A DNA stretch of 64,000 bases from Streptococcus pyogenes (GTDB lineage: Bacteria; Bacillota; Bacilli; Lactobacillales; Streptococcaceae), in the NCBI RefSeq assembly GCF_002055535.1, contig NZ_LN831034.1:1054001-1118000 (forward strand), read 5' to 3'. The first letter of the stretch is position 1. Each line of letters starts with the position of its first letter. The notes beneath the pieces were generated by a model. The model worked only from the letters and a program-made list of their open reading frames with translations, had not been told where the DNA came from and searched no databases. The translations under genes were made by a program, and so were the position numbers. Shown here piece after piece: positions 1 to 64,000 of the stretch.

Positions 1-397
<397 letters not shown>

Positions 398-458
398 TTA
401 ATTTAACGGTCTTATTATAGCACATTCATTTGCAAAATACTTCACTAATTGTCCATTT

Positions 459-3400
459 TTATCGAAAAACCGTTTTCAGAACAAAAGGACGAAGTTTTTC
501 CTTTAAATTCTCTGTTACATGAACCTGAATCTTAGTTAATGCAATTGTTTCCTTATTTTTTTGATAGTGAATAACAACTGGAGTCGTTCCTGGAAAGGCA
601 CCTAAAATCTCAGAAATTTGGGAATCAAACTGATGGTTTTCAACTAATAACCAATATTTTTGACTAATAGCCATTTGCACTTGCTGACACACCATCTGCA
701 GTCGATGGTCTCTTTCTTTTATTCTACCTTTTAAGTAATAGAATTCTCCTTCTTTTAATTGGTCTTTATAAATGGCATACTCTTGTGGAAAAAGTGTGAC
801 ATCGAGCTTTTTCTTAGTGTCATTCACACTTAAAAAAGCCATTTGCTGCCCACTTGTTTTGGTTCTAATGATCCTAATGCTATCTATTTGAATCAGTACG
901 ACTGCTTCGCTTTCTTTGACTAACTGTGAAATAGGAGTAAAAGTTTGGGTACTTTTCTCAGCAATATCAATTAAAGGATGCTTGCTCATGCCAACTCCAA
1001 CGATCTCCTGTTCCAAAGAATATTTTTCAGTTACTGAGTAATCTTTCGTATCTACCCAACTAAAGGAAGAATCTGAAAAAAGAGAACCAAGCTCATTAAC
1101 AAATACCAGTAAACCATCCAAATTGTCCAGAATTTTTTTACGGTTAGGCTCAAAGCAATCAAACAGACCTATTTTTATCAGAGGCTCAAGGAAAACCTTT
1201 TTTTGATATTTTTCTGGAGTTCTAGTGAGAAAATCCTCTACGCTATTAAATGGTCTTTGCTCGATAATCCAATAAGCAAAATCCCTTGGCAACCCCTTAA
1301 TATTTTTCAGCCCCATGTAAATCTTGCTAGCTTCAATTTTATCAGTGTAAGGAATACTATTAATGGTAACTTGCGCTACTTGAAAATCTGATTCTAGAGC
1401 ATCTGTGATATAGTCACTGCTAGAATAATTCATCATGATATCGTAAAAAACAGCCGGGTAATGGGCTTTGAAATAAGCCAATTGAAAAGCTAAAGCTGAA
1501 TAGGCAAAGGCATGGCTGCGGTTAAAACCATAACCTGCAAATTTTTCCATCCGTTTAAAAAGTCCTCTAGCTGTTTCTTCAGCTCTCCCTAGGTGCTTAG
1601 CAGAAGCAATAAAGTCTTCTTCCATTTTTTGCATTTCTTGTAGATTTTTTTTAGACATGGCACGCCTTAACAAGTCGGCCTTGCCTAACGTAAAACCAGC
1701 ATAAACCTGTGCAATCTGCATAACTTGTTCTTGATAAAGCATAATACCGTAAGTTGGCTCTAAAATGGGAGCAATCACAGGATCAATCAAATCAATTTTT
1801 TCTTGTCCTTCTCTTCGTTTAATGAAATTAGTGGTATAGTCACTTGCCCCTGGTCTATTTAGACTGGTAGTGGCAACAATTTCTTCAAAACGTTGTGGCT
1901 TAATCCGTTTTAAAAGATTAATAGCACCATTTTGTTCAAATTGGAAAATTCCCTTGGTATCCCCTTTAGCAAAAAGTGCCAACGTTTGCGGGTCTTCTAA
2001 ATCAATGGCTGTAATATCAATCTGACACCCGTAGTCTTTAGCAACCTTCTCTTGCATTTTTTGAACAAAGGTCAAATTTCTTAACCCCAAAAAATCCATT
2101 TTTAACAGGCCATTAGCTTCGACCGCATGAGCATCATACTGGGTGATCATCATGTCATCGCCCGATTTTAGAGGAATATGATTGGTCAAGGCATCATCAC
2201 TCATCACAATACCAGCTGCGTGAATGGACGTTTGTCTTGGATTTCCTTCGATACGCTTGGCAATGGCAAAAGCCTTTTGAAATTCAGTTCTACTATTAAT
2301 AACCTGCCTAAAAGAGATTGACTTTTCATAGACAGTAGCCAAGCTATCTTTAAAACCAATTTTTTTAGTGAGATTAGTCAGTTCGTATTCTGGAACCCCG
2401 AACCGTTTGAAAACATCACGAATAGCCTGTTTAGGGCCAAAGGTTGAAAAGGTCACAATTTGCGCCGAATGGTCGCTACCATAACGATTTCGGACATACC
2501 GTAGAAATTCTGAACGGTAAATATCTGGAAGATCGATATCAATATCAGGCATGCTATAACGTTCTTTGTTTAAAAAGCGCTCAAATAGCAAATCATGTTG
2601 AACTGGATCAATCCCTGTAATGTTCAGAGCATAAGCCACTAGACTACCTGCCGCCGAGCCACGTCCCATTCCCATATAATAGCCTTTACTGCGTCCAAAG
2701 CGAAGTAAATCCCACACAATCAAAAAATAATCATCAAAGCCCATGTCAGAAATAATGACCAATTCATGTAGTAAGCGCGATTGATAAGGCTCTTTCCACA
2801 ATCCTTTTTCCTTCAAACCAGCCTCAGTCAAGTCTTGCAATTCTTGCTTGGCAGACTTATCTCTATTAAAATGAGGCAATTTTAAATTTGTATCGAAATC
2901 ATAATAGATTCCTGACACTAAGTCTTCTAAATTCTGTAGAGCTTGAGGGCAGTGTGTTTGATAGAAGGCGGTTAGTTGTTGACAATCTGCTAACTCTTGA
3001 TCACTTTCTACCACAGGGGTCTCTGCCAGACTGAGGTTATCTCGAATGGCATGCAACATGTGCAGGGTTTCCATATCATCTTGCGCAAAATAACGAACTG
3101 TCCTTAGGGGTATAAGCTGCCTCTTAGAATCCATATGAGATAAATCAGTATACTGATCAACACCGATATAGTAGTCAAAAGGGACCACTAATGTATCGCT
3201 CCAACCCTTACTAGGAATAATAACCGCTATCCCTTCCAAATGTTGGCAGAAGTAATCCATATGAAGCTTGCCAGACATTTTTGCCGTGGAAATTTTTAAA
3301 AGCTGATGATAGCCTTGTGTATTCTGGGCGATTAAGTTAAGGAGCACCTGCCGCTCTTGATAGAGAATCTCTATTTCCAAACCTAAAACTGGCTGCAGTC

Positions 3401-3569
3401 CATTTTTTTGACAACCTTTAATAAAATGGTAAGCACCATAAAGATTATCCTTATCCATGATTCCTATGGTGTGGTAACCAAATTGCTTTGCTCGTTCAAA
3501 ATAATGATTTAAGTCAATTAAACTATCCATAAATGAGTATACAGTTTTAGTATCAAGTTGAGCAAACAT
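459..3569 (-). CDS. dnaE: DNA polymerase III subunit alpha, DnaE type
   Basis: A replicative C-family DNA polymerase of 1036 aa, acting with PolC at the fork. The start is fixed by AAAGGAGGAACTT before ATG 3569. The N-terminal ~70 residues are a PHP domain, but the usual metal-binding HxH near residue 8 reads LDTKT and the TDHG position reads MDKDN, so it looks catalytically dead. The palm carries GMGRGSAAGSLVAY and the catalytic PDIDIDLPD. Helix-hairpin-helix and OB (nucleic-acid binding) regions follow toward the C-terminus. Length fits the short, exonuclease-free DnaE of Firmicutes. The neighbouring regulator gene at 3754 is divergent. Confidence 0.97.
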   Translation of the reverse strand: MFAQLDTKTVYSFMDSLIDLNHYFERAKQFGYHTIGIMDKDNLYGAYHFIKGCQKNGLQPVLGLEIEILYQERQVLLNLIAQNTQGYHQLLKISTAKMSGKLHMDYFCQHLEGIAVIIPSKGWSDTLVVPFDYYIGVDQYTDLSHMDSKRQLIPLRTVRYFAQDDMETLHMLHAIRDNLSLAETPVVESDQELADCQQLTAFYQTHCPQALQNLEDLVSGIYYDFDTNLKLPHFNRDKSAKQELQDLTEAGLKEKGLWKEPYQSRLLHELVIISDMGFDDYFLIVWDLLRFGRSKGYYMGMGRGSAAGSLVAYALNITGIDPVQHDLLFERFLNKERYSMPDIDIDLPDIYRSEFLRYVRNRYGSDHSAQIVTFSTFGPKQAIRDVFKRFGVPEYELTNLTKKIGFKDSLATVYEKSISFRQVINSRTEFQKAFAIAKRIEGNPRQTSIHAAGIVMSDDALTNHIPLKSGDDMMITQYDAHAVEANGLLKMDFLGLRNLTFVQKMQEKVAKDYGCQIDITAIDLEDPQTLALFAKGDTKGIFQFEQNGAINLLKRIKPQRFEEIVATTSLNRPGASDYTTNFIKRREGQEKIDLIDPVIAPILEPTYGIMLYQEQVMQIAQVYAGFTLGKADLLRRAMSKKNLQEMQKMEEDFIASAKHLGRAEETARGLFKRMEKFAGYGFNRSHAFAYSALAFQLAYFKAHYPAVFYDIMMNYSSSDYITDALESDFQVAQVTINSIPYTDKIEASKIYMGLKNIKGLPRDFAYWIIEQRPFNSVEDFLTRTPEKYQKKVFLEPLIKIGLFDCFEPNRKKILDNLDGLLVFVNELGSLFSDSSFSWVDTKDYSVTEKYSLEQEIVGVGMSKHPLIDIAEKSTQTFTPISQLVKESEAVVLIQIDSIRIIRTKTSGQQMAFLSVNDTKKKLDVTLFPQEYAIYKDQLKEGEFYYLKGRIKERDHRLQMVCQQVQMAISQKYWLLVENHQFDSQISEILGAFPGTTPVVIHYQKNKETIALTKIQVHVTENLKEKLRPFVLKTVFR

Positions 3570-3682
3570 AAGTTCCTCCTTTGGTTATCTTGTTCCCTAT
3601 TATACTATGAAAAAGGTTTTCTTGCTTCAATTTTCTCTCTAATCTACGTCTACTTCTCAAAGAGTGAAAAATGGCATAAAAC

Positions 3683-3723
3683 TTGACATTCCCTTTTTTT
3701 TTCTGTACCATTTAATTAGTACA
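3683..3723 (+). promoter_or_regulatory. Promoter and likely operator of the GntR-ABC operon
   Basis: TTGACA (3683-3688), 17 nt, then TACCAT (3706-3711) forms a good sigma-A promoter. An inverted repeat TGTAC-N10-GTACA (3704-3723) covers the -10 box. YtrA-type GntR repressors commonly regulate their own operon through such inverted repeats. Autoregulation is inferred from position. Confidence 0.65.
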
Positions 3724-3753
3724 AATATCTATATTACTCAGAAAGGAGACCAC

Positions 3754-4125
3754 ATGTCTTGGAAATTTGAGGAAAAATCTCCTATTTATGCGCAGATAGC
3801 ACAACATGTCATGATGCAAATTATTAGCCAAGAAATCAAGAGTGGTGATCAACTTCCAACTGTTCGTGAATATGCAGAAATCGCAGGTGTTAATCCTAAC
3901 ACCATGCAACGAGCGTTTACAGAACTTGAACGGGAAGGAATGGTTTATTCGCAACGTACTGCTGGCCGTTTTGTAACTGACGATCAAAAATTAATTGCTC
4001 GTAAAAGACGAGAGTTAGCAATTAGTGAATTAGAATCATTTATCACCAATATGACAAAAATGGGATTTAGTCACACTGAGATTATCCCTGTTTTGACGAG
4101 CTTTTTAAAGGAGGATTCACAATAA
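3754..4125 (+). CDS. GntR-family transcriptional regulator, YtrA subfamily
   Basis: A 123-aa DNA-binding regulator. Residues ~5-75 form the winged helix: SPIYAQIAQHVMMQIISQE, then the PTVREYAEIAGVNPNTMQRA recognition region and GMVYSQRTAGRFV wing. Only a ~45-residue helical tail follows, which is the YtrA pattern without a ligand-binding domain. The start at 3754 has GAAAGGAG 6 nt upstream; an upstream extension to 3664 overlaps the promoter and is rejected. Its stop overlaps the ABC ATPase start by one base, so the genes are co-transcribed and it probably represses that transporter. Confidence 0.92.
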   Translation: MSWKFEEKSPIYAQIAQHVMMQIISQEIKSGDQLPTVREYAEIAGVNPNTMQRAFTELEREGMVYSQRTAGRFVTDDQKLIARKRRELAISELESFITNMTKMGFSHTEIIPVLTSFLKEDSQ

Positions 4126-4823
4126 TGGCACACCTATTGCAACTACATCATGTTTCAAAATCTTACCGTGAAAAAAAAGCTATTGATGACTTAACCATTA
4201 CTATCCCGAACGGTAAAATTATCGGATTATTAGGTCCAAATGGAAGTGGTAAAACAACTTTAATTAAACTCATTAATGGCCTTTTACAACCAAATAAAGG
4301 AGAAATTGTCATTGATGGCTACCGTCCCTGTGTTGAGACAAAAAAAATTATTTCTTATTTACCAGATACTACTTATCTTAATGAAAATATGAGAATTAAG
4401 GACATGTTGGAGTTCTTTAGTGATTTTTACAGCGACTTTGACAAATCCAAAGCAACAAGCCTTCTAAGAGATTTAGAACTAGACCCTGAAGACCGCTTCA
4501 AAACTCTATCCAAAGGAAACAAAGAAAAAGTACAATTAATTCTTGTGATGAGTCGTAAAGCCAGACTCTATGTACTTGATGAACCTATTGGTGGAGTTGA
4601 CCCTGCCGCAAGAGACTACATCCTAAAAACCATCATTAATAGTTATTGTGAAAATGCTTCTGTTATTATCTCAACCCACTTGATTTCGGACATTGAACCT
4701 ATCCTTGACGAAGTCATTTTCTTGAAACAAGGAAGACTTTTCTTATCTGGCAATGCTGATGATCTAAGACAAGAATACCAGCAATCCATTGATTCCCTCT
4801 TTAGGGAAACTTATAAGGTTTAG
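4125..4823 (+). CDS. ABC transporter ATP-binding protein
   Basis: A 232-aa ATPase subunit of an exporter-type ABC system. Walker A is GPNGSGKTT (residues ~38-46), the signature is LSKGNKEKVQL (a degenerate LSGGQ), and Walker B is ARLYVLDEPIGGVDP, followed by the H-loop STHL. Membrane partner is encoded 10 nt downstream. In YtrA-type operons these transporters often answer cell-envelope stress or antimicrobial peptides; the substrate here is not visible from sequence. Confidence 0.93.
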   Translation: MAHLLQLHHVSKSYREKKAIDDLTITIPNGKIIGLLGPNGSGKTTLIKLINGLLQPNKGEIVIDGYRPCVETKKIISYLPDTTYLNENMRIKDMLEFFSDFYSDFDKSKATSLLRDLELDPEDRFKTLSKGNKEKVQLILVMSRKARLYVLDEPIGGVDPAARDYILKTIINSYCENASVIISTHLISDIEPILDEVIFLKQGRLFLSGNADDLRQEYQQSIDSLFRETYKV

Positions 4824-4832
4824 GAGGATATC

Positions 4833-5618
4833 ATGTTTGGAAAATTATTAAAATACGAATTTAGATCTATTGGAAAATGGTACTTTGCGCTTAATGCTTT
4901 CGTTATTGCCATCGCTGCCATTTTGTCATTTACGATAAAACTGTTTGCTCAAAGCAATAGTGATGGACTATTTGGAGTACTAACCAATAAGATGTTGCCT
5001 CTGACATTAGGTTTAACTTTTGGCTCCCTGATCGCTGGTTCCCTCTTATCAACATTACTTATCATTATCAAACGTTTCAGCAAAAGTGTTTTTGGATGGG
5101 AAGGATACTTAACGTTGACTTTACCCGTCAATTCGCATCAAATTATTTTATCAAAACTACTAGCTTCTTTTATTTGCAGTGTTTTCAATACTATCATCCT
5201 TGCATTTGCTATCGCTATTGTAATTGTACCAATGTTTAACATCAACGAACTATTAGAAGGATTCTTTAATAGTTTTAAGATGGATTATTTCATCAATATG
5301 CTAACTGTACTAGCCTATGTCCTATTATCAACATTTACGAGTATCTTATTAATTTATCTTTCCATTTCTATAGGTCAACTTTTTTCCAATCGGCGAGGCT
5401 TGATGGCCTTTATTGCATATTTTATATTAGTTATTCTGATTAGCGTTGCTGCAACATATGTTCACAGTCACATCTTTAATATTAATACAAGTGCCGATAG
5501 TTTCCCATTTACTGAGCAAAAAACAATTTATCTTCTTATTTTGGAACAATTTATTGAAATGATAATGTTTTACCTCGCCACTAATTTTATTATCAAAAAT
5601 AAACTCAACCTACAGTAA
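4833..5618 (+). CDS. ABC transporter permease
   Basis: A 261-aa integral membrane protein with about six hydrophobic segments, e.g. YFALNAFVIAIAAILSF near the N-terminus and LLILEQFIEMIMFYLATNFI at the C-terminus. It follows the ATPase gene after an AGGAGGATATC RBS. No conserved enzymatic motif is seen. It most likely forms the membrane channel with two copies of the preceding ATPase. Transcription ends at the hairpin at 5627. Confidence 0.9.
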   Translation: MFGKLLKYEFRSIGKWYFALNAFVIAIAAILSFTIKLFAQSNSDGLFGVLTNKMLPLTLGLTFGSLIAGSLLSTLLIIIKRFSKSVFGWEGYLTLTLPVNSHQIILSKLLASFICSVFNTIILAFAIAIVIVPMFNINELLEGFFNSFKMDYFINMLTVLAYVLLSTFTSILLIYLSISIGQLFSNRRGLMAFIAYFILVILISVAATYVHSHIFNINTSADSFPFTEQKTIYLLILEQFIEMIMFYLATNFIIKNKLNLQ

Positions 5619-5626
5619 GCGTTAAG

Positions 5627-5674
5627 ACTTTCTTTTAAACTATGACACACTATAGTTTAAAAGAAAGTTTTTTT
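5627..5674 (+). terminator. Rho-independent terminator of the GntR-ABC operon
   Basis: A perfect 17-bp stem (5627-5643 with 5652-5668), 8-nt loop, followed by a run of six T. Confidence 0.9.
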
Positions 5675-5691
5675 CAGTGTTCATAGTAAAT

Positions 5692-5725
5692 AAAAAAACC
5701 GTCTTCCATCAAATAGAAGCGGTTT
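5692..5725 (-). terminator. Rho-independent terminator of the DedA-like gene
   Basis: Stem AAACCG / CGGTTT with an inner CTTC/GAAG helix and one bulged base. On the minus strand it ends in a run of seven T, just after the stop of the gene at 5745. Confidence 0.75.
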
Positions 5726-5744
5726 ATCAAATTAACACCAAACC

Positions 5745-6359
5745 TTAATGCTGTAAGAACCAAGATATAACATCTTTTCCAAAAATAAATAAATAACTGT
5801 AGCCGATAATAGAAATTGGTTTAGTTATTAAAAGAATAGTTACAAAGCGCTTTAAAGACATGTCCGTCAATCCCGTAATCATAACCATAATATCAGCTGG
5901 AGAAACAGGCGATGCCATACAAAAAATAAATAATTTTTCATATCCTGGTGTCTCCAAACGCCTTTCATACTTGTAAAATGTTTTGTCATTTACAAAGAGT
6001 AAGATAAATTTACGACCATAAGTCTTAACGAGCAAGAAGAGGGCTATACTGCCAATAATGATGCCTACATAATTATAAATAAAACCTGTTACAGGGCCAA
6101 AGATTAAAAAACCTGCAACTGTCGTAAGGCCTCCAGGAATCACAGGAAAAACAATCTGTATGATCTGCACGACAATAAAAACAAACGGCCCCCATAATCT
6201 ATAGCGCTGCACTAAGTCTTTAAGAGCATTACTATCGTTTAATATACCTAGTCTATACAGCCAAAAAGCGAGGAAAAAAGTACCAATTAGTGCAATAATT
6301 CCTAAAATTTTGATAATTTTTTGCCATAATATATAGGCTTTTGAATTACGTTTTGTCAT
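5745..6359 (-). CDS. TVP38/TMEM64 (DedA/VTT) family membrane protein
   Basis: A 204-aa protein with an N-terminal membrane segment (IIALIGTFFLAFWLYRLGIL) and the SNARE-associated/VTT core. The core includes FPVIPGGLTTVAGFLIFGPVTGFIYNYVG and the re-entrant motif FIFCMASPVSPADIMVMITGLTDM. The family is linked to lipid carrier flipping in membranes, but the exact substrate here is unknown. Monocistronic, with its own terminator; divergent from tmRNA. Confidence 0.85.
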   Translation of the reverse strand: MTKRNSKAYILWQKIIKILGIIALIGTFFLAFWLYRLGILNDSNALKDLVQRYRLWGPFVFIVVQIIQIVFPVIPGGLTTVAGFLIFGPVTGFIYNYVGIIIGSIALFLLVKTYGRKFILLFVNDKTFYKYERRLETPGYEKLFIFCMASPVSPADIMVMITGLTDMSLKRFVTILLITKPISIIGYSYLFIFGKDVISWFLQH

Positions 6360-6388
6360 AGACTAATCATACCATAAGCTGTAAAATT

Positions 6389-6417
6389 TTGCTATTTAAA
6401 AAAAGTTTTGATAGAAT
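6389..6417 (+). promoter_or_regulatory. tmRNA promoter
   Basis: TTGCTA (6389-6394), 17-nt spacer, TAGAAT (6412-6417), ending about 33 nt before the mature 5' end of tmRNA. Confidence 0.7.
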
Positions 6418-6450
6418 AGTTAGTGTAAGAAATTGGTTAATTATCTATTT

Positions 6451-6798
6451 GGGGTTGTTACGGATTCGACAGGCATTATGAGGCATGTTTTGCGTCCCAT
6501 CGGCAGATGTAAATTGCCAGTTAAATATAACTGCAAAAAATACAAACTCTTACGCTTTAGCTGCCTAAAAACCAGCTAGCGTGACTTCTACAAGATTGCT
6601 TGTGTCCTGTTAGAAGTCTCAAAATAGCAAGCTACGGTTACGAAATTGTCTAGTTTCGTGACAAGAGATTGATAGACTCGCAAACTAATGGCTTGAGTTA
6701 TGTGTCTTTAGTTTGTTAAATGAAGACATAACCTATGGACGTAGACAAATATGTTGGCAGGTGTTTGGACGTGGGTTCGACTCCCACCAGCTCCATCA
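6451..6798 (+). ncRNA. ssrA: tmRNA (transfer-messenger RNA)
   Basis: tmRNA rescues stalled ribosomes. The 5' acceptor strand GGGGTTG (6451) pairs with CAGCTCC near 6788-6794, with discriminator A at 6795; CCA is not encoded (TCA follows). The T-arm GTGGGTTCGACTCCCAC is intact. The tag frame at 6533-6568 reads (A)KNTNSYALAA-stop. The last 16-19 nt belong to the phage attachment repeat, so integration leaves a complete gene on this side. Confidence 0.97.
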
Positions 6799-6875
6799 AT
6801 GCTTACCGTAAGTAATCATAACTTACTAAAACCTTGTTACATCAAGGTTTTTTCTTTTTGTCTTGTTCATGAGTT
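6780..6875. repeat. attL (96-bp direct repeat with attR)
   Basis: Identical over 96 bases to 45691-45786; both flanks diverge immediately (G/A on the left, A/T on the right). It contains the tmRNA 3' end CTCCCACCAGCTCCATCA and the tmRNA terminator hairpin. The crossover point within the repeat cannot be told from sequence. Confidence 0.95.
6828..6855 (+). terminator. ssrA: tmRNA terminator, inside attL
   Basis: AAACCTTG / CAAGGTTT stem followed by a T-rich run. A second, now promoterless, copy lies in attR at 45740-45766. Confidence 0.85.
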
Positions 6876-6893
6876 ACCATAACTTTCTATATT

Positions 6894-6915
6894 ATTGACA
6901 ACTACATTGACAACT
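6894..6915 (+). other. Candidate integrase arm-type sites, left side
   Basis: Two direct copies of ATTGACAACT at 6894-6903 and 6906-6915, spaced 12 bp, 19 nt inside attL. A third identical copy in the same orientation is at 45644-45653, 38 nt inside attR. Paired decamers flanking an att core are what tyrosine integrase N-terminal arm-binding domains bind; the function is inferred. Confidence 0.55.
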
Positions 6916-6949
6916 CTTCAATTATTTTTCTGTCTACTCAAAGTTTTCT

Positions 6950-7138
6950 TCATTTGATATAGTCTAATTCCACCATCACTTCTTCCACTCTCTCTACCGT
7001 CACAACTTCATCATCTCTCACTTTTTCGTGTGGTAACACATAATCAAATATCTTTCCGTTTTTACGCACTATCGCTACTGTGTCACCTAAAATATACCCC
7101 TTATCAATCGCTTCTTTAAACTCATCTATATATAACAT
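6950..7138 (-). CDS. prx: Paratox (Prx), phage-encoded ComR inhibitor
   Basis: A 62-aa protein beginning MLYIDEFKEAIDKGYILGDT and ending in VERVEEVMVELDYIK, the paratox family. Prx binds the competence regulator ComR and blocks natural transformation of the lysogen (known for GAS Prx). It is convergent with speA and lies at the phage end, the position in which paratox is linked to toxin genes in GAS prophages. It is preceded by GTAGGAGGATGAAAT. The sequence is acidic and full length. Confidence 0.9.
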   Translation of the reverse strand: MLYIDEFKEAIDKGYILGDTVAIVRKNGKIFDYVLPHEKVRDDEVVTVERVEEVMVELDYIK

Positions 7139-7281
7139 ATTTCATCCTCCTACCTATCTATTCGTAAAAAGATAAAAATAACTATTGTTTTTTTTGTTAT
7201 TTTATAATAAAATTATTAATATAAGTTAATGTTTTTTAAAAATATACAATTTTATTCTATTTATAGTTAGCTATTTTTTCA

Positions 7282-7310
7282 TTGTTAGTAATATTGGTGA
7301 ATTGTAATAA
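7282..7310 (+). promoter_or_regulatory. Candidate speA promoter
   Basis: TTGTTA (7282-7287), 17 nt, TAATAA (7305-7310) in a very AT-rich 220-nt leader between prx and speA. The start codon has AATGGAGGAATATTAATG. Other pairings are possible in such AT-rich DNA. Confidence 0.4.
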
Positions 7311-7358
7311 CCTTTTTAAATCTAGAGGAGAACCCAGATATAAAATGGAGGAATATTA

Positions 7359-8114
7359 ATGGAAAACAATAAAAAAGTATTGAAGAAAATGGTATTTTTT
7401 GTTTTAGTGACATTTCTTGGACTAACAATCTCGCAAGAGGTATTTGCTCAACAAGACCCCGATCCAAGCCAACTTCACAGATCTAGTTTAGTTAAAAACC
7501 TTCAAAATATATATTTTCTTTATGAGGGTGACCCTGTTACTCACGAGAATGTGAAATCTGTTGATCAACTTTTATCTCACGATTTAATATATAATGTTTC
7601 AGGGCCAAATTATGATAAATTAAAAACTGAACTTAAGAACCAAGAGATGGCAACTTTATTTAAGGATAAAAACGTTGATATTTATGGTGTAGAATATTAC
7701 CATCTCTGTTATTTATGTGAAAATGCAGAAAGGAGTGCATGTATCTACGGAGGGGTAACAAATCATGAAGGGAATCATTTAGAAATTCCTAAAAAGATAG
7801 TCGTTAAAGTATCAATCGATGGTATCCAAAGCCTATCATTTGATATTGAAACAAATAAAAAAATGGTAACTGCTCAAGAATTAGACTATAAAGTTAGAAA
7901 ATATCTTACAGATAATAAGCAACTATATACTAATGGACCTTCTAAATATGAAACTGGATATATAAAGTTCATACCTAAGAATAAAGAAAGTTTTTGGTTT
8001 GATTTTTTCCCTGAACCAGAATTTACTCAATCTAAATATCTTATGATATATAAAGATAATGAAACGCTTGACTCAAACACAAGCCAAATTGAAGTCTACC
8101 TAACAACCAAGTAA
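7359..8114 (+). CDS. speA: Streptococcal pyrogenic exotoxin A (superantigen SpeA)
   Basis: A secreted superantigen that crosslinks MHC class II with T-cell receptor V-beta chains. The 251-aa precursor has a signal peptide (KKVLKKMVFFVLVTFLGLTI), cleaved after ...QEVFA to give the mature QQDPDPSQLHRSSLVKNLQN. The mature protein has the cysteines of the YYHLCYLCENAERSAC loop and the beta-grasp signature KKIVVKVSIDGIQS...NKKMVTAQELDYKVRKYL. Mature residue 76 is Val and residue 80 is Gly, which by the published allele definitions fits SpeA1 rather than SpeA2 (G80S) or SpeA3 (V76I). The gene is moron cargo on the strand opposite to the lysis genes and ends at a shared terminator. Confidence 0.98.
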   Translation: MENNKKVLKKMVFFVLVTFLGLTISQEVFAQQDPDPSQLHRSSLVKNLQNIYFLYEGDPVTHENVKSVDQLLSHDLIYNVSGPNYDKLKTELKNQEMATLFKDKNVDIYGVEYYHLCYLCENAERSACIYGGVTNHEGNHLEIPKKIVVKVSIDGIQSLSFDIETNKKMVTAQELDYKVRKYLTDNKQLYTNGPSKYETGYIKFIPKNKESFWFDFFPEPEFTQSKYLMIYKDNETLDSNTSQIEVYLTTK

Positions 8115-8183
8115 CTTTTTGCTTTTGGCAACCTTACCTACTGCTGGATTTAGAAATTTTATTGCAATTCTTTTATTAATGTA

Positions 8184-8210
8184 AAAACCGCTCATTTGAT
8201 GAGCGGTTTT
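8184..8210. terminator. Bidirectional terminator between speA and the late operon
   Basis: AAAACCGCTCA-TTTGA-TGAGCGGTTTT, a perfect 11-bp stem with T or A runs on both sides. It can end speA (+) and the phage late transcript (-). Confidence 0.9.
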
Positions 8211-8235
8211 GTCTTATCTAAAGGAGCTTTACCTC

Positions 8236-8895
8236 CTAATGCTGCAAAATTTTAAATGTTGGATTTTTGTATTTGTCTATTGTATTTGATGGGTAATCCC
8301 ATTTTTCGACAGACATCGTCGTGCCACCTCTAACACCAAAATCATAGACAGGAGCTTGTAGCTTAGCAACTATTTTATCGTCGACTTCAACGGCGACTCT
8401 ATCAACTCGACTCCAATTTACGCCGTAAGCCGCAAAATCTCGATTGTAATCAATAATGGCAGAGTCATTTAGCTTAGATACGCTAGCATCTACGTACGCT
8501 GTAATGTTGTAAACTTCCTGAGGCTCTGCTGATTGAGACCAAATGACCTGATTATTACAAATAACGCGAGCTATTGGCAGTCCATCAATCGTGATTGATT
8601 GATACAAAGACTTGTTTTTGAGCGGAGGTTGCTCTGGTGGCTTCGGCTGTGGTACGCTAGTATCTGGTTTTGATGATGATTGATAATTATACTTATTAGC
8701 TTTATACACATCAGCCTGTGTGCTAGATAAGATTTTATAGATGTTAACATCTCTACCAGATTCAAAACTATACTTATCGTGTATAGATATATAATAGCTA
8801 CCTATTTGTGTGTCCTTATCCCAAACCAGCTTTGCCTCTACTGTTTGCTCTATTAATCGATAAAAAATTTTATCTGGTATCTCTTGTACTGACAT
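8236..8895 (-). CDS. Phage tail/baseplate-associated protein of unknown function
   Basis: 219 aa, last gene of the late operon. It has a proline-rich linker (PKPPEQPPLKNK, about residues 85-100) separating an N-terminal domain from a beta-rich C-terminal half. Its start overlaps the stop of the previous gene by one base and its position after tail-fibre and lysis genes suggests a virion or host-recognition role. No catalytic motif was recognised. Confidence 0.7.
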   Translation of the reverse strand: MSVQEIPDKIFYRLIEQTVEAKLVWDKDTQIGSYYISIHDKYSFESGRDVNIYKILSSTQADVYKANKYNYQSSSKPDTSVPQPKPPEQPPLKNKSLYQSITIDGLPIARVICNNQVIWSQSAEPQEVYNITAYVDASVSKLNDSAIIDYNRDFAAYGVNWSRVDRVAVEVDDKIVAKLQAPVYDFGVRGGTTMSVEKWDYPSNTIDKYKNPTFKILQH

Positions 8896-9116
8896 TACTT
8901 ACCTCCAGAGCGTTCAAACACAATCATGCCAGTGGTGTCATAAGGGACTTGACCGTTTGGGACTATTTTGACTTCCAAAAACGCACCTGTTTGCGAGTCC
9001 TTAATTTTACCTAAATTAACAATATCATCCTTACTCGCGAGATTAGTCACTTTGTTATCTACATAATCTTTTGTTACAAGGTCTTTTGAGAGTTGTGATT
9101 CGCCAATATATCTCAT
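8895..9116 (-). CDS. Small phage structural-region protein
   Basis: 73 aa starting MRYIGESQLSKDLVTKDYVD, with a VTKDYVDNKV segment of the kind seen at trimerising tail-fibre heads. Function is unknown; the neighbours are receptor-binding-type genes, so an adaptor or fibre accessory role is inferred. Confidence 0.65.
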   Translation of the reverse strand: MRYIGESQLSKDLVTKDYVDNKVTNLASKDDIVNLGKIKDSQTGAFLEVKIVPNGQVPYDTTGMIVFERSGGK

Positions 9117-9125
9117 AGCGGCCTC

Positions 9126-9899
9126 CTATCCAGTAATTGTCACAGTATACTGATTTTGCGTTAATACTTCTGCACCTGTTGCGATTAAGATGCTATTTTC
9201 GTCTGTGACTTTAATATCTGCGTAGACGATTGCATAAGGGAAGTTAGTCTCTCGGATAGTGACGTTAACATCACGAGTTTTTAGGTTGTGTGTGATTGTA
9301 AATTCTTTAGCTCGTGCATCGCCAAACGTTTTACTAAATTTTTTGGCTACATTTGAGATTGCTGCGAGACCTTTCGCGTTTTGTTTAATAAAAGTTTCTA
9401 GCTCTTTAAACGTGTTGTAATCTTCTGATGCACTATCAACAAGTCCGGCTACTTTTTGGTCAGCATACACCTTGGCTTCTTGCAAAGCATCTTGTGACTC
9501 CCGAGTCGCTGACGCTTTGTTAGTCGCAATTTCAGCTAGTTTATCTGTAAGCCCTGTAATTTTATTTTGGTTTACAGTAACGCCACCAGTATCTTCGTTT
9601 AAAGCGGTCGCGATAGCTTGACCAGTCATAGACGCTTGATTAATTGCTTCTTCAAGTCCATCGACTTTTGATTTATCGATTTTGGATTTACCAGAATTAA
9701 TAAGGTCAACAATGCTTTCTGCTGTTTCCTTGTCTAAAACAACCCAAGATGTCCCATTATAGATTTTTAGATTATTAGCAGCACTGTCAAAATAAAATTG
9801 TCCTGATTTTGGTTCATGCGGTTCTTTAGCTAAATTTTGTACGACTGCATTTTGCAACTCGTTTTTATTAAGGTTGATATTTGTTAAAAATGTACTCAT
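9126..9899 (-). CDS. Tail-fibre/receptor-binding-type protein
   Basis: 257 aa. Residues ~1-60 contain a fibre-head motif (EPKSGQFYFDSAANNLKIYN). The middle is a helical coiled-coil-like stalk (ESIVDLINSGKSKIDKSKVD...KVAGLVDSASEDYNTFKELE). The C-terminal ~60 residues are a beta domain starting FTITHNLKTRDVNVTIRE. It takes the place where most GAS prophages carry a hyaluronate lyase fibre. Host receptor unknown. Confidence 0.7.
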   Translation of the reverse strand: MSTFLTNINLNKNELQNAVVQNLAKEPHEPKSGQFYFDSAANNLKIYNGTSWVVLDKETAESIVDLINSGKSKIDKSKVDGLEEAINQASMTGQAIATALNEDTGGVTVNQNKITGLTDKLAEIATNKASATRESQDALQEAKVYADQKVAGLVDSASEDYNTFKELETFIKQNAKGLAAISNVAKKFSKTFGDARAKEFTITHNLKTRDVNVTIRETNFPYAIVYADIKVTDENSILIATGAEVLTQNQYTVTITG

Positions 9900-9909
9900 G
9901 TAATCTCCT

Positions 9910-10512
9910 TTAATTTAAAATGGCTTTGCCAGCAAATGGCGCTGAGAATCTAACGATGATTTTTGTTGTGCTAATGTACTCGACACTTCCAAAAACCTCA
10001 TTACCTGCACTATCAACAATTGTCACAGATGGATACTTAATCAAATTATGTGTAATGGTCCATTCTGTTTGTGGTGACACTTGCTCAAATAGATGCTGAT
10101 TTTGAGTCACTTTTGATTTTAAATACTCAATATCAGCTGATAGTTTTTGGATAGTTGTGTCTGTGATTAAATCAGTGCTAACGACATATTTTTGCCCAGA
10201 ACGTCTAACATCAAGCGTTACGCTGTCGTCAGACGGAAAGACATAGCCATCGCAGTGCACTTCGATATAGTATGTCCCAATCTCCAAAATCTTATTAATC
10301 GTAAAATCAACTTTGTTGTCAATAACATCAGTTGTTTTGGTTAGATAGGTTTTGCGATTACGTGTAAAGTAAATAGTCGCTTGTTTGCCATTTAAATCAA
10401 TAACGTTGTTGTTTTCGTCCAACAAATTAAAACTAAAAAGTGACGATGTATCACCTTGTTTGATAACATCGCCACCGTCAACCTGTTTAAGGTTGGTTGA
10501 GTTATATCCCAT
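9910..10512 (-). CDS. BppU-like baseplate upper protein
   Basis: 200 aa. The N-terminal ~110 residues (VDGGDVIKQGDTSSLFSFNL, NGKQATIYFTRNRKTYL) match the BppU N-terminal beta-sandwich used to attach receptor-binding proteins to siphophage baseplates. The C-terminus (WTITHNLIKYPSVTIVDSAG to the end) repeats the ITHNL beta domain of the neighbouring fibre protein. It lies directly after the endolysin gene. Confidence 0.75.
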   Translation of the reverse strand: MGYNSTNLKQVDGGDVIKQGDTSSLFSFNLLDENNNVIDLNGKQATIYFTRNRKTYLTKTTDVIDNKVDFTINKILEIGTYYIEVHCDGYVFPSDDSVTLDVRRSGQKYVVSTDLITDTTIQKLSADIEYLKSKVTQNQHLFEQVSPQTEWTITHNLIKYPSVTIVDSAGNEVFGSVEYISTTKIIVRFSAPFAGKAILN

Positions 10513-10523
10513 ATAACCCCCTT

Positions 10524-11288
10524 TTAATAAAATTTACAATATGGATTGACATTGTAATCGCCATCAGCGTCTCCAACAGCCATATAATTTCTCATGCCAG
10601 ATGCACCGACATAAGACACCCAAATATACCCATCGCCAACATAGACAGAATCATAAGTTCCTGTCATGCCGTATTGGTAACAAGCTACAATCTCGCCATT
10701 TAAGCTTGGTTCACGGCGAACGTTTAGCGCTGGGACCATAACCTCAAATGTTCCGACCTCGTCTTTTAATTTCCGGAATCCTGATGGCGCTTGTGATTGT
10801 GATTGCTTTTCAGATGAGGTATCGCTATAAGGCGGTCTAATCCAACCCACGATATACCCGTCGCCGTCTGAAAAGGCACGAGTGACATAGCGAGCTGGTC
10901 CGCCAACTTGAAACTGATCGTTAATGCCGTCACCGTTATTGTCTGAGTAGCCATCAACATTTTGCTCAATCGTCTGGATAGTGTACCCGTCGCTATCAGC
11001 AATGATAATTCCTGTATGCCCATAAGGATGTCCGTAAGTAAACATCACAAACAAATCACCAGCTTTGGGATTTATTCCAGGGGCGTCATAGATAACCTCT
11101 AACCCTTGCGCCTTCGCGCTATCTAGTAAGTCAATCGCATTTCCCCAAAGCGTCACTCCAAAAAAGTTAGTAGTTGTCCCATTAGTCACATCAGCACATT
11201 GCCAGCCCCACGCAAGGTCGGCATCATAACCTTGACCTGTATCAGCTAATCCACGCCAATAGCTAATTACTTCGCTAACTGTTGCCAT
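10524..11288 (-). CDS. Endolysin with CHAP and SH3-type cell-wall binding domains
   Basis: 254 aa peptidoglycan hydrolase that lyses the host. Residues ~1-145 form a CHAP amidase/peptidase: [11 protein letters not shown] holds the likely catalytic Cys, and [15 protein letters not shown] the His. A Ser/Gln linker follows ([12 protein letters not shown]). The C-terminal ~85 residues ([27 protein letters not shown]) are a bacterial SH3 domain. It follows the holin gene by one base after the holin start, as in holin-endolysin cassettes. No signal peptide, so release depends on holin. Confidence 0.92.
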
Positions 11289-11289
11289 A

Positions 11290-11622
11290 TTATTGACCTT
11301 TCCAACTGTCGTTCATGCGTTTAACAGCCGCTTCAATAAAGACTTCCATTTGTTTGTCTGACAAATAGACATTGTGTTTAGACAGTTCGTCACGAACCGC
11401 AATTTTAGCTTCTGTCAGTTTTTCAATGCCTTTGATGTCTTTGTCATAAGCAATCTGCTCAACTGCTTCCACGGCATTGCGAGCCACAATTTCGGCGATT
11501 TTGACCGCTTTTTCTCCGCCCTTTTTAAGCAAATAATCTTTGACTAACTTGACTACAATACCTGCAAAGATTGTCAAAATTGATAGTGCTGAGCCAGTGA
11601 TAACTTGTATTAATTCTTCCAT
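11290..11622 (-). CDS. Phage holin (LLH-like)
   Basis: 110 aa with one N-terminal transmembrane segment ([20 protein letters not shown]) and a charged helical remainder ([23 protein letters not shown]). It sits immediately upstream of the endolysin in the transcription direction. It would form the membrane lesion that releases the lysin. Confidence 0.85.
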
Positions 11623-11945
11623 TATTTCTTTTCCTCTTTCACTTTCCAGAGCGTTTTTAGCTGCTCGTCATGACTAATAAGTCTATCTTCTACGATTCCG
11701 ATTCTGATTTCGTGTTGATCTTGGACTTTTTGTAGTCTGTCACGATGGTTTTTGGATTCTGTCCATTTAAAATTGTTGTCTTTTAAGTCGTCAGATATTT
11801 TGACGATAGCACTTTCCAAGGCTTCCATAGCCTTTTTATTATTGTCTAAAACGTGTTTGACAGGTGCAGACACCCATTTTAAAAATACTATTATTGCAGT
11901 AAGCGCTACACACCATTGCGCAAATAGTGTAACATCTATCGTCAT
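11622..11945 (-). CDS. Holin-associated membrane protein
   Basis: 107 aa from ATG 11945, which has GAGAGG 8 nt upstream; a longer start at 11990 lacks this support. One transmembrane segment near residues 8-25 (AQWCVALTAIIVFLKWVS) followed by a long coiled-coil-like tail. It overlaps the holin start by one base. It may be a second holin, an antiholin or a lysis regulator. Confidence 0.75.
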   Translation of the reverse strand: MTIDVTLFAQWCVALTAIIVFLKWVSAPVKHVLDNNKKAMEALESAIVKISDDLKDNNFKWTESKNHRDRLQKVQDQHEIRIGIVEDRLISHDEQLKTLWKVKEEKK

Positions 11946-11958
11946 ATAAGGCCTCTCG

Positions 11959-12081
11959 TTATTCTGTTCCGATATTCCCTGATTCAACAAGCTGTTTTAC
12001 TTTGTCACGATATTTTTTAGGTACATCTTCCAAAGTAATCCAACCAAACTCAATTTGCATTGCGAAATAATTAATCATCAT
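11959..12081 (-). CDS. 40-aa conserved-type phage peptide (XkdX-like)
   Basis: MMINYFAMQIEFGWITLEDV begins a 40-residue peptide with the W-I-T-x-E-D-V element typical of XkdX-size tail peptides. AAAGGAGATATATC precedes the ATG. It lies between the DUF1366 gene and the lysis cassette. Function unknown. Confidence 0.75.
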   Translation of the reverse strand: MMINYFAMQIEFGWITLEDVPKKYRDKVKQLVESGNIGTE

Positions 12082-12094
12082 GATATATCTCCTT

Positions 12095-12442
12095 TTAATC
12101 CATTTTTTCAACAGTTTCATCATCTGTTGTTTCCTCTTCTTTTGCTGCGATAATTTGATTTAAAATTCCAGTCGCAAATTTAAGCATATTTTCACCCTTT
12201 TCAATGGTTGCATCGAGTTTAGCAAACTTTTCGTTTAATGCTTTTTGTGGTTTTAATTGTTGATAAATCATCTTTTCGCAAAGTGTCATAACCTCGCTTT
12301 GAGGTTTGTCTAAATATTCTTTTAGTAATGTCAACGGGATATGCCAACCAGCGTGATCATCAATCCCGTCAAGCATCACCTTCGCACCAGATACGGAACC
12401 ATCAGGCATTTGTTCTGGGTAATTTGATGTGATAACTAACAT
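12095..12442 (-). CDS. DUF1366 family phage protein
   Basis: 115 aa, MLVITSNYPEQMPDGSVSGA at the start, matching the DUF1366 proteins found after the tail-fibre gene in streptococcal siphophages. Acidic C-terminus (KEEETTDDETVEKMD). No known function; packed between tail and lysis genes. Confidence 0.8.
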   Translation of the reverse strand: MLVITSNYPEQMPDGSVSGAKVMLDGIDDHAGWHIPLTLLKEYLDKPQSEVMTLCEKMIYQQLKPQKALNEKFAKLDATIEKGENMLKFATGILNQIIAAKEEETTDDETVEKMD

Positions 12443-12452
12443 AAATTCTCCT

Positions 12453-14315
12453 CTAAGCTGTTCTCAGCCAAATGTACGTTGTGATGTATGGTTGTAAGTT
12501 GTTATGTGGTTGATCACCTCCGGAAGACTTGTTAAAAGCGTTTATTTGATTGTAATCTGTTGATTTATATAAACCAACATTTGTATTGTCCCAACCAGCA
12601 TTTGATGAGATAGGTCTACCACCCGAGCTAATAGTCTTATCCCCGTGACTGTGACTTGGCATCTCTTCATTGGTTAATGTATGAGTCTTGGCTCCACCAG
12701 TTTTACCAACGTAGTTAAATTCCGTCTCGTTTTCGGAGACACCGACAATAGTCCTACCTTGTGCATATCTTTGCCAAGTGCCGCCGATAAATGTTGATGG
12801 ATTGGCTGATGATGTGCTCATGTAAATAGCTCCGACAGGATAAACCATGTTTAAAATCTCTGTCTTGTCAAACGACGGTTTAACCTCTGTATTATTGACA
12901 AATAACTTACCGCTAATATAAGCATCTCCTTTAGCGTCAATAGCACCCTTTTCCCAAATTTTTTGGAATCCGATGCCATTTTTAGCGATTGACATCACAA
13001 CTGATTCTGTTCCGACGTCAAACGTAAACTCTGTGCGACTAAATTTGTCAGACAAGATACCTTTGACGGTATAAGACTTTGTCGGCGAGAAAGCACCATA
13101 AAGATTGGCAGACGAGTTTACCAAACTAGAAACATTTGCCCATGCCCCACTTGCAGAGCCGTTATTAGCAGAAAAATAACTAGAACCTAATTCTGCAACA
13201 CTAAAACTAAGCGTCATGGTATTTTTTTGTGTTCCGAAAACACTTAACGGAGCGATAGACGCTCGTCTTGTAACTGTTAGCGTGTCAGAACCATAACCAG
13301 ACCTTGCAACATCAAACGACAAAGCTGGCGGAAAGTACTTGAGCACCGTGACTGTTTTATCCATGGGTTGCGATTCACGACCTCGACTATCAATAACTTT
13401 TGCTCTGATAGTGATTTGACCATCATAAAGCATGTTGCCTAGCGTTCCGCCGTTTTGGTCAGTAGACTGTCCTTTATCGACAATCTCAGCATAATAGCCT
13501 TTGATTGTCGAACCATAAGAGCCACTTGCCGATTCAAAATTGACTCTAATGTCAGAGTATACTTGGATAAAATAATCCGCACTTGATACTACGTTGCCTG
13601 CAACGGTATGAGCATCACTCAAGCTAATACTTGATAATGTTGGCTTCATACTGTCTGGTACAGTTACGGTAAATGGCACTTGTTGAGTACCAGTTAGCGT
13701 TGAGTCATTGTAGGTATCTACATAGATAGTGCCGCTACCACTTGTTGAGTTTGGGATGTCACTAGCAAAATCAAGAGGGATAGTCCAAACGGCGGAAGTA
13801 TCCACATCGCTTGCAATAGTACCTGTTTTATTACCCCACTGGTATCTCAAGTTGTGCTTAAAACTAGAGCTTTGTCTATTGATGTTGATAGTGATGGCAC
13901 TGCCAATAGTACCAGAAGAAACAACAACGGAGCTTGAGCGTGGGATGGTAGTAAGTGTAAAAGTACCACTACCAACAGTCAAAGTACCTGGAGACCATCC
14001 ACCAGAGCCGCTAAAGCTAGCGATAAATCCAAATGATTTAGTACCATCAGCATTATGATTAACTGTTATTGTTCTATCGATCAGAGAAATTGTTGAGTTA
14101 TATCTAAGTACTGATGGTGAGTCTGACCAGTCTATCCGCTGACCGTTTAAGTCAACATATGCAGAACAACTATATTGAGTAAAAGTTGTTGTTGTATTTA
14201 GCAAATCAAGTTTAACCCTCACTTGGCTACTGTTTGCTAATGTATTTTGGGATACTTGATCAATCGTAAGTTTGATGCGGTAACCTCTATCATTGTTTGA
14301 CCAAAACTCTGCCAA
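12453..14315 (-). CDS. DUF859-family tail/baseplate structural protein
   Basis: 620 aa. The N-terminal ~450 residues are beta-rich with Ig-like repeats (LTIDQVSQNTLANSSQVRVK at the start), as in DUF859 proteins. The C-terminal ~140 residues resemble phage tail-collar/short-fibre tips: YPVGAIYMSTSSANPSTFIG GTWQRYAQGRTIVGV, a glycine-rich HSHGD loop, and NNLQPYITTYIWLRTA at the end. It follows the Tal gene by 4 nt and is probably part of the host-recognition apparatus. Confidence 0.82.
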   Translation of the reverse strand: MAEFWSNNDRGYRIKLTIDQVSQNTLANSSQVRVKLDLLNTTTTFTQYSCSAYVDLNGQRIDWSDSPSVLRYNSTISLIDRTITVNHNADGTKSFGFIASFSGSGGWSPGTLTVGSGTFTLTTIPRSSSVVVSSGTIGSAITININRQSSSFKHNLRYQWGNKTGTIASDVDTSAVWTIPLDFASDIPNSTSGSGTIYVDTYNDSTLTGTQQVPFTVTVPDSMKPTLSSISLSDAHTVAGNVVSSADYFIQVYSDIRVNFESASGSYGSTIKGYYAEIVDKGQSTDQNGGTLGNMLYDGQITIRAKVIDSRGRESQPMDKTVTVLKYFPPALSFDVARSGYGSDTLTVTRRASIAPLSVFGTQKNTMTLSFSVAELGSSYFSANNGSASGAWANVSSLVNSSANLYGAFSPTKSYTVKGILSDKFSRTEFTFDVGTESVVMSIAKNGIGFQKIWEKGAIDAKGDAYISGKLFVNNTEVKPSFDKTEILNMVYPVGAIYMSTSSANPSTFIGGTWQRYAQGRTIVGVSENETEFNYVGKTGGAKTHTLTNEEMPSHSHGDKTISSGGRPISSNAGWDNTNVGLYKSTDYNQINAFNKSSGGDQPHNNLQPYITTYIWLRTA

Positions 14316-14319
14316 TTAA

Positions 14320-17300
14320 TCACCCCACAATCGTTTCGTAATATCTTGTAACATTTATGTGTTTATCTACCCCATCAACTTTGTACATCTCCTCGCGAAA
14401 ATGTCCAACTTGCAAAGTAGCCACAAACATACCATTATCAATTTTGAGCATACCACCAGTAATCGAAGCGACTTCTGCGCCAGCTGAGTAAAAGGCAATA
14501 CGGTCTTTGGCAACACGCACGGAACTTGTACCGTCTTTAGAGCCGATAATAAGTCCCTCTTCAGACGCTGACATATAATTGTCAATAAAATTCCATTGCT
14601 CTTTTAAGTCTAAGATGTCGTTGGTTGCTTTGATAGCCCGTTGACTAGCTGTAATAAGGTCTTGCTCTGATAACTTTTGGCTAGCATTCATTGCCGCTAT
14701 TGCAGACTGTACTTGCTTTTGTAAGCTAGCTAAAGCGTCGATGCTAGCCTTTGCTTGTAACTCAGCGTTGGCAATAGATTGTAACTCGGCTAATTTATTG
14801 ATTTGCTCGATGGTCAAATTCTGGTCTGCTTTGCCATCAATTTTATTATTGATGTCTTGTAGTTGCTTTTTATCTAAAGCGCCAGGAGGTCCTGATGGTC
14901 CCATCTCCCCACGTTTGCCTTGCTTGCCATCTGAACCTTTATCGCCGTAAACACCAATAATAGCCGGTGTAGTCTCTTTTCGAGTGCCATCTGAATAAAC
15001 ATCAACGTGATAATACCAATGATATTTATTAGTCTCAGTAATTTCCTGAGGCGTCTTAGTCCAACCAGATGTTGCAGATGTGACACCTGTACGATTTGGT
15101 GACGCTAAGTAATAGTCCTCTGTAGAGACAATCCCACGTCCAGCTGGTCCTTGTTCTCCAAGCGAGTTAGTAAACGTAATCTGTTTACTTGCAATCAGCT
15201 CATTATTTAAATAAGCCTCAACAGTAATGATTAGAGGTCTATCAGCTGGTACATCCTTAGCGTCAACTGCCAACTGCAATCCAGCGCCGACTAATTGACC
15301 ATCACGTTTAAATTGATAGCTTGCATCAAACTTTTTGTTACCTTTCCAAAGTTCAGCGGTTAAAATCGTACGACCTTCGCCATTTAAAAACACATTTCCG
15401 TTATCTGTCATTAACCGCAAGTCGTAAGGTTTAGCAGCTTCTGCTAGTTCATTCATGCGATCAATTAAACCTTGTGAGACTTTGCTCTCTAAAGCTCTGT
15501 AATTATCAAATACTGTCTTATTTTGATTAGGCTCTGTAAACGAGATGTGTTGCTCGCTAACCCTTGCTTCTAAAATTAAACTTGGGGTATATTCTGGGTC
15601 ATTGATTTTGATAGTGTCACCAATATCTAAATCACCAATAAAACCAGATACTTCATAAGTCACCGCTGGATAACAATGTTTTCTCAGGTCTGCGAGAGCA
15701 ACAGAGATAAGCTTTTCCTCGCTCTCTGTGTCAACATCTAAGTCTTTTCGTATCCAGTTATCGTCCGTCTCGATGCCAGTAAACGCTGACGGGTAAAGAG
15801 ATTTTGACAGAGGTGCGTAGAGCATACTGTTTTTAACGTAAAACTCGACTTGTCCCGCTTCGTTTTTCCACTCACGATAAAGTGATGGATTAATTAAGAC
15901 CTCTTTTTCTTCAGATATTGTGGTCGTTTCAGATTGCGGTTGTTCTGCTTGTGCAGTACCTTCGACGCGTTTTCCTTGAACGATTTCTGGCGGATAACAG
16001 ACTGTCTGTACAACTGATAAATAAGCGCTAGCGCTATATGTATGCTCTTGGACTGTTTGCACGTTGTTATAGTTTTGCTCTAATACTGTGAGTGTATCTC
16101 CAGATAGAGATTTAACAACAACAGTATGCCCCCAAGCGCCTGTAAAAACAGGACTGCCAGCGTTTGCTCTGATGTTAACAATCGAGCCTGTGATTAAGTC
16201 TGCGACTTTATTCGGTTGTACAACTTTCCAGCCAAACTGACCCCAGTTGTAATCCGTACCAATCTGAGCAGCGGCAGCACCAGCACCAATAAGCCCTCTA
16301 AAACTAGTTACACCACCGTTCAGACCTGGACCATCTAATTTCATGGCGTACCAAGCAGCTAACGCATAGCACTGACCAGAGCCTACTCGTTGACCTTTCA
16401 GTCCATTTGCTTCCGCAAGTACCGCTTTTGTTTTAGCAGCTATCTGAGTAGTGTTTTGACTAGTCGAGCCACCATTTTTAAATTGGTTATCGACGTTATC
16501 CATAGCGCCGTTATTATTACGGTTAATACCTGCTCTGATGTCTCGCATCAAAGGTGCATAATGATCATATCCAGCTGCAGCATAATCATATGTTGCGCCA
16601 CCGACCCTAAACAGACCTCTTGTGTACTCATCAATGGTTAGCTTACCTTTTACGGCATAAATGCCTTGCTCGGCCAAGAGGTAAGCGTAATCTTTCAAGT
16701 AGTCATCAACACTGGCGTAATGGTTATAATAACCACCTTCAGCACGAGACTGCCCTTGGGAGACATTTATTCCGCTTGGCCTAGTTGTTGCGCCAGTCCA
16801 AGTGATACCACCCCAGTTATTATCGGCTCTTCCGACTGGGGTATCTCCCCAAAACGATTCAAGGTATAGCTGGCTAAAAACACCAGATGGTAAAAGTTTG
16901 TATTTGCTACATAGGCTTAAAATAGTGTTAACAACAGATGATTGCATTACATGACCTGCATAAGTCAAGTTACCGCCAGACCACAAAACAGACCCTGTTT
17001 GCACAGAGCCTTGTTTAGCAGTCGTTGTGGTTGTAGTCGTTGTTATTTTACCGCTTGGTCTTATAGCATTGTAAATGCCTGTTTTATTAATCTTACGTCT
17101 GACACTCTCGATATTTTTGCCATATTGCAAAATAATATCATCTCGTCTACGACCAACGCCCTGATTAGTAGCGTCGTTCTTCTTGTAGACATTCATGACA
17201 AACGATTTAAGACTAGAATCGTTTTTAAGATGCGTTACAAATTCTATTTCCGCATCAAAATTATTGGCGATAGATAACAAGCGTTTAAGATTGGTATCTT

Positions 17301-17760
17301 GACCAGTCCATTCGATTGTGCGTTTTTGGTCGGTTGTCTCATTAGTGCCAATGGTAATAGCACCGTTTTTAAGGATGCCAAACAAATTACAATAATCGAC
17401 AAAAGACATCTGAGTTGCCGCTTTATAAGGTCCTGCATACTCATTGAGCAACTCGAGATTGAGGTTCTCGCAGTAACAACGTATCTCGATGTCTGTCTCG
17501 TCTGTTGTCATTACGTTAAACAGATAAGACTTGCCATTATATTTAAACGACACAAAAGACCTTTCTGTAAGTGTCAGATAGGCTTTCTCTTTGACTGTGT
17601 CGGACTTAATTCCTCGCTTATAAACCGTAAACTCAAATGTCGAATTGGCCGTATTTAAATACTGTGAAAATTTGTCGTCATAATAATTCAAGGTGTCTTG
17701 CTTATCGTTATCAATATAAGCAACTTTTTCTAAATTTGCGTTGTGGATTGTTATAAGCAA
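14320..17760 (-). CDS. Tail-tip protein Tal with glucosaminidase and CHAP domains
   Basis: 1146 aa. The N-terminal ~230 residues are the tail-tip hub (endopeptidase-tail type). Residues ~270-420 look like a glucosaminidase/lysozyme (VFSQLYLESFWGDTPVGRAD). Residues ~445-590 are a CHAP domain with Cys in RVGSGQCYALAAWYAMK and His in GAWGHTVVVKSL. Near residue ~930 is a short collagen-like run of seven Gly-x-y triplets (GDKGSDGKQGKRGEMGPSG). A coiled coil follows. It would drill through peptidoglycan during DNA entry. Confidence 0.9.
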   Translation of the reverse strand: MLITIHNANLEKVAYIDNDKQDTLNYYDDKFSQYLNTANSTFEFTVYKRGIKSDTVKEKAYLTLTERSFVSFKYNGKSYLFNVMTTDETDIEIRCYCENLNLELLNEYAGPYKAATQMSFVDYCNLFGILKNGAITIGTNETTDQKRTIEWTGQDTNLKRLLSIANNFDAEIEFVTHLKNDSSLKSFVMNVYKKNDATNQGVGRRRDDIILQYGKNIESVRRKINKTGIYNAIRPSGKITTTTTTTTAKQGSVQTGSVLWSGGNLTYAGHVMQSSVVNTILSLCSKYKLLPSGVFSQLYLESFWGDTPVGRADNNWGGITWTGATTRPSGINVSQGQSRAEGGYYNHYASVDDYLKDYAYLLAEQGIYAVKGKLTIDEYTRGLFRVGGATYDYAAAGYDHYAPLMRDIRAGINRNNNGAMDNVDNQFKNGGSTSQNTTQIAAKTKAVLAEANGLKGQRVGSGQCYALAAWYAMKLDGPGLNGGVTSFRGLIGAGAAAAQIGTDYNWGQFGWKVVQPNKVADLITGSIVNIRANAGSPVFTGAWGHTVVVKSLSGDTLTVLEQNYNNVQTVQEHTYSASAYLSVVQTVCYPPEIVQGKRVEGTAQAEQPQSETTTISEEKEVLINPSLYREWKNEAGQVEFYVKNSMLYAPLSKSLYPSAFTGIETDDNWIRKDLDVDTESEEKLISVALADLRKHCYPAVTYEVSGFIGDLDIGDTIKINDPEYTPSLILEARVSEQHISFTEPNQNKTVFDNYRALESKVSQGLIDRMNELAEAAKPYDLRLMTDNGNVFLNGEGRTILTAELWKGNKKFDASYQFKRDGQLVGAGLQLAVDAKDVPADRPLIITVEAYLNNELIASKQITFTNSLGEQGPAGRGIVSTEDYYLASPNRTGVTSATSGWTKTPQEITETNKYHWYYHVDVYSDGTRKETTPAIIGVYGDKGSDGKQGKRGEMGPSGPPGALDKKQLQDINNKIDGKADQNLTIEQINKLAELQSIANAELQAKASIDALASLQKQVQSAIAAMNASQKLSEQDLITASQRAIKATNDILDLKEQWNFIDNYMSASEEGLIIGSKDGTSSVRVAKDRIAFYSAGAEVASITGGMLKIDNGMFVATLQVGHFREEMYKVDGVDKHINVTRYYETIVG

Positions 17761-19245
17761 TTATAGCCACCTTTCTTCAAAATTTAGCGTAATATCTGGG
17801 TTGGCGGTAGACCAACTAGAGGAATAAACCTCTAATGTTGATGTTCCAGGAGGAATTTTAGGAAAACTAAAAAAGCCATCGGCGATGATGTTAGCTTTTG
17901 GAATGTTATCAACTAAAACTGTGTCATTTTCGGCATTAATAACGACTTCTGTTCCTGCCCCGAAAGCATTCGGAATATTAAATTCGTACGGTACTTTGTC
18001 CTTGCGATAATAAAATCCATCAATATACATGTGAGTTACTAAAGGACTGCCTTGAATAGTGCCGATTGCGATGTGTACCTGTTTAGATTTTTTGCCTTTT
18101 AATTCTGGGAATACTCGCTTGTTTTGAGAACCCCACCAAAAAACAGATACAGTGTCATCAGCCCTTGTCATATCAGACCAACCTCTGGGTTCGTTAAAGG
18201 GGTTTTGTGTTTCGAAGTGAGTAGCATCAAAAGTCCAACGTAAATCAGTTATTTTATATCCACCTTTTCCATTAGTGACCAAAAAGTTATACTCTGTTTT
18301 TGTTCCTAACGTTCTTTTTATAGTTTCTACTCCATATAAAAAATGTCCGTTTTCGTCTGATACCATGATTTTGATAAAGCCAAGCTGGGAAACAGTCCCA
18401 ACCCAAAAAATTTGTCTCCACCAAAGATAGTCATATAAGCTACCTCCGTCAGGAATATCAAACGTTAACGTTCCAGCATGGTTGCCACTTGGCGCAACAC
18501 TTCCTTCTAACTCGAGATGTTTTCTTCCCCAGACGGTATTTAGTAATAAATTTTTATCAAGAACTTGTGTCGAGTCATTTAAGATAGCAACATTCTTTTT
18601 ACCTGCTGTTAAGGCATTGACGATTCTTTCGTCTTTAAAATCATAAGCGACGACCGACTTTTCACGGATTTCAGCGTCTGCTATTTCCCTGTCTCCGACC
18701 TCGAAAACGGATGATTTATTTACAAAAGCTAAATAACCATTCTCGGCGTTGTGCTTAACAGTAATGATCGGATGCGCATCAACATTACCGTTGTTTGTAA
18801 TGTCAATCAGTAGCTTCTTGCCATCTTGTCTGTAATTCGTGATTTTTTTGTATGACACAGAATGGGCCACGCCGTCAGGAACAAGTAATTCCAAGCTCAC
18901 AAGGCTTAGCCAAGCGATTGGGTCGCTAGCCGATATTTTATTTATCGGTATAGCTAGATAATATTTATCTGGTTCGTCGCTAAAAGTTACTTTGACTTGC
19001 TCGTTAACATTAAAAATACCAGCTAGTTTATGTTTTAGCTGGTTTAATGCGTACTCGTTTGTCCTGTCTTTTAAATAAAAGTCAACTGTAATGATTTTTG
19101 CGCTAGTTTTAATCTTTTTAATGTGCAATCCGATGAACGGAGCATCATTAGTATCTGCTTGTCGCTCGTTTCCGATGTCGCGATTAATAGACATGATAGT
19201 GATGAGGCTAGATAAGTCCACATCATTAAAAGTCATTGTAGCCAT
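17761..19245 (-). CDS. Distal tail protein (Dit-like)
   Basis: 494 aa, larger than minimal Dit (~250 aa) and so carrying an extra C-terminal, probably carbohydrate-binding, part (ITDLRWTFDATHFETQNPFN). The N-terminus (MATMTFNDVDLSSLITIMSI) and KITVDFYLKDR-like beta strands match the Siphovirus Dit/tail family. It lies between tape measure and Tal, the usual Dit position, with 1-nt spacing on both sides. Confidence 0.85.
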   Translation of the reverse strand: MATMTFNDVDLSSLITIMSINRDIGNERQADTNDAPFIGLHIKKIKTSAKIITVDFYLKDRTNEYALNQLKHKLAGIFNVNEQVKVTFSDEPDKYYLAIPINKISASDPIAWLSLVSLELLVPDGVAHSVSYKKITNYRQDGKKLLIDITNNGNVDAHPIITVKHNAENGYLAFVNKSSVFEVGDREIADAEIREKSVVAYDFKDERIVNALTAGKKNVAILNDSTQVLDKNLLLNTVWGRKHLELEGSVAPSGNHAGTLTFDIPDGGSLYDYLWWRQIFWVGTVSQLGFIKIMVSDENGHFLYGVETIKRTLGTKTEYNFLVTNGKGGYKITDLRWTFDATHFETQNPFNEPRGWSDMTRADDTVSVFWWGSQNKRVFPELKGKKSKQVHIAIGTIQGSPLVTHMYIDGFYYRKDKVPYEFNIPNAFGAGTEVVINAENDTVLVDNIPKANIIADGFFSFPKIPPGTSTLEVYSSSWSTANPDITLNFEERWL

Positions 19246-21051
19246 CTAAACCTCACCTCTCAATCGTTTTAATGTCATATCTCGACTATTTAGATAATCT
19301 CTCATATCTCCGCCTGTCGTTTTAGCGACCTCACGGCCGTTGATATTTAACACAACAGGGCGTTTAACAGCATCGTTAGCTAGTTTCAAAGCACTTTTGG
19401 CAATCTCATCATTACTATCCATATAAGCAACACCAGAATTAGCTTTAGCAGATTCTCGAGCGTATTTCATGCTGACATCGTGCGGGACAACGGTTGCCCC
19501 GTTTGGCATATGAACTAATTCTCCACGACCGCCCTCGTTAATACGAGCAAAACCGCCTTGCCAGTCAGATGTACCTCTGGCGAGATATGGGATTTTTGGT
19601 ATGTTGACACCGGGCAGTTTATTGGTAATGCCAATAACCTTATTGATGCCACCGATTGCTCCGTTGATCAAACTTTTAATGCCAGAAACAACGCCGCTAA
19701 AGATGCCACTAATCGTATCCCCAACCTTAGTAAAAATTCTAGTGGCTGTGTCGGCTGCAGCATTCCACGCTTCGGCGAACCATCCGCCAATTTTGCCAAC
19801 GACATTTTGGATTGACTTGCCAAAACTAGATACACCATCTTTAAAACTTTCCCACATCGCCATGCCGATTATTTTGACTAACTCAAATTTTTGGCCGACC
19901 TCTGCAACAATATCGTCCCAAAAAACGACAGCTGCGACAATAGCCGCTATGGCTGCTGCTATGATCCATCCTATTGGCGTCATCATGCCTAAAACGGTTA
20001 AAATACCGCTAACAACAGTCATGATATTAGCAATAGCTCCAAAAATAGTCCCGACCACAACAAGGATAGGTCCGCCAACGACAGCTATAAGCAAGAGGTT
20101 TTTTTGATACTCTTGTAAAGGCAAATTGTCCCAAATACGCCCCAAAGCCTCTTTGACATTATCTGCAAACACAGTAATCGACTGTATCATTGCTTGCATT
20201 TTTGCATCTACGTCACTGCCATCTCCGCCAAGAGAACCCATGAAATCGATTACTGACGCTTTTGCTTGCGAAAATGAGCCGCTAATAGTTTCTGACGCTT
20301 CTCTAGCTGTCGTTCCTGTTACGCCTAAATTATCTTGGATAATGTGGATTGCTTGTATAATGTCCGAAAAGTTATTGATGTCAAATTCCATGCCGCTTAG
20401 CTTACCAGCTTCGTCCAGCAATCTTTGCATCTCCTCTTTCGTCCCACCAAAACCCAATCTAAGGTTATCTAACATCGTGTAATTGCCTTTAGCAAAGCCT
20501 TGATAGGCATTTTGGATTAACCCGATGTTTGTACCAAATTTATTAGCGTTGTCAGACATGTCGACCATGGCAGTATCAGCAACACCGACAGCCTTTGCTG
20601 TATCTCCGCCAAGAGATGAAATTAGACTAGCAGAAAAGCTAGTTACTTGCTCCATGTACTCATTAGCAGATACACCAGCTCGTCTAAACGCTGTATTTGC
20701 ATTTTTTTGCACAGCTTTGGCAGACTTTTTAAATAAAGTCTCAACACCACCAATTGACTGTTCCAGATTTGCATACTCTTTAACAACTGCCGTTATACCA
20801 GCAACCGCTGGTAATGTAAACATGGTTGTCATGTTTTTGCCAATAGAGCTTATTTTATCTCCGTAAGCTGACAGCTTGCCAGATATTGCGTCAATTTTAG
20901 TGGTCAAACCATCAAAAGAATTGCCAGATTCGTTGTTTGAGTCTTTAATTTTTTCCTTTAATTTTTCAGCTTGTTCTTGCGCTTTTTCAAACGCTTTTTG
21001 CATTTTAGAGGCGTCACCTGTTATTTGTACTCCTAAAGTATAATCAGCCAT
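19246..21051 (-). CDS. Tail tape measure protein
   Basis: 601 aa. N-terminal helical region (GVQITGDASKMQKAFEKAQE), a TMP core with hydrophobic spans near the middle (LLIAVVGGPILVVVGTIFGA; MTPIGWIIAAAIAAIVAAVV) and a Gly/Ala-rich C-terminal part (NGAIGGINKVIGITNKLPGV). The shortish length predicts a tail of roughly 90 nm by the known ~0.15 nm per residue rule. It overlaps the upstream gene end by 8 bases. Confidence 0.92.
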   Translation of the reverse strand: MADYTLGVQITGDASKMQKAFEKAQEQAEKLKEKIKDSNNESGNSFDGLTTKIDAISGKLSAYGDKISSIGKNMTTMFTLPAVAGITAVVKEYANLEQSIGGVETLFKKSAKAVQKNANTAFRRAGVSANEYMEQVTSFSASLISSLGGDTAKAVGVADTAMVDMSDNANKFGTNIGLIQNAYQGFAKGNYTMLDNLRLGFGGTKEEMQRLLDEAGKLSGMEFDINNFSDIIQAIHIIQDNLGVTGTTAREASETISGSFSQAKASVIDFMGSLGGDGSDVDAKMQAMIQSITVFADNVKEALGRIWDNLPLQEYQKNLLLIAVVGGPILVVVGTIFGAIANIMTVVSGILTVLGMMTPIGWIIAAAIAAIVAAVVFWDDIVAEVGQKFELVKIIGMAMWESFKDGVSSFGKSIQNVVGKIGGWFAEAWNAAADTATRIFTKVGDTISGIFSGVVSGIKSLINGAIGGINKVIGITNKLPGVNIPKIPYLARGTSDWQGGFARINEGGRGELVHMPNGATVVPHDVSMKYARESAKANSGVAYMDSNDEIAKSALKLANDAVKRPVVLNINGREVAKTTGGDMRDYLNSRDMTLKRLRGEV

Positions 21052-21502
21052 TTTCTGCCCCCTCGCTCGGTTTTGTCATGTTGTTAGCTTGATAGACTAA
21101 ATCAACCCAATATTTGCCTTCATCAGCGATGTTTTTATTAATGATTTCCAAATGCGCTTCGACGATTTCCATGTTCGCAGGCTGTTGCTGACGTTTCCAC
21201 AAATCAACAAATTTAGCGCTTTTTTTGCGCATAGCGTTACTGACTGCATTTAGAACAGCGTTGCGCATAAGCTCACTTTCTCGCACCTGTTTATCTTCCC
21301 AAGCTTTTCTGATAAAGGCTTTTTCTCGTCTGGTTAATTCCAAAAATTCGGATTTTGTAGTCCCAAAATTGACAAAATAAAAAGCAAAGTCAATATCTTT
21401 GTGATACTGACTTGCTAATCTGTCATACTCTACATCTGTGCTATCGCCAGACCCGCCGAGATACTCAAAGTCGACTAAGCGCCGAGGAAGAAAAAAGGGC
21501 AA
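21044..21502 (-). CDS. Tail assembly chaperone, T extension (made by -1 frameshift)
   Basis: Bacteriophage Gp15-type region, about 152 codons open in the -1 frame relative to the gene at 21475-21792. It has no ATG and no RBS; the first possible start is a TTG that lies in the slippery site. Reading through gives ...RDCPFFLPRRLVDFEYLGG, so the product is the GT fusion. Fusion chaperones bind the tape measure protein during tail assembly. Confidence 0.82.
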   Translation of the reverse strand: MPFFLPRRLVDFEYLGGSGDSTDVEYDRLASQYHKDIDFAFYFVNFGTTKSEFLELTRREKAFIRKAWEDKQVRESELMRNAVLNAVSNAMRKKSAKFVDLWKRQQQPANMEIVEAHLEIINKNIADEGKYWVDLVYQANNMTKPSEGAENG

Positions 21503-21792
21503 TCACGCTGGATTGTGTTGATCACTAGCATATTTACATACGCATAACCTTTTGTATTTAACACTTTAGTAAAAATATTAGAGCCTTGCTCGCTAGACAC
21601 ACGACCGCCTTCTACCGCATAAAGAGCGTTAGCAAAGTACTGACGCAACATAGATAGCGACAACATACCTTTGTTATTCACAATAACATCCATAAACGCT
21701 TTACCTGTCAAAGCTTCGACGGTTTCAATGGTTTTTTCGTTGTACTTTAGTTCGTATTGTTTTTCGTCAATAATAATTAATTCTTTATCCAT
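21475..21792 (-). CDS. Tail assembly chaperone (G protein)
   Basis: 105 aa from ATG 21792 (MDKELIIIDEKQYELKYNEK). It lies between the major tail protein and the tape measure gene, the conserved place of lambda G-like chaperones. It ends in RDCPFFFLGA, right after the slippery sequence where part of the ribosomes shift to the -1 frame to add the T domain. Confidence 0.87.
   Translation of the reverse strand: MDKELIIIDEKQYELKYNEKTIETVEALTGKAFMDVIVNNKGMLSLSMLRQYFANALYAVEGGRVSSEQGSNIFTKVLNTKGYAYVNMLVINTIQRDCPFFFLGA
21490..21496 (-). other. -1 ribosomal frameshift slippery heptamer
   Basis: On the minus strand T TTT TTC, in the correct X XXY YYZ phase within codons CCT TTT TTC. After slipping, reading resumes CTT CCT CGG CGC and continues for ~150 codons. 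Confidence 0.85.
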
Positions 21793-21804
21793 TCATTCCT
21801 CTCA

Positions 21805-22311
21805 TTAACTAGGCATAGCCGTTACTTTTTCAGCATCTTCTGATGATAATGTTGATAAATCAATCAATGCTCCATTGCCTTCGAGACTGATTGAGTATGT
21901 CATACCATCATCGTAAGGAGCTTCTAGGCTATAATCACTTACCGACGCAAGCCCTCCAAACATGCCTTTTTTGGTTTTACCGTTAATAACTTTAATACAA
22001 ACAAACTCGCTCTTTTCAAAAGCTTCGCCCAATTGTTTGTGAGTCTCGTCTGACGGCACGTAAAGACCATCATTATCGATAGACCATTCTTTCATGCCAG
22101 GGATTTTAGATTTCCATCCACCCTTTGTATCTTTAGACGATACTTCAATTGAGTCAGCCGTACGGTTGATTGTTAACCCTTGCTGACCACTAATAGCAAG
22201 TAAATTTGCACCAGTTTTATCAAAGATTGCCAAGATAATGTCTTTACCTGCAATAGCTTTTGTTGCTGATGTGTCAAAATTACAATAAACATTTTGGTCA
22301 AATGCCACCAT
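21805..22311 (-). CDS. Major tail protein
   Basis: 168 aa. The sequence has the TP901-1/Gp-like tail-tube features GLTINRTADSIEVSSKDTKGGWKSKIPG and MTYSISLEGNGALIDL. It lies just upstream of the chaperone pair. It would polymerise into the tail tube. Confidence 0.85.
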   Translation of the reverse strand: MVAFDQNVYCNFDTSATKAIAGKDIILAIFDKTGANLLAISGQQGLTINRTADSIEVSSKDTKGGWKSKIPGMKEWSIDNDGLYVPSDETHKQLGEAFEKSEFVCIKVINGKTKKGMFGGLASVSDYSLEAPYDDGMTYSISLEGNGALIDLSTLSSEDAEKVTAMPS

Positions 22312-22322
22312 TATTTCTCCTT

Positions 22323-22733
22323 TTAAACTTTTACTTTAAAACCGTACGAAACCTTGATTTCGTAGGCTACAATTGCATGCATTTCGCCAGTCTCATCCTC
22401 TTGTAAGGACTGCATGCCGACTTCTGATTGTCTCAAAATGTCGATTTCTTCTGGCAAAACTAATTCTTCTGTGAGCGCTTCTTCGAGTTTTTCAATCATG
22501 TCATAAATAGCGATTTTGCTTTTTCCAGCTTCCGCTATGGCATGTATCCAAACCGTAAACACTTCGCACCACATGACCTTTGTGTCTTCTGGCCGTTTAT
22601 CCACAACCTCGATAAAATAAAAGGGCGATGGCATGTCTTCTGGGACATGATCATAAGCCATCAACCCTGTCTTATCTTCGATTTTTTGTTTAATTGAGGC
22701 GTGTAAATCAACCAGTCCCAACTTTTTTAACAT
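22323..22733 (-). CDS. Tail completion/terminator-like protein
   Basis: 136 aa, MLKKLGLVDLHASIKQKIED at the start, and PFYFIEVVDKRPEDTKVMWC in the beta-rich middle. Fourth gene after the capsid in a run of head-tail connectors; size and position match the tail-terminator (minor capsid) slot. Confidence 0.75.
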   Translation of the reverse strand: MLKKLGLVDLHASIKQKIEDKTGLMAYDHVPEDMPSPFYFIEVVDKRPEDTKVMWCEVFTVWIHAIAEAGKSKIAIYDMIEKLEEALTEELVLPEEIDILRQSEVGMQSLQEDETGEMHAIVAYEIKVSYGFKVKV

Positions 22734-22734
22734 G

Positions 22735-23130
22735 TCATCTCCTCAATTCGTTTAGCATGTCTTGCCTATAAATTTCACGCTGTTTTTTGACGTTATTAAA
22801 CAGGTATTTCGTACCATTTGCATAGCCAACCTGTTTGCCGTTGCGGACAATCCTGTGTCCATACTCGACATGAGGTGCATAGTCCTTGATATAACCAAAG
22901 TTACCTGTGATAACATCTTTTGATGAGTTTACCTTTTTGAGACGTCTAGAGCGCAACAACTCGCCAGACTTATGCCTTTTAGTGTTTTTACCAATCGGTG
23001 TACCAGGAGGTCTTGCTGCTCTGTTAAACATCTCTGTAAGGTTTTTGTTGGCAACCCTATCCCAGCGCTTCTCGCTCATTGACCTTAGTTTTACCTCTAA
23101 GGCTGGCATACCTGTCATTGACATCCTCAT
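22735..23130 (-). CDS. HK97 gp10-like head-tail joining protein
   Basis: 131 aa, basic. The stretch PGTPIGKNTKRHKSGELLRS and GYIKDYAPHVEYGHRIVRNG matches the minor capsid protein/HK97 gp10 family (adaptor between neck and tail). Packed 1 nt from its neighbour and overlapping the upstream gene by 4 nt. Confidence 0.78.
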   Translation of the reverse strand: MRMSMTGMPALEVKLRSMSEKRWDRVANKNLTEMFNRAARPPGTPIGKNTKRHKSGELLRSRRLKKVNSSKDVITGNFGYIKDYAPHVEYGHRIVRNGKQVGYANGTKYLFNNVKKQREIYRQDMLNELRR

Positions 23131-23438
23131 AAGCGATACCCTTTAATGACGAGTAGTCTCCATCTACCAAGATCTTTAACGGATTCAACTTTGTATTTTG
23201 AGCCGTCTATTACAACGTGTGACGCTTGTTTGGCTTCCGCCTTGCTAACTTGATTAGTCAGCAATTTGCGTGCGCTAGACGTTAAATCTCGACCGTATAA
23301 GGACACGTCATCAGCCGACCATTCAGTAAAACGACCTTTAGCAACTCTTTTGACAACATTTTTCGTGATGTCGTTGCCGAGTCTGTCTTTTTCTCCCGTT
23401 TTTTGCGATGTTACTAAGTCAAAATTAACAAACATCAT
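23127..23438 (-). CDS. Minor capsid / head closure protein
   Basis: 103 aa (FDLVTSQKTGEKDRLGNDIT; VIDGSKYKVESVKDLGRWRL). Position and size fit the head-closure (SPP1 gp16-type stopper) slot. Overlaps both neighbours by 4 nt. Confidence 0.75.
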   Translation of the reverse strand: MMFVNFDLVTSQKTGEKDRLGNDITKNVVKRVAKGRFTEWSADDVSLYGRDLTSSARKLLTNQVSKAEAKQASHVVIDGSKYKVESVKDLGRWRLLVIKGYRL

Positions 23439-23773
23439 AAAAACCGCACCACCTTTTTATTCAAGATGGCTAGACGGTCCTTTTTATATGACGCTAACTC
23501 CTCGCCATATTCTGCCAAAACGTTTTCAATAAATTTAGTTGATATTGTGTCTGCTTTTTCCGTGTCAATTCCTTCAAAATACATACGACGATACATTTTG
23601 ACAACAACATCAACAGCGATGGAATTAAAAAGAGGGTTAAAAACGACATCGCCGACTTTTAAATTAATACGGTCGATAGCCGTTTGCGTTAACTCCTCCA
23701 ATAACTCCTCTTTTAAAGACGTTTCGTCTGCTAAACGGACACGATCAATAATTGCTTGTTTTGTTTCGTCCAT
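23435..23773 (-). CDS. Head-tail connector (adaptor-like) protein
   Basis: 112 aa, mostly helical (DETKQAIIDRVRLADETSLK; YRRMYFEGIDTEKADTISTK). It fits the gp6/gp15-type connector that docks on the portal. First of the connector genes after the HeH protein. Confidence 0.75.
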   Translation of the reverse strand: MDETKQAIIDRVRLADETSLKEELLEELTQTAIDRINLKVGDVVFNPLFNSIAVDVVVKMYRRMYFEGIDTEKADTISTKFIENVLAEYGEELASYKKDRLAILNKKVVRFL

Positions 23774-23786
23774 GTCAACCTACTTT

Positions 23787-24080
23787 CTAGATGTGTGCTT
23801 GCAGTAATTCGATGATTTCAGCTTTTTTAGCATTACTTGGGAGTTCGATTCCTAGCTCTGCCGCTTTAGCTTTTAACTCATCCACTTTTAAACCATCTAA
23901 GCTATTGCCATTACCTGACACCTCAATAAATGGTTTATGTTCTGTATTGTTGCTAGATAACAAGCTTTCTAAGCGCTCTTTGCTTGGCTCATAGCCTTTG
24001 CGAGGAAAGCTGTCGCCAACCTCGTACAAAAAGCTATTGTCAAGCAAATCAAAAAAACGTGCTTTTACTCTATAAGCCAT
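23787..24080 (-). CDS. HeH/LEM-domain phage protein
   Basis: 97 aa. The C-terminal ~35 residues (LKVDELKAKAAELGIELPSN AKKAEIIELLQ) form a HeH/LEM-type helix-extended loop-helix motif. These proteins commonly follow the major capsid gene; their function is not settled, and a DNA- or head-associated role is inferred. Confidence 0.75.
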   Translation of the reverse strand: MAYRVKARFFDLLDNSFLYEVGDSFPRKGYEPSKERLESLLSSNNTEHKPFIEVSGNGNSLDGLKVDELKAKAAELGIELPSNAKKAEIIELLQAHI

Positions 24081-24092
24081 AAGCTACCCCCA

Positions 24093-24983
24093 TTAGACGC
24101 CTGGTGTAAGAGTTACTTTAACAATCCCGTCAATACGTTCTGGGTACATCAACATACCAGATACAAGCAACGTTTGGATAGTAAGCGTTGTATTTTCTTG
24201 GAAGTGATTCATTCCAATGTAGCCGGTTGGATCACCGTAAAGATTAAATTCTTTAGCTAATTCAGAATTATTTGGATTGATGTAAGCAAAGATGATATTT
24301 TCTGGTACTGTCGCCCAGATTTCCCCTTTTGTGACATCGTTTGTCGAGATAATGACCGTCCCTGTAAAATCGACAAGGTAAGTCAATCCGAATGCGGTTT
24401 GAGTAGTGATGCCAGCTTTAGCGATGTATTCAGCGACATCAAGGCTATTAGCAAACACAATCGCACGCTCTGAACCATAATCTTCAAAGAGCACTTGCAG
24501 TTTACCCCAAGCAGAAGCTAAAGCCCCTTGCAATCCTGCACCAAGAGCATCTTGTGTTCCTGTACCTGTTTTAAGAGCAGTCACAAAGTCTGTGCGGATT
24601 TTCTTTTGCAACTGACGAACAAGTGCGTTGTCAGTATTTGTTACAGCTTCGTTAGAGCCATACATTTGGATGTCTTCGCCGGTTGTTGCTTTACGATATT
24701 TTTTAAGTTCGATTTTTTTCTCAGAGTGTATTTTGCGCTCTACTTTTGATAACGGGATAACTTCGCCTTCTGGGACGTTACCTTCTGCTAATGTGACATC
24801 ATAACCAGCGTATGTCTTAAGGGTCATACCCTCAGATACCGAGATTTTACGAGTAACCCCGAGCATTTCAAGTAATTTCGAGATATTTTCTTGGAATTTG
24901 TTTGTGACATCAATAGTGATAGGGTATTTAAGGTCTGTTGATTTGATTAGATTTTCTTCTGGGTAAGTACGTGATGTTACCAT
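24093..24983 (-). CDS. Major capsid protein
   Basis: 296 aa with HK97-fold signs: a helical N-terminal part, then EGNVPEGEVIPLSKVERKIHSEKKIELKKYRKATTGEDI (E-loop/P-domain transition), and NIIFAYINPNNSELAKEFNL near the A domain. It directly follows the scaffold gene in transcription order. It builds the icosahedral shell. Confidence 0.9.
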   Translation of the reverse strand: MVTSRTYPEENLIKSTDLKYPITIDVTNKFQENISKLLEMLGVTRKISVSEGMTLKTYAGYDVTLAEGNVPEGEVIPLSKVERKIHSEKKIELKKYRKATTGEDIQMYGSNEAVTNTDNALVRQLQKKIRTDFVTALKTGTGTQDALGAGLQGALASAWGKLQVLFEDYGSERAIVFANSLDVAEYIAKAGITTQTAFGLTYLVDFTGTVIISTNDVTKGEIWATVPENIIFAYINPNNSELAKEFNLYGDPTGYIGMNHFQENTTLTIQTLLVSGMLMYPERIDGIVKVTLTPGV

Positions 24984-25001
24984 GTGTTAATTTCTCCTGT
25001 T

Positions 25002-25571
25002 TTATTGGAATAGGCCGATATTTTCGGCAATGAGTTTTTGTCGTTCCGCAGTATCTTTGACTGCTAAAATTTGTTCTTTTGTCAGTCCAGTATTGCCATT
25101 TGATTTTTTAGGTGTTGGCGATTTAAGGCGTTCTTTGACTTCTTTTTCGATTGCTTCGGAAAATGCCTCAGAAAACGCTTCTACTGCATTTTTGGTTTTA
25201 TCTGCATCAGTAGATACCAATTGCGATAAAAGTGCGTCAGAGATGTTGATATTAGCTTCTGATAGCATTGTGCGAGCAGCACTCTTCATTTCTGACAATG
25301 TACGTTCAGCTTCTAGCTCTGCAATGCGTGCTTCAAGTTTTGCTTTTTCGTGCTGTGCTTTTTGTTCAGCATTCATTTTTGCAAGTCTCTTAGCTTCGTT
25401 TTCTTTTTCTTCAGTCTCAGCCACCCATTTATTTCGTGCAGTATCAATAGCCTTAGCCACACGCTTGTCAAATTCAGCTTGCTTTTTAGGGTCTGACAAA
25501 ATATCGTCAAACGTTTGCTCCTTAGCTTCTTCTTGTGCACCAGATTGTTCTAGGATTTCTTCGTTTTCCAT
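25002..25571 (-). CDS. Scaffolding protein (DUF4355)
   Basis: 189 aa from ATG 25571 with GGAGGAAAAA before it; a longer start at 25601 lacks an RBS. It is highly charged and coiled coil (ARNKWVAETEEKENEAKRLA, KAKLEARIAELEAERTLSEM) with a Lys-rich C-terminus. It precedes the capsid gene, so it is the procapsid scaffold. Confidence 0.87.
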   Translation of the reverse strand: MENEEILEQSGAQEEAKEQTFDDILSDPKKQAEFDKRVAKAIDTARNKWVAETEEKENEAKRLAKMNAEQKAQHEKAKLEARIAELEAERTLSEMKSAARTMLSEANINISDALLSQLVSTDADKTKNAVEAFSEAFSEAIEKEVKERLKSPTPKKSNGNTGLTKEQILAVKDTAERQKLIAENIGLFQ

Positions 25572-25679
25572 TTTTTCCTCCTGCCCCACGCCATTGCTCA
25601 AAAGCCCCAGCGCATTGCTTTAGATTTTTATTTGCCTAGTTTTTTGTCATGCGACAGGACATAATAAAAAGCCGTATTG

Positions 25680-25814
25680 CTACGACTCTAAAAATTTGTT
25701 TTTTATTTCAATCAACAGATCATATTCTGTTTTTGTGATAGTTACCATTTCAGGGTTAATCATAACCAGACGTTGATTTCTAACCATTTCTAGTTCAGCT
25801 TGCTCTAACACCAT
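25680..25814 (-). CDS. 44-aa phage peptide
   Basis: MVLEQAELEMVRNQRLVMIN starts a 44-residue acidic peptide; GGAGGAAGAAATA precedes ATG 25814. The start nearly touches the stop of the upstream gene (25816). Function unknown; located between MuF and scaffold genes. Confidence 0.65.
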   Translation of the reverse strand: MVLEQAELEMVRNQRLVMINPEMVTITKTEYDLLIEIKNKFLES

Positions 25815-25815
25815 A

Positions 25816-26085
25816 TTATTTCTTCCTCCACTTCCGTTTGTAATTTTGCTTGATGTAGTCAACATCATCGCCGATTGACTTGATGGCTGATTGGTTATCT
25901 AAAGTAGCAGCTTTAACAGTCGCTAACTCTTCGTTTGTTGCCAGAGCGTTTCGTTGAACGATTGATTTTAACTCCATGATTTCTTTGTTTTGATTCCTGA
26001 GTGCTTCTGCTTGCATGGCGTTCTCTGCAACAATCATCACAATAGCTGTTTCTAATTTACGTTTTTTCTTAATGCGTTTATTCAT
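25816..26085 (-). CDS. Small basic coiled-coil phage protein
   Basis: 89 aa, starting MNKRIKKKRKLETAIVMIVA and ending KQNYKRKWRKK, with a coiled coil in the middle. Both ends are strongly basic. Unknown role in the head-assembly region. Confidence 0.7.
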   Translation of the reverse strand: MNKRIKKKRKLETAIVMIVAENAMQAEALRNQNKEIMELKSIVQRNALATNEELATVKAATLDNQSAIKSIGDDVDYIKQNYKRKWRKK

Positions 26086-26091
26086 CCATTT

Positions 26092-27000
26092 TTACCTCTC
26101 TAAATAATCATCTGGAATAACCATAGCAAATGTGCTGCGACAGTTAGCGTGCATGGGCGGGAAGTTAACCCCAACCTGTCTATCTTTAAGTTTAAATTTA
26201 TGACCGTCTAATCCTCTGCAAATTGAGCTAGTAGAGCTATCTAAAACCGAGACAAATTCGTACTCCTCAAAGTCGTCACTATCCTCAAACGGTGCCATCA
26301 TCGCTTGATTATTGACATAAGTCCCTTCTGTCATGATCAGCCGTGTAATATCCGACTGCGAACGTACAGTAAAACGCTCTGACATCTGTTTAACGACTTT
26401 ATCAAAGCTATCTCCCCTGATAATTGCCGTCTTAAAGTCATTTGTTAGATAATCGACAAGCTTATCTTTGTTAGACCAAATACTTGAGCTAAAATCACCT
26501 TTGCCTGTCCAATCATTGTTAACAAACAGCTCAGCGGATACTTTATCCGCTTGGAAACCAATTGTTTTAGCGGTTTCTTGATAACCTTTTTTAAAGGCTG
26601 TCGTTAAATGCTTAGTCAATTCCGCCTCTTCGATAGCACCTATTTCCAACTGTTGTATTTTAATGCTTAATTCTAGTCCTTGCAGTCTATCTAATTTATA
26701 AATAGAGGTCCTGACAGGCATTAAATCAGCACGTTGTGGATATTTTTTAGCAAATCGCTCACAATCTCGATAAAGCAAGTCTTTATCAGCTTTAGATAAC
26801 TGCTGCAAAAGATTTCGATATTCAATAACGTTGTCTTTTCCATACTTGCTAAAATAAGCCCCTATTTCCTTTTCTAAGGACTTTGCTTCATCAGCGTAAT
26901 ATTTGCTAAGCTTAGTCTGTAAAGCGCGCTCTGACGTCTCTAAATTAGCCCATAGTTGCTTCTGGCGCTCATTCCAATACTGTTGTGGTGTCTTGGCCAT
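26092..27000 (-). CDS. Minor head protein (Mu gpF / SPP1 gp7 family)
   Basis: 302 aa. The C-terminal third has the MuF signature: TRLIMTEGTYVNNQAMMAPF and the zinc-like CRGLDGHKFKLKDRQVGVNF PPMHANCRSTF element. It overlaps the portal gene by 32 nt. These proteins bind the portal and may travel with the DNA. Confidence 0.88.
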   Translation of the reverse strand: MAKTPQQYWNERQKQLWANLETSERALQTKLSKYYADEAKSLEKEIGAYFSKYGKDNVIEYRNLLQQLSKADKDLLYRDCERFAKKYPQRADLMPVRTSIYKLDRLQGLELSIKIQQLEIGAIEEAELTKHLTTAFKKGYQETAKTIGFQADKVSAELFVNNDWTGKGDFSSSIWSNKDKLVDYLTNDFKTAIIRGDSFDKVVKQMSERFTVRSQSDITRLIMTEGTYVNNQAMMAPFEDSDDFEEYEFVSVLDSSTSSICRGLDGHKFKLKDRQVGVNFPPMHANCRSTFAMVIPDDYLER

Positions 27001-28294
27001 TTAGCCCTCCTGCTTTTCGACTAATTAAGGTTGGCCTGTCGCTATTTTTCTTTTCGATTTCTTTTTGTGGGTTTTCCACAATAGATAGCACACCGACCTG
27101 TGTTTCTTCCGAGACAATCCCCGCTAAATTGCCTGCAATTTGAGACTCCTCTAAGAGATTTGCTGGTAGATTGCGAGTAAATTTATACTTAATGCCAATC
27201 CAATCTTTAGGTCCTATCTTAGACGTAGGATAGCTTGCAATAAGCTTATATCTGCGGTTCATCCCGCTCATAAACTTACGCTCTTTTGTCTTAGCTAAGT
27301 TATCCATAGCTTGCAAACGATAACGTAAAGCGATGCCGCTAGCTGTACCGAACGATTCGTCACTGATATTAGCAACCATAGCAGTCCTAAAAATTAAGTT
27401 CTCTAGTCGGTCGAGCAAATGCTCTTGCGTTGCATCGGCATCTGGCTTTTGTAAAAACTCAACAGTTAATTGCTGTGCATCGGTGTCTTTTAGATTGATA
27501 ATGCGGGTGTCTCTAAGAGACTTTAATGTCTCGTCGTCTAGCTCAGCACCCAAAATTTTAAGATAAGCGTCTGCGAAATACTCAACGTCATTGGCTTTTT
27601 CGGAGATAGCTTTATTAAACGCATTAATTAATGTCACAACGCTAGCTAGCAAGCTTTGCCGCTCTTCGTTTTCGACATACTCAATCATTGGCACACCATC
27701 AAACGGATGTGGATCGCTCTCCCCGATTTCAAGGTCTTTTTCGCCATCTTTAAAATAAGTGATTTCGCTGGCGTCTGAATAAGACCCCTCTAAAACACCG
27801 TCCTTATTATAAAAATAGCGCACAGCAAATAACGGCTTTTGTCTAATAGAGTCGTCATAGACAATAAATCCTTCAAGAGGCGTCAGATAAGTAATTCCAA
27901 CCTCTGCATTCTCGTCATTAAAAACTAATTCATAGCCATGTCCGTAAATACTGCAAATCTTTGATAGTTCTGCGTTGTTATCGTCTTGATCATTGTATCC
28001 GTCTAATAACTCTAAATAATTGCTGACTTGTTTATTCTCGTGGCTCGTTTGGACTGGCACACCGATAAAATAGCCGTTAAATGTATCAACGATGTATTTT
28101 GCAAAATTAACAACCAAGCGATTATCAGGCTTGTATTGCTCTTTTTGTTTTTGTTGCAAAATAGCATGATCACCCTCATATAGCTGCTTATACGCTGAAT
28201 AACTAAGGTTAAACGACCTGTGTTTTTGGATTAACTCGCTTAACAAATCTTTTGTCATCTCTGTATCTGATGGCACAATAAATAATTCTGGCAC
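26969..28294 (-). CDS. Portal protein (SPP1 gp6-like)
   Basis: 441 aa. Core stretches include NRLVVNFAKYIVDTFNGYFI and FGTASGIALRYRLQAMDNLA (stem/wing helices) typical of SPP1-type portals. It forms the dodecameric ring for DNA passage. It shares one base with the terL stop. Confidence 0.92.
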   Translation of the reverse strand: MPELFIVPSDTEMTKDLLSELIQKHRSFNLSYSAYKQLYEGDHAILQQKQKEQYKPDNRLVVNFAKYIVDTFNGYFIGVPVQTSHENKQVSNYLELLDGYNDQDDNNAELSKICSIYGHGYELVFNDENAEVGITYLTPLEGFIVYDDSIRQKPLFAVRYFYNKDGVLEGSYSDASEITYFKDGEKDLEIGESDPHPFDGVPMIEYVENEERQSLLASVVTLINAFNKAISEKANDVEYFADAYLKILGAELDDETLKSLRDTRIINLKDTDAQQLTVEFLQKPDADATQEHLLDRLENLIFRTAMVANISDESFGTASGIALRYRLQAMDNLAKTKERKFMSGMNRRYKLIASYPTSKIGPKDWIGIKYKFTRNLPANLLEESQIAGNLAGIVSEETQVGVLSIVENPQKEIEKKNSDRPTLISRKAGGLNGQDTTTVLE

Positions 28295-29568
28295 TAGATA
28301 CCTCCTTTAAATGTTTTGACGATGGTTTTAGTCGCTCTCATGTCGTCTGACATAGCATACCTTGTCGCATCTATCGCATGGTTATCCTTGTCTTCTAAAC
28401 GAGGTTTAGGGTTGCCATCTCTATCGACTTGATAGTCGATATTTTCAAACTCTCGAGCGATATTTGGTGTCCGTTTTGGGTCTATACAGATAAAATCTAA
28501 GTCATCTAACCAGCGCTCCCCAAACTCGACAGAATCTGGTCCTTTTTTAACGCCTTTTATCCGTTTGATGCCAAACTCGTTTTTAAGCTCAGCATTACTT
28601 TTAGGCTCAGCACTTTCAGCAAACATCTCATCACTCTGATATCCTTTAGTCGTCAACCACTTAGCCAGCTGCCTGTTTGATATCTTCTGACCATAATACT
28701 CGTCAATAGCATAGATACCATTTTTCTTTTTATCATAATGCCAACGTACAAAAGCAAGCGGGTCAGTTGCATAACCATAGTCAATACCGTTACGGATATT
28801 ATCGAAATCGGCTACTTGTTCGTCAGTAATACGTTCGAAGCGTAAGTTGTCAAATGGAACAACACCCGAACCAATGGCCTCTCCTAAATACTCCCAACGA
28901 TAACGACGTTCTGAACGCTCTCTCGTGGCTTCTGCCTCGGCTATAAACTCTTTGGCAATAAAAGGATTATCTTTATACGTAGATGCGTGTACAAACGTAT
29001 TAGACGGCTGAAATTGGCTCTCATATTTTTTGTTAACCCAAGACTGTTTACGTTTAGGTGGATTGTATGTATAAAAAAATTTATAAAAAAGACCATCACC
29101 GAGTTCCCCACGCAATAGGGAGTTAGTGATAGTTTTGACTTCGTCCTCGGTTTTAAATTCCGCAAGCTCCTCGATCCAACCGATAGCAAAAGGAAAACGA
29201 CTATCTTTTAAGGACTTGATACGTTCAGGATTTTGTGCTCCTCTAAAGACAATGTAATTACCTCTAGGGATGTACGTTATCCTTAGAGGTGATTTGTTAA
29301 ATTTAAAGTAACGCTCTAGCCCTTGCTCAGATATAGCCCATTTAATTTGCTCATAAACAGACTGCTCCAGAGTATTATCTGTTTTACGGATACAAACCGC
29401 ATTGACAGGATACTGTATTATTAACCTCGAGATAATAAAAGCAATATTAGATGATTTACCAGAACCACGTCCGCCTTTGCAAGCGATATTTAGTATTTGA
29501 GGATTCCAAGTCGCTTGCACGACAGGCTTAAAACCAATTGGGATAATATCAGCTAAATCAACTACCAT
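28294..29568 (-). CDS. Terminase large subunit (PBSX family)
   Basis: 424 aa DNA-packaging motor. Start at ATG 29568 (GGGTG 6 nt upstream), overlapping terS by 11 nt. Walker A is CKGGRGSGKSS (Lys38), the Walker B-like strand is FPFAIGWIEELAEF, and a nuclease-type acidic residue is in GIDYGYATDPLAFV. The C-terminal DKDNHAIDATRYAMSDD is typical of the family. Confidence 0.93.
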   Translation of the reverse strand: MVVDLADIIPIGFKPVVQATWNPQILNIACKGGRGSGKSSNIAFIISRLIIQYPVNAVCIRKTDNTLEQSVYEQIKWAISEQGLERYFKFNKSPLRITYIPRGNYIVFRGAQNPERIKSLKDSRFPFAIGWIEELAEFKTEDEVKTITNSLLRGELGDGLFYKFFYTYNPPKRKQSWVNKKYESQFQPSNTFVHASTYKDNPFIAKEFIAEAEATRERSERRYRWEYLGEAIGSGVVPFDNLRFERITDEQVADFDNIRNGIDYGYATDPLAFVRWHYDKKKNGIYAIDEYYGQKISNRQLAKWLTTKGYQSDEMFAESAEPKSNAELKNEFGIKRIKGVKKGPDSVEFGERWLDDLDFICIDPKRTPNIAREFENIDYQVDRDGNPKPRLEDKDNHAIDATRYAMSDDMRATKTIVKTFKGGI

Positions 29569-29938
29569 TGTCTTGCACCCATGAATTAGCAAGTACGATA
29601 GGCTCGTCTATGCTGATTTCCTGCTTGTCTGTCGGTTTATAACCTGCTCGGTCAAGGATATCTTGAGAAGCTTGTAGTCTTACCAATTCTGATTTTGCGT
29701 TTTTGCTTAGATTAACAAGCGTTCCAATCGCAGAAAGAGCATATTTGCCAAAAGCTTTTTCTGCGATTTCATCGTTTAATTTATTCCAACCCGATTTATC
29801 TTCTGGGTCATTTTCCCAATTTCGTAGCTGTCTGTCTGTGATACCGATTATTTCCGCAACTTGTGCTTGATTAGCGGTTGGATTTAATAATTTAAACTCA
29901 ATAGCATCAAGCATTTTTGCCTTATTTGCTCTTGCCAA
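29558..29938 (-). CDS. Terminase small subunit
   Basis: 126 aa. N-terminal helix-turn-helix (LNPTANQAQVAEIIGITDRQLRNW) followed by a helical oligomerisation region. It recognises the packaging site and stimulates TerL. Its 5' side borders a 609-nt noncoding, hairpin-rich segment, a plausible place for the packaging signal. Confidence 0.87.
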   Translation of the reverse strand: MARANKAKMLDAIEFKLLNPTANQAQVAEIIGITDRQLRNWENDPEDKSGWNKLNDEIAEKAFGKYALSAIGTLVNLSKNAKSELVRLQASQDILDRAGYKPTDKQEISIDEPIVLANSWVQDNGS

Positions 29939-30078
29939 AATATGTTCCTCCTTTCGGAAATTTTCGGAAATAAAAAAGTCACCACAATGTGATGACTAAT
30001 TGGTTAACCATAGATAAATAGCAAATGAATGCTAAGCCTATTGCCTACCCCATTCTGGGACACTTCTATTTATCAAAC

Positions 30079-30121
30079 AGGCTTTGCACGAATCGAACGT
30101 GCATAAACGACCATTAAGCCT
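30079..30121 (-). ncRNA. tRNA-like fold 1 (acceptor stem plus T-arm)
   Basis: On the minus strand a 6-bp stem AGGCTT/AAGCCT closes a 13-nt spacer and a perfect T-arm GCACG-TTCGATT-CGTGC (30086-30102). The loop matches T54-T55-C56-R57-A58 of real tRNAs. No complete 5' acceptor half or canonical anticodon loop is present, so it is not a normal tRNA. Confidence 0.6.
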
Positions 30122-30338
30122 ACTAACCACAGGCAAGGTTGCGACCCTTGTTTTACTTGCGGTTAATCAAATGAGTCAATCTGTTGTGAATACGTACACG
30201 TAGACTATACAGCCGATCTATGTATCTTTTTTATCAATCGTCATTGGTAGGAATATGACTATCAACCAAGTAAAAACCAGTATATCAGTGCGTGACTGCC
30301 TTTCGGGATACTGGGTCGCGCCTCTTCTGGGCGCTGAT

Positions 30339-30381
30339 TGAGACGGCAGGAATCGAACCTGCATACCCAGTTGTCGTCTCA
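30339..30381 (-). ncRNA. tRNA-like fold 2 (acceptor stem plus T-arm)
   Basis: On the minus strand a perfect 7-bp stem TGAGACG/CGTCTCA stacks directly on T-arm GCAGG-TTCGATT-CCTGC with a 12-nt spacer on the 5' side. This is exact T-half geometry (7 + 5 bp). Upstream, at 30382-30410, a D-arm-like GCCTGATGGCGGTA is recognisable, so this may be a reduced tRNA gene. Confidence 0.65.
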
Positions 30382-30547
30382 ACTCGCTGTACCGCCATCA
30401 GGCTACAAAATAACAAGTTTGATTGTAGTTAAAGTTGGCGACTAAATAAAATAGTCAGTGATTAAAAGGTTATCTCTTCTTGTTATTTTGATAATACTAT
30501 AATAACATGTAAAAATATGTATAAACTATCTTATTACTGTATAAAAA

Positions 30548-30982
30548 CTAGCTAAAAACTCCTTTCTCAGCAAGCAACACACCCTCTCTGTACAGCTCTG
30601 CAAAAGCTAACAAAGCAATGTCAAGTGTATCATAGTAAAAGCTCTCTGACATACACAATTCTGTATAAATAACCTTATCTGCCTTTTTATAAGGCGCTAA
30701 GTATTTGTCATACAAAATCCTGCGTCTCTCTGGCTCTAGTATCATACTGACGGCTTGCTCAATCGCATCCAGCTCTTGTTCTGCTGACACACGGTTGAGC
30801 GCTAGTCTCTCAACAGGCTTGCTTGGCGTTCCATACGGTTGTCTTGGCTCAAAGGAATAAGTGGCTGTCACTTTTTGAGTATCTACATCATTAGCTATCC
30901 TTCGCCAACGTGGATACTCTCTCAATTTACGCTTGGCATTAGATTTTGTTTTTTGGATATCAATCTCTGGAAAAAACGTCAT
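30548..30982 (-). CDS. ArpU-family late transcriptional regulator
   Basis: 144 aa. N-terminal MTFFPEIDIQKTKSNAKRKL and a sigma-70 region-4-like C-terminus (RRILYDKYLAPYKKADKVIYTELCMSESFYYDTLDIALLAF) match the ArpU/RinA-type regulators found just upstream of terminase genes. It likely switches on the packaging, structural and lysis operon. RBS is a G-run. Confidence 0.85.
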   Translation of the reverse strand: MTFFPEIDIQKTKSNAKRKLREYPRWRRIANDVDTQKVTATYSFEPRQPYGTPSKPVERLALNRVSAEQELDAIEQAVSMILEPERRRILYDKYLAPYKKADKVIYTELCMSESFYYDTLDIALLAFAELYREGVLLAEKGVFS

Positions 30983-31267
30983 GAAAGCCCCCCCAATGTG
31001 GTATAATTTATTTAAGCTTAAATTTAACCAAGGGGGCGTTCCGTATGGACGTCTTTTTGTTTTGTGGAGAAAAGTCCTCTCTTTCCTTTGTTTTTTGACA
31101 CAGGCGCACGATGTCGTGTTAAAGCATTAGCGACGCCTTGGATAATCACGGATGACCGATAACCCGCTTTAGATTTGTTTTGGTGTAAGGAGGTTCTCGT
31201 TTCTATTTTTTAATTTCGGTCCACCCCCACAGAGCCATCGCAGGCTCTTGAGCGCTTGCGCGGGAAT
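30983..31267. other. 285-nt gap between early operon and arpU-like gene
   Basis: It contains a plus-strand TGGTATAAT box (30999-31007) just upstream of the ArpU start, followed by a 17-codon frame at 31045, too short to accept. A small hairpin GAGCC-N6-GGCTC lies near 31230-31246. No convincing gene. Minus-strand open stretch ending near 31032 has no start codon. Confidence 0.45.
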
Positions 31268-31534
31268 TTAATTTGCTTCCGTGTTTAATAGTTTAAAACG
31301 CCAAGTTTCATATTCGCCGTGATAAACGAAGCCTATAGATTCTCCATCAACGATTTTATCGCATACAACATATGCTAAATCAGTATTTTTTAAATAATCT
31401 TGTTCGCCATATTTAACAATAGCAATATCATGTTGTTCACCATTTTTAAAATAATAGCCAGAGGACAAATTATATTTGTCATTGTTAAAGTCATTTGCAT
31501 ATTTTTTTGATATAAAAATTGTTTTTTCTTTCAT
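31268..31534 (-). CDS. Hypothetical phage protein
   Basis: 88 aa from ATG 31534 (GGAGGTGACGG upstream), overlapping the previous stop by 4 nt. MKEKTIFISKKYANDFNNDK start. Beta-rich composition; no family recognised. Last gene of the early transcript before the gap. Confidence 0.65.
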   Translation of the reverse strand: MKEKTIFISKKYANDFNNDKYNLSSGYYFKNGEQHDIAIVKYGEQDYLKNTDLAYVVCDKIVDGESIGFVYHGEYETWRFKLLNTEAN

Positions 31535-32055
31535 TCCGTCACCTCCTCCGCAAATCCTTCTCGCCATGCCCAGTCGAAATCTTTACGAATTTCGGATTCA
31601 GTGAGGTGATTGCTGTTTTTATTGTAGTAGCAATCCTTTGATTTTCGTTTTACCAAAAAAACTTTATTACCTTGTCTTTCAAGCACAAACTTGGCATGAC
31701 CTCTGCCTTCCCTGTTCGGATTTGGTATCTCCACTGTATATAGCTTCTCTTTTTCGATGGTGATATTTGGATAAGCTAGCCATGCTTGGGCAAATAAATC
31801 ACCGTTATTTGCCACCCAATGGAAAACATTGTCTGGATAAGCATGTATATTAACAAAAGTTGTTGTTAAATCCTGGTCGTGTTCTTTTCTAAACTTAATC
31901 ATTTCAAATACCGGCTTCGGCACTACCACTTTTGGTTGGCCGAGTTGGTCGATGATACCTAATACATCAATTCGTTTAATTAAATTACCTTTAAAATCGA
32001 AATAATTAAACGCCTCTAGTTCTCTTATCGCTCTTTTCGCTTCTTCAATGTTCAT
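31531..32055 (-). CDS. DUF1642 family phage protein
   Basis: 174 aa. The pattern PKPVFEMIKFRKEHDQDL, AQAWLAYPNITIEKEKLYTVEI and LTESEIRKDFDWAWREGFAEEV is that of DUF1642 proteins, common in early regions of streptococcal siphophages. Function unknown; overlaps neighbours. Confidence 0.82.
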   Translation of the reverse strand: MNIEEAKRAIRELEAFNYFDFKGNLIKRIDVLGIIDQLGQPKVVVPKPVFEMIKFRKEHDQDLTTTFVNIHAYPDNVFHWVANNGDLFAQAWLAYPNITIEKEKLYTVEIPNPNREGRGHAKFVLERQGNKVFLVKRKSKDCYYNKNSNHLTESEIRKDFDWAWREGFAEEVTE

Positions 32056-32057
32056 TT

Positions 32058-32690
32058 TTACCTCGCATTTAACTTACTCTCTACATGCACTATCGCATCA
32101 CCAATCCACTCTTTGACATTAAATTCTCGCTCAATATCTTGAGTTCTTGGCATAACGTTAATATCACTAAAACTCAGCATGTCGTCTTTTGTATTTTGCA
32201 AAAAATAAATGTTTTTAACTTGTCTTGTTAAAGAGTCACCATGCACCACCACACCATTTATCCCTCTTATAGACATATTAAAGAGTAGAAACGGTACTGC
32301 TTTGTCCGATAACTCTTCTACGTGATACCAGTATTTACTCGGACGATAAGTAAATGGACTGTCATTTAATCGTTGTTCTTGCCATGCTTGGATAAGTATC
32401 CCACCCGTCCCGACTGCTACCTCGTAGTATTGATTACCACTTATTATTTTAGATAATAGTGTACTAACCGATTTAGGCGTAAAGTCTTGCTTTTTATTTT
32501 TGCGGTCAGCTTGTTCTTCCTCAAAATATTGCATAAACCAGTCGTAAGATACATCTGTTTCATATTTCAAAAACTGTCTAAATATATCCTCACGACTATC
32601 TTTATCAAAGAGTATGTCCGTAAGTCGTTTGGGTGCTTTATAAACTTCGTCGATGCCTAGTATGCGATGTATCTCATCGATCTTAATCAT
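32058..32690 (-). CDS. N6-adenine methyltransferase-like protein with atypical motif IV
   Basis: 210 aa from ATG 32690, preceded by ACGGAGGGTAAC; a longer frame to 32756 overlaps the upstream gene. Residues ~75-115 carry QDFTPKSVSTLLSKIISGNQ and the SAM motif YEVAVGTGGILIQAW, similar to HsdM-type methylases. The expected NPPY/F catalytic motif is not obvious; the nearest candidate is DINVMPRT. It may be a degenerate or non-catalytic methylase. Confidence 0.7.
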   Translation of the reverse strand: MIKIDEIHRILGIDEVYKAPKRLTDILFDKDSREDIFRQFLKYETDVSYDWFMQYFEEEQADRKNKKQDFTPKSVSTLLSKIISGNQYYEVAVGTGGILIQAWQEQRLNDSPFTYRPSKYWYHVEELSDKAVPFLLFNMSIRGINGVVVHGDSLTRQVKNIYFLQNTKDDMLSFSDINVMPRTQDIEREFNVKEWIGDAIVHVESKLNAR

Positions 32691-32691
32691 G

Positions 32692-32976
32692 TTACCCTCC
32701 GTTGTGCGTAAGTTCCGCAATTCGCTTTGTCTGTCTAGCTCTATCTTCGCTAGCACGTTTAAGCTGCTTTTGTGTCCTGCTTAGCTGTGTACGTAGTCCT
32801 GTGATTTGCGACTCGTAATATTGTCGTGCGTCGCGATAGCTAAAATACGACACGGTTACCATCATCCCAAATATTGCGATTGCAAGAAACAATAGTGCTT
32901 TCCAATCGTTTTTTAGGACATTCATTATTTTATTAAAGTTATCACGTAAATTTTGCAACGCTTCATCTATCGTCAT
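32692..32976 (-). CDS. Small phage protein with one transmembrane segment
   Basis: 94 aa from ATG 32976 (MTIDEALQNLRDNFNKIMNV). A TM helix at about residues 28-48 (ALLFLAIAIFGMMVTVSYFS) is followed by a coiled-coil tail (QITGLRTQLSRTQKQLKRAS). The ORF extension to 33114 overlaps another gene and is rejected. Rz-/spanin-like shape but far from lysis genes; role unknown. Confidence 0.65.
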   Translation of the reverse strand: MTIDEALQNLRDNFNKIMNVLKNDWKALLFLAIAIFGMMVTVSYFSYRDARQYYESQITGLRTQLSRTQKQLKRASEDRARQTKRIAELTHNGG

Positions 32977-33143
32977 TCTTCCACCTCTGCCAAAATATAA
33001 GTCAAATCTCTTCCGTAAGGAGAAAGTTGTACGACTTGATAACCAACAACTGTCACTTTTGCGTACTTGTTTTTGTCGATAAAATCGTTCAGGTGGTCTG
33101 TTGCACTTTTCCATTCGTCCTTAACTTCAATATATCTCTTCAT
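32973..33143 (-). CDS. Hypothetical phage protein
   Basis: 56 aa from ATG 33143 (MKRYIEVKDEWKSATDHLND). Overlaps both neighbours by 4 nt, as in translationally coupled operons. Unknown function. Confidence 0.6.
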   Translation of the reverse strand: MKRYIEVKDEWKSATDHLNDFIDKNKYAKVTVVGYQVVQLSPYGRDLTYILAEVEE

Positions 33144-33379
33144 TCTTCCACGCTTTCGATTAACCAATATTCAATGAGACGCTTTGTATATTCGAGTGCT
33201 TTTTCTAAATCCTGAGTCGCATTGCCTTTGTATCTATGTCGTTTAATGTATTTATCAATGTGACTTTCCATGATTGCGACAAACTGGTCCCATGGGTACG
33301 TCTTATACCACGACTCAATCAAATCAATTTCTCCGTGATTATAATGCTTTGGTTTATGTACTAATTCTTCTATCATCAC
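33140..33379 (-). CDS. DUF3310 family protein
   Basis: 79 aa. HKPKHYNHGEIDLIESWYKT and IMESHIDKYIKRHRYKGNAT plus LEKALEYTKRLIEYW match DUF3310 (nucleotide-kinase-like small phage proteins). Biochemical role is uncertain. Confidence 0.82.
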   Translation of the reverse strand: MMIEELVHKPKHYNHGEIDLIESWYKTYPWDQFVAIMESHIDKYIKRHRYKGNATQDLEKALEYTKRLIEYWLIESVEE

Positions 33380-33621
33380 TCCACCTCTCTCAAATAATTT
33401 ACTATCGTTTTACACACGCTCTCATTTGGCAATATTCTGCGTTCTAAGAGCGCTTTTAATTGCCAAGTATAAATGCCTATCTTATCTGCTAAAACGTCAT
33501 CAGACATCTTTATTTTGCATCTGTGAGCTATTAACAGCTCTGATATATCGTAAGGCAACAGATTATCGTAAGATCTAGGTGTATATTTAATATCGTTATG
33601 CCACTGTCTGTGTCTTTTCAT
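33376..33621 (-). CDS. Hypothetical HTH-like phage protein
   Basis: 81 aa, basic N-terminus (MKRHRQWHNDIKYTPRSYDN) and a helix-turn-helix-like stretch (MSDDVLADKIGIYTWQLKAL). Could bind DNA; no family assigned. Confidence 0.6.
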   Translation of the reverse strand: MKRHRQWHNDIKYTPRSYDNLLPYDISELLIAHRCKIKMSDDVLADKIGIYTWQLKALLERRILPNESVCKTIVNYLREVE

Positions 33622-33974
33622 AGACCCATTCTCCGAGCTCTTTCTAGTGCGTCCGTGCGTTTGATTTTTTTAACGAGCTTAACGTCACCGTAGTTTTTAA
33701 ACATCCACTTTTCGTAAATCTTGTCATCCTCATCTGTCTTTTTTTGTTTAAGGCGGTAAGACTGCTTGATTAACATTATCATTTCCTTTGTCGTGTAAAT
33801 TCGTTGGAACCACTCCAATACATCAGGTGGCGGCAATCTGTTTAGTTTTTTATAGTATTTGACAGATCTATAGACTCTGTCAGCTTCTTCTTTGTCTGCG
33901 ATGGTAATGTTATCGTCTAAAAACGCTTTAATTGACGGCTCCATTTGTTTGTAAAAATCATCTACTAGTGTCAT
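33618..33974 (-). CDS. Hypothetical phage protein
   Basis: 118 aa, highly charged and helical (FLDDNITIADKEEADRVYRS; LKQKKTDEDDKIYEKWMFKN). Coupled to RusA upstream by a 4-nt overlap. Function unknown. Confidence 0.65.
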   Translation of the reverse strand: MTLVDDFYKQMEPSIKAFLDDNITIADKEEADRVYRSVKYYKKLNRLPPPDVLEWFQRIYTTKEMIMLIKQSYRLKQKKTDEDDKIYEKWMFKNYGDVKLVKKIKRTDALERARRMGL

Positions 33975-34411
33975 AATTCGTTTATTTTTACCTCGATTCT
34001 GGGATTTGGGCTATACAGCTTACGTGTAGTGTGCTCGACAATGATGTTGTCATCTGTCCACACAACCTCTGATTTTGATATGCTGTCATATACTGCTTTT
34101 TCAAGGTTGTCCAAATCGGGCTTCTTTGGCACATATAAGAGCTCATTTATATAATCCTGATACTTTTGTTTAGTCTTATCTTTGGCACGCTCTGACGGCT
34201 TTTTAGACACCAATTCTGGTGCTTTTAGATAAAAAGTAACATCAACTTTTAAACCGTCGTCAAAATAAGGCCCTTCGTAATTGTTTTTAACATAGTCTGT
34301 GACCTGCTTCCGCCATGCCATCATATCTCCATCCTCGTAAGCTCCACTCCATCTGCTAAAGCGTGGACGTTTTTGCGGTTTTGGCTCAATCGGTATTATA
34401 AACTTAACCAC
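33971..34411 (-). CDS. rusA: RusA-type Holliday junction resolvase
   Basis: 146 aa endonuclease that cuts recombination or replication junctions. It shows KPQKRPRFSR near the N-terminus and the metal-binding acidic motif KKPDLDNLEKAVYDS, followed by VVWTDDNIIVEHTTRKLY. It sits with SSB and ERF, forming a phage recombination set. Confidence 0.92.
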   Translation of the reverse strand: MVKFIIPIEPKPQKRPRFSRWSGAYEDGDMMAWRKQVTDYVKNNYEGPYFDDGLKVDVTFYLKAPELVSKKPSERAKDKTKQKYQDYINELLYVPKKPDLDNLEKAVYDSISKSEVVWTDDNIIVEHTTRKLYSPNPRIEVKINEL

Positions 34412-34614
34412 TACTCCTCCAATTCGTCTTCGTATCCTATAAACTCTGCGTGTCTGCCATCTGGTCTCCTCTTTTTATGAGCTGGCGACGCTATAAAAAC
34501 TATTGTGTCAGCGGTAACACCAAGTCTTTCTGCTAGCTCATGCTTTGTGCCAACATCTACAAAAGAGTCTCCGTCGTAGACCGCATATATCCTTTGTCTA
34601 TATCTGTTAGCCAT
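34411..34614 (-). CDS. Hypothetical phage protein
   Basis: 67 aa, MANRYRQRIYAVYDGDSFVD then a short helix-turn-helix-like VGTKHELAERLGVTADTIVF. It resembles small DNA-binding phage proteins. Overlaps rusA by one base. Confidence 0.6.
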   Translation of the reverse strand: MANRYRQRIYAVYDGDSFVDVGTKHELAERLGVTADTIVFIASPAHKKRRPDGRHAEFIGYEDELEE

Positions 34615-34619
34615 ATCAT

Positions 34620-35045
34620 TTAAAACGGCAGATCATCGTCTGAAATATCCATTGGGTTTGAATTGCCAAACGGTTGACTGTTATCGTTTTGCGAAGAGTT
34701 ATCTTGACCAGATTGTTGCTGGCTATTTCGACTTTCCAACATTTGGAAACTCTCTGCAACAACTTCCGTCACATAGACACGTTGTTCTTGTTGGTTTTCG
34801 TAGTTACGTGTCTGAATACGACCCGTAACTCCGATCAAAGCACCTTTTTTAGCCCAGTTGGCTAAATTTTCAGCAGACTGTCGCCAGATAACACAGTTAA
34901 TGAAATCTGCTTCTCTCTCCCCGTTTTGCTCTTTAAATCTGCGGTTTACCGCAAGTGTGAACGTAGCTACAGCTACTTGACTCGCTGTATAGCGAAGCTC
35001 TGCGTCCTTGGTCATGCGACCAACTAGCACAATGTTGTTAATCAT
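34620..35045 (-). CDS. ssb: Single-stranded DNA-binding protein
   Basis: 141 aa. OB fold with [20 protein letters not shown] at the start and [21 protein letters not shown]; a Gln/Asn/Ser-rich linker; and the acidic tip DISDDDLPF that recruits replication proteins. Overlaps the ERF gene by 8 nt. Confidence 0.95.
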
Positions 35046-35712
35046 TTTTTTGCCCTGCTCTCTTTTTTAATTTATTAATCAAATCATCAGTCGATACAAT
35101 CTGTTCTGTGCGTAAATCTTCCAGTGATTTAACTTTTAAGGTATCTGTTAGCCATTTTGTTAGCTCTTTGACATTTTGATTTGTGGCTTTTGCAATATCG
35201 CTTAAATCAGATTTATAAGTCTCTACTTGGATATTGCTGATTTTCGGGGTTTGGAAGCTTGCCCCTTTTGACGTTTTATTTGTTGGTTTTTGCGATTGAT
35301 TTGTTTTGTTGGGTTTGCTAGCTTCATTGCCGTCATCATCTTGATCGCTTGTTATCCCAAAAATTGCTGATAGTGCGTAGCGTTTTGCGTAAGTGATAGC
35401 CGAACCAGCGCCTTGTACATCATTTTTTGTTGGTTTAACACTTAAAGGTCCGTATTCCACCCATTCGCCACTCGTGTGCATGACTAGCGTTGCGACATCG
35501 ATATAACCGTTTTCTGCGTTTGTTGTTGGATCCTGCGAAAAAGATATCCCGTTATTAGCAAAGGCTTTTGTAATCGCTTCCGTCACGTTTTCTAGAGGCA
35601 CGTATTTGCTTTTGAAAAAGGGGTTGTCTTTATCTTTTAGCGGTTGTTTTACCTCTAGCTGAGCTTTACAAAAGGCTTTAGCATATTCTATTATACTTTC
35701 TGATTTCCTCAT
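35038..35712 (-). CDS. ERF-family single-strand annealing recombinase
   Basis: 224 aa. Residues ~20-125 are the ERF core ([49 protein letters not shown]). A low-complexity linker ([16 protein letters not shown]) and a C-terminal helical part follow. It anneals strands during phage recombination and replication, with SSB and Gp157 as neighbours. Confidence 0.9.
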
Positions 35713-36195
35713 TTACTTTACCTGCAAACTTTCTGTTTCGATTAGTTCAACTCCAGATATATCAATTCCAGATTTCAAAGCTTTCGAGATCTCAGATTTC
35801 ATTGGTTTGTATTCAATTTTTTCTTGCATGTAATCAAGAGGAATTTTTGTTTCGTCCAAAATCTCTACTTTTTTGCTTTTTCGCAAAGACACCTTAAACA
35901 TTCCAGCGTCAACTTTTTTCTTTTGGCTCAATTCCATTGCACGCCTGATTGTCTCTTTGTATTTTTCCACTTTTGCTTCTGCTTGCTTTTGCTTTTTGTA
36001 AAAAGCTTCTTTTTCGGCTTTATACATTTCGACGTCAGCTTGAGCATTTTTTAACATTTTGACAAAATACTCAATGGTATTTTCTAAGTCTGATTGAAAA
36101 TCAATGCTGTCAAGCGTATTTTGAAAGGTTTCGTCGTCTAAATCTAAACTTTCCAGATAAGCGGCGATTCCCTCAAGTTCATATAAATAAGCCAT
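35713..36195 (-). CDS. Siphovirus Gp157-family protein
   Basis: 160 aa, coiled-coil rich (MLKNAQADVEMYKAEKEAFY; KKQKQAEAKVEKYKETIRRA) with GMFKVSLRKSKKVEILDETK, matching Gp157. It abuts the ERF gene. Such proteins accompany ERF/RecT modules; some have been linked to phage-resistance phenotypes. Confidence 0.85.
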   Translation of the reverse strand: MAYLYELEGIAAYLESLDLDDETFQNTLDSIDFQSDLENTIEYFVKMLKNAQADVEMYKAEKEAFYKKQKQAEAKVEKYKETIRRAMELSQKKKVDAGMFKVSLRKSKKVEILDETKIPLDYMQEKIEYKPMKSEISKALKSGIDISGVELIETESLQVK

Positions 36196-36216
36196 GTTAT
36201 TTCCTCTTTCTGTATT

Positions 36217-36471
36217 TTAATCATCCAAAATGTGTTGTTTAGTGGACCACTTGCTGTCAATCTTGCGATTAACGATTAGCTCTGGCCATACATCAAATTC
36301 CGTCTCGATGTAGTCCATCAAGTCTTCGTCTGTGTAGTCTTTAAAGGTTTGATAAGTCTGTTTTAGCGTAGGTTCTTCGCTGCCTCTAAGACAGTCAATC
36401 GTAAAGATAAGCGCATCTCTAAAATTGCTATCAAAGGTTACGAGCTCACCGTTAATTCTGATTCCAACCAT
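36217..36471 (-). CDS. Hypothetical phage protein
   Basis: 84 aa, acidic (FRDALIFTIDCLRGSEEPTL; DYTDEDLMDYIETEFDVWPE). Overlaps the upstream gene by 20 nt. Unknown function. Confidence 0.6.
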   Translation of the reverse strand: MVGIRINGELVTFDSNFRDALIFTIDCLRGSEEPTLKQTYQTFKDYTDEDLMDYIETEFDVWPELIVNRKIDSKWSTKQHILDD

Positions 36472-36805
36472 TTCGCACCTCGTTAGCTATTTCTACGAAT
36501 TCGTTCAAGTTTCCGTTTTTTAAAATGTTTATCCGCTTTTGTTCTTTTCTAACTTGACTTTCAAGTGAGCTGATAGCTTCTGCACGCTCATCATCGTTGT
36601 CAATTAGATAGTACCCTCCGCCTTTTCGACGGCTAGAACCTATCAAATAGCCTTTCATTACCATTCCGTGGATAATGTCTCTCAAGGTTTTCGGGTCTTT
36701 GATGTCAAATGTTCGACAAATTTCCTTTGAATTAACCATCATGTTACTTCCTATCGGCAAATAACAAAATATTCTTTTTTCTAACTCATCTAGTGGCATT
36801 ACCAT
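36452..36805 (-). CDS. Winged-helix-like phage protein
   Basis: 117 aa from ATG 36805 (GGAGAGATTTA upstream). The core MVNSKEICRTFDIKDPKTLR and MVMKGYLIGSSRRKGGGYYL looks like a winged helix. A coiled coil follows. Probably a DNA-binding regulator of the early region. Confidence 0.65.
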   Translation of the reverse strand: MVMPLDELEKRIFCYLPIGSNMMVNSKEICRTFDIKDPKTLRDIIHGMVMKGYLIGSSRRKGGGYYLIDNDDERAEAISSLESQVRKEQKRINILKNGNLNEFVEIANEVRNGWNQN

Positions 36806-36817
36806 ATTAAATCTCTC

Positions 36818-36955
36818 CTAAAACGTGACTTTTGAGCACTCTCTCCATGCTCTCAATTCTTCAATTTTCTTTGTTCGGACATCTTCATCTAGCGCCATGA
36901 TTTTTGCCGCATGTTCCTCGGATAGCCCGAAAAATGTTGTTAGTGTCAATTCCAT
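36818..36955 (-). CDS. 45-aa phage protein
   Basis: Starts MELTLTTFFGLSEEHAAKIM and ends ...RAWRECSKVTF. ATG 36955 has AAAGGA 9 nt upstream and overlaps the DnaC-like gene end by 10 nt. It is helical; function unknown. Fills the gap between two accepted genes. Confidence 0.7.
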   Translation of the reverse strand: MELTLTTFFGLSEEHAAKIMALDEDVRTKKIEELRAWRECSKVTF

Positions 36956-37728
36956 AGCTTCATCCTTTCGTCCTCCATGCCATCAAATTCCATGATATGA
37001 CTTTTGTCGCAGCCTTTTCTGATACGGGATGCAATTCTCTCTCCATAAATTTTTCTAATTTCGGCAGGTGTCAGATTGGTAGTAATGATTGTGTTTGTGC
37101 GCTTGTTAAGCAAGCTGTAAATAATGCTTGTGGACCAGTCACTAACTTTTTCGGCACCTAGATCATCTAGCACCAGATAATCGACATCTTTTAGCTTATC
37201 CATCCAAAATGCTTCCTTGCTAAAGTCTCGCTTTATCTCTGACAGTAAGTCAGTGACATTTACAAGCAAGCCTAATTTTTTCGTTTTATCAGACAATCCC
37301 CTAATGATGCTATAAGCTAAATGACTTTTGCCTCGTCCTGCTTTGCCAGTCATGATGATGTTTCCCTTACCACCACTAAACCAATCGTTAGCCATTGTCT
37401 TTGCCCAATAAAGCATCTCTTTGTGTTTAGCCGTATCAGCCCTAAAATTGTCAAATGATGCATTTTCCAACTCGTCGTCCATAATTGATAATTTTTTGAG
37501 ATAGTACAGTCGCTTGTTTTCAAGCTCTCTCTCATATTGCTTTTGGACGTGCAAAGCGTTTTGATTGTCTAATTCTTCTCTGTGACAATCTGGACATACT
37601 GTCAAACCAGTCTTGAGGACTGTGATGTATCTACAACCATGTTTTTCACAGACAGCATCTTCTTTCTTGGTGTTTTGTTGATAAGATATAGCGATTTTAG
37701 CAAGTGCGTCTTCGTCACCAAGTATCAT
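36946..37728 (-). CDS. DnaC-like helicase loader ATPase
   Basis: 260 aa from ATG 37728 (GAGGT 8 nt upstream, 14-nt overlap with the replisome organizer). An N-terminal zinc-ribbon (CEKHGCRYITVLKTGLTVCPDC) precedes an AAA+ domain with Walker A MTGKAGRGKSHLAYS and Walker B YLVLDDLGAEK; IASRIRKGCD holds the arginine-finger region. It loads the host helicase at the phage origin together with the preceding protein. Confidence 0.9.
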   Translation of the reverse strand: MILGDEDALAKIAISYQQNTKKEDAVCEKHGCRYITVLKTGLTVCPDCHREELDNQNALHVQKQYERELENKRLYYLKKLSIMDDELENASFDNFRADTAKHKEMLYWAKTMANDWFSGGKGNIIMTGKAGRGKSHLAYSIIRGLSDKTKKLGLLVNVTDLLSEIKRDFSKEAFWMDKLKDVDYLVLDDLGAEKVSDWSTSIIYSLLNKRTNTIITTNLTPAEIRKIYGERIASRIRKGCDKSHIMEFDGMEDERMKLWN

Positions 37729-38545
37729 ATTCCGATACCTCTTCTTGTTTAGATTTTCTAGATTGGAATTGCCTTTGTTCTTCTTCAACTTTAACCATCG
37801 TAAGGATTCCGTTTTGTCTCCAATTTCGCAATATAGAGTTAACGTATCCAAAAGAACGTTTAGAATTGTCAGCAGCTCTCGTTATCGCTTCCTTAACAAC
37901 ATCCACTTCCATTTTTGTGATGGTGATATAGTCTGACAACTGTTCAAACTGATTCGGAGATAAGATGCCAATTTCTTGTTGAAAATAATCAGATATAATT
38001 TTTAAGTTATTTACATTAGCAGCAGAAGATGAATCTTTTATCTCTTCTTCTACTTCTAACTCTTTATCTATATTTATATCTATCTTTTTATCTAACTCTC
38101 TCTCTTTATCTAACTCTATCTCTATCTCTGGTGGAGATTTCTCCGCACATTTCATGGAGATTTGTCCAAGTTGTTTAGCCTTTGCATATTCAATTCTTTT
38201 TCTGTCAGCATCTGTGCTTGATTTACCAACAAAATTTTGAATATTTGTCATATATATCGCACCGTTATCGAGAATTTCGATTAACTGTAGGTCTCTAAAA
38301 ATTTGAATAGCCTTTTCGACAGTGCCAATCTGATGCCTTGTAATTGTGGCAAGCATTTGTGCGTTGTAAGGAATAAGATTGTTAAACATTAATAAGCCAT
38401 CATTTTTTAAACTTCTTAGATATAACTTGAGCAAAATATTGCTATAGATATAGCCGTCAGGCATACTTTCTAAAATGATTGCTTCATCACTTTCAAAGAA
38501 ATTTTCCTTTAATTTTAAGTAATAATACTTTTTGTTATCTGCCAT
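37715..38545 (-). CDS. Phage replisome organizer (DnaD-like)
   Basis: 276 aa. N-terminal replisome-organizer winged helix (YYLKLKENFFESDEAIILES; LATITRHQIGTVEKAIQIF). A Glu/Lys/Ile low-complexity linker (EIELDKEREL...EEEIKDSSSA) lies in the middle. A DnaD/DnaB_2-type C-terminus (VDVVKEAITRAADNSKRSFGYVNSILRNW) follows. It should bind the origin; the repetitive linker-coding DNA (38085-38130, TCTATCT/ATCTTT iterations) is a candidate iteron or origin region. Confidence 0.88.
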   Translation of the reverse strand: MADNKKYYYLKLKENFFESDEAIILESMPDGYIYSNILLKLYLRSLKNDGLLMFNNLIPYNAQMLATITRHQIGTVEKAIQIFRDLQLIEILDNGAIYMTNIQNFVGKSSTDADRKRIEYAKAKQLGQISMKCAEKSPPEIEIELDKERELDKKIDINIDKELEVEEEIKDSSSAANVNNLKIISDYFQQEIGILSPNQFEQLSDYITITKMEVDVVKEAITRAADNSKRSFGYVNSILRNWRQNGILTMVKVEEEQRQFQSRKSKQEEVSEYDTW

Positions 38546-38558
38546 TTATCTCCCTTCT

Positions 38559-38873
38559 TCAAAAATAGCTTTCACATTTCTTATCTTTTAACGTCTCAAT
38601 AATTCCATCTAAAACATCTGATCGGTTTTTAAGCTCATTGTACTCTTTGACAGATATTGTGATAAAATCTTTGTTATCTTTTGTAGTATCGCTATATCCG
38701 AGCAGGTAAGCGACCGATACATCAAAATGATCTGCTAGTAATTGCGCTTGATCAAGCGCAATTTTGTGTTCATTTTCCCAGCGTTGGATCGTTCTATAAT
38801 GCACGTATATTTCTTCTGCAAGATCTTGCTGAGTCAAGCCTTTTTCTTTGCGTAACTCTTTTATTCTATTCAT
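38559..38873 (-). CDS. Cro/CI-type helix-turn-helix protein
   Basis: 104 aa. The N-terminal ~60 residues are an HTH_3 domain (ELRKEKGLTQQDLAEEIYVHYRTIQRWENE), then a ~40-residue tail. Second HTH_3 protein of the early operon. Likely a regulator of early transcription. Confidence 0.83.
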   Translation of the reverse strand: MNRIKELRKEKGLTQQDLAEEIYVHYRTIQRWENEHKIALDQAQLLADHFDVSVAYLLGYSDTTKDNKDFITISVKEYNELKNRSDVLDGIIETLKDKKCESYF

Positions 38874-38888
38874 GTTATCCGTCTCCTA

Positions 38889-39023
38889 CTAAATTTGTTT
38901 AGCAGGTAAACCGTGCTTTTGGTTATATCTACGTGCATTAGCTTCCCAGCCATTGTTTTCAATCGTCCATTTTGATTTTTCCTGTTTTTTTGGTTTTGCA
39001 AAAATAAAATCTAATAGTTTCAT
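38889..39023 (-). CDS. 44-aa phage protein
   Basis: Starts MKLLDFIFAKPKKQEKSKWT and ends ...KHGLPAKQI; AAGGAG lies 8 nt before ATG 39023, which overlaps the upstream stop by 4 nt. Basic and short, function unknown. Confidence 0.7.
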   Translation of the reverse strand: MKLLDFIFAKPKKQEKSKWTIENNGWEANARRYNQKHGLPAKQI

Positions 39024-39316
39024 GTTGTTTCTCCTTTTTCATATCCACTGGTTCGTAAAAATCTATTGACATCTGCTAGGTCATATAGTACTTTCCCGTT
39101 TTCTGATGACCTTTTAAAGTTAAATTTCCCTTGTTCTCTCCACTGGGTCAATTTGGTTCTCCCCCATCCTGTTTCTTTTTCTAGCCGCTTCATGGTTATC
39201 CATTCAATAGACTTGGCGTTTTTGGTCTGCGCTATTTTCATCGCTTCCATATTTAGAGCGATTAAATCTTCAAGCAGGTTTTTTCTAAACTCAGGTCCAA
39301 ATATTTCAATGGCCAT
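39020..39316 (-). CDS. Phage HTH/excisionase-like protein
   Basis: 98 aa. The middle carries SIEWITMKRLEKETGWGRTKLTQW and the tail NGKVLYDLADVNRFLRTSGY, the layout of DUF771/excisionase-type winged-helix proteins. It may act in excision or early gene control. Confidence 0.68.
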   Translation of the reverse strand: MAIEIFGPEFRKNLLEDLIALNMEAMKIAQTKNAKSIEWITMKRLEKETGWGRTKLTQWREQGKFNFKRSSENGKVLYDLADVNRFLRTSGYEKGETT

Positions 39317-39335
39317 AGTTTTTCCCTCTCTCTTA

Positions 39336-39344
39336 TGTTATAAT
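39336..39344 (+). promoter_or_regulatory. Extended -10 promoter TGTTATAAT without a plus-strand gene
   Basis: TGn-TATAAT on the plus strand, 20 nt upstream of the minus gene start at 39316. The transcript would run antisense through 39353-39616; no plus-strand ORF with an RBS follows. Confidence 0.4.
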
Positions 39345-39352
39345 TAAGTAAA

Positions 39353-39616
39353 TTAAAATTTGTTTTGAGTCCGATTGCCGTCGGAACTTCCACTATTCCT
39401 AAGTCCCTCTAGCAAATTGCGGACTTTTTCGGAACGTTTGCCTGCATATTTTGATTTTCCGAGCCTCCAACTTAGTAGGCGATGTTCCTCTTCTGATAAG
39501 TAACCTGCTCTTTGTAGCAGGTTTTTTGCTATCTTCCATGGAATCACTACATCTACTTCATCCATGTTTATTACCATTTCTTCAAGTTCTTCTAGTTTGT
39601 TTTCTATTTCGTTCAT
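39353..39616 (-). CDS. Hypothetical phage protein
   Basis: 87 aa. Acidic coiled-coil N-terminus (MNEIENKLEELEEMVINMDE), basic C-terminal part (LGKSKYAGKRSEKVRNLLEG). AAAGGACACAT precedes the ATG. Unknown function; the promoter of the plus-strand gene at 39671 begins right upstream. Confidence 0.62.
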   Translation of the reverse strand: MNEIENKLEELEEMVINMDEVDVVIPWKIAKNLLQRAGYLSEEEHRLLSWRLGKSKYAGKRSEKVRNLLEGLRNSGSSDGNRTQNKF

Positions 39617-39633
39617 ATGTGTCCTTTCTATTT

Positions 39634-39642
39634 TGGTATAAT
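39634..39642 (+). promoter_or_regulatory. Extended -10 promoter TGGTATAAT
   Basis: Located 29 nt before the ATG of the plus-strand gene at 39671 and 18 nt beyond the divergent minus gene start. Confidence 0.6.
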
Positions 39643-39670
39643 TAAAATAAAAACGATTGGAAGAATAAAA

Positions 39671-40180
39671 ATGGAATTATTTAATACAATTATCGGCGTC
39701 ATTGCGCTAATTGTTGCTGTGATTGCTCTTGTTCACTCTATCTACTACAACATGGTTAAGATAAAATTATCTGATTGTTACATTTCAAGAGTAGATAAAG
39801 GTTACGATTGGATGTATGATTTTAGTATCAGTAACTTATCGAATGTTTCAGTCATTATTAAAAAAATTGAACTTTACAACAAAGATGGAAAACTAATAAG
39901 CGATAATGGCTTCAATCCCTTTCAAAAATACGAAGCTGACATGCAGAATGAAGCTGATGATTATTATGGATTGTCAATGCCGAATTATTATATGCCATTA
40001 GATTACCAATGGGAGTCATCGCCATTTAAGTCAGATACTGAAGTATATCCATCTAGTCGAGAAAATTTCTCTTACTATTTAGATGAAAAGCCAGTTAAAA
40101 TCAAAATCACAACTGATAAGCGTATTCATCAATTCCGAAAATATCAGTTATTCTTTCCCCATTTTGACAATAATAGTTAA
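39671..40180 (+). CDS. Membrane-anchored protein of unknown function, plus-strand cassette
   Basis: 169 aa from ATG 39671 (GGAAGAA upstream); an extension to 39617 covers the promoter and is rejected. One N-terminal TM segment (TIIGVIALIVAVIALVHSIY) and a ~135-residue soluble domain with many Asp/Tyr (NYYMPLDYQWESSPFKSDTE). It is a single gene on the strand opposite to the early operon, with its own promoter, so it may be expressed from the prophage. The shape is that of superinfection-exclusion proteins; function is inferred only. Confidence 0.7.
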   Translation: MELFNTIIGVIALIVAVIALVHSIYYNMVKIKLSDCYISRVDKGYDWMYDFSISNLSNVSVIIKKIELYNKDGKLISDNGFNPFQKYEADMQNEADDYYGLSMPNYYMPLDYQWESSPFKSDTEVYPSSRENFSYYLDEKPVKIKITTDKRIHQFRKYQLFFPHFDNNS

Positions 40181-40231
40181 GATAGCGATATTCGTTAATA
40201 AAATTAAGATAAGTGCTGCCGTTAGTAGCAT
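40148..40231 (-). CDS. 27-aa hydrophobic membrane peptide
   Basis: MLLTAALILILLTNIAILTI then IVKMGKE: one predicted TM helix with a short basic end. AAAAGGAG lies about 10 nt before the ATG. Its last 33 bases are antisense to the 3' end of the plus-strand gene at 39671. Not previously listed in any family I recognise; might be a micropeptide toxin, holin-like or regulatory peptide. Confidence 0.5.
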   Translation of the reverse strand: MLLTAALILILLTNIAILTIIVKMGKE

Positions 40232-40270
40232 TTTTTCTTTTCTCCTTTTATTAGTTTTGTTCCTCCTGCG

Positions 40271-40279
40271 TGCTATAAT
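40271..40279 (+). promoter_or_regulatory. Extended -10 promoter TGCTATAAT
   Basis: Located 32 nt before ATG 40311, divergent from the 27-aa minus-strand peptide. Confidence 0.6.
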
Positions 40280-40310
40280 AAAGCTATCATTACGAAAGGA
40301 GGAAAAAAGC

Positions 40311-40520
40311 ATGGGTCCTAATTATTTTCATGTCCAATTTAAGTTAGGCGAAAAAGTATCGTACAACACGCCTTCAGCAGAAGGAAGAGAAGTCATCCCT
40401 ATCAAAGGTGCTGAAGTTACGAAAATGATTTTCGCCGATGGTAACGAATTGTTAAGCGTTATTCACAACGAAACCGTTGACGTTTACGCTAGCTTCCCAA
40501 TTGTTCTTGAGTATCATTAA
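40311..40520 (+). CDS. Hypothetical protein, plus-strand cassette
   Basis: 69 aa from ATG 40311 with GAAAGGAGGAAAAAAGC just upstream, which fixes the start over an in-frame extension to 40083. MGPNYFHVQFKLGEKVSYNT is followed by a beta-rich body. Its 3' end overlaps the 3' end of a minus-strand gene by 69 nt. Unknown function. Confidence 0.65.
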   Translation: MGPNYFHVQFKLGEKVSYNTPSAEGREVIPIKGAEVTKMIFADGNELLSVIHNETVDVYASFPIVLEYH

Positions 40521-40601
40521 TTCGTTATTTCTAAACCAGCAATCGCCCGCTACTGCGTTTGTTGGTTTTTCTTTTCCGTAAAAAATTCGATTTGCTTGCA
40601 T
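40452..40601 (-). CDS. 49-aa phage peptide
   Basis: From ATG 40601 (GGAAAGGACACT upstream): MQANRIFYGKEKPTNAVAGD, then CWFRNNELMILKNNW. The P-x-x-AxAGDxWF...N-x-W pattern resembles the fibre-head motif of the tail protein at 9126. Preceded by the 16-bp operator. Function unknown. Confidence 0.6.
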   Translation of the reverse strand: MQANRIFYGKEKPTNAVAGDCWFRNNELMILKNNWEASVNVNGFVVNNA

Positions 40602-40619
40602 AGTGTCCTTTCCAGTTTT

Positions 40620-40635
40620 GTTTAACACGTTAAAC
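40620..40635. promoter_or_regulatory. Second copy of the CI-type operator
   Basis: GTTTAACACGTTAAAC, identical to the operator at 42575-42590. It covers the stop codon of the Cro-like gene and the leader of the 49-aa gene. Confidence 0.7.
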
Positions 40636-40830
40636 ATTATGTTTAAAAAAATATCCAATAGGTACGTCTAAAGCGACTGCCAATTTTTGAAGAGTGCTTA
40701 GCTTAACCGTAGTAGATTTATCGGTTTCAATAAGAGATATAGTAGTTCGTGAAACTCCAGATTTATTGGCTAGCTCTTCTTGAGACATTTTCTTTTCTTC
40801 ACGCAATCTTTGAATTGCAAACCTCGTCAT
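40630..40830 (-). CDS. Cro-like helix-turn-helix repressor
   Basis: 66 aa, almost entirely an HTH_3 domain (FAIQRLREEKKMSQEELANKSGVSRTTISLIE). Size and position suit a Cro counterpart to CI. AAAGGAGGTGGGGGA precedes the ATG. The 16-bp operator at its 3' end suggests it belongs to the CI circuit. Confidence 0.85.
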   Translation of the reverse strand: MTRFAIQRLREEKKMSQEELANKSGVSRTTISLIETDKSTTVKLSTLQKLAVALDVPIGYFFKHNV

Positions 40831-40870
40831 TCCCCCACCTCCTTTCTATCTGTTTTTAGTTCCTCCAATC

Positions 40871-40879
40871 TGCTATAAT
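40871..40879 (+). promoter_or_regulatory. Extended -10 promoter TGCTATAAT
   Basis: Located 25 nt before ATG 40904, divergent from the Cro-like gene. Confidence 0.6.
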
Positions 40880-40903
40880 ATGGGCAGAAAGGAGGTGAAT
40901 GTG

Positions 40904-41290
40904 ATGTTTGACTATTTCAAACTTTATATAATTGTCTTGGAAACCTTCGTGGAAACCAAACCAGACGACGCTTATAGCTTATTTGATAATCTAAGTCTTA
41001 ACAGTGAATTTGTAAAATTCTCTAAAGACTTAGATAAAAACATTGTAATATCAGGCACTTTAGAAGTAATTGATAATTTACTTGATGATTGCTTGATAAA
41101 AGGAAAACGTCGCCCAACAAAAGATATTACTTTCTATTTTTTCGATGGCGTAACAACAACTGGTTACTTATATCTTCAAAGTCTTAAAGATAATAATTTT
41201 TCGAGCCGTTTAAAGAATGTCCTTAAAGAAGAAGGTATCCCTCTTACACCAACTTCTATCACAAGGACTATCGCCAAACTAACCTTGTGA
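40904..41290 (+). CDS. Hypothetical winged-helix-like protein, plus-strand cassette
   Basis: 128 aa from ATG 40904 (AAAGGAGGTGAATGTG upstream). Helical N-terminus (FDYFKLYIIVLETFVETKPD), ending ITFYFFDGVTTTGYLYLQSL, which resembles the wing of YjcQ-type winged helices. Overlaps the 3' end of the minus gene at 41279 by 12 nt. Function unknown. Confidence 0.62.
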   Translation: MFDYFKLYIIVLETFVETKPDDAYSLFDNLSLNSEFVKFSKDLDKNIVISGTLEVIDNLLDDCLIKGKRRPTKDITFYFFDGVTTTGYLYLQSLKDNNFSSRLKNVLKEEGIPLTPTSITRTIAKLTL

Positions 41291-41488
41291 TTTTGTAAAA
41301 CTCTTGGCAATTATGGAAAGTGTTACTTCAACATAGCCATCGCCAAGGGTTTTTGTCTTTACAGAATCTTCAATAACATAATGAATCCTTTTATCATCTA
41401 TTAAGAACTGATTATCGGTTTCAATGACGTTATGAAGCTTCGGCGCTGGATAATTTTTTTGGCTATACGGATATTTTTTGGGGCGCAT
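41279..41488 (-). CDS. Hypothetical phage protein
   Basis: 69 aa, basic proline-rich N-terminus (MRPKKYPYSQKNYPAPKLHN) then a beta-like stretch (VKTKTLGDGYVEVTLSIIAK). RBS AAAGGGGGTGG. Unknown. Confidence 0.6.
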   Translation of the reverse strand: MRPKKYPYSQKNYPAPKLHNVIETDNQFLIDDKRIHYVIEDSVKTKTLGDGYVEVTLSIIAKSFTKSQG

Positions 41489-41507
41489 CTATTCCACCCC
41501 CTTTCTG

Positions 41508-41516
41508 TGGTATAAT
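41508..41516 (+). promoter_or_regulatory. Extended -10 promoter TGGTATAAT
   Basis: Located 26 nt before ATG 41542, divergent from the minus gene at 41488. Confidence 0.6.
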
Positions 41517-41541
41517 TTAAATAAAATGATTGGAGAAAATC

Positions 41542-42141
41542 ATGGATTTATTGAAAAATACCAATTTTTTAATTCCGTTAATTTCAGCAATAGTCTCTGT
41601 TTCTTCTATTTTTATAAGCAATTGGCTTGGTTATAGAAGTCAAATCAGGAAATTAAAATTTGATGAAGAAAAAGAAATATACCTAACCCTCTATGTACCG
41701 TTAATAAAGTGGATGAATTCGCAATCATTCAATAACAAAAGTTATTATTGGCTAGTGGCGTTCCCTAGATATACAACAAATGCACAAGATTTTCTGACAG
41801 GCTTGTTGTTAAAAAATTTTGAAAAATTACCAGTATCAGTTGCTATGAGATACTCTGAATACACCCTAAATTCTGCAACCTCTTTACATTTTTATCGTAA
41901 CACCGAATACGATTATGATTATGAAACATTTGCCAAAAAAGCATCTGAATTATTTGATCTCATTATTGAACAATTGCTAACAGAAGGGACAATATTATCC
42001 CAAAAGCTAAGCTTACCAAACTTATCCAAATCCACTTTAGAGAACTTTTTGGCGGACAAGAAAAACTATATCGGTCCCAGATTTTTATCACTAGAAACCC
42101 ATAACAAACCCCTAAGACCTGAAAGACCACTGCCATTTTAA
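41542..42141 (+). CDS. Membrane-anchored protein, candidate superinfection-exclusion factor
   Basis: 199 aa from ATG 41542 (TGGAGAAAATC). One N-terminal TM segment (FLIPLISAIVSVSSIFISNW) followed by a ~170-residue cytoplasmic, mainly helical domain (ASELFDLIIEQLLTEGTILS). Located close to the repressor on the strand used by lysogeny genes. Family not recognised. Membrane-anchored proteins at this place in lactococcal/streptococcal prophages often block DNA entry of other phages (Sie); this role is inferred. Confidence 0.68.
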   Translation: MDLLKNTNFLIPLISAIVSVSSIFISNWLGYRSQIRKLKFDEEKEIYLTLYVPLIKWMNSQSFNNKSYYWLVAFPRYTTNAQDFLTGLLLKNFEKLPVSVAMRYSEYTLNSATSLHFYRNTEYDYDYETFAKKASELFDLIIEQLLTEGTILSQKLSLPNLSKSTLENFLADKKNYIGPRFLSLETHNKPLRPERPLPF

Positions 42142-42154
42142 CTCCCCCCTTTCC

Positions 42155-42172
42155 GCCCCTTGTGGGCTTTTT
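42155..42172 (+). terminator. Weak terminator of the gene at 41542
   Basis: Short GCCC-CTTGT-GGGC stem followed by five T and an AT-rich run. Confidence 0.5.
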
Positions 42173-42329
42173 ATTTTGTAATAAACCAAGCTGCTAACCA
42201 AGTGATACCACCTAACACCAACAGCGCTGGCAATAAGCCACCTTCAAATTCGATGCTTGTTTTTTCTTTGCCATCATGACTAGTAAACGTGTGTTCTAAG
42301 TTGCCAAGCATTAGCTTTTTCCAATTCAT
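42171..42329 (-). CDS. 52-aa single-pass membrane protein
   Basis: MNWKKLMLGNLEHTFTSHDG at the start, a Lys/Glu loop, then a C-terminal TM helix (LLPALLVLGGITWLAAWFIT). AAAGGAGAGG precedes the ATG. Part of the early minus-strand small-gene series. Confidence 0.62.
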   Translation of the reverse strand: MNWKKLMLGNLEHTFTSHDGKEKTSIEFEGGLLPALLVLGGITWLAAWFITK

Positions 42330-42425
42330 GCAACCTCTCCTTTCATTCTTGCGGAGATACAGCCAATGTGCTAAACTAAACTTACCCCGTTAGGGGGAGA
42401 GGACTTCTTAGCCCTCTAATTATCC

Positions 42426-42527
42426 TCACCACTCTATTGAGTAGTGAATCTTAAGCTTAAACCAAAGAATCTTGATTTCGACTTCTAGTTCTTTGCGTTT
42501 AGGCTTTTTGTTTAGCCTAGATTTCAT
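42426..42527 (-). CDS. 33-aa basic peptide, first gene of the early operon
   Basis: MKSRLNKKPKRKELEVEIKI then LWFKLKIHYSIEW. A strong RBS (AAAGGAGG, 8 nt before ATG 42527). It is the first reading frame of the leftward transcript from the CI control region. A hairpin-rich segment (42370-42420) follows, which could attenuate transcription. Confidence 0.6.
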   Translation of the reverse strand: MKSRLNKKPKRKELEVEIKILWFKLKIHYSIEW

Positions 42528-42568
42528 CAGCTGTACCTCCTTTCGTTTTGCTTAATCCCTTAAGCTTG

Positions 42569-42658
42569 ATTATAGTTTAACACGTTAAACATTCATTGTC
42601 AAGCGTGTTAAACAAAAATATTGAATTATTTTTTGTTGTGTTGTATAATGTATTAAAC
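42569..42658. promoter_or_regulatory. CI/early divergent control region with three operators
   Basis: O1 is GTTTAACACGTTAAAC (42575-42590). O2 at 42598-42613 and O3 at 42643-42658 each match its reverse complement at 13 of 16 positions. The rightward CI promoter is TTGAAT (42621-42626)-17-TATAAT (42644-42649) under O3. Leftward early signals are TTGACA (reverse of 42597-42602) and TATAAT (reverse of 42569-42574); O1 lies between them. Confidence 0.72.
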
Positions 42659-42685
42659 AATCATTCTAGGAAGAGGTTTTTAACA

Positions 42686-43510
42686 TTGAAATTAGGGGAA
42701 ATAATAAAAAATTTCAGGGAAGAAAAAAAGTTATCAATGGATAGGTTTGCTGAAAAATCTGGTCTTACTAAGGGGTATATTTCAATGCTTGAAAAAAACG
42801 AGCATCCGAAATCTAAAAAACCAATTATCCCTACAGAAGAAACTTTGTTAAAAGTAGCAAAAGGGATGGGGGTTGATATTGATTTTGTTTTGAGTAAATT
42901 AGATTCCGATCAAGAAATACAGATTAATATTTCTCCTAAGAATATGTTAAATATGGATAATCCCTCCACTCCCACCACCCCAAAAGTCGAACTTATCCCA
43001 TCTACTCTACAAAAAATAAACTCTACTTCTTCTCAACTAGAACACAGTAGACAGATAATTGTTTTAGATACAGCTGAGACTTTATTGGAACAACAGAAAG
43101 AAATTAAAAACAACGAAGATACTATTGCCGAATTATTTTCTTACAACTACTACGACCACGCAGCTTCAGCTGGTACAGGTCAGTATCTAAATGATGTACA
43201 AGTAGAAAAAATTGAGTTACCAGTCGATTATGACGCAGACTTTGTTATCCCTGTTTATGGTGATTCCATGGAACCGAAGTATCACTCTGGGGATTATGTA
43301 TTTGTTAAGCTATCCGTAGAGCTTACAGATGGCGATATAGGCGTCTTTGAATACTATGGTGACGCTTATATCAAACAGCTACTTATAAATGACGAGGGGG
43401 CATTTCTGCACAGTTTAAATAGCAAGTATGAAGATATACCGATAGATAGAGATAGTGATTTTAGGATTATTGGTGAAGTTGTTGGAAGTTATTCGGGAAA
43501 TCATAGCTAA
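42686..43510 (+). CDS. CI-type repressor with LexA/S24 self-cleavage domain
   Basis: 274 aa from TTG 42686 (GGAAGAGG upstream); the earlier ATG at 42596 lies in the operator region. Residues ~3-55 are the HTH (IIKNFREEKKLSMDRFAEKSGL). After a linker there is a probable Ala162-Gly163 cleavage site (SAGTG), catalytic Ser194 in GDSMEP and Lys230 in AYIKQL. RecA-stimulated self-cleavage would trigger induction. Maintains lysogeny through the repeated operators. Confidence 0.92.
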   Translation: MKLGEIIKNFREEKKLSMDRFAEKSGLTKGYISMLEKNEHPKSKKPIIPTEETLLKVAKGMGVDIDFVLSKLDSDQEIQINISPKNMLNMDNPSTPTTPKVELIPSTLQKINSTSSQLEHSRQIIVLDTAETLLEQQKEIKNNEDTIAELFSYNYYDHAASAGTGQYLNDVQVEKIELPVDYDADFVIPVYGDSMEPKYHSGDYVFVKLSVELTDGDIGVFEYYGDAYIKQLLINDEGAFLHSLNSKYEDIPIDRDSDFRIIGEVVGSYSGNHS

Positions 43511-43545
43511 CGAAGCTACGGTTGTGAATGAGTTTAGGAGAAAAT

Positions 43546-44439
43546 ATGGAAAATGAAGTTTTACATGCAACTCACGAGGGTAAATTAGTCTTAGATAATA
43601 CAACTCTTGATGTAGCAGTTTTAAATAACGGTCAGCGAATCATCACCCAAGCTGGTGTTTTTAAAGCATTGGACAGACCTAGTAGAGGCAATACCCGTGT
43701 GATCGGAATACCTACTTTTATGGATGCAAAAAACCTTCAACCATTGATATCAAAGGATTTAAGGGGTGTGATCAACAAAATTGAATATAGGGATTTAAAT
43801 GGTAGGATTCAATTAGGTTTTGATGCTAACATTTTACCGCTAGTATCAGATTTATATTTAAAAGCTAGAGAAATTGGAGCTATCAAATCAGAAGCTCAGA
43901 TGAGAACTGCACAAAAAGCGGAAATGTTAGTTCGCTCACTTGCGAAAGTTGGTGTTACTGCTTTAGTAGATGAAGCTACTGGTTATCAATATGAGAGAGA
44001 ACGTTTTGAGCTTCAAAAAATATTTAAAGCATATATTAGTGAAGAATTGCTAAAATGGCAAAAGATGTTTCCAGATGATTTTTATATGGAAATTTTTAGA
44101 TTGAACGGGTGGAGCTACGATGTTCAATCAATTAAAAGGCGTCCAGGTGTTGTTGGTAAATGGACAAACGAATTGATTTATAAAAGACTGCCTGATGGAG
44201 TGTTAGAAGAATTAAAAAGAAGAACTCCAAAAACAAAGAAAGGTCAATATAAAGCTAGATTTTTCCAAACTTTAACACCAGATATAGGACATCCTGATTT
44301 AAACGCTCAAATTTATAAAGTTCTTGGGATTATGAGAATTTCATCTAACTGGAAAGATTTCAAAGAGAAATTTAATGTTATGACATCTAGAGAAGACGGT
44401 ATAATTGAATTAGATTTAGAATTTGATGAAGACAAATAA
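43546..44439 (+). CDS. P63C domain-containing protein
   Basis: 297 aa from ATG 43546 (TAGGAGAAAAT upstream; an ATG 18 nt earlier lacks an RBS). The C-terminal half has the P63C pattern YQYERERFELQKIFKAYISE and WQKMFPDDFYMEIFRLNGW, followed by a basic KRRTPKTKKGQYK and GHPDLNAQIYKVLGIM. The domain appears in many phage and plasmid proteins, with no fixed function. Located between repressor and integrase, so it is probably expressed in lysogens. Confidence 0.85.
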   Translation: MENEVLHATHEGKLVLDNTTLDVAVLNNGQRIITQAGVFKALDRPSRGNTRVIGIPTFMDAKNLQPLISKDLRGVINKIEYRDLNGRIQLGFDANILPLVSDLYLKAREIGAIKSEAQMRTAQKAEMLVRSLAKVGVTALVDEATGYQYERERFELQKIFKAYISEELLKWQKMFPDDFYMEIFRLNGWSYDVQSIKRRPGVVGKWTNELIYKRLPDGVLEELKRRTPKTKKGQYKARFFQTLTPDIGHPDLNAQIYKVLGIMRISSNWKDFKEKFNVMTSREDGIIELDLEFDEDK

Positions 44440-44484
44440 AAAAAGCCCCACGCTCTCAAAGTTTGGCGACTCTGAGCGTGAGGC
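44437..44484 (-). terminator. Minus-strand terminator between P63C and integrase genes
   Basis: GCCCCACGCTC (44445-44455) pairs with GAGCGTGAGGC (44474-44484) with one mismatch; the T-run lies on the minus-strand exit side. The plus-strand exit has no T-run. Confidence 0.6.
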
Positions 44485-44559
44485 AAGACAGTATAAGAAA
44501 CAACCATTAAAAAGGTCATTTTCTTGTACCTATTTTATCAAATTGAAAGATGGTATGCA

Positions 44560-45648
44560 ATGAAAATTAAATCATATAAAAAGGAAAATGGTGAAACTGC
44601 TTATAAATTTCTTTTGTATGCCGGTTATGTTAATGGAAAAAGAAAATATATTAGGCGAGAAGGTTTCAAAACTAAGCAGGCTGCAAGGGAAACCTTAATT
44701 AGTTTACAAGCTGAACTTGATAAACCTAAATCAAGTATGACATTTGGAGCATTGACAGATCAATGGCTAAAGGAATATGAAAAAACCGTTCAGTGCAGTA
44801 CCTACTTAAAAACAGAAAGAAATATTAATAAACATATTTTGCCAAAACTTGATAAAGTGAAGATTGGAGACATCAACCCACTACTTATCCAGCGGCTTAC
44901 TGAAGAATGGTGCAACGATTTAAAATATGGAGGAAAAATTCTTGGGCTTGTTAGGAATATCTTAAATCTAGCTGTTAGATACGGATATATCAATAACAAT
45001 CCAGCTTTGCCAATTACACCTCCAAAAATAAAAAGGAAAAGAAAAATGAATAATAATTTTTATACACTTGATCAACTTAAACAATTCCTTGAACTAGTTG
45101 AAAAAACTGACAACATTGAAAAAATAGCCTTGTTTAGATTATTAGCATTTACTGGAATACGAAAAGGGGAGCTTCTGGCACTAACTTGGGATGATTTGAA
45201 TGGTAATACTCTATCAATTAATAAAGCTGTCACACGTACTCAAGTTGGACTAGAAATAGATGTTACGAAGACAAAATCGAGCGATAGATTAATCAGCTTA
45301 GATGATGAAACTTTGGAAATTTTACTAGAACTTCATGAAACTTTTCCTACTTCTACTCTTATGTTCCAATCTGAATCAGGTGGAATTATGACGCCAAGTT
45401 TACCACGAAAATGGCTATTGCAAATTATCAAAGGGACAGACTTACCACAAATCACAATTCATGGTTTCAGGCACACTCATGCAAGCTTACTTTTCGAATC
45501 AGGTCTATCCTTGAAACAGGTGCAACATAGATTAGGGCATGGAGATTTACAGACAACTATGAACGTATATACTCACATCACGCAATCGGCAATTGATGAC
45601 ATTGGAACTAAATTCAATCAATTTGTTACTAACAAGCAACTAGATTGA
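44560..45648 (+). CDS. int: Phage integrase, tyrosine recombinase
   Basis: 362 aa from ATG 44560 (MKIKSYKKENGETAYKFLLY), with a weak GAAAGATGG before it. An N-terminal arm-binding domain and core-binding SAM-like domain precede the catalytic part: Arg201 (GIRKGE), His301-Arg304 (HGFRHTH), His327 (LGHGD), Tyr337 (NVYTH). It directs integration at the ssrA 3' end. attR starts 43 nt beyond its stop. Confidence 0.95.
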   Translation: MKIKSYKKENGETAYKFLLYAGYVNGKRKYIRREGFKTKQAARETLISLQAELDKPKSSMTFGALTDQWLKEYEKTVQCSTYLKTERNINKHILPKLDKVKIGDINPLLIQRLTEEWCNDLKYGGKILGLVRNILNLAVRYGYINNNPALPITPPKIKRKRKMNNNFYTLDQLKQFLELVEKTDNIEKIALFRLLAFTGIRKGELLALTWDDLNGNTLSINKAVTRTQVGLEIDVTKTKSSDRLISLDDETLEILLELHETFPTSTLMFQSESGGIMTPSLPRKWLLQIIKGTDLPQITIHGFRHTHASLLFESGLSLKQVQHRLGHGDLQTTMNVYTHITQSAIDDIGTKFNQFVTNKQLD

Positions 45649-45653
45649 CAACT
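45644..45653 (+). other. Candidate integrase arm-type site, right side
   Basis: ATTGACAACT, identical and in the same orientation as the pair at 6894-6915; overlaps the integrase stop codon. Confidence 0.5.
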
Positions 45654-45690
45654 AATTCTCAACAAACGTTAATTTAACAACATTCAAGTA

Positions 45691-45786
45691 ACTCCCACCA
45701 GCTCCATCAATGCTTACCGTAAGTAATCATAACTTACTAAAACCTTGTTACATCAAGGTTTTTTCTTTTTGTCTTGTTCATGAGTT
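45691..45786. repeat. attR (96-bp direct repeat with attL)
   Basis: Identical to 6780-6875, including the tmRNA terminator hairpin (45740-45766). Marks the right end of the prophage. Confidence 0.95.
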
Positions 45787-45814
45787 TCCGTTATCCCTAT
45801 AGCCATACCATCAC

Positions 45815-45890
45815 GCTTACCGATACTCCATCAATACCACTCAAAACCTTGTCATATCAGATCTTTTTGACCATTTTTTTCATGAATATC
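45815..45890. repeat. Decayed second att-like sequence
   Basis: Just outside attR, CTCCATCAAT (45826-45835) and AAAACCTTGT (45843-45852), both exact matches to blocks of the att repeat, recur in the same order with 20 fewer bases between them, followed by an ATCA and a TTCATGA match. Confidence 0.55.
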
Positions 45891-45917
45891 TAAAAAAAAG
45901 AATCAAAATAGTACTAA

Positions 45918-45947
45918 ATTCCCCATAGCGCATGCGCTATGGGGAAT
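45918..45947. repeat. 30-bp perfect palindrome
   Basis: Left arm ATTCCCCATAGCGCA and right arm TGCGCTATGGGGAAT are exact complements with no loop. No T-run follows. It lies 27 bases before the promoter of the lipoprotein gene. Confidence 0.85.
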
Positions 45948-45973
45948 CATAGCTATATCTTGTTTATAATTTA

Positions 45974-45982
45974 TGATATAAT
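45974..45982 (+). promoter_or_regulatory. Lipoprotein gene promoter (extended -10)
   Basis: TGATATAAT, an extended -10, 29 nt before ATG 46011. No good -35 box at standard spacing. Confidence 0.55.
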
Positions 45983-46010
45983 ACAGCAAAAATAGTTTAG
46001 GAAATAACAT

Positions 46011-46631
46011 ATGACAAAAAAACACTTACTAACACTTCTTCTCATCTCTTTTTTTACTAGCTTTTTGGTAGCTTGTTCAACAACGAAAGATAAAGAGCCT
46101 CAACCGTCTGATTCAGAAATCATTACTCCCCGACTACACCAAGCCGCTCATCAAGATAAACGCGCTAACTTTGAAAAAATTAAACTTGCGACTGTTGATT
46201 CCTCATTTACAGGAGGGACAAGCCTTGAAGAACTTATTTCACTCTTTGGAGAGCCTAGCCAACATGATCCAAAAACAGCAGGCGAAGTAACAATCGACGC
46301 TTATACTTGGCAGTTTGATCAAGTTACTCTCACTGTTAATCTTTATCAAAATAGTAGTATTGTTAAAACCATCTCTAATTTTACCTTTGCAAGAGAGTTA
46401 GGCTTATCGCAAAAGGAATACCAACAATTACAAAAAGGAATGTCTTATGAAGACGTTAAAAAGATCTTAACAGAACCTGATAATTATAGCCAAGCGTCAT
46501 CTAGTGATCATCAAACTTTGCAAGCGATTTGGGTTAGTGGCTTAAAGACAGATACAAGCGGAGCTAATATTTCTCTCGTTTTTGAAAATAATCAGTTAAC
46601 AGAAATGTCTCAGGTAGGACTTGAAGAATAA
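46011..46631 (+). CDS. DUF3862-type lipoprotein
   Basis: 206 aa. Signal peptide (MTKKHLLTLLLISFFTSFLV) with lipobox VAC at Cys22, followed by a charged linker. The rest has two BLIP-like repeats: SLEELISLFGEPSQHDPKTA and MSYEDVKKILTEPDNYSQAS. Membrane-anchored on the outer face. Function unknown. First chromosomal gene right of the prophage, so it lay downstream of ssrA before integration. Confidence 0.85.
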   Translation: MTKKHLLTLLLISFFTSFLVACSTTKDKEPQPSDSEIITPRLHQAAHQDKRANFEKIKLATVDSSFTGGTSLEELISLFGEPSQHDPKTAGEVTIDAYTWQFDQVTLTVNLYQNSSIVKTISNFTFARELGLSQKEYQQLQKGMSYEDVKKILTEPDNYSQASSSDHQTLQAIWVSGLKTDTSGANISLVFENNQLTEMSQVGLEE

Positions 46632-46653
46632 AAAATGAGTAATATATTTTGCT

Positions 46654-46694
46654 AAAAAGATTGATTTCGGTGTACATCGAAATCAATCTTTTTA
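46654..46694 (+). terminator. Terminator of the lipoprotein gene
   Basis: AAAGATTGATTTCG pairs with CGAAATCAATCTTT (14 bp, 8-nt loop) followed by T-rich sequence. It is bidirectional in form. Confidence 0.85.
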
Positions 46695-46807
46695 TATCAT
46701 TTTAATAAAAAACTTTAGTGTAGTTTCTTATAATTACCTCCATAGATCGCTAAACAGACTTGCTTTACGCTTAATGTAATAATTAACCTAAGTCTGAAGT
46801 AAAATCA

Positions 46808-46832
46808 TAAGACAGCAGAAACTACTGTCTTA
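46808..46832 (-). terminator. Possible malP terminator
   Basis: TAAGACAG-N9-CTGTCTTA stem 56 nt past the malP stop; the T-run on the minus strand is weak. Confidence 0.4.
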
Positions 46833-46887
46833 TAATTTAGTTTAAGCATGTTACGGTACCGCTACCCCACATTGCAATTATTATTTT

Positions 46888-49152
46888 TTATCGTGAATGC
46901 CAAATATCTTCGTTATACTGCTCAATGGTACGGTCAGATGAGAAGAATCCAGCTTTTGCGATGTTATGGACCACTTTTGTCATCCATAAATCTTGGTCTT
47001 CATAGTCTGCTAACATTTTTTCTTTCACTTCAATGTACTCTTCAAGGTCAATCAAAGTCATGAACCAGTCTTTTGAAATCAATTCTTTATAAAGACGATC
47101 AAGACGTTCTTCGTTGCCAAATGCTAGCAATTCTGGACTGATAATAAAGTTCACTGCTGCTTTAATAGCAGGGTGGTTATCATAGTAATCTTTTGCTACA
47201 TAAGAAGCAGTCGCATAAAGGTTGATGATGGTGTCAGAATCTTTACCAAAGGTATAGATATTCTCCATGCCTGCAAGCTCAGCGATTTCTACGTTAGCAC
47301 CGTCCATTGTACCAAGTGTTAAAGCACCGTTAAGCATGAATTTCATATTACCAGTTCCAGAAGCTTCTTTGGATGCTAGTGAAATTTGCTCAGAAATATC
47401 AGTTGCTGGAATCAAGTGCTCTGCTACTGTCACGTTGTAATTTTCAACTAGATGCACATTAAGGTATGGGCTTACTTCAGGGTCATTGTTAATCAATTCA
47501 GACAAGCAAAGGATCAAGTGAATGATGTCTTGCGCAATAATGTAAGCAGGCGCTGCTTTACCTCCAAAGATAACAGTGATTTTACGTTTTGGAAGGTTGC
47601 CTTTTTTAATTTCCAAATATTTGTGAATCACGTAAAGAGCATTCATCTGTTGACGTTTGTACTCGTGGAAACGTTTGATTTGGGTATCAATAATAGAATG
47701 TTCATCAAGCTCAATGTCTTTATTGTCTTTAAGGTAACGTTTAAGAGCTAATTTGTTGTTGAATTTGATTTCAGCCAATTTAGCATGAACAGCTTTGTCA
47801 TCTGCAAAGGCCATCAATTTTTCTAATTTTGTTGCGTCAGTCAAGTACTCATCGCCAATAAGTTCTTTAATGTAATCAGCCAAGTCTTGGTTAGCAAATT
47901 CTAGCCAACGACGGAAAGTAATCCCGTTGGTTTTGTTGTTGAATTTTTCTGGGTAAAGGTCATAGAAAGCTTTTAATTCGCTGTTTTTCAAGATTTCTGT
48001 GTGGAGTGCTGCTACCCCATTGACACTTGTTGCAAAATGAATATCCATATGGGCCATGTGCACACGACCTGATTCGTCAATAATTTGAACAGCTGGATCA
48101 GACACTTCTGAACGAACAAGAGCATCCAATTTTTCAATGATGGTTACCAAGTGTGGCACTACTTCGTTTAAGTAAGCAGTTGGCCATTTTTCAAGGGCTT
48201 CTGCAAGAATAGTGTGGTTAGTGTAACCAACCATATTTTTCACAACAGCTACCGCTTCATCAAAGTCAAAGCCATGTTTTTCAGTCAAGAGACGAATTAA
48301 TTCTGGGATGACCATTGATGGATGCGTGTCATTAATTTGCACGTAAGCGTAGTCTGCAAGGTCATGAAGGTTTGAACCACGTTCGATAGCTTCATCAATG
48401 ATTAATTGCGCTGCATTTGACACCATAAAGTACTGTTGGTAAATACGGAGCAATTCCCCATTTTTGTCAGAATCGTCTGGGTAGAGGAACAAGGTCAAGT
48501 TTTTAGCAATTTGCGTTTTATCAAAAGAAATGCCGTCTTTGATTAACCCGTAATCAACGCCCTCGATATCAAACAAGTTAAGGTAGTTTTTAGTGTCGCG
48601 TTTGTAACCCAAAACATCAATACGATCAAGACGAGATTTCAAGGTGAAGTTCTTAAAAGGCACATCGTAAGAAATGTCTGTTGGAACCAACCATGAGTCA
48701 TCTTCAATCCAGAAGTTTGGCTCAGCTTCTTGCTCATTGTGTTTGAAGACTTGCTTAAACAACCCACAATGATAGTTTAAACCAACCCCTTCACCATTAA
48801 TCCCAAGAGATGCAATAGAGTCAATAAAACATGAAGCAAGGCGTCCTAAACCACCATTACCTAGTGATGGTTCTAATTCAACATCTTCGACTTCTGCGAT
48901 AGACTTGCCAGCAGCTGCCAATTCTTCTTTGATGTCCTTGTAAATTCCTAGGTTAATCAGGTTGTTTGATAGTAATTTACCAATCAAAAACTCTGCTGAG
49001 ATATAGTAAACTTTGCGTTTAGCAGAATTTTTAGCCTTGTGGCTAGCTTCTTCTTTGACAAAGTTTAATAATGATAGATAAATCTCTTCATTGCTGGCTT
49101 GCGTAAGTGATTTTCCTAGTTTAGTTTCAACATATTCTGTAAAGCGTGTCAT
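46888..49152 (-). CDS. malP: Maltodextrin/glycogen phosphorylase
   Basis: 754 aa cytoplasmic enzyme releasing glucose-1-phosphate from maltodextrins. The PLP-binding stretch is [25 protein letters not shown] (Lys in NMKF). Early landmarks are [16 protein letters not shown] and [11 protein letters not shown]. Downstream of malQ by 34 nt, same transcript. It lacks the long N-terminal extension of glycogen phosphorylases, fitting the bacterial MalP type. Confidence 0.96.
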
Positions 49153-49186
49153 GTCTTCCTCTTTTCAATAATGTAACATTTAAATA

Positions 49187-50680
49187 TTATCTTGCGCGAC
49201 CATAAAGATCTGTTAAATAAATAAGGTAATCTTTGTGATCTTGGTTCAATTCACCGTCAAGCATACGCCATTGCCAATTACCTCCAATTGTATTTGGCAT
49301 ATTCATACGACTCTTACCATCTTTATCTAATAAATCTTGGATGCAAAGAATGGCTGTATCACAAACAGAAGCAAAGATTGTTCTTAGCATGGCTTTTGTA
49401 ATACTTTCATCTGCATGTTTGTGAAGATAGTTATTTACAAAGTGTACTTGTTCTTCACTAAGATTGTCATACCATCCGTTAACCACCTCGTTATCATGAG
49501 TCCCTGTGTAAGCGACACAATTACGGTCATAGTAATGTGGTAAATCTATACTTTGACTCGTTATATCAAATAAACCAAATTCTAATATCTTCATGCCAGG
49601 AAAGCCTGTTGATGCTAATAGCTGCTCTGCTTTTTCATCAATATAACCCAGGTTTTCTGCGATGATAGGGAGCTCTCCTAAGGCCTCACGAACCGCAGAA
49701 AATAATGCTATACCTGGGGCTGAGGCCCAATGGCCATTTCTAGCAGTTTTATCACCAGCAGGAATTTCCCAAAAATCTGAGAAGCCTTTAAAATGATCGA
49801 TTCTTAGCTGATCATATAGTTTGAAACTTTCTTGAATACGATAAATCCACCATGCAAAATTAGACTTTTCATGAGCAGACCAATTGTAGGTTGGATTTCC
49901 CCACAGCTGACCATCTTCACTAAAGCCATCTGCTGGTACACCTGCAATAAACAATGGCTTTTTATCACTATCTACTTTAAATAGCTCAGGCATCGTCCAA
50001 ACTTCTACACTGTCCGCAGAAACATAAATAGGCATATCACCAATAATTTCTATCCCTTTATGGTTAGCGTAAGTTTTCAAGGCTGACCATTGTTGGTAAA
50101 AGAAGTATTGACAGACTTTATGATAGGTAATCTTTTTTGCAAGCAACTCACGGTAATTATTAAGTGAGTCTTCTTGGCGTTTAATGACAGTTTCGTCGTC
50201 CCAATCTTGTAAGGCTTTATTGTTAAAATATTCTTTTAAAGCCATAAATTCAGCAAAATCAGTTAACCAGCTAGAAGCTGTTTCAAAAGCTTCTAATTTA
50301 CACACATTTTCTTGTTCAGCAACAAAAGCTCTCACTGCTTTTTCTAAAAGTGGACGTCTAACTTGAAAAAGCTGAGCATAGTCTACTGCTTCAGGATTTG
50401 TGCCGAATGTAATATCACACAAATCTGCTGCTTCTAAAAGTTCATCATCTACTAGCAATTCAAAATCAATGAAATGTGTGTTCCCAGCAATAGCTGAAAA
50501 TGACTGATAAGGAGAATCTCCAAAACTCGTCGTTGTTAAAGGCAGAATTTGCCAATAGGTTTGTTTCGTCTCTGCTAGAAAATCAACAAATTCAAAAGCT
50601 GATTTTCCAAAAGTGCCTATCCCAAATTTCCCAGGCAGGGAACTAATATGCATTAAGATACCGCTTGCACGTTTGTTCAT
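49187..50680 (-). CDS. malQ: 4-alpha-glucanotransferase (amylomaltase)
   Basis: 497 aa GH77 enzyme that disproportionates maltose and maltodextrins. It has RASGILMHISSLPGKFGIGT at the start, the nucleophile region LRIDHFKGFSDFW, acid/base PIIAENLGYI and AYTGTHDNEVVNGWY. Often called malM in GAS. First gene of the malQP operon, with a MalR-type operator in its promoter. Confidence 0.96.
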   Translation of the reverse strand: MNKRASGILMHISSLPGKFGIGTFGKSAFEFVDFLAETKQTYWQILPLTTTSFGDSPYQSFSAIAGNTHFIDFELLVDDELLEAADLCDITFGTNPEAVDYAQLFQVRRPLLEKAVRAFVAEQENVCKLEAFETASSWLTDFAEFMALKEYFNNKALQDWDDETVIKRQEDSLNNYRELLAKKITYHKVCQYFFYQQWSALKTYANHKGIEIIGDMPIYVSADSVEVWTMPELFKVDSDKKPLFIAGVPADGFSEDGQLWGNPTYNWSAHEKSNFAWWIYRIQESFKLYDQLRIDHFKGFSDFWEIPAGDKTARNGHWASAPGIALFSAVREALGELPIIAENLGYIDEKAEQLLASTGFPGMKILEFGLFDITSQSIDLPHYYDRNCVAYTGTHDNEVVNGWYDNLSEEQVHFVNNYLHKHADESITKAMLRTIFASVCDTAILCIQDLLDKDGKSRMNMPNTIGGNWQWRMLDGELNQDHKDYLIYLTDLYGRAR

Positions 50681-50714
50681 GATTTTTCTCCTTGTGAAAT
50701 CTATTCATGATGAG

Positions 50715-50743
50715 ATTATAACGCAAGCGCTTGCGTAAGTCAA
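50715..50743 (-). promoter_or_regulatory. malQP promoter with MalR/CcpA-type operator
   Basis: On the minus strand TTGACT, 17 nt, TATAAT; the spacer holds the perfect 16-bp palindrome ACGCAAGCGCTTGCGT (50721-50736). A LacI-family repressor there would block RNA polymerase. Confidence 0.85.
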
Positions 50744-50794
50744 CCAGTTTCCTAAAAAAAGTAACATTCCTTAAAAATGCTACTTTTTTTGTTC

Positions 50795-51814
50795 TTAATG
50801 ACTAATATCACGGACGCTTTCTCTTTGTTTTAAACTAAAAGGAACAAAAATAGTCTGACTAAGATTCTGTTCATTGGAATTGATAATATCAAGTAATTGC
50901 TTAAAAGACATTTTTCCAAGATTTTCAACATTTATATCAAATGTCGTTAAATAAGGGTGAATTAATTTAGCGTAATTAGAATTATTAAAAGTGATAATTG
51001 ACATATCATCTGGCACTTTTATATCATAAAAAGATAATAACTGTACCATACGAATAGCCAGAACATCACCAACAACAACCAAGGCAGTTGCTTTAAAGGA
51101 AGATATAGTTTCCATCAATATTTCTACGCTAACAGGATCCTTACGATCAAATAACAGCATTGGCTTTGTTTTTAAAGATCGCTTAAAACAACCCTTCAAA
51201 TAGCCAAGATAACGCTCAGAAGTTACTTCTGATAGTAAATCATCTGTTATAAATAATATGTTGTGATGGCCTTTTTGATAAAGGTGTTCTACTGCTGTTT
51301 TAGCCATTAGCTGATTATCATTATCAATATAAGTGGTTTTATTAGTGTCACCTTGTGGAGCACCTACAATGACAAATGGTAAGTTATTTGTCATCAAATA
51401 TTTTTTGACAGGATCATCTTGATCAGAATAAAGAATAATAAAACCATCAACTCGTTTTTGAAGATGCATCAGTTTCACTTGCTCTATCAGGTCATCAAGA
51501 GATATACCTGTAGCAATCGACACAGTAAAATGAGATTCTTTAGCTTCGTTAGTAATAGTCGACAAAATTTCCATAAAGAAAGGTTCACTTAATCTATCGC
51601 TAGTTGTAATAGGAGGAAAAACAAGTCCTATATTGTGTGTCAAACCACTCGCTAGAATCTGTGCTGCGACATTTGGAACATATCCCAAATCTGCCATCGC
51701 TTTTCTAACCTTCTCTTTTGTCTTCATAGAAATAGATCGATTATCTTTTAATACCCTACTCACCGTCGAAGGGTTAACACCTGCCTTTTGAGCGACATCT
51801 TTTATTGTTACCAT
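50795..51814 (-). CDS. malR: Maltose operon repressor MalR (LacI family)
   Basis: 339 aa from ATG 51814 (GAGGTTAAT upstream; the extension to 51889 is rejected). HTH MVTIKDVAQKAGVNPSTVSRVL and hinge VPNVAAQILASGLTHNIGLV precede a full periplasmic-binding-like effector domain. It probably represses malQP and malE promoters until maltodextrin binds. Divergent from malE. Confidence 0.93.
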   Translation of the reverse strand: MVTIKDVAQKAGVNPSTVSRVLKDNRSISMKTKEKVRKAMADLGYVPNVAAQILASGLTHNIGLVFPPITTSDRLSEPFFMEILSTITNEAKESHFTVSIATGISLDDLIEQVKLMHLQKRVDGFIILYSDQDDPVKKYLMTNNLPFVIVGAPQGDTNKTTYIDNDNQLMAKTAVEHLYQKGHHNILFITDDLLSEVTSERYLGYLKGCFKRSLKTKPMLLFDRKDPVSVEILMETISSFKATALVVVGDVLAIRMVQLLSFYDIKVPDDMSIITFNNSNYAKLIHPYLTTFDINVENLGKMSFKQLLDIINSNEQNLSQTIFVPFSLKQRESVRDISH

Positions 51815-51993
51815 ATTAACCTCGTTACTATATTTACCAAAGATAAACCTTATCATGGGTTTGTCATGTATTTCGTTTCCATTATACAATTATCTTTCAA
51901 AAAATCAACTTCAATCAAGATTCCCTTGTCATTTTAACTCAAATTCTCTAAACTATTTTTTTAAAAAAAACGACCTTTTTTTTAAAAAAAGGC

Positions 51994-52022
51994 TTGACTT
52001 TTTCTGCAAGCGGTTGCATAAT
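51994..52022 (+). promoter_or_regulatory. malE promoter with MalR-type operator
   Basis: TTGACT (51994-51999), 17 nt, CATAAT (52017-52022). Operator TGCAAGCGGTTGCA (52005-52018), one mismatch from a palindrome, lies in the spacer and touches the -10. Confidence 0.82.
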
Positions 52023-52059
52023 ATTAAGTGTAAGAAATATATCTTAGGAGGAAATAGCT

Positions 52060-53307
52060 ATGAAATCATGGCAAAAAGTTATCGTCGGCGGAGCAAGTTT
52101 GACACTTGCAAGTACCTTGTTAGTGGGATGTGGATCAGGTTCAAAAGATAAAAAGGAAGCTGGCGCTGACTCAAAGACTATTAAACTTTGGGTACCGACT
52201 GGCTCTAAAAAATCATATGCAGATACCATTGCAAAATTTGAAAAAGATTCTGGTTACACCGTTAAAGTGGTTGAATCAGAAGATCCAAAAGCACAAGAAA
52301 AAATCAAAAAAGATGCCTCAACTGCTGCCGATGTCTTTTCACTTCCTCATGATCAACTTGGTCAACTTGTAGAATCTGGTACTATTCAAGAAGTTCCAGA
52401 AAAGTACAATAAAGAAATTGCTGCTACTTCTACTGATCAGGCGCTCGTCGGTGCACAGTACAAAGGGAAAACATATGCTTTCCCATTTGGTATTGAATCA
52501 CAAGTTCTTTTCTACAATAAATCAAAATTAGCTGCTGAAGACGTTACTTCATATGATACAATTACTACAAAAGCAACTTTTGGTGGTACCTTTAAACAAG
52601 CTAACACTTACGCTACTGGTCCATTATTCATGTCAGTTGGTAACACTTTATTTGGGGAAAACGGTGAAGATGTAAAAGGTACTAACTGGGGCAATGAAAA
52701 AGGCGCTGCTGTTCTTAAATGGATCGCAGACCAAGCTTCAAATAAAGGTTTTGTTAGCTTAGATGCTAACAACGTTATGTCTAAATTTGGTGACGGTTCA
52801 GTAGCTTCCTTTGAATCAGGACCGTGGGACTATGAAGCTGCTCAAAAAGCTATCGGTAAAGAAAACCTTGGTGTTGCTATTTATCCAAAAGTAACTATTG
52901 GAGGCGAAACGGTTCAACAAAAAGCATTCTTGGGTGTAAAACTTTACGCAGTCAACCAAGCACCAGCTAAAGGTGATACAAAACGTATCGCAGCTAGCTA
53001 CAAATTGGCATCCTACTTGACTAATGCTGAAAGCCAAGAAAACCAATTCAAAACTCGTAACATTGTCCCAGCCAACAAAGAAGTTCAATCTTCAGAAGCT
53101 GTTCAATCAAACGAACTTGCTAAAACCGTTATCACTATGGGTTCTTCTTCAGACTACACTGTCGTAATGCCAAAACTTAGCCAAATGGGCACATTCTGGA
53201 CTGAAAGTGCTGCTATTCTTAGTGATGCCTTCAACGGTAAAATCAAAGAAAACGACTACCTTACTAAGTTGCAACAATTCGACAAAGATATCGCTGCAAC
53301 AAAATAA
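52060..53307 (+). CDS. malE: Maltodextrin-binding lipoprotein
   Basis: 415 aa solute-binding protein of the ABC importer. Signal peptide KKVIVGGASLTLASTLLVGC with lipidated Cys24. The mature domain has IKLWVPTGSKKSYADTIAKF and YAFPFGIESQVLFYNKSKL, typical of MalE/MalX. It is attached to the outer membrane face and delivers maltodextrin to MalF-MalG. RBS GGAGG before ATG. Confidence 0.95.
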   Translation: MKSWQKVIVGGASLTLASTLLVGCGSGSKDKKEAGADSKTIKLWVPTGSKKSYADTIAKFEKDSGYTVKVVESEDPKAQEKIKKDASTAADVFSLPHDQLGQLVESGTIQEVPEKYNKEIAATSTDQALVGAQYKGKTYAFPFGIESQVLFYNKSKLAAEDVTSYDTITTKATFGGTFKQANTYATGPLFMSVGNTLFGENGEDVKGTNWGNEKGAAVLKWIADQASNKGFVSLDANNVMSKFGDGSVASFESGPWDYEAAQKAIGKENLGVAIYPKVTIGGETVQQKAFLGVKLYAVNQAPAKGDTKRIAASYKLASYLTNAESQENQFKTRNIVPANKEVQSSEAVQSNELAKTVITMGSSSDYTVVMPKLSQMGTFWTESAAILSDAFNGKIKENDYLTKLQQFDKDIAATK

Positions 53308-53346
53308 TATGATCTCATGTCATCACTGCTATACTAAAACAAGCAC

Positions 53347-53384
53347 AAGGTAAGTACTTCTAAAAAGTTCTTTCCACTTACCTT
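53347..53384 (+). terminator. Hairpin in the malE-malF gap (attenuator candidate)
   Basis: AAGGTAAG pairs with CTTACCTT across a 22-nt loop, in a 273-nt spacer between malE and malF. No T-run, so partial termination or mRNA stabilisation of malE is more likely than full stop. Confidence 0.4.
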
Positions 53385-53580
53385 ATGAAGAGTGGAACTA
53401 GGCTCCATCACATTTTATTCAAGCTTAGTCTCACTCTTACTTGTTTTTGTTTTACTAGTAGCTTAGTGCTACTTAAATTTTTAACTCTTTAAAAGTTTAC
53501 GTAACACTTAGCTATTTCATCCTAACAAGAGATTGAATCTGAACTACCACTCTAGTATCCTAAAATAAAGGAGAATCTAT

Positions 53581-54942
53581 ATGACTCAGTCAAACTTGAC
53601 ACCAAATATATCTGTAATAGAAGCCTTAAAAAGAGGCAGTTGGGATATTAAACTTTCGAGTATTATCATGGGATTTGCCAACTTTGCTAACAAACAGTTT
53701 ATCAAAGGAATCTTATTTTTAATAAGTGAACTTATCTTTCTAGTAGCTTTTGTCTCCCAAATCATCCCTGCTATCCGTGGCCTTGTCACTCTTGGTACTC
53801 AAACTCAGGGAATGACTACAAAAACTATTGATGGGATTAACATCCAAGTTGCTGTTGATGGCGATAACTCTATGTTAATGCTTATTTTTGGTTTAGCATC
53901 ACTCATTTTCTGCCTAGTCTTTGCTTACATTTACTGGTGTAATCTCAAAAGTGCTCGTAACCTTTATCTTTTCAAACAAAAAGGTCAGAAGATACCAAGC
54001 TTCAAAGAAGATCTTGCCACACTTACAAATGGTCGCTTTCATATGACTTTAATGGCTATCCCACTGATTGGTGTGCTTTTATTCACCATTCTTCCTTTGA
54101 TTTACATGATCTGTTTGGCCTTTACCAATTTTGATCATAATCACTTGCCTCCAAAATCTTTATTTGATTGGGTGGGACTTGCTAACTTTGGAAATGTTTT
54201 AAGCGGCCGTATGGCAGGAACCTTTTTTCCTATCTTCTCATGGACTTTGATTTGGGCTGTTTTTGCCACAGTAACTAATTTCTTCTTTGGTATTATTCTT
54301 GCTTTGTTAATCAATACCAAAGGATTAAAGTGGAAAAAAATGTGGCGAACCATCTTTGTTATCACCATTGCAGTTCCACAATTCATCTCATTATTGATTA
54401 TGCGGAACTTACTCAATGACGAAGGCCCACTAAATGCTCTTCTCAATAAAATCGGCTTGATTAATGGCTCACTGCCATTTTTATCTGATCCTCTTTGGGC
54501 AAAATTCTCAATCATTTTTGTCAACATGTGGATCGGTATTCCATTTACCATGCTGATTGCGACTGGTATTATCATGAACCTTCCAAGTGAACAAATTGAG
54601 GCTGCTGAAATTGATGGCGCTAGCAAATTCCAAGTCTTCAAGTCTATCACGTTCCCTCAAATTCTCTTGATCATGACACCAAACTTGATTCAACAATTTA
54701 TCGGAAATATCAATAACTTTAACGTCATTTACCTCCTTACTGGTGGTGGTCCAACAAATTCAGAATACTATCAGGCAGGAACAACAGACTTGCTGGTCAC
54801 TTGGCTTTATAAATTAACCGTCACAGCTGCTGACTACAATTTAGCTTCTGTTATCGGTATCTTAATCTTTACAGTTTCAGCTATCTTTAGCTTACTTGCT
54901 TATACAAGGACAGCATCCTACAAGGAAGGAGCGGCTAAATAA
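53581..54942 (+). CDS. malF: Maltodextrin ABC transporter permease MalF
   Basis: 453 aa integral membrane protein with about eight TM segments. The cytoplasmic EAA loop reads EIDGASKFQVFKSITFPQI. One-base overlap with malG. Preceded by AAAGGAGAATCTAT. Pairs with MalG; no ATPase is encoded nearby. Confidence 0.93.
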   Translation: MTQSNLTPNISVIEALKRGSWDIKLSSIIMGFANFANKQFIKGILFLISELIFLVAFVSQIIPAIRGLVTLGTQTQGMTTKTIDGINIQVAVDGDNSMLMLIFGLASLIFCLVFAYIYWCNLKSARNLYLFKQKGQKIPSFKEDLATLTNGRFHMTLMAIPLIGVLLFTILPLIYMICLAFTNFDHNHLPPKSLFDWVGLANFGNVLSGRMAGTFFPIFSWTLIWAVFATVTNFFFGIILALLINTKGLKWKKMWRTIFVITIAVPQFISLLIMRNLLNDEGPLNALLNKIGLINGSLPFLSDPLWAKFSIIFVNMWIGIPFTMLIATGIIMNLPSEQIEAAEIDGASKFQVFKSITFPQILLIMTPNLIQQFIGNINNFNVIYLLTGGGPTNSEYYQAGTTDLLVTWLYKLTVTAADYNLASVIGILIFTVSAIFSLLAYTRTASYKEGAAK

Positions 54943-55778
54943 TGAAAAACAAACGTCGATTTCAACTTGGACTTGTTTATGCTACTTTAATCATCCTCTC
55001 AATCATTTGGCTCTTCCCAATCGCTTGGGTTATTCTTACTAGCTTCCGTAGCGAAGGAACTGCTTACGTCAATTATTTTATTCCTAAGACTTTTACATTA
55101 AATCACTACATTAATCTTTTTACTAATGAAACCTTTCCTTTTGGAAAATGGTTTATGAATACTCTTATTGTAGCCACTTTTACATGTATTATTTCAACCT
55201 TCATAACTGTTGCCATAGCCTACTCTCTTAGCCGAATTAAGTTTAAGTTTCGCAATGGCTTTTTAAAACTAGCCCTTATTTTAAATATGTTCCCTGGTTT
55301 CATGAGCATGATTGCCATCTACTATATCTTAAAGGCCTTAGGTTTGACGCAAACCCTAACAGCACTTGTCCTTGTTTATTCCTCAGGTGCAGCCCTTGGT
55401 TTTTACATTGCAAAAGGATTTTTTGATACCATTCCTTATTCACTTGATGAATCAGCTATGATTGATGGCGCTACTCGTATGGATATTTTCTTTAAAATAA
55501 CCCTTCCTTTAGCAAAACCAATCATTGTCTATACTGCCCTTCTTGCTTTTATGGGGCCTTGGATTGACTTTATCTTTGCACAAGTTATTTTAGGTGATGC
55601 TACAAGTAAATATACCGTTGCTATTGGACTATTTTCAATGCTTCAGCCAGATACCATTAACAACTGGTTTATGGCCTTCACTGCTGGTTCTGTCTTAATT
55701 GCCGTCCCAATCACTCTCCTCTTCATGTTTATGCAAAAATACTATGTTGAAGGCATCACAGGTGGTTCTGTTAAATAA
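54942..55778 (+). CDS. malG: Maltodextrin ABC transporter permease MalG
   Basis: 278 aa with six TM segments; EAA loop ESAMIDGATRMDIFFKITLPL. Partner of MalF in the maltodextrin channel. The operon ends at the hairpin at 55792. Confidence 0.93.
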   Translation: MKNKRRFQLGLVYATLIILSIIWLFPIAWVILTSFRSEGTAYVNYFIPKTFTLNHYINLFTNETFPFGKWFMNTLIVATFTCIISTFITVAIAYSLSRIKFKFRNGFLKLALILNMFPGFMSMIAIYYILKALGLTQTLTALVLVYSSGAALGFYIAKGFFDTIPYSLDESAMIDGATRMDIFFKITLPLAKPIIVYTALLAFMGPWIDFIFAQVILGDATSKYTVAIGLFSMLQPDTINNWFMAFTAGSVLIAVPITLLFMFMQKYYVEGITGGSVK

Positions 55779-55791
55779 GTTACAACATACC

Positions 55792-55826
55792 AAACCTTCT
55801 AAGGGCAAGCCCTTTAGGAGGTTTTT
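55792..55826 (+). terminator. Terminator of malEFG
   Basis: AAACCTTCTAAGGGC-AA-GCCCTTTAGGAGGTTT, then a T-run. Confidence 0.85.
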
Positions 55827-55932
55827 GATAAATAAGGCCGTAGATAATCATATTAGTCCTCACATTTATCTTCAGATCAGCCAAATGTATTAATGATTCC
55901 TTGACTTTTACCATGAATTCGGATATAACAAA

Positions 55933-56733
55933 ATGATGACATCTAAAATTACCATTAAAGATATTGCACGAGAAGCCGGGGTTTCTGTGGCGACCGTATC
56001 TTACGTGTTAAACCAGCGCAATGATCAAAAAATCAGCGAAGAAACCCGCAATAAAGTGCTACATATTAGTAACCTTCTTAACTATACACCTAATCAGGCA
56101 GCCAGGTCATTAGTCACACAACAATCAAACAGTGTTGTCCTGTATTACAAATATGCAGATAGCATTTTAGCTAGGGCTGAACAACTGCATACCATTAGCT
56201 TTCTATCCCGCCTATTGCATGAGCAGGACTATCAGCTGGTTTGCCTAAATGAAGATAGCACTGAAAAATTTGACTGGGCAGACCTTATTCTGACCTTGGA
56301 CGTTGATAATGATACCTTTTACAAAATTGGAAAGCTTAATTTCAAACCCTTAATTGCCATTGATAGCTTTGTTAATGATCCCCTCTTCTTTCAAATTAAT
56401 ACAGATTATGCTGCTCTCAAAGATCAGGCTAATCAGTTTTTTAAGGATGAACCTTATACCCTGCTTTCCTTGCCTATCACTAATCGTGAGCGATATGAGC
56501 ATGTTTCTGCCTTCTTTCCAAGTTTGCACATTGTAAACGACCTAAGAGAGCTAACCTACTTTGAAAAGGAAAATCTTTTACTCATTGATGAGAGTTTGGA
56601 TCAATTCTTTGTGAACTCTTCGCAAAAACTCTACTGCCCACGTTTTTCCCCCAAAAAAGGGCAAGTTATCTTAGAGGCCATCGAATGGGCCAAAAAACGC
56701 CAGCCTGATAAAAAACATAACCTTCTGGTGTAA
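55933..56733 (+). CDS. Short LacI-family regulator
   Basis: 266 aa. Normal N-terminal HTH and hinge (TIKDIAREAGVSVATVSYVL; NYTPNQAARSLVTQQSNSVV), but the effector domain is only ~200 residues instead of ~270 and lacks a recognisable sugar-binding core, so it may not bind a normal sugar effector. It lies between two divergent/convergent maltodextrin operons and probably regulates part of them. Ends in CPRFSPKKGQVILEAIEWAK. Confidence 0.8.
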   Translation: MMTSKITIKDIAREAGVSVATVSYVLNQRNDQKISEETRNKVLHISNLLNYTPNQAARSLVTQQSNSVVLYYKYADSILARAEQLHTISFLSRLLHEQDYQLVCLNEDSTEKFDWADLILTLDVDNDTFYKIGKLNFKPLIAIDSFVNDPLFFQINTDYAALKDQANQFFKDEPYTLLSLPITNRERYEHVSAFFPSLHIVNDLRELTYFEKENLLLIDESLDQFFVNSSQKLYCPRFSPKKGQVILEAIEWAKKRQPDKKHNLLV

Positions 56734-56774
56734 CGCCTGAGAATTAACCTATCTTGACTAATTCCTTGTAACTC

Positions 56775-56810
56775 AAAACCTTGCCTCTTTAGATAAAGAA
56801 GCAAGGTTTT
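56775..56810. terminator. Bidirectional terminator between the LacI-type gene and malA
   Basis: AAAACCTTGC pairs with GCAAGGTTTT around an inner CTCTTT/AAAGAA loop, with T or A runs outside. Confidence 0.85.
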
Positions 56811-56848
56811 TTGATGTCTAATCTAATAACAGGGCCTGACTTGTCTCA

Positions 56849-57664
56849 TCAATCTCTAAACTGTGTTTTGTAGAACACCCAGGTCAGCATTAATAAGGTA
56901 CCAAATACTTGGCAATTCATAATCAGTACTGGATCCTGAATAAAGAAACTAAGAGCAATCGCCAGTAGACTCGGCCAAGCCAAACAATTAACCATCAATC
57001 CAAGTCCTTCAGAGAAGTTTCGAATCATAAATAGTCGTGATCGTTTAGTCAGAGTCAAAAAGAAAGCGCCTAGACCAATCACAATAAGGGTACCCACACA
57101 CACCATGAGAACAAACGTCAGCAAAAGAAAACCAAGTACACTGGCTTTATTACTGTCATACCATTGCTGATTGACAAAGTCCTTCACTGCTTTAACTGTT
57201 GTCAGGTCAGCGAGTGACTGCTGCTGGCCTCTAACGTGAGCACGGAGTTCCTTGCCATCAGGGGTAACAAAACGCCATTCTTTTTTTGTCACAATAATTT
57301 GTCTGGTTGATTCTGATGCCAATTGCTCTAAATCGACCTTTGTCGGTAAAACAGCCAAAACCAATTCACCATCTCGTCGAATCAGAGATTGACCCTGAAA
57401 CGTATCTTTCTCAATCTTTCCTTGGGTCAATGCTTGATAGGTTTTGTCTGTGATAGGCGACAAACTCTTAGTTACAATCCGTTCCAAGGGATACGTTGTC
57501 ATGTTAGCATAGTGTAACGTAACTGGAATCATTATTAAGGCGTTCAAAAAAACAATAATAAGAAGATTTTGCCACCAAGTAAACTGAGCTCGGCTGGCAA
57601 ACATTGCCCTAGGAGAAAGGCAATGTGAAATGTAAGAAATAGGAAATTGTTTTTTATCTGGCAT
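56849..57664 (-). CDS. malA: MalA-type membrane protein (DUF1189)
   Basis: 271 aa. One N-terminal TM helix ([20 protein letters not shown]), an extracytoplasmic domain (residues ~55-175), and three C-terminal TM helices ([20 protein letters not shown]). DUF1189 proteins sit at the end of maltodextrin operons (malA of streptococci). The precise role is unknown, though linkage to MalC-MalD suggests a transport accessory. Confidence 0.85.
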
Positions 57665-57685
57665 TAAACATTACTCCTTGTCAGG

Positions 57686-58546
57686 TTACCCTTTGGTACC
57701 ACCACTTGTTAAACCGGAAACGAAATTTTTCTGTAGGAAGAAAAAGAGAACTGAAATAGGCACTGCAATCAGAATAGCTCCCGCAGCAAATAAGGTTACC
57801 TTGGGATTTCTAGCATCATTCGTAATAAACGATTGAAGACCAACTGCTACCGTATAATTTTCTTGCGCCCTTAAAAGGAATTTAGCCAACATGAAGTCTC
57901 CGAAAGGACCCATAAAAGCCCATAAGGATTGTACTGCAATCATTGGTCGCACAAGAGGAAGGACAATTTGGTAGAAGGTCCTAAAGTGTCCAGAACCATC
58001 TAACTTAGCAGATTCGTCCAAGTCATAAGGTACCGTGTCAAAATAACCCTTCATCAACCAGGCATTCATAGGAATACCACCACCGACGTAAATCAAAATC
58101 AAGAACCAGTATTGGTTTAAGGCATTAAAGAGCCACGCCATAACAAAGTAAGCCGTTAAAGCCGCCATGGTAGGAACCATCTGTACGACTAGGAAAAAGA
58201 TTAAACTTTTTTTGCGTCCAAAGAAATTGTAACGGCTATACGCATAACCTGTCAAAGTGATGACTGTTACTTGTATGAGCATGGTGAAGAATGCCACGAT
58301 CAAGGTATTCCAATACCATCTTAAGTATAAGGTATCTTGAAAGAGTGTTTTAAAGTTAGACAAGGTCCATGGCCCATCAAAATGAAAACTAAAGGCTGTG
58401 GTATTTCCTGGTCTAAAAGCTGAACTGACCGTCACTAGTATTGGGAATAAAATCACGATCACTAAGGAGATTAGATAGAGATAAGTCAATAATTGGGTGA
58501 AGAAACGTTTGCGTTTCATGGATATTGAAACATAGGTCTTTCTCAT
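57686..58546 (-). CDS. malD: Maltodextrin ABC transporter permease MalD
   Basis: 286 aa with six TM helices; EAA loop [21 protein letters not shown]. Overlaps malC by 4 nt, so translation is coupled. With MalC it forms a second importer distinct from MalFG. Confidence 0.92.
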
Positions 58547-59850
58547 GATCTCTCCTCCATATCAAAAGCTTTAAATTTCTTAAAGGTAATCAACGATACC
58601 GAAATCACTATTACAGAGATGATTAAGGTCACTGCCGACGCCATCGAAAACTGAGGCGAGGTTTGTGTGGTCAACTTGTAAATCCAAGAAATCAGAATAT
58701 CAGTTGTCCCAGCTCCGCCCCCCACAGTACCAGGGCCCCCATTATTAAACAGATAAATAATAGAGAAATTATTGAAGTTAAAGGTGTACTGAGAGATAAA
58801 GGTTGGTGCTGCAACCGCAAAAATCATTGGCATGGTGATATGGCGGAATTTCTGTAAGACTGTCGCACCATCAACGGTTGCTGCTTCGTATAAATCAGCT
58901 GGAATTGCCTGTAAAATACCTGATACCAAAATATAGATATAGGGAAATCCTAGCCAACCTTGCACCATAATAACAGCCACTTTTGTCCAGAAGGGGTCTG
59001 TCTTCCAGGACACAATTCCGAAGTCAACGAAAGGAAGGAATTTCTCGATGAAAGGAAGAACCTGAACATTCATGGCCCCAATGGAATCATTAAAGAAATT
59101 ACCAAAACTCATAATAGAGATAAATGCTGGAACAGCCCATGGTAACAAGAATATCACACCAAAGAGACGTTTTCCTCTGATAAAGGATTGATTAGCAATA
59201 ACAGCCGTTGCAATTCCAATAACAATTTGAAGACTTGTCGCTGCTAATGTCCAGATCAGCGTCCATGACAAAACAGATGTAAATGCTGTTTTGAAGGTGC
59301 TTAATTCTAAGATATTAAGAAAATTCTTCAACCCTACCCAATCCAATAAACGATACGGAGGAATATGCCTAAAATCGTAATTGGTAAAAGCAATCAGCAA
59401 GGTCACTAAAACTGGAAAAATAATAGCGAAAGCCATTGCTAAATAAGCCGGAATGATGAGCAAGTAAGGAAATCCTTTTTCATAAATCGCTTCAAGGGTC
59501 TCTTTAGCCGTCACCGGAACCTTCTTGCCTTCATTCATTTGATGTGCAACTAATTTAGCATCTCTCATAGCAACCAAATGAAAAATACCAAATAAGACTA
59601 GAGTAATTAATTGCATGGCCCCCTTAATTAACATAAATAAGGAGTGATCTTGCATTGGAACACTTCCAAGACTGTAAAGACCTGTTAAAGCAGGAATTCC
59701 TAGAACTACAATTTCTAGTAGCTCTAGGAAGAAAACAACTAATAAGACTCCCCCTTTAACGATTTGTTTATTGTATAGTTGTCCCAAACCTGGGATAACA
59801 GATAGCCACATGGCTTTATTAGGCTTCTGTTGTCTTTGGTTCTCTACCAT
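58543..59850 (-). CDS. malC: Maltodextrin ABC transporter permease MalC
   Basis: 435 aa, about eight TM segments including [20 protein letters not shown] near the N-terminus; EAA loop [19 protein letters not shown]. Located 74 nt after amyA on the same transcript. Likely takes up products of the secreted AmyA. Confidence 0.92.
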
Positions 59851-59924
59851 TTTTTATTCCTCTTCTCATAAATGATTTAAGGTTATCCTCCTTATCATAC
59901 TAACTTCCTTTTAAGCTGACTAAT

Positions 59925-62060
59925 TTATTTTTTTATAGTAATGGTTTGTGCTTCATGACCTGTCTTTATACTATAAGTCTCAGGACTTGTCCATAAAACA
60001 TTCCCAATACTATCTTTTTTAACAAGTTTGACTGCTATTTCTTTATTGATTGGTAGATGAGTATCAAAGAACCAGTTTGGGTACTTGGCAATGGTCTGAG
60101 TGTTATTAAATAGAGGACCAACAGCATTCTTAGCGTCATTTGCCCCCATCTCAAAAACATCACCCATGAGATATAGTTGTTCCCCTGGTACTGTCTTAAA
60201 ATCATTGATGAGTAAACGAACAGGAATTTGTTTATCAGTCAATACTTCAAAGGCTTGGTAACTATTGCTGGTTTGCTTATCGGCAGTTGTCACTGAAATG
60301 TTATAATAATTTGCTGGAACCGTCGGTACTTTTAAGGTGATAAGGGTATCTGACCAAGAAAGGATCTCAGCAGAGATTTCTCCAAAAGTCACTTGACCTT
60401 TAGAATTACCAAAACCTTGACCTGAAATAGTAATCTTATTTCCAGCAATACCCACTGAAGCATCGACATCTCCAAGTTGTGGTGTCTTGTCCTCTCCTTC
60501 ATAAGTCCATACAGCGACTTGCCCCGCTCCAAGTTCAAAGCTACTAATAGTGCCATCTGCTCCAACTATTAATTCTTGACCGCCAAGAAGACCTTCTAAT
60601 TTGTCCTTGTAGCTATTTTGGGGCAAGGCTGTTTTAGCATTAGTAATTGTATAACCATTCGTTTGATCTCTATTAATAGCCACTAGTGCGACATGATTAC
60701 CAAATTTACGCTCAAATACCAAAACATGATCACTAATCCAACGTTGTTCAGTTGTTCCATAAGCTAAAGCTTGATTTTGTTTTCTTAAAGGAGCTAGCTT
60801 ACTAATCACTTTATAGGCTTGTGACTCTTTATTAAAACTTGGCATATCACCACGATTATTAGGATCTTTATCACCTGTTGCATACTGCTCTGTACCATAA
60901 TAAATATTAGGCACACCTCTAGATGTTAAAAGCAAAGCATAGGCTTGATTAACAGCAGTTTGATTATTAGCCACTTTTGTTGCGAAGCGTTCCATATCAT
61001 GATTATCAATAAAGGTCACCTGGTCTGTCACTTCATTAGTCACCTGATCTCTATTTTCAAGAACCTTGTAAAAATCTCGCATGGTAAACGTTGAAAAACC
61101 TGTATACAACTGTCTAATAGCATTGGCAAATCTAAAATCTAAAAGCCCCATCCCACTATTGTTAGCAAATGTCGTCATATCATAATCATCGTCGGTATGT
61201 CCCGAGAACCATTCCCCGAAAACAAAGACATTATGTTTTTCATAGATATGACTCAACCAATTTTTTTGCCAACCTTGTGACATATGTTTAACAGCGTCAA
61301 CTCGGATACCATCAACACCCAGGTCTAACCATTTATCAATAGCTTCTTTCATGTACTGGTCAACTTTCGGATTAATGTTATTTAAATCAGCTAGTCCGTA
61401 CATTGAATGATAAATAGAATTTTCATAAGTACTAAAATCGGTCCAAGATTCATGATTAAAAATCTTGTCTTTATCATCTGAAAATTTACCAACTAATTTA
61501 CCGTTTTTATATAAAGCGCCATCTTCTTTGAAAGTTGTGCCTTCTTTTTCGGCTGTAGACGTATGATTAGGAGCAAAATCAATAACTACCTTAATATGGT
61601 GTTGATGAGCTACTTTGACTAGTTGTTGAAAGTCTGCTTCAGTGCCAAAATGCTGGTTTGTTTTAAAGAAGTCCTTAGCCCAATACCCATGATATGCAGC
61701 ACTTCCATTAGAAGGATCAATACTGTCGATATTTTCAACAGGAGAAGAAATCCAAATGGCAGAAATCCCCATATCTGTCAGGTAACCATCCTTAATCTTG
61801 GCGATGATTCCTTGCCAATCACCTCCATGGTATTTTTTAAGGTCATTTTTATCAAAAACATCAGTCTTACCATTATTAGAGGTATTACCATCGTTAAAAC
61901 GATCTGTTACAATCTGATAAATCGTATCTGTTGAAAAATCTGCTTTGTTGGTGACAGAAGCATTATCGGCAGCAGAAACAGTTAGTGGAAATGAAATTAA
62001 GCCAAGTAAAACAGCACTTTTCGTTAATAACTTATAAGTTTTGATATGTAATTCTCTCAT
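59925..62060 (-). CDS. amyA: Secreted alpha-amylase/cyclomaltodextrin glucanotransferase-type enzyme
   Basis: 711 aa. Signal peptide KSAVLLGLISFPLTVSAADN. GH13 barrel with KVVIDFAPNHTS, GIRVDAVKHM (nucleophile Asp), VFGEWF (acid/base Glu) and FIDNHDMERF (third Asp). The C-terminus carries an IPT/TIG domain (VGIAGNKITISGQGFGNSKG) and a CBM20-like starch-binding domain (RLLINDFKTVPGEQLYLMGD) as in CGTases. It would degrade extracellular glycogen and starch. No cell-wall anchor seen. Confidence 0.92.
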   Translation of the reverse strand: MRELHIKTYKLLTKSAVLLGLISFPLTVSAADNASVTNKADFSTDTIYQIVTDRFNDGNTSNNGKTDVFDKNDLKKYHGGDWQGIIAKIKDGYLTDMGISAIWISSPVENIDSIDPSNGSAAYHGYWAKDFFKTNQHFGTEADFQQLVKVAHQHHIKVVIDFAPNHTSTAEKEGTTFKEDGALYKNGKLVGKFSDDKDKIFNHESWTDFSTYENSIYHSMYGLADLNNINPKVDQYMKEAIDKWLDLGVDGIRVDAVKHMSQGWQKNWLSHIYEKHNVFVFGEWFSGHTDDDYDMTTFANNSGMGLLDFRFANAIRQLYTGFSTFTMRDFYKVLENRDQVTNEVTDQVTFIDNHDMERFATKVANNQTAVNQAYALLLTSRGVPNIYYGTEQYATGDKDPNNRGDMPSFNKESQAYKVISKLAPLRKQNQALAYGTTEQRWISDHVLVFERKFGNHVALVAINRDQTNGYTITNAKTALPQNSYKDKLEGLLGGQELIVGADGTISSFELGAGQVAVWTYEGEDKTPQLGDVDASVGIAGNKITISGQGFGNSKGQVTFGEISAEILSWSDTLITLKVPTVPANYYNISVTTADKQTSNSYQAFEVLTDKQIPVRLLINDFKTVPGEQLYLMGDVFEMGANDAKNAVGPLFNNTQTIAKYPNWFFDTHLPINKEIAVKLVKKDSIGNVLWTSPETYSIKTGHEAQTITIKK

Positions 62061-62085
62061 CGCTTTTTCCTTTTAAAATAACCTT

Positions 62086-63801
62086 TTAGTTACTAAACAC
62101 AATATATCCATCCTGGAGTAATTGTTTTTTGTTTTTAGTTACCCCATTGCTTGTCAAAATCTGTCCTCCTTCCTTAATAGAATAAGCACTCTCACCATTG
62201 TTAAGAACAAGTGAAATGCTTTGCTCACCTAAGCTGCGTTTCAGAATGAGGCAGTCTTCGTCATAATCAATGCTAATAGCTCCTTCTTGAAGAGCTGGCT
62301 GTTGGCGAAGAGCAATAATCGCTTTTACTTTGCTAAAGAAATCCTTGTCCCGCTCAGCATCATCCCAAGGAAAACCGCGACGCGAATCAGGGTCGTAACC
62401 CCCTTCCATTGCCACTTCTGTCCCATAATACAAGCAAGGAATGCCCATAAAGATAAAGAGCAATGCTAAAGCAGCTAACAATTTATCTTTGGAACCCTTA
62501 ACTTGAGTGAAGAAACGATGCGTATCATGAGAATCCAAAAGATTCAAGTTCATGCGATTGACTTGCCAAGTGTTTCGCATCAAAATGTTGCTTAATTTCT
62601 CAGCCAATTGTTTTGATGTCATGGTTTCAAAAGCAAAGTAATCCAAACAGGCTTTGGTGAAAGCATAATTCATTATCCCATCATACTGATCCCCTGCCAA
62701 ATAAGGATAGGCATCATGCCAGTTCTCCCCAATTAAAATGGCATCTGCTTTTTCCGCTTTAACCACCTGACGGAAACGTCGCCAAAAATCATGAGATACT
62801 TCATCAGAAACATCTAGGCGCCAACCATCGATACAAAATTCTTTAATCCAGTATCGCCCAATCTCAATCAGATAGTCTTGCACGTCTCTATTTGAGGTAT
62901 TCCATTTGGGCATATAGTTACATCCAGCAAAGGTTTCATAGTTTACTAGGTCCATGGATGGGTGTTCATCATGAGTCATAAACCAATCAAAAAACTTAGA
63001 CTCTTTACCGTATCTCAAGACATCCTGAAATTCCACGGCATCACTGCTGGCATGGTTAAAGACAGCGTCTAGAATAATCTTGATTCCCATTTTGTGAGCT
63101 AAATCAATCAATTCTTGCAAATCATATTTAGTTCCAAATTGTGGATCAATAGCGTAGTAATCACTAATATCATATTTGTGATTACTAATGGATTGAAAAA
63201 TTGGCGTTAAATAGATGACAGTAATCCCTAAATCTTTGAGGTAATCTAATTTTTCTGTAATTCCCTTTAAATCTCCACCAGCAAAACTTTTAGGAGTCGG
63301 TTTTTCTAACCAACCCATGTTGACATAACTGTCACCTTTTTCCCAATCCCCACGGTTAAAGCGATCAACAAAGATTTGATAAAAAACCGCGTCTTTTGTC
63401 CAAGGAATGACTTGATGAACATCAACAGCATTGATATAAGGCATTTGGAAGAAATTATAAAACCCATTTGAAAAATCGTAACTAGTAGTTAACCCATCTT
63501 CACTAAAATAATAGGTTTGACCTTCTTCTTCAATTTTAAAAATGTAGGCCAACCTCACATCGTCTAATGTTAAAGTAGTTTCATAATAAGCATGCGTATG
63601 GTCTGTATAGGCAACTGACATTTCCAATTCTTCTTGGAATTCATGATAACCATATTTAGGCCCGTGGACCAAATTAACAGTAATACCTCTATCTTCTTTG
63701 GCCACGCGTAATCGGATGACAAGTTCCTTTTGAGATATGGCAAAGCAATACCTCGAATCAGGAATATGGAGCATTCCGGCAACATTCATTTCTACCTCCA
63801 T
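62086..63801 (-). CDS. amyB: Neopullulanase/cyclomaltodextrinase-type intracellular amylase
   Basis: 571 aa, no signal peptide. N-terminal beta domain of GH13_20 enzymes, then the barrel with IILDAVFNHASSD, DGWRLDVSDEV (nucleophile Asp), ILIGENWHD (acid/base Glu) and NLLDSHDTHRF. It should open cyclic or branched dextrins delivered by MalCD. First gene of the malC-type operon; preceded by TGGAGGTAGAA. Confidence 0.92.
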   Translation of the reverse strand: MEVEMNVAGMLHIPDSRYCFAISQKELVIRLRVAKEDRGITVNLVHGPKYGYHEFQEELEMSVAYTDHTHAYYETTLTLDDVRLAYIFKIEEEGQTYYFSEDGLTTSYDFSNGFYNFFQMPYINAVDVHQVIPWTKDAVFYQIFVDRFNRGDWEKGDSYVNMGWLEKPTPKSFAGGDLKGITEKLDYLKDLGITVIYLTPIFQSISNHKYDISDYYAIDPQFGTKYDLQELIDLAHKMGIKIILDAVFNHASSDAVEFQDVLRYGKESKFFDWFMTHDEHPSMDLVNYETFAGCNYMPKWNTSNRDVQDYLIEIGRYWIKEFCIDGWRLDVSDEVSHDFWRRFRQVVKAEKADAILIGENWHDAYPYLAGDQYDGIMNYAFTKACLDYFAFETMTSKQLAEKLSNILMRNTWQVNRMNLNLLDSHDTHRFFTQVKGSKDKLLAALALLFIFMGIPCLYYGTEVAMEGGYDPDSRRGFPWDDAERDKDFFSKVKAIIALRQQPALQEGAISIDYDEDCLILKRSLGEQSISLVLNNGESAYSIKEGGQILTSNGVTKNKKQLLQDGYIVFSN

Positions 63802-63904
63802 TAATAAAGTATTGACGATTACTTCTTTTTCTTTAAAACGAAAAAATAGCAGAGCGACTCATACTTCTATATTTTTAGTATCTGTTTCATCTTCATCAAA
63901 CTAA

Positions 63905-63943
63905 CAGAAATAGAAGCTGGGCGTACTTCTTTATCCCAGCCTC
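63905..63943 (-). terminator. Probable terminator of the edge gene
   Basis: On the minus strand GAGGCTGGG pairs with CCCAGCTTC (one G-U pair) and is followed by a short T-containing run, between the edge gene's stop and amyB. Confidence 0.5.
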
Positions 63944-63954
63944 CCTTCTTTGCC

Positions 63955-64000
63955 TTATTCAGCGTATTTTTGTTCAATAGCTTCCTTAATAGTTTTTGCT
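63955..64000 (-). CDS. C-terminal end of an unknown gene cut by the window edge
   Basis: Fourteen codons plus TAA: AKTIKEAIEQKYAE. The KxIKEAIEQKY tail resembles C-termini of solute-binding proteins. Because MalC-MalD lack a binding protein here, this may be it (MalX-like). This is inference from position only. Confidence 0.45.
   Translation of the reverse strand, partial: AKTIKEAIEQKYAE

Follow-up and report, generated by a model that had tools for sequence, protein, structure and literature searches.

The tRNA-like domain of tmRNA consists of an acceptor stem and a T-arm, and it has no anticodon arm. The two phage elements described here, A and B, resemble this domain in lacking an anticodon arm, but differ from it in having a short linker and no tag-coding part. 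The artificial hairpins AT1 and pATSer, which are model substrates of RNase P (PMC11143913, PMC4975455), contain the same parts, an acceptor and a T-arm, and bacterial RNase P cleaves such hairpins (PMC11143913); 12 phage elements with a single bulge are similar to these constructs, and a U at position -1 is common among the minimal elements. However, AT1 and pATSer are laboratory constructs with or without a 3' CCA, whereas the phage elements are encoded, lack a CCA, and in many cases contain a 6-15-nt linker with GG. In mitochondrial tRNA punctuation and in the t-elements, RNase P and RNase Z cleave at tRNA or tRNA-like folds within a long transcript and thereby free other RNAs (PMC9181182, PMC4975455). 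These systems belong to organelles, whereas A and B come from a phage and their cutting is a prediction. Phages also encode tRNAs, and some members of the series described below are tRNAs, but A and B have no D-stem, no anticodon arm, and no tRNA call by ARAGORN or Rfam. The GOLLD RNA (RF02032) lies in the same kind of leader in 25 loci, where T-arm elements bracket it, although the locus studied here contains no GOLLD. The vicinity of GOLLD to phage tRNA islands is known (PMC12286853). Hence, tRNA-like folds, punctuation, and GOLLD-tRNA proximity were already known, while the minimal elements in phage leaders seem to be new, since no description of them was found in the open-access literature that was searched.

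In the window, by which we mean the whole 64-kb stretch of Streptococcus pyogenes DNA that was analysed, the minus strand contains a gene for an ArpU-type activator, a gap of 609 nt with both folds inside, terS, terL, and the portal gene, in this order. The activator gene (30548..30982) was assigned to the ArpU family of phage transcriptional activators by its match to phrog_248 (E 4e-48), and it had no match in the Pfam search; it adjoins the leader on its upstream side. The terminase genes are terS (29558..29938; small subunit, phrog_2538, E 2e-42) and terL (28294..29592; large subunit, Terminase_3, E 5e-45). In a blastn search, the leader was closest in DNA sequence to phages of S. dysgalactiae and S. 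pyogenes. A coding function of the leader was set aside on the ORF list alone, in which the minus-strand leader ORFs are 54 and 43 aa long and start with TTG. Elsewhere in the window, there is a match to RF02589 (S. pyogenes small RNA 779816) at 44440-44524 on the minus strand, which adjoins a 374-aa ORF starting at 44524.

The leader RNA itself, also on the minus strand, can be divided into modules. A sigma-70-like promoter candidate is located at 30496..30525 (TTTATA or TATACA, then TATAGT; 9/12 in the consensus scan), and it is a weak candidate, since the scan gave four sites in the region against 1.9 expected. Downstream of it lies a 5' head domain (30406..30490), which according to sequence and fold is closed by CAAAATAACAAG/CTTGTTATTTTG (30490-30479 with 30417-30406), followed by element A (30339..30381), a spacer (30122..30338), element B (30079..30121), and a 3' tail module (30013..30074), which is closed by GATAAATAG/CTATTTATC in the fold and recurs in other leaders. 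The terminator scan places an intrinsic terminator, AGTCATCAC-ATT-GTGGTGACT and then TTTTTATTT, at 29977..29997, which is predicted to end the leader RNA before terS. The spacer between A and B is common to, or swapped among, related phages, and it contains a terminator-like hairpin followed by a hairpin of the form AACCGCAAG...CTTGCCTGTGGTT (30164-30125). The first of these was seen by eye at 30314-30277, 3' of element A, and is followed by TTTTTA, so that the whole site covers 30314-30271; it has homologues in related leaders and is absent from the output of the terminator scan. The second, AACCGCAAG-CAAGG-GTCGCAA-CCTTG-CTTGTGGTT, is conserved and recurs in many leaders, as identified by a scan that was agnostic to the loop. 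It has a stacked geometry like the elements, with another 7-nt loop and no GG, and the copy in the window has one T-to-C change. Two prophage RNAs reported from a tiling array, SR1175500 and SR1175900 (PMC2765633), could lie in such a leader.

A sequence-only reading of this DNA had described two T-domain-like folds on the minus strand upstream of terS, each with an acceptor-like stem of 6-7 bp closing on a T-arm with the loop TTCGATT, and both were indeed recovered at this place. Element A (30381-30339) consists of TGAGACG, a 12-nt linker, the T-arm GCAGG-TTCGATT-CCTGC, and CGTCTCA, which gives exactly 7 + 5 bp, and it is flanked by U-1 (30382), A73 (30338), and T74 (30337). Element B (30121-30079) consists of AGGCTT(A), 12 nt, GCACG-TTCGATT-CGTGC, and (A)AAGCCT, which gives 6 + 5 bp and an A.A mismatch at 7-66, and its flanks are U-1 (30122), G73 (30078), and T74 (30077). 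The exact geometry of 7 + 5 bp with a 12-nt spacer that was part of the same description is thus found in A, but not in B. The placement of the elements in the leader of the packaging operon has to be qualified, since the intrinsic terminator at 29997-29977 separates them from terS. In both elements, the acceptor stem is stacked on a T-arm with a TTCRA loop, as in tRNA (RF00005), while the D-stem and the anticodon arm are missing, and the linker contains a GG.

Two such elements are rarely obtained by chance in a sequence of this length. Among 20,000 dinucleotide shuffles of the 609-nt leader, the mean was 0.0018 elements, with at least one element in 36 shuffles and two in none. The scan found only A and B in the entire window on both strands, and shuffles of the window (n=300) contained 0.29 elements on average and at most four. 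Since single elements are thus expected at the scale of the window, the rarity lies in the presence of A and B together in one leader. If any loop is allowed, this stem geometry with linkers of 10-14 nt is common, with 19 occurrences per strand in the window, and it is therefore the T-loop that makes A and B rare. A covariance model scored B with 55.5 bits and A with 48.5 bits, both of which were part of its training set, and the next-best match in the window (14.7 bits) was the tRNA-like end of the host tmRNA. The Rfam search of the window at the gathering threshold identified the tmRNA and an unrelated sRNA and nothing else. There was no match to tRNA (RF00005) in the window, and none of the 67 tRNA matches in the genome fell on A or B. 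ARAGORN called only the tmRNA in the window and left A and B uncalled. At E <=10, the leader gave weak Rfam matches only, some of them to the T-arm of tmRNA, and an identity of A and B as tmRNA was rejected, as their matches to it were weak and local (7.3-13.7 bits). When folded as isolated RNAs, both elements adopted the described structure (z -2.50 and -1.93), and 5/200 and 9/200 shuffles, respectively, folded equally well; an alternative fold was also obtained for B together with its upstream hairpin. In the RNAfold ensemble of the whole leader, both T-stems had probabilities of at least 0.95, and the acceptor pairs had probabilities of about 0.9 in A and only 0.01 in B, possibly because the tail also carries the sequence AGGCTT.

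Related loci were collected via ArpU, terS, and a pattern for the 3' module, and a blastn search with the leader identified 100 Streptococcus phage records. Since most of these loci overlap or belong to close relatives, the counts that follow are not independent. The 174 leaders that could be delimited from landmark to terminator showed 26 element orders, and six of them had no T-arm. A further pass gave 76 distinct leader sequences, three of them without a T-arm. Among their 99 distinct T-arm elements are 12 hairpins with a one-nucleotide bulge, 28 elements with linkers of 4-20 nt, 23 of tRNA length, 26 long ones, and 10 that are unclosed. Where more than about 20 nt separate the strands, many closures may be due to chance. 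Up to five T-arms occur in one leader, and their order is largely fixed, with the CGTCTCA type usually first, the TGTTCCT type near the end, and others between or after them. Acceptor sequences recur by class, and related leaders are mosaics of modules joined at the T-arms. The series starts with full tRNAs, continues with forms that have a short linker, and ends with hairpins in which a single base is bulged. Predictions for the leader elements include the full tRNAs Ser-gct, Lys-ttt, Thr-tgt, and Arg-tct, and some members are recognised as tRNAs by Rfam, by ARAGORN, or in GenBank (tRNA-Ser in LYGO9 and JX01). In the long TGTTCCT class, a script count identified a D-arm stem of varying sequence in 13/16 elements, with a GATTGG-like loop and GG in the loop in 11/16. 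Members of the CACACGC class (L044, L056, L069, L078, and others) look like cloverleaves in which the first arm is a T-arm-like hairpin with the loop TTCRATT. When 11 loci without hits were rescanned with looser rules, 10 still had no T-arm, some of the loci being incomplete; together with the six leaders mentioned above, this indicates that the elements are dispensable. A and B accordingly belong to a large modular series, missed by the sequence-only reading, whose members range up to real tRNAs and flank the GOLLD RNA on both sides.

In species genomes, the distribution is narrow. The covariance model identified elements in 7/118 streptococcal genomes, in 4/148 genomes of the order, two of which are outside the genus, and in 3/299 genomes of the class, where the two others are marginal (E 0.004 and 0.006); each count includes the source genome. 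A search for ArpU-like genes matched 30 records, and 11 non-streptococcal phage loci with such a gene were examined. The T-arm scan was positive in seven of these, one more (LBR48) contained Rfam tRNAs, and the remaining three, one from Latilactobacillus and two from Oenococcus, had neither elements nor Rfam tRNAs. Hence, the gap between arpU and terS contains tRNAs or tRNA-like elements in some phages of Lactobacillus and Enterococcus as well. ARAGORN predicted tRNAs for Asn in phiFL1A, Arg in phiFL2A, Tyr and Ile in phig1e, Gln, Glu, and Phe in Lj771, and Met in JNU_P2; the tRNA-Ile call also led us to reject the idea that phig1e has an element without a normal anticodon arm. Minimal forms outside the streptococci are represented by two elements in Lv-1, both without R73, and by one in Lj771. 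Locus L248, from another family, has a gene whose product matches phage genes annotated as ArpU, followed by two elements with short linkers and by a terminator, and no relatives of its ArpU-like protein were found in viral contigs. In two Lactobacillus brevis phages, Rfam matched tRNA over 67 nt (L280:3510-3575) and 58 nt (L281:3514-3571), where ARAGORN made no call. These tRNAs may be non-decoding, and the anticodon loop in L280 appears shrunken. Two leader tRNAs (L109:3910-3987 and L281:3656-3730), one of which adjoins GOLLD, have the predicted anticodon TTA and are possible readers of UAA stops.

The nucleotides that flank the elements resemble those of the host tRNAs. R73 is present in 82/92 and U74 in 88/92 leader elements, and all 36 short-linker elements have both. 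None of 33 distinct host tRNAs (30 loci, from the 67 genome matches) has an encoded CCA, while 28/33 have R73 and 32/33 have U74, in agreement with a report that genomes of Streptococcaceae have CCA-less tRNAs only and need RNase Z (PMC8549757). Element A with A73-T74 and B with G73-T74, neither followed by a CCA, both have the sequence features of a CCA-less RNase Z substrate. They also display those of a putative RNase P substrate, namely an acceptor/T-stem stack, a T-loop, and a T at position -1. Among the 38 minimal 5' contexts, U-1 was present in 27, and position +1 was an A in 24 and a G in only six. Of the three functions that had been proposed from the sequence, RNase P/Z processing sites are thus the best supported, since the parts that these enzymes recognise are kept, which makes this a sequence-based argument. 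The resemblance to tRNA is true of the shape, but mimicry is not by itself a function. A regulator of terS translation is not favoured, as the distance, number, and class of the elements vary and the terminator lies in between.

We consider it about an even call that the elements are RNase P and RNase Z sites that punctuate a noncoding-RNA leader transcript. The stretch between arpU and terS would then encode a noncoding-RNA transcription unit with its own terminator. In this unit, A and B would be stripped-down tRNA-like elements that keep an acceptor stem, a T-arm, and, if they have a linker, a GG reminiscent of the D-loop, and from which the decoding part has disappeared along with the D-stem and the anticodon arm. 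RNase P would cut on the 5' side and RNase Z on the 3' side, after position 73, separating the leader into structured modules, one of which would be the GOLLD RNA in related phages. The RNA would be made, folded in this way, and cut in vivo, and the release of the modules would be the selected trait. The sequences show the layout, the terminator, the fold, the compensatory changes, the linker GG, R73-U74, and the position of the elements around GOLLD. Punctuation is favoured because the retained parts are those that RNase P and RNase Z read while decoding is lost, and because of the terminator and the bracketing of GOLLD. Several observations speak against it: the low probability of B's acceptor stem in the fold of the whole leader and the alternative fold of B with its upstream hairpin, the two modest covariation measures, the T-arms that do not close, the scarcity of G at position +1, the lack of R73 in Lv-1, the leaders without any element, and the small number of species genomes in which the model finds them.

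Alternatively, the excised tRNA-like RNAs of about 44 nt could be the product rather than the by-product, CCA-tailed by the host enzyme and serving as decoys for readers of the acceptor or elbow, such as a tRNA-modifying defence protein. The recurrence of acceptor sequences by class and the arrays of up to five T-arms, with full tRNAs predicted among them, speak for this idea. However, the minimal forms have no anticodon loop and would be no decoys for anticodon nucleases, and the idea does not explain the placement of the elements around GOLLD and at the stop codons of other frames; we find it unlikely. The latter placement was seen at six loci outside the late leader, where an open frame of 65-235 codons ends in a stop codon within which (TA|A or T|AG) the acceptor of a minimal element begins (L003:712, L005:685, L040:2238, L231:1502, L234:1502, and L244 on the minus strand). 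A cut by RNase P at these sites would shorten the stop codon. Stretches with complementary ends, seen by eye, come after the six elements.

A terminator-like hairpin was identified within 400 nt 3' of the last T-arm in 178/186 clusters, many loci of which overlap, and the leader therefore appears to form a separate noncoding-RNA unit. The same terminator could have another role if the leader folds let the polymerase pass it before terS, so that antitermination or attenuation would serve the late genes. Its conservation is compatible with such a role, as are the second hairpin observed by eye after A and the fact that the window scan lists no promoter-like site between the terminator at 29997-29977 and terS. 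Yet the number, order, and class of the elements vary among leaders that share the terminator, and similar elements are also located outside these leaders, where other open frames end, which makes antitermination a rather improbable explanation.

Covariation was examined in 36 short-linker elements (linkers of 6-15 nt), a set that was chosen for pairing from 43 minimal cores by dropping seven with fewer than five Watson-Crick pairs; a mixed alignment with the non-streptococcal elements was left out of the modelling as several acceptor strands were misplaced. All six acceptor pairs that were counted and four of the five T-stem pairs change on both sides. The covariation score was 0.840 against 0.234 in shuffled alignments (0/500 as high) and at most 0.166 in slid ones. 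Three of five measures exceeded all 500 shuffles, while the other two were modest, with 10 doubly changed pairs against 8.1 (20/500 as high) and 21 pair types against 18.9 (55/500 as high). For example, B (AGGCTT/AAGCCT) and its counterpart in L092 (AGACCT/AGGTCT) are nearly equal in linker and T-arm, and their acceptor stems are compensated. We also searched for the 5' flank, the linker GG, and the T-arm without requiring the closing stem, which was nevertheless retained, with 6 or all 7 of its pairs, in 13/13, 8/9, and 4/9 variants for three flanks, the third of which (TATA) was loose and also caught unrelated T-arms. Of 92 elements, which were distinguished by their sequence including 27 nt upstream, 49 close, and swapping their acceptor strands lowered this number to 13.1 on average and to 24 at most; this control was limited to linkers of 0-20 nt because of the chance closures at longer distances. 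The suggestion that different stems with the same shape reflect selection is thereby supported, as related phages show compensatory changes in the acceptor and T-stem and keep the stems found by their flanks. The compensatory base pairing points to a feature of the RNA as opposed to a packaging site in the DNA.

The linkers are also conserved. A GG is present in 36/36 filtered elements (20/20 distinct linkers; shuffled mean 15.2, maximum 26) and in 40/43 cores before the pairing filter, and it is absent from the one-bulge hairpins. The scan that was agnostic to the loop returned 36 elements with 7-nt loops, three, three, and four with loops of 5, 6, and 8 nt, and 18 with 9-nt loops, 14 of which arise when one pair of these hairpins is opened. 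Among those with 7-nt loops, 22 have TTCRA and all of these have the GG, as does one of the 14 others; eight of the 36 are the different, conserved hairpin with the loop GTCGCAA. In tRNA, the GG of the D-loop docks on the T-loop, and by analogy the elbow may be kept in the elements with a GG linker. A further explanation is that the elements are decaying tRNA genes, remnants of a tRNA island of the phage that persist by chance and are rearranged by recombination in the T-arm, for which one may quote the gradation from full tRNAs to fragments, the mosaic modules joined at T-arms, and the 10/99 elements without closure. However, the covariation score, the closure of elements found by their flanks, the swap control, and the linker GG all point to selection, and the one-nucleotide-bulge and 12-nt-linker forms do not resemble random decay, so that we regard mere decay as quite improbable.

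GOLLD was identified in 25/230 records, several from the same contigs. A T-arm element is located downstream of it in 25/25 and upstream in 22/25 of these loci, and in 18/22 a distance of 315 nt separates the upstream T-arm and the beginning of the GOLLD match. Two of the other three loci, from one contig, have an upstream element with 4/5 T-stem pairs, below the scan rule, and in the third the sequence ends at the locus edge. No match to GOLLD was found in the window or its whole genome, and the idea that every leader has GOLLD was rejected, since it is present in only 2/147 species genomes. That the elements are joints within one large ornate RNA, a GOLLD-like assembly, rather than cutting sites is very improbable, for although their distance to GOLLD is near-constant and PMC12286853 mentions tRNAs within the linker of GOLLD, this RNA is absent from most loci (25/230 records and 2/147 species genomes).

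Returning to punctuation by RNase P and RNase Z, we tentatively propose, at somewhat short of an even chance, that phages of lactic acid bacteria have evolved non-decoding tRNA-like processing signals, reduced down to a hairpin with one bulge, which punctuate a noncoding-RNA operon ahead of the packaging genes. In effect, a phage would use tRNA punctuation of the mitochondrial kind, with natural counterparts of the artificial minimal RNase P substrates, to free GOLLD and other structured RNAs. If so, these elements would be natural, selected versions of the minimal RNase P and RNase Z substrates, and they would provide a testable answer to how phage RNAs of the GOLLD type obtain their ends. 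It would also mean that the late leaders of phages can hold a noncoding-RNA unit that is missed by ARAGORN and Rfam annotation, as in the window.
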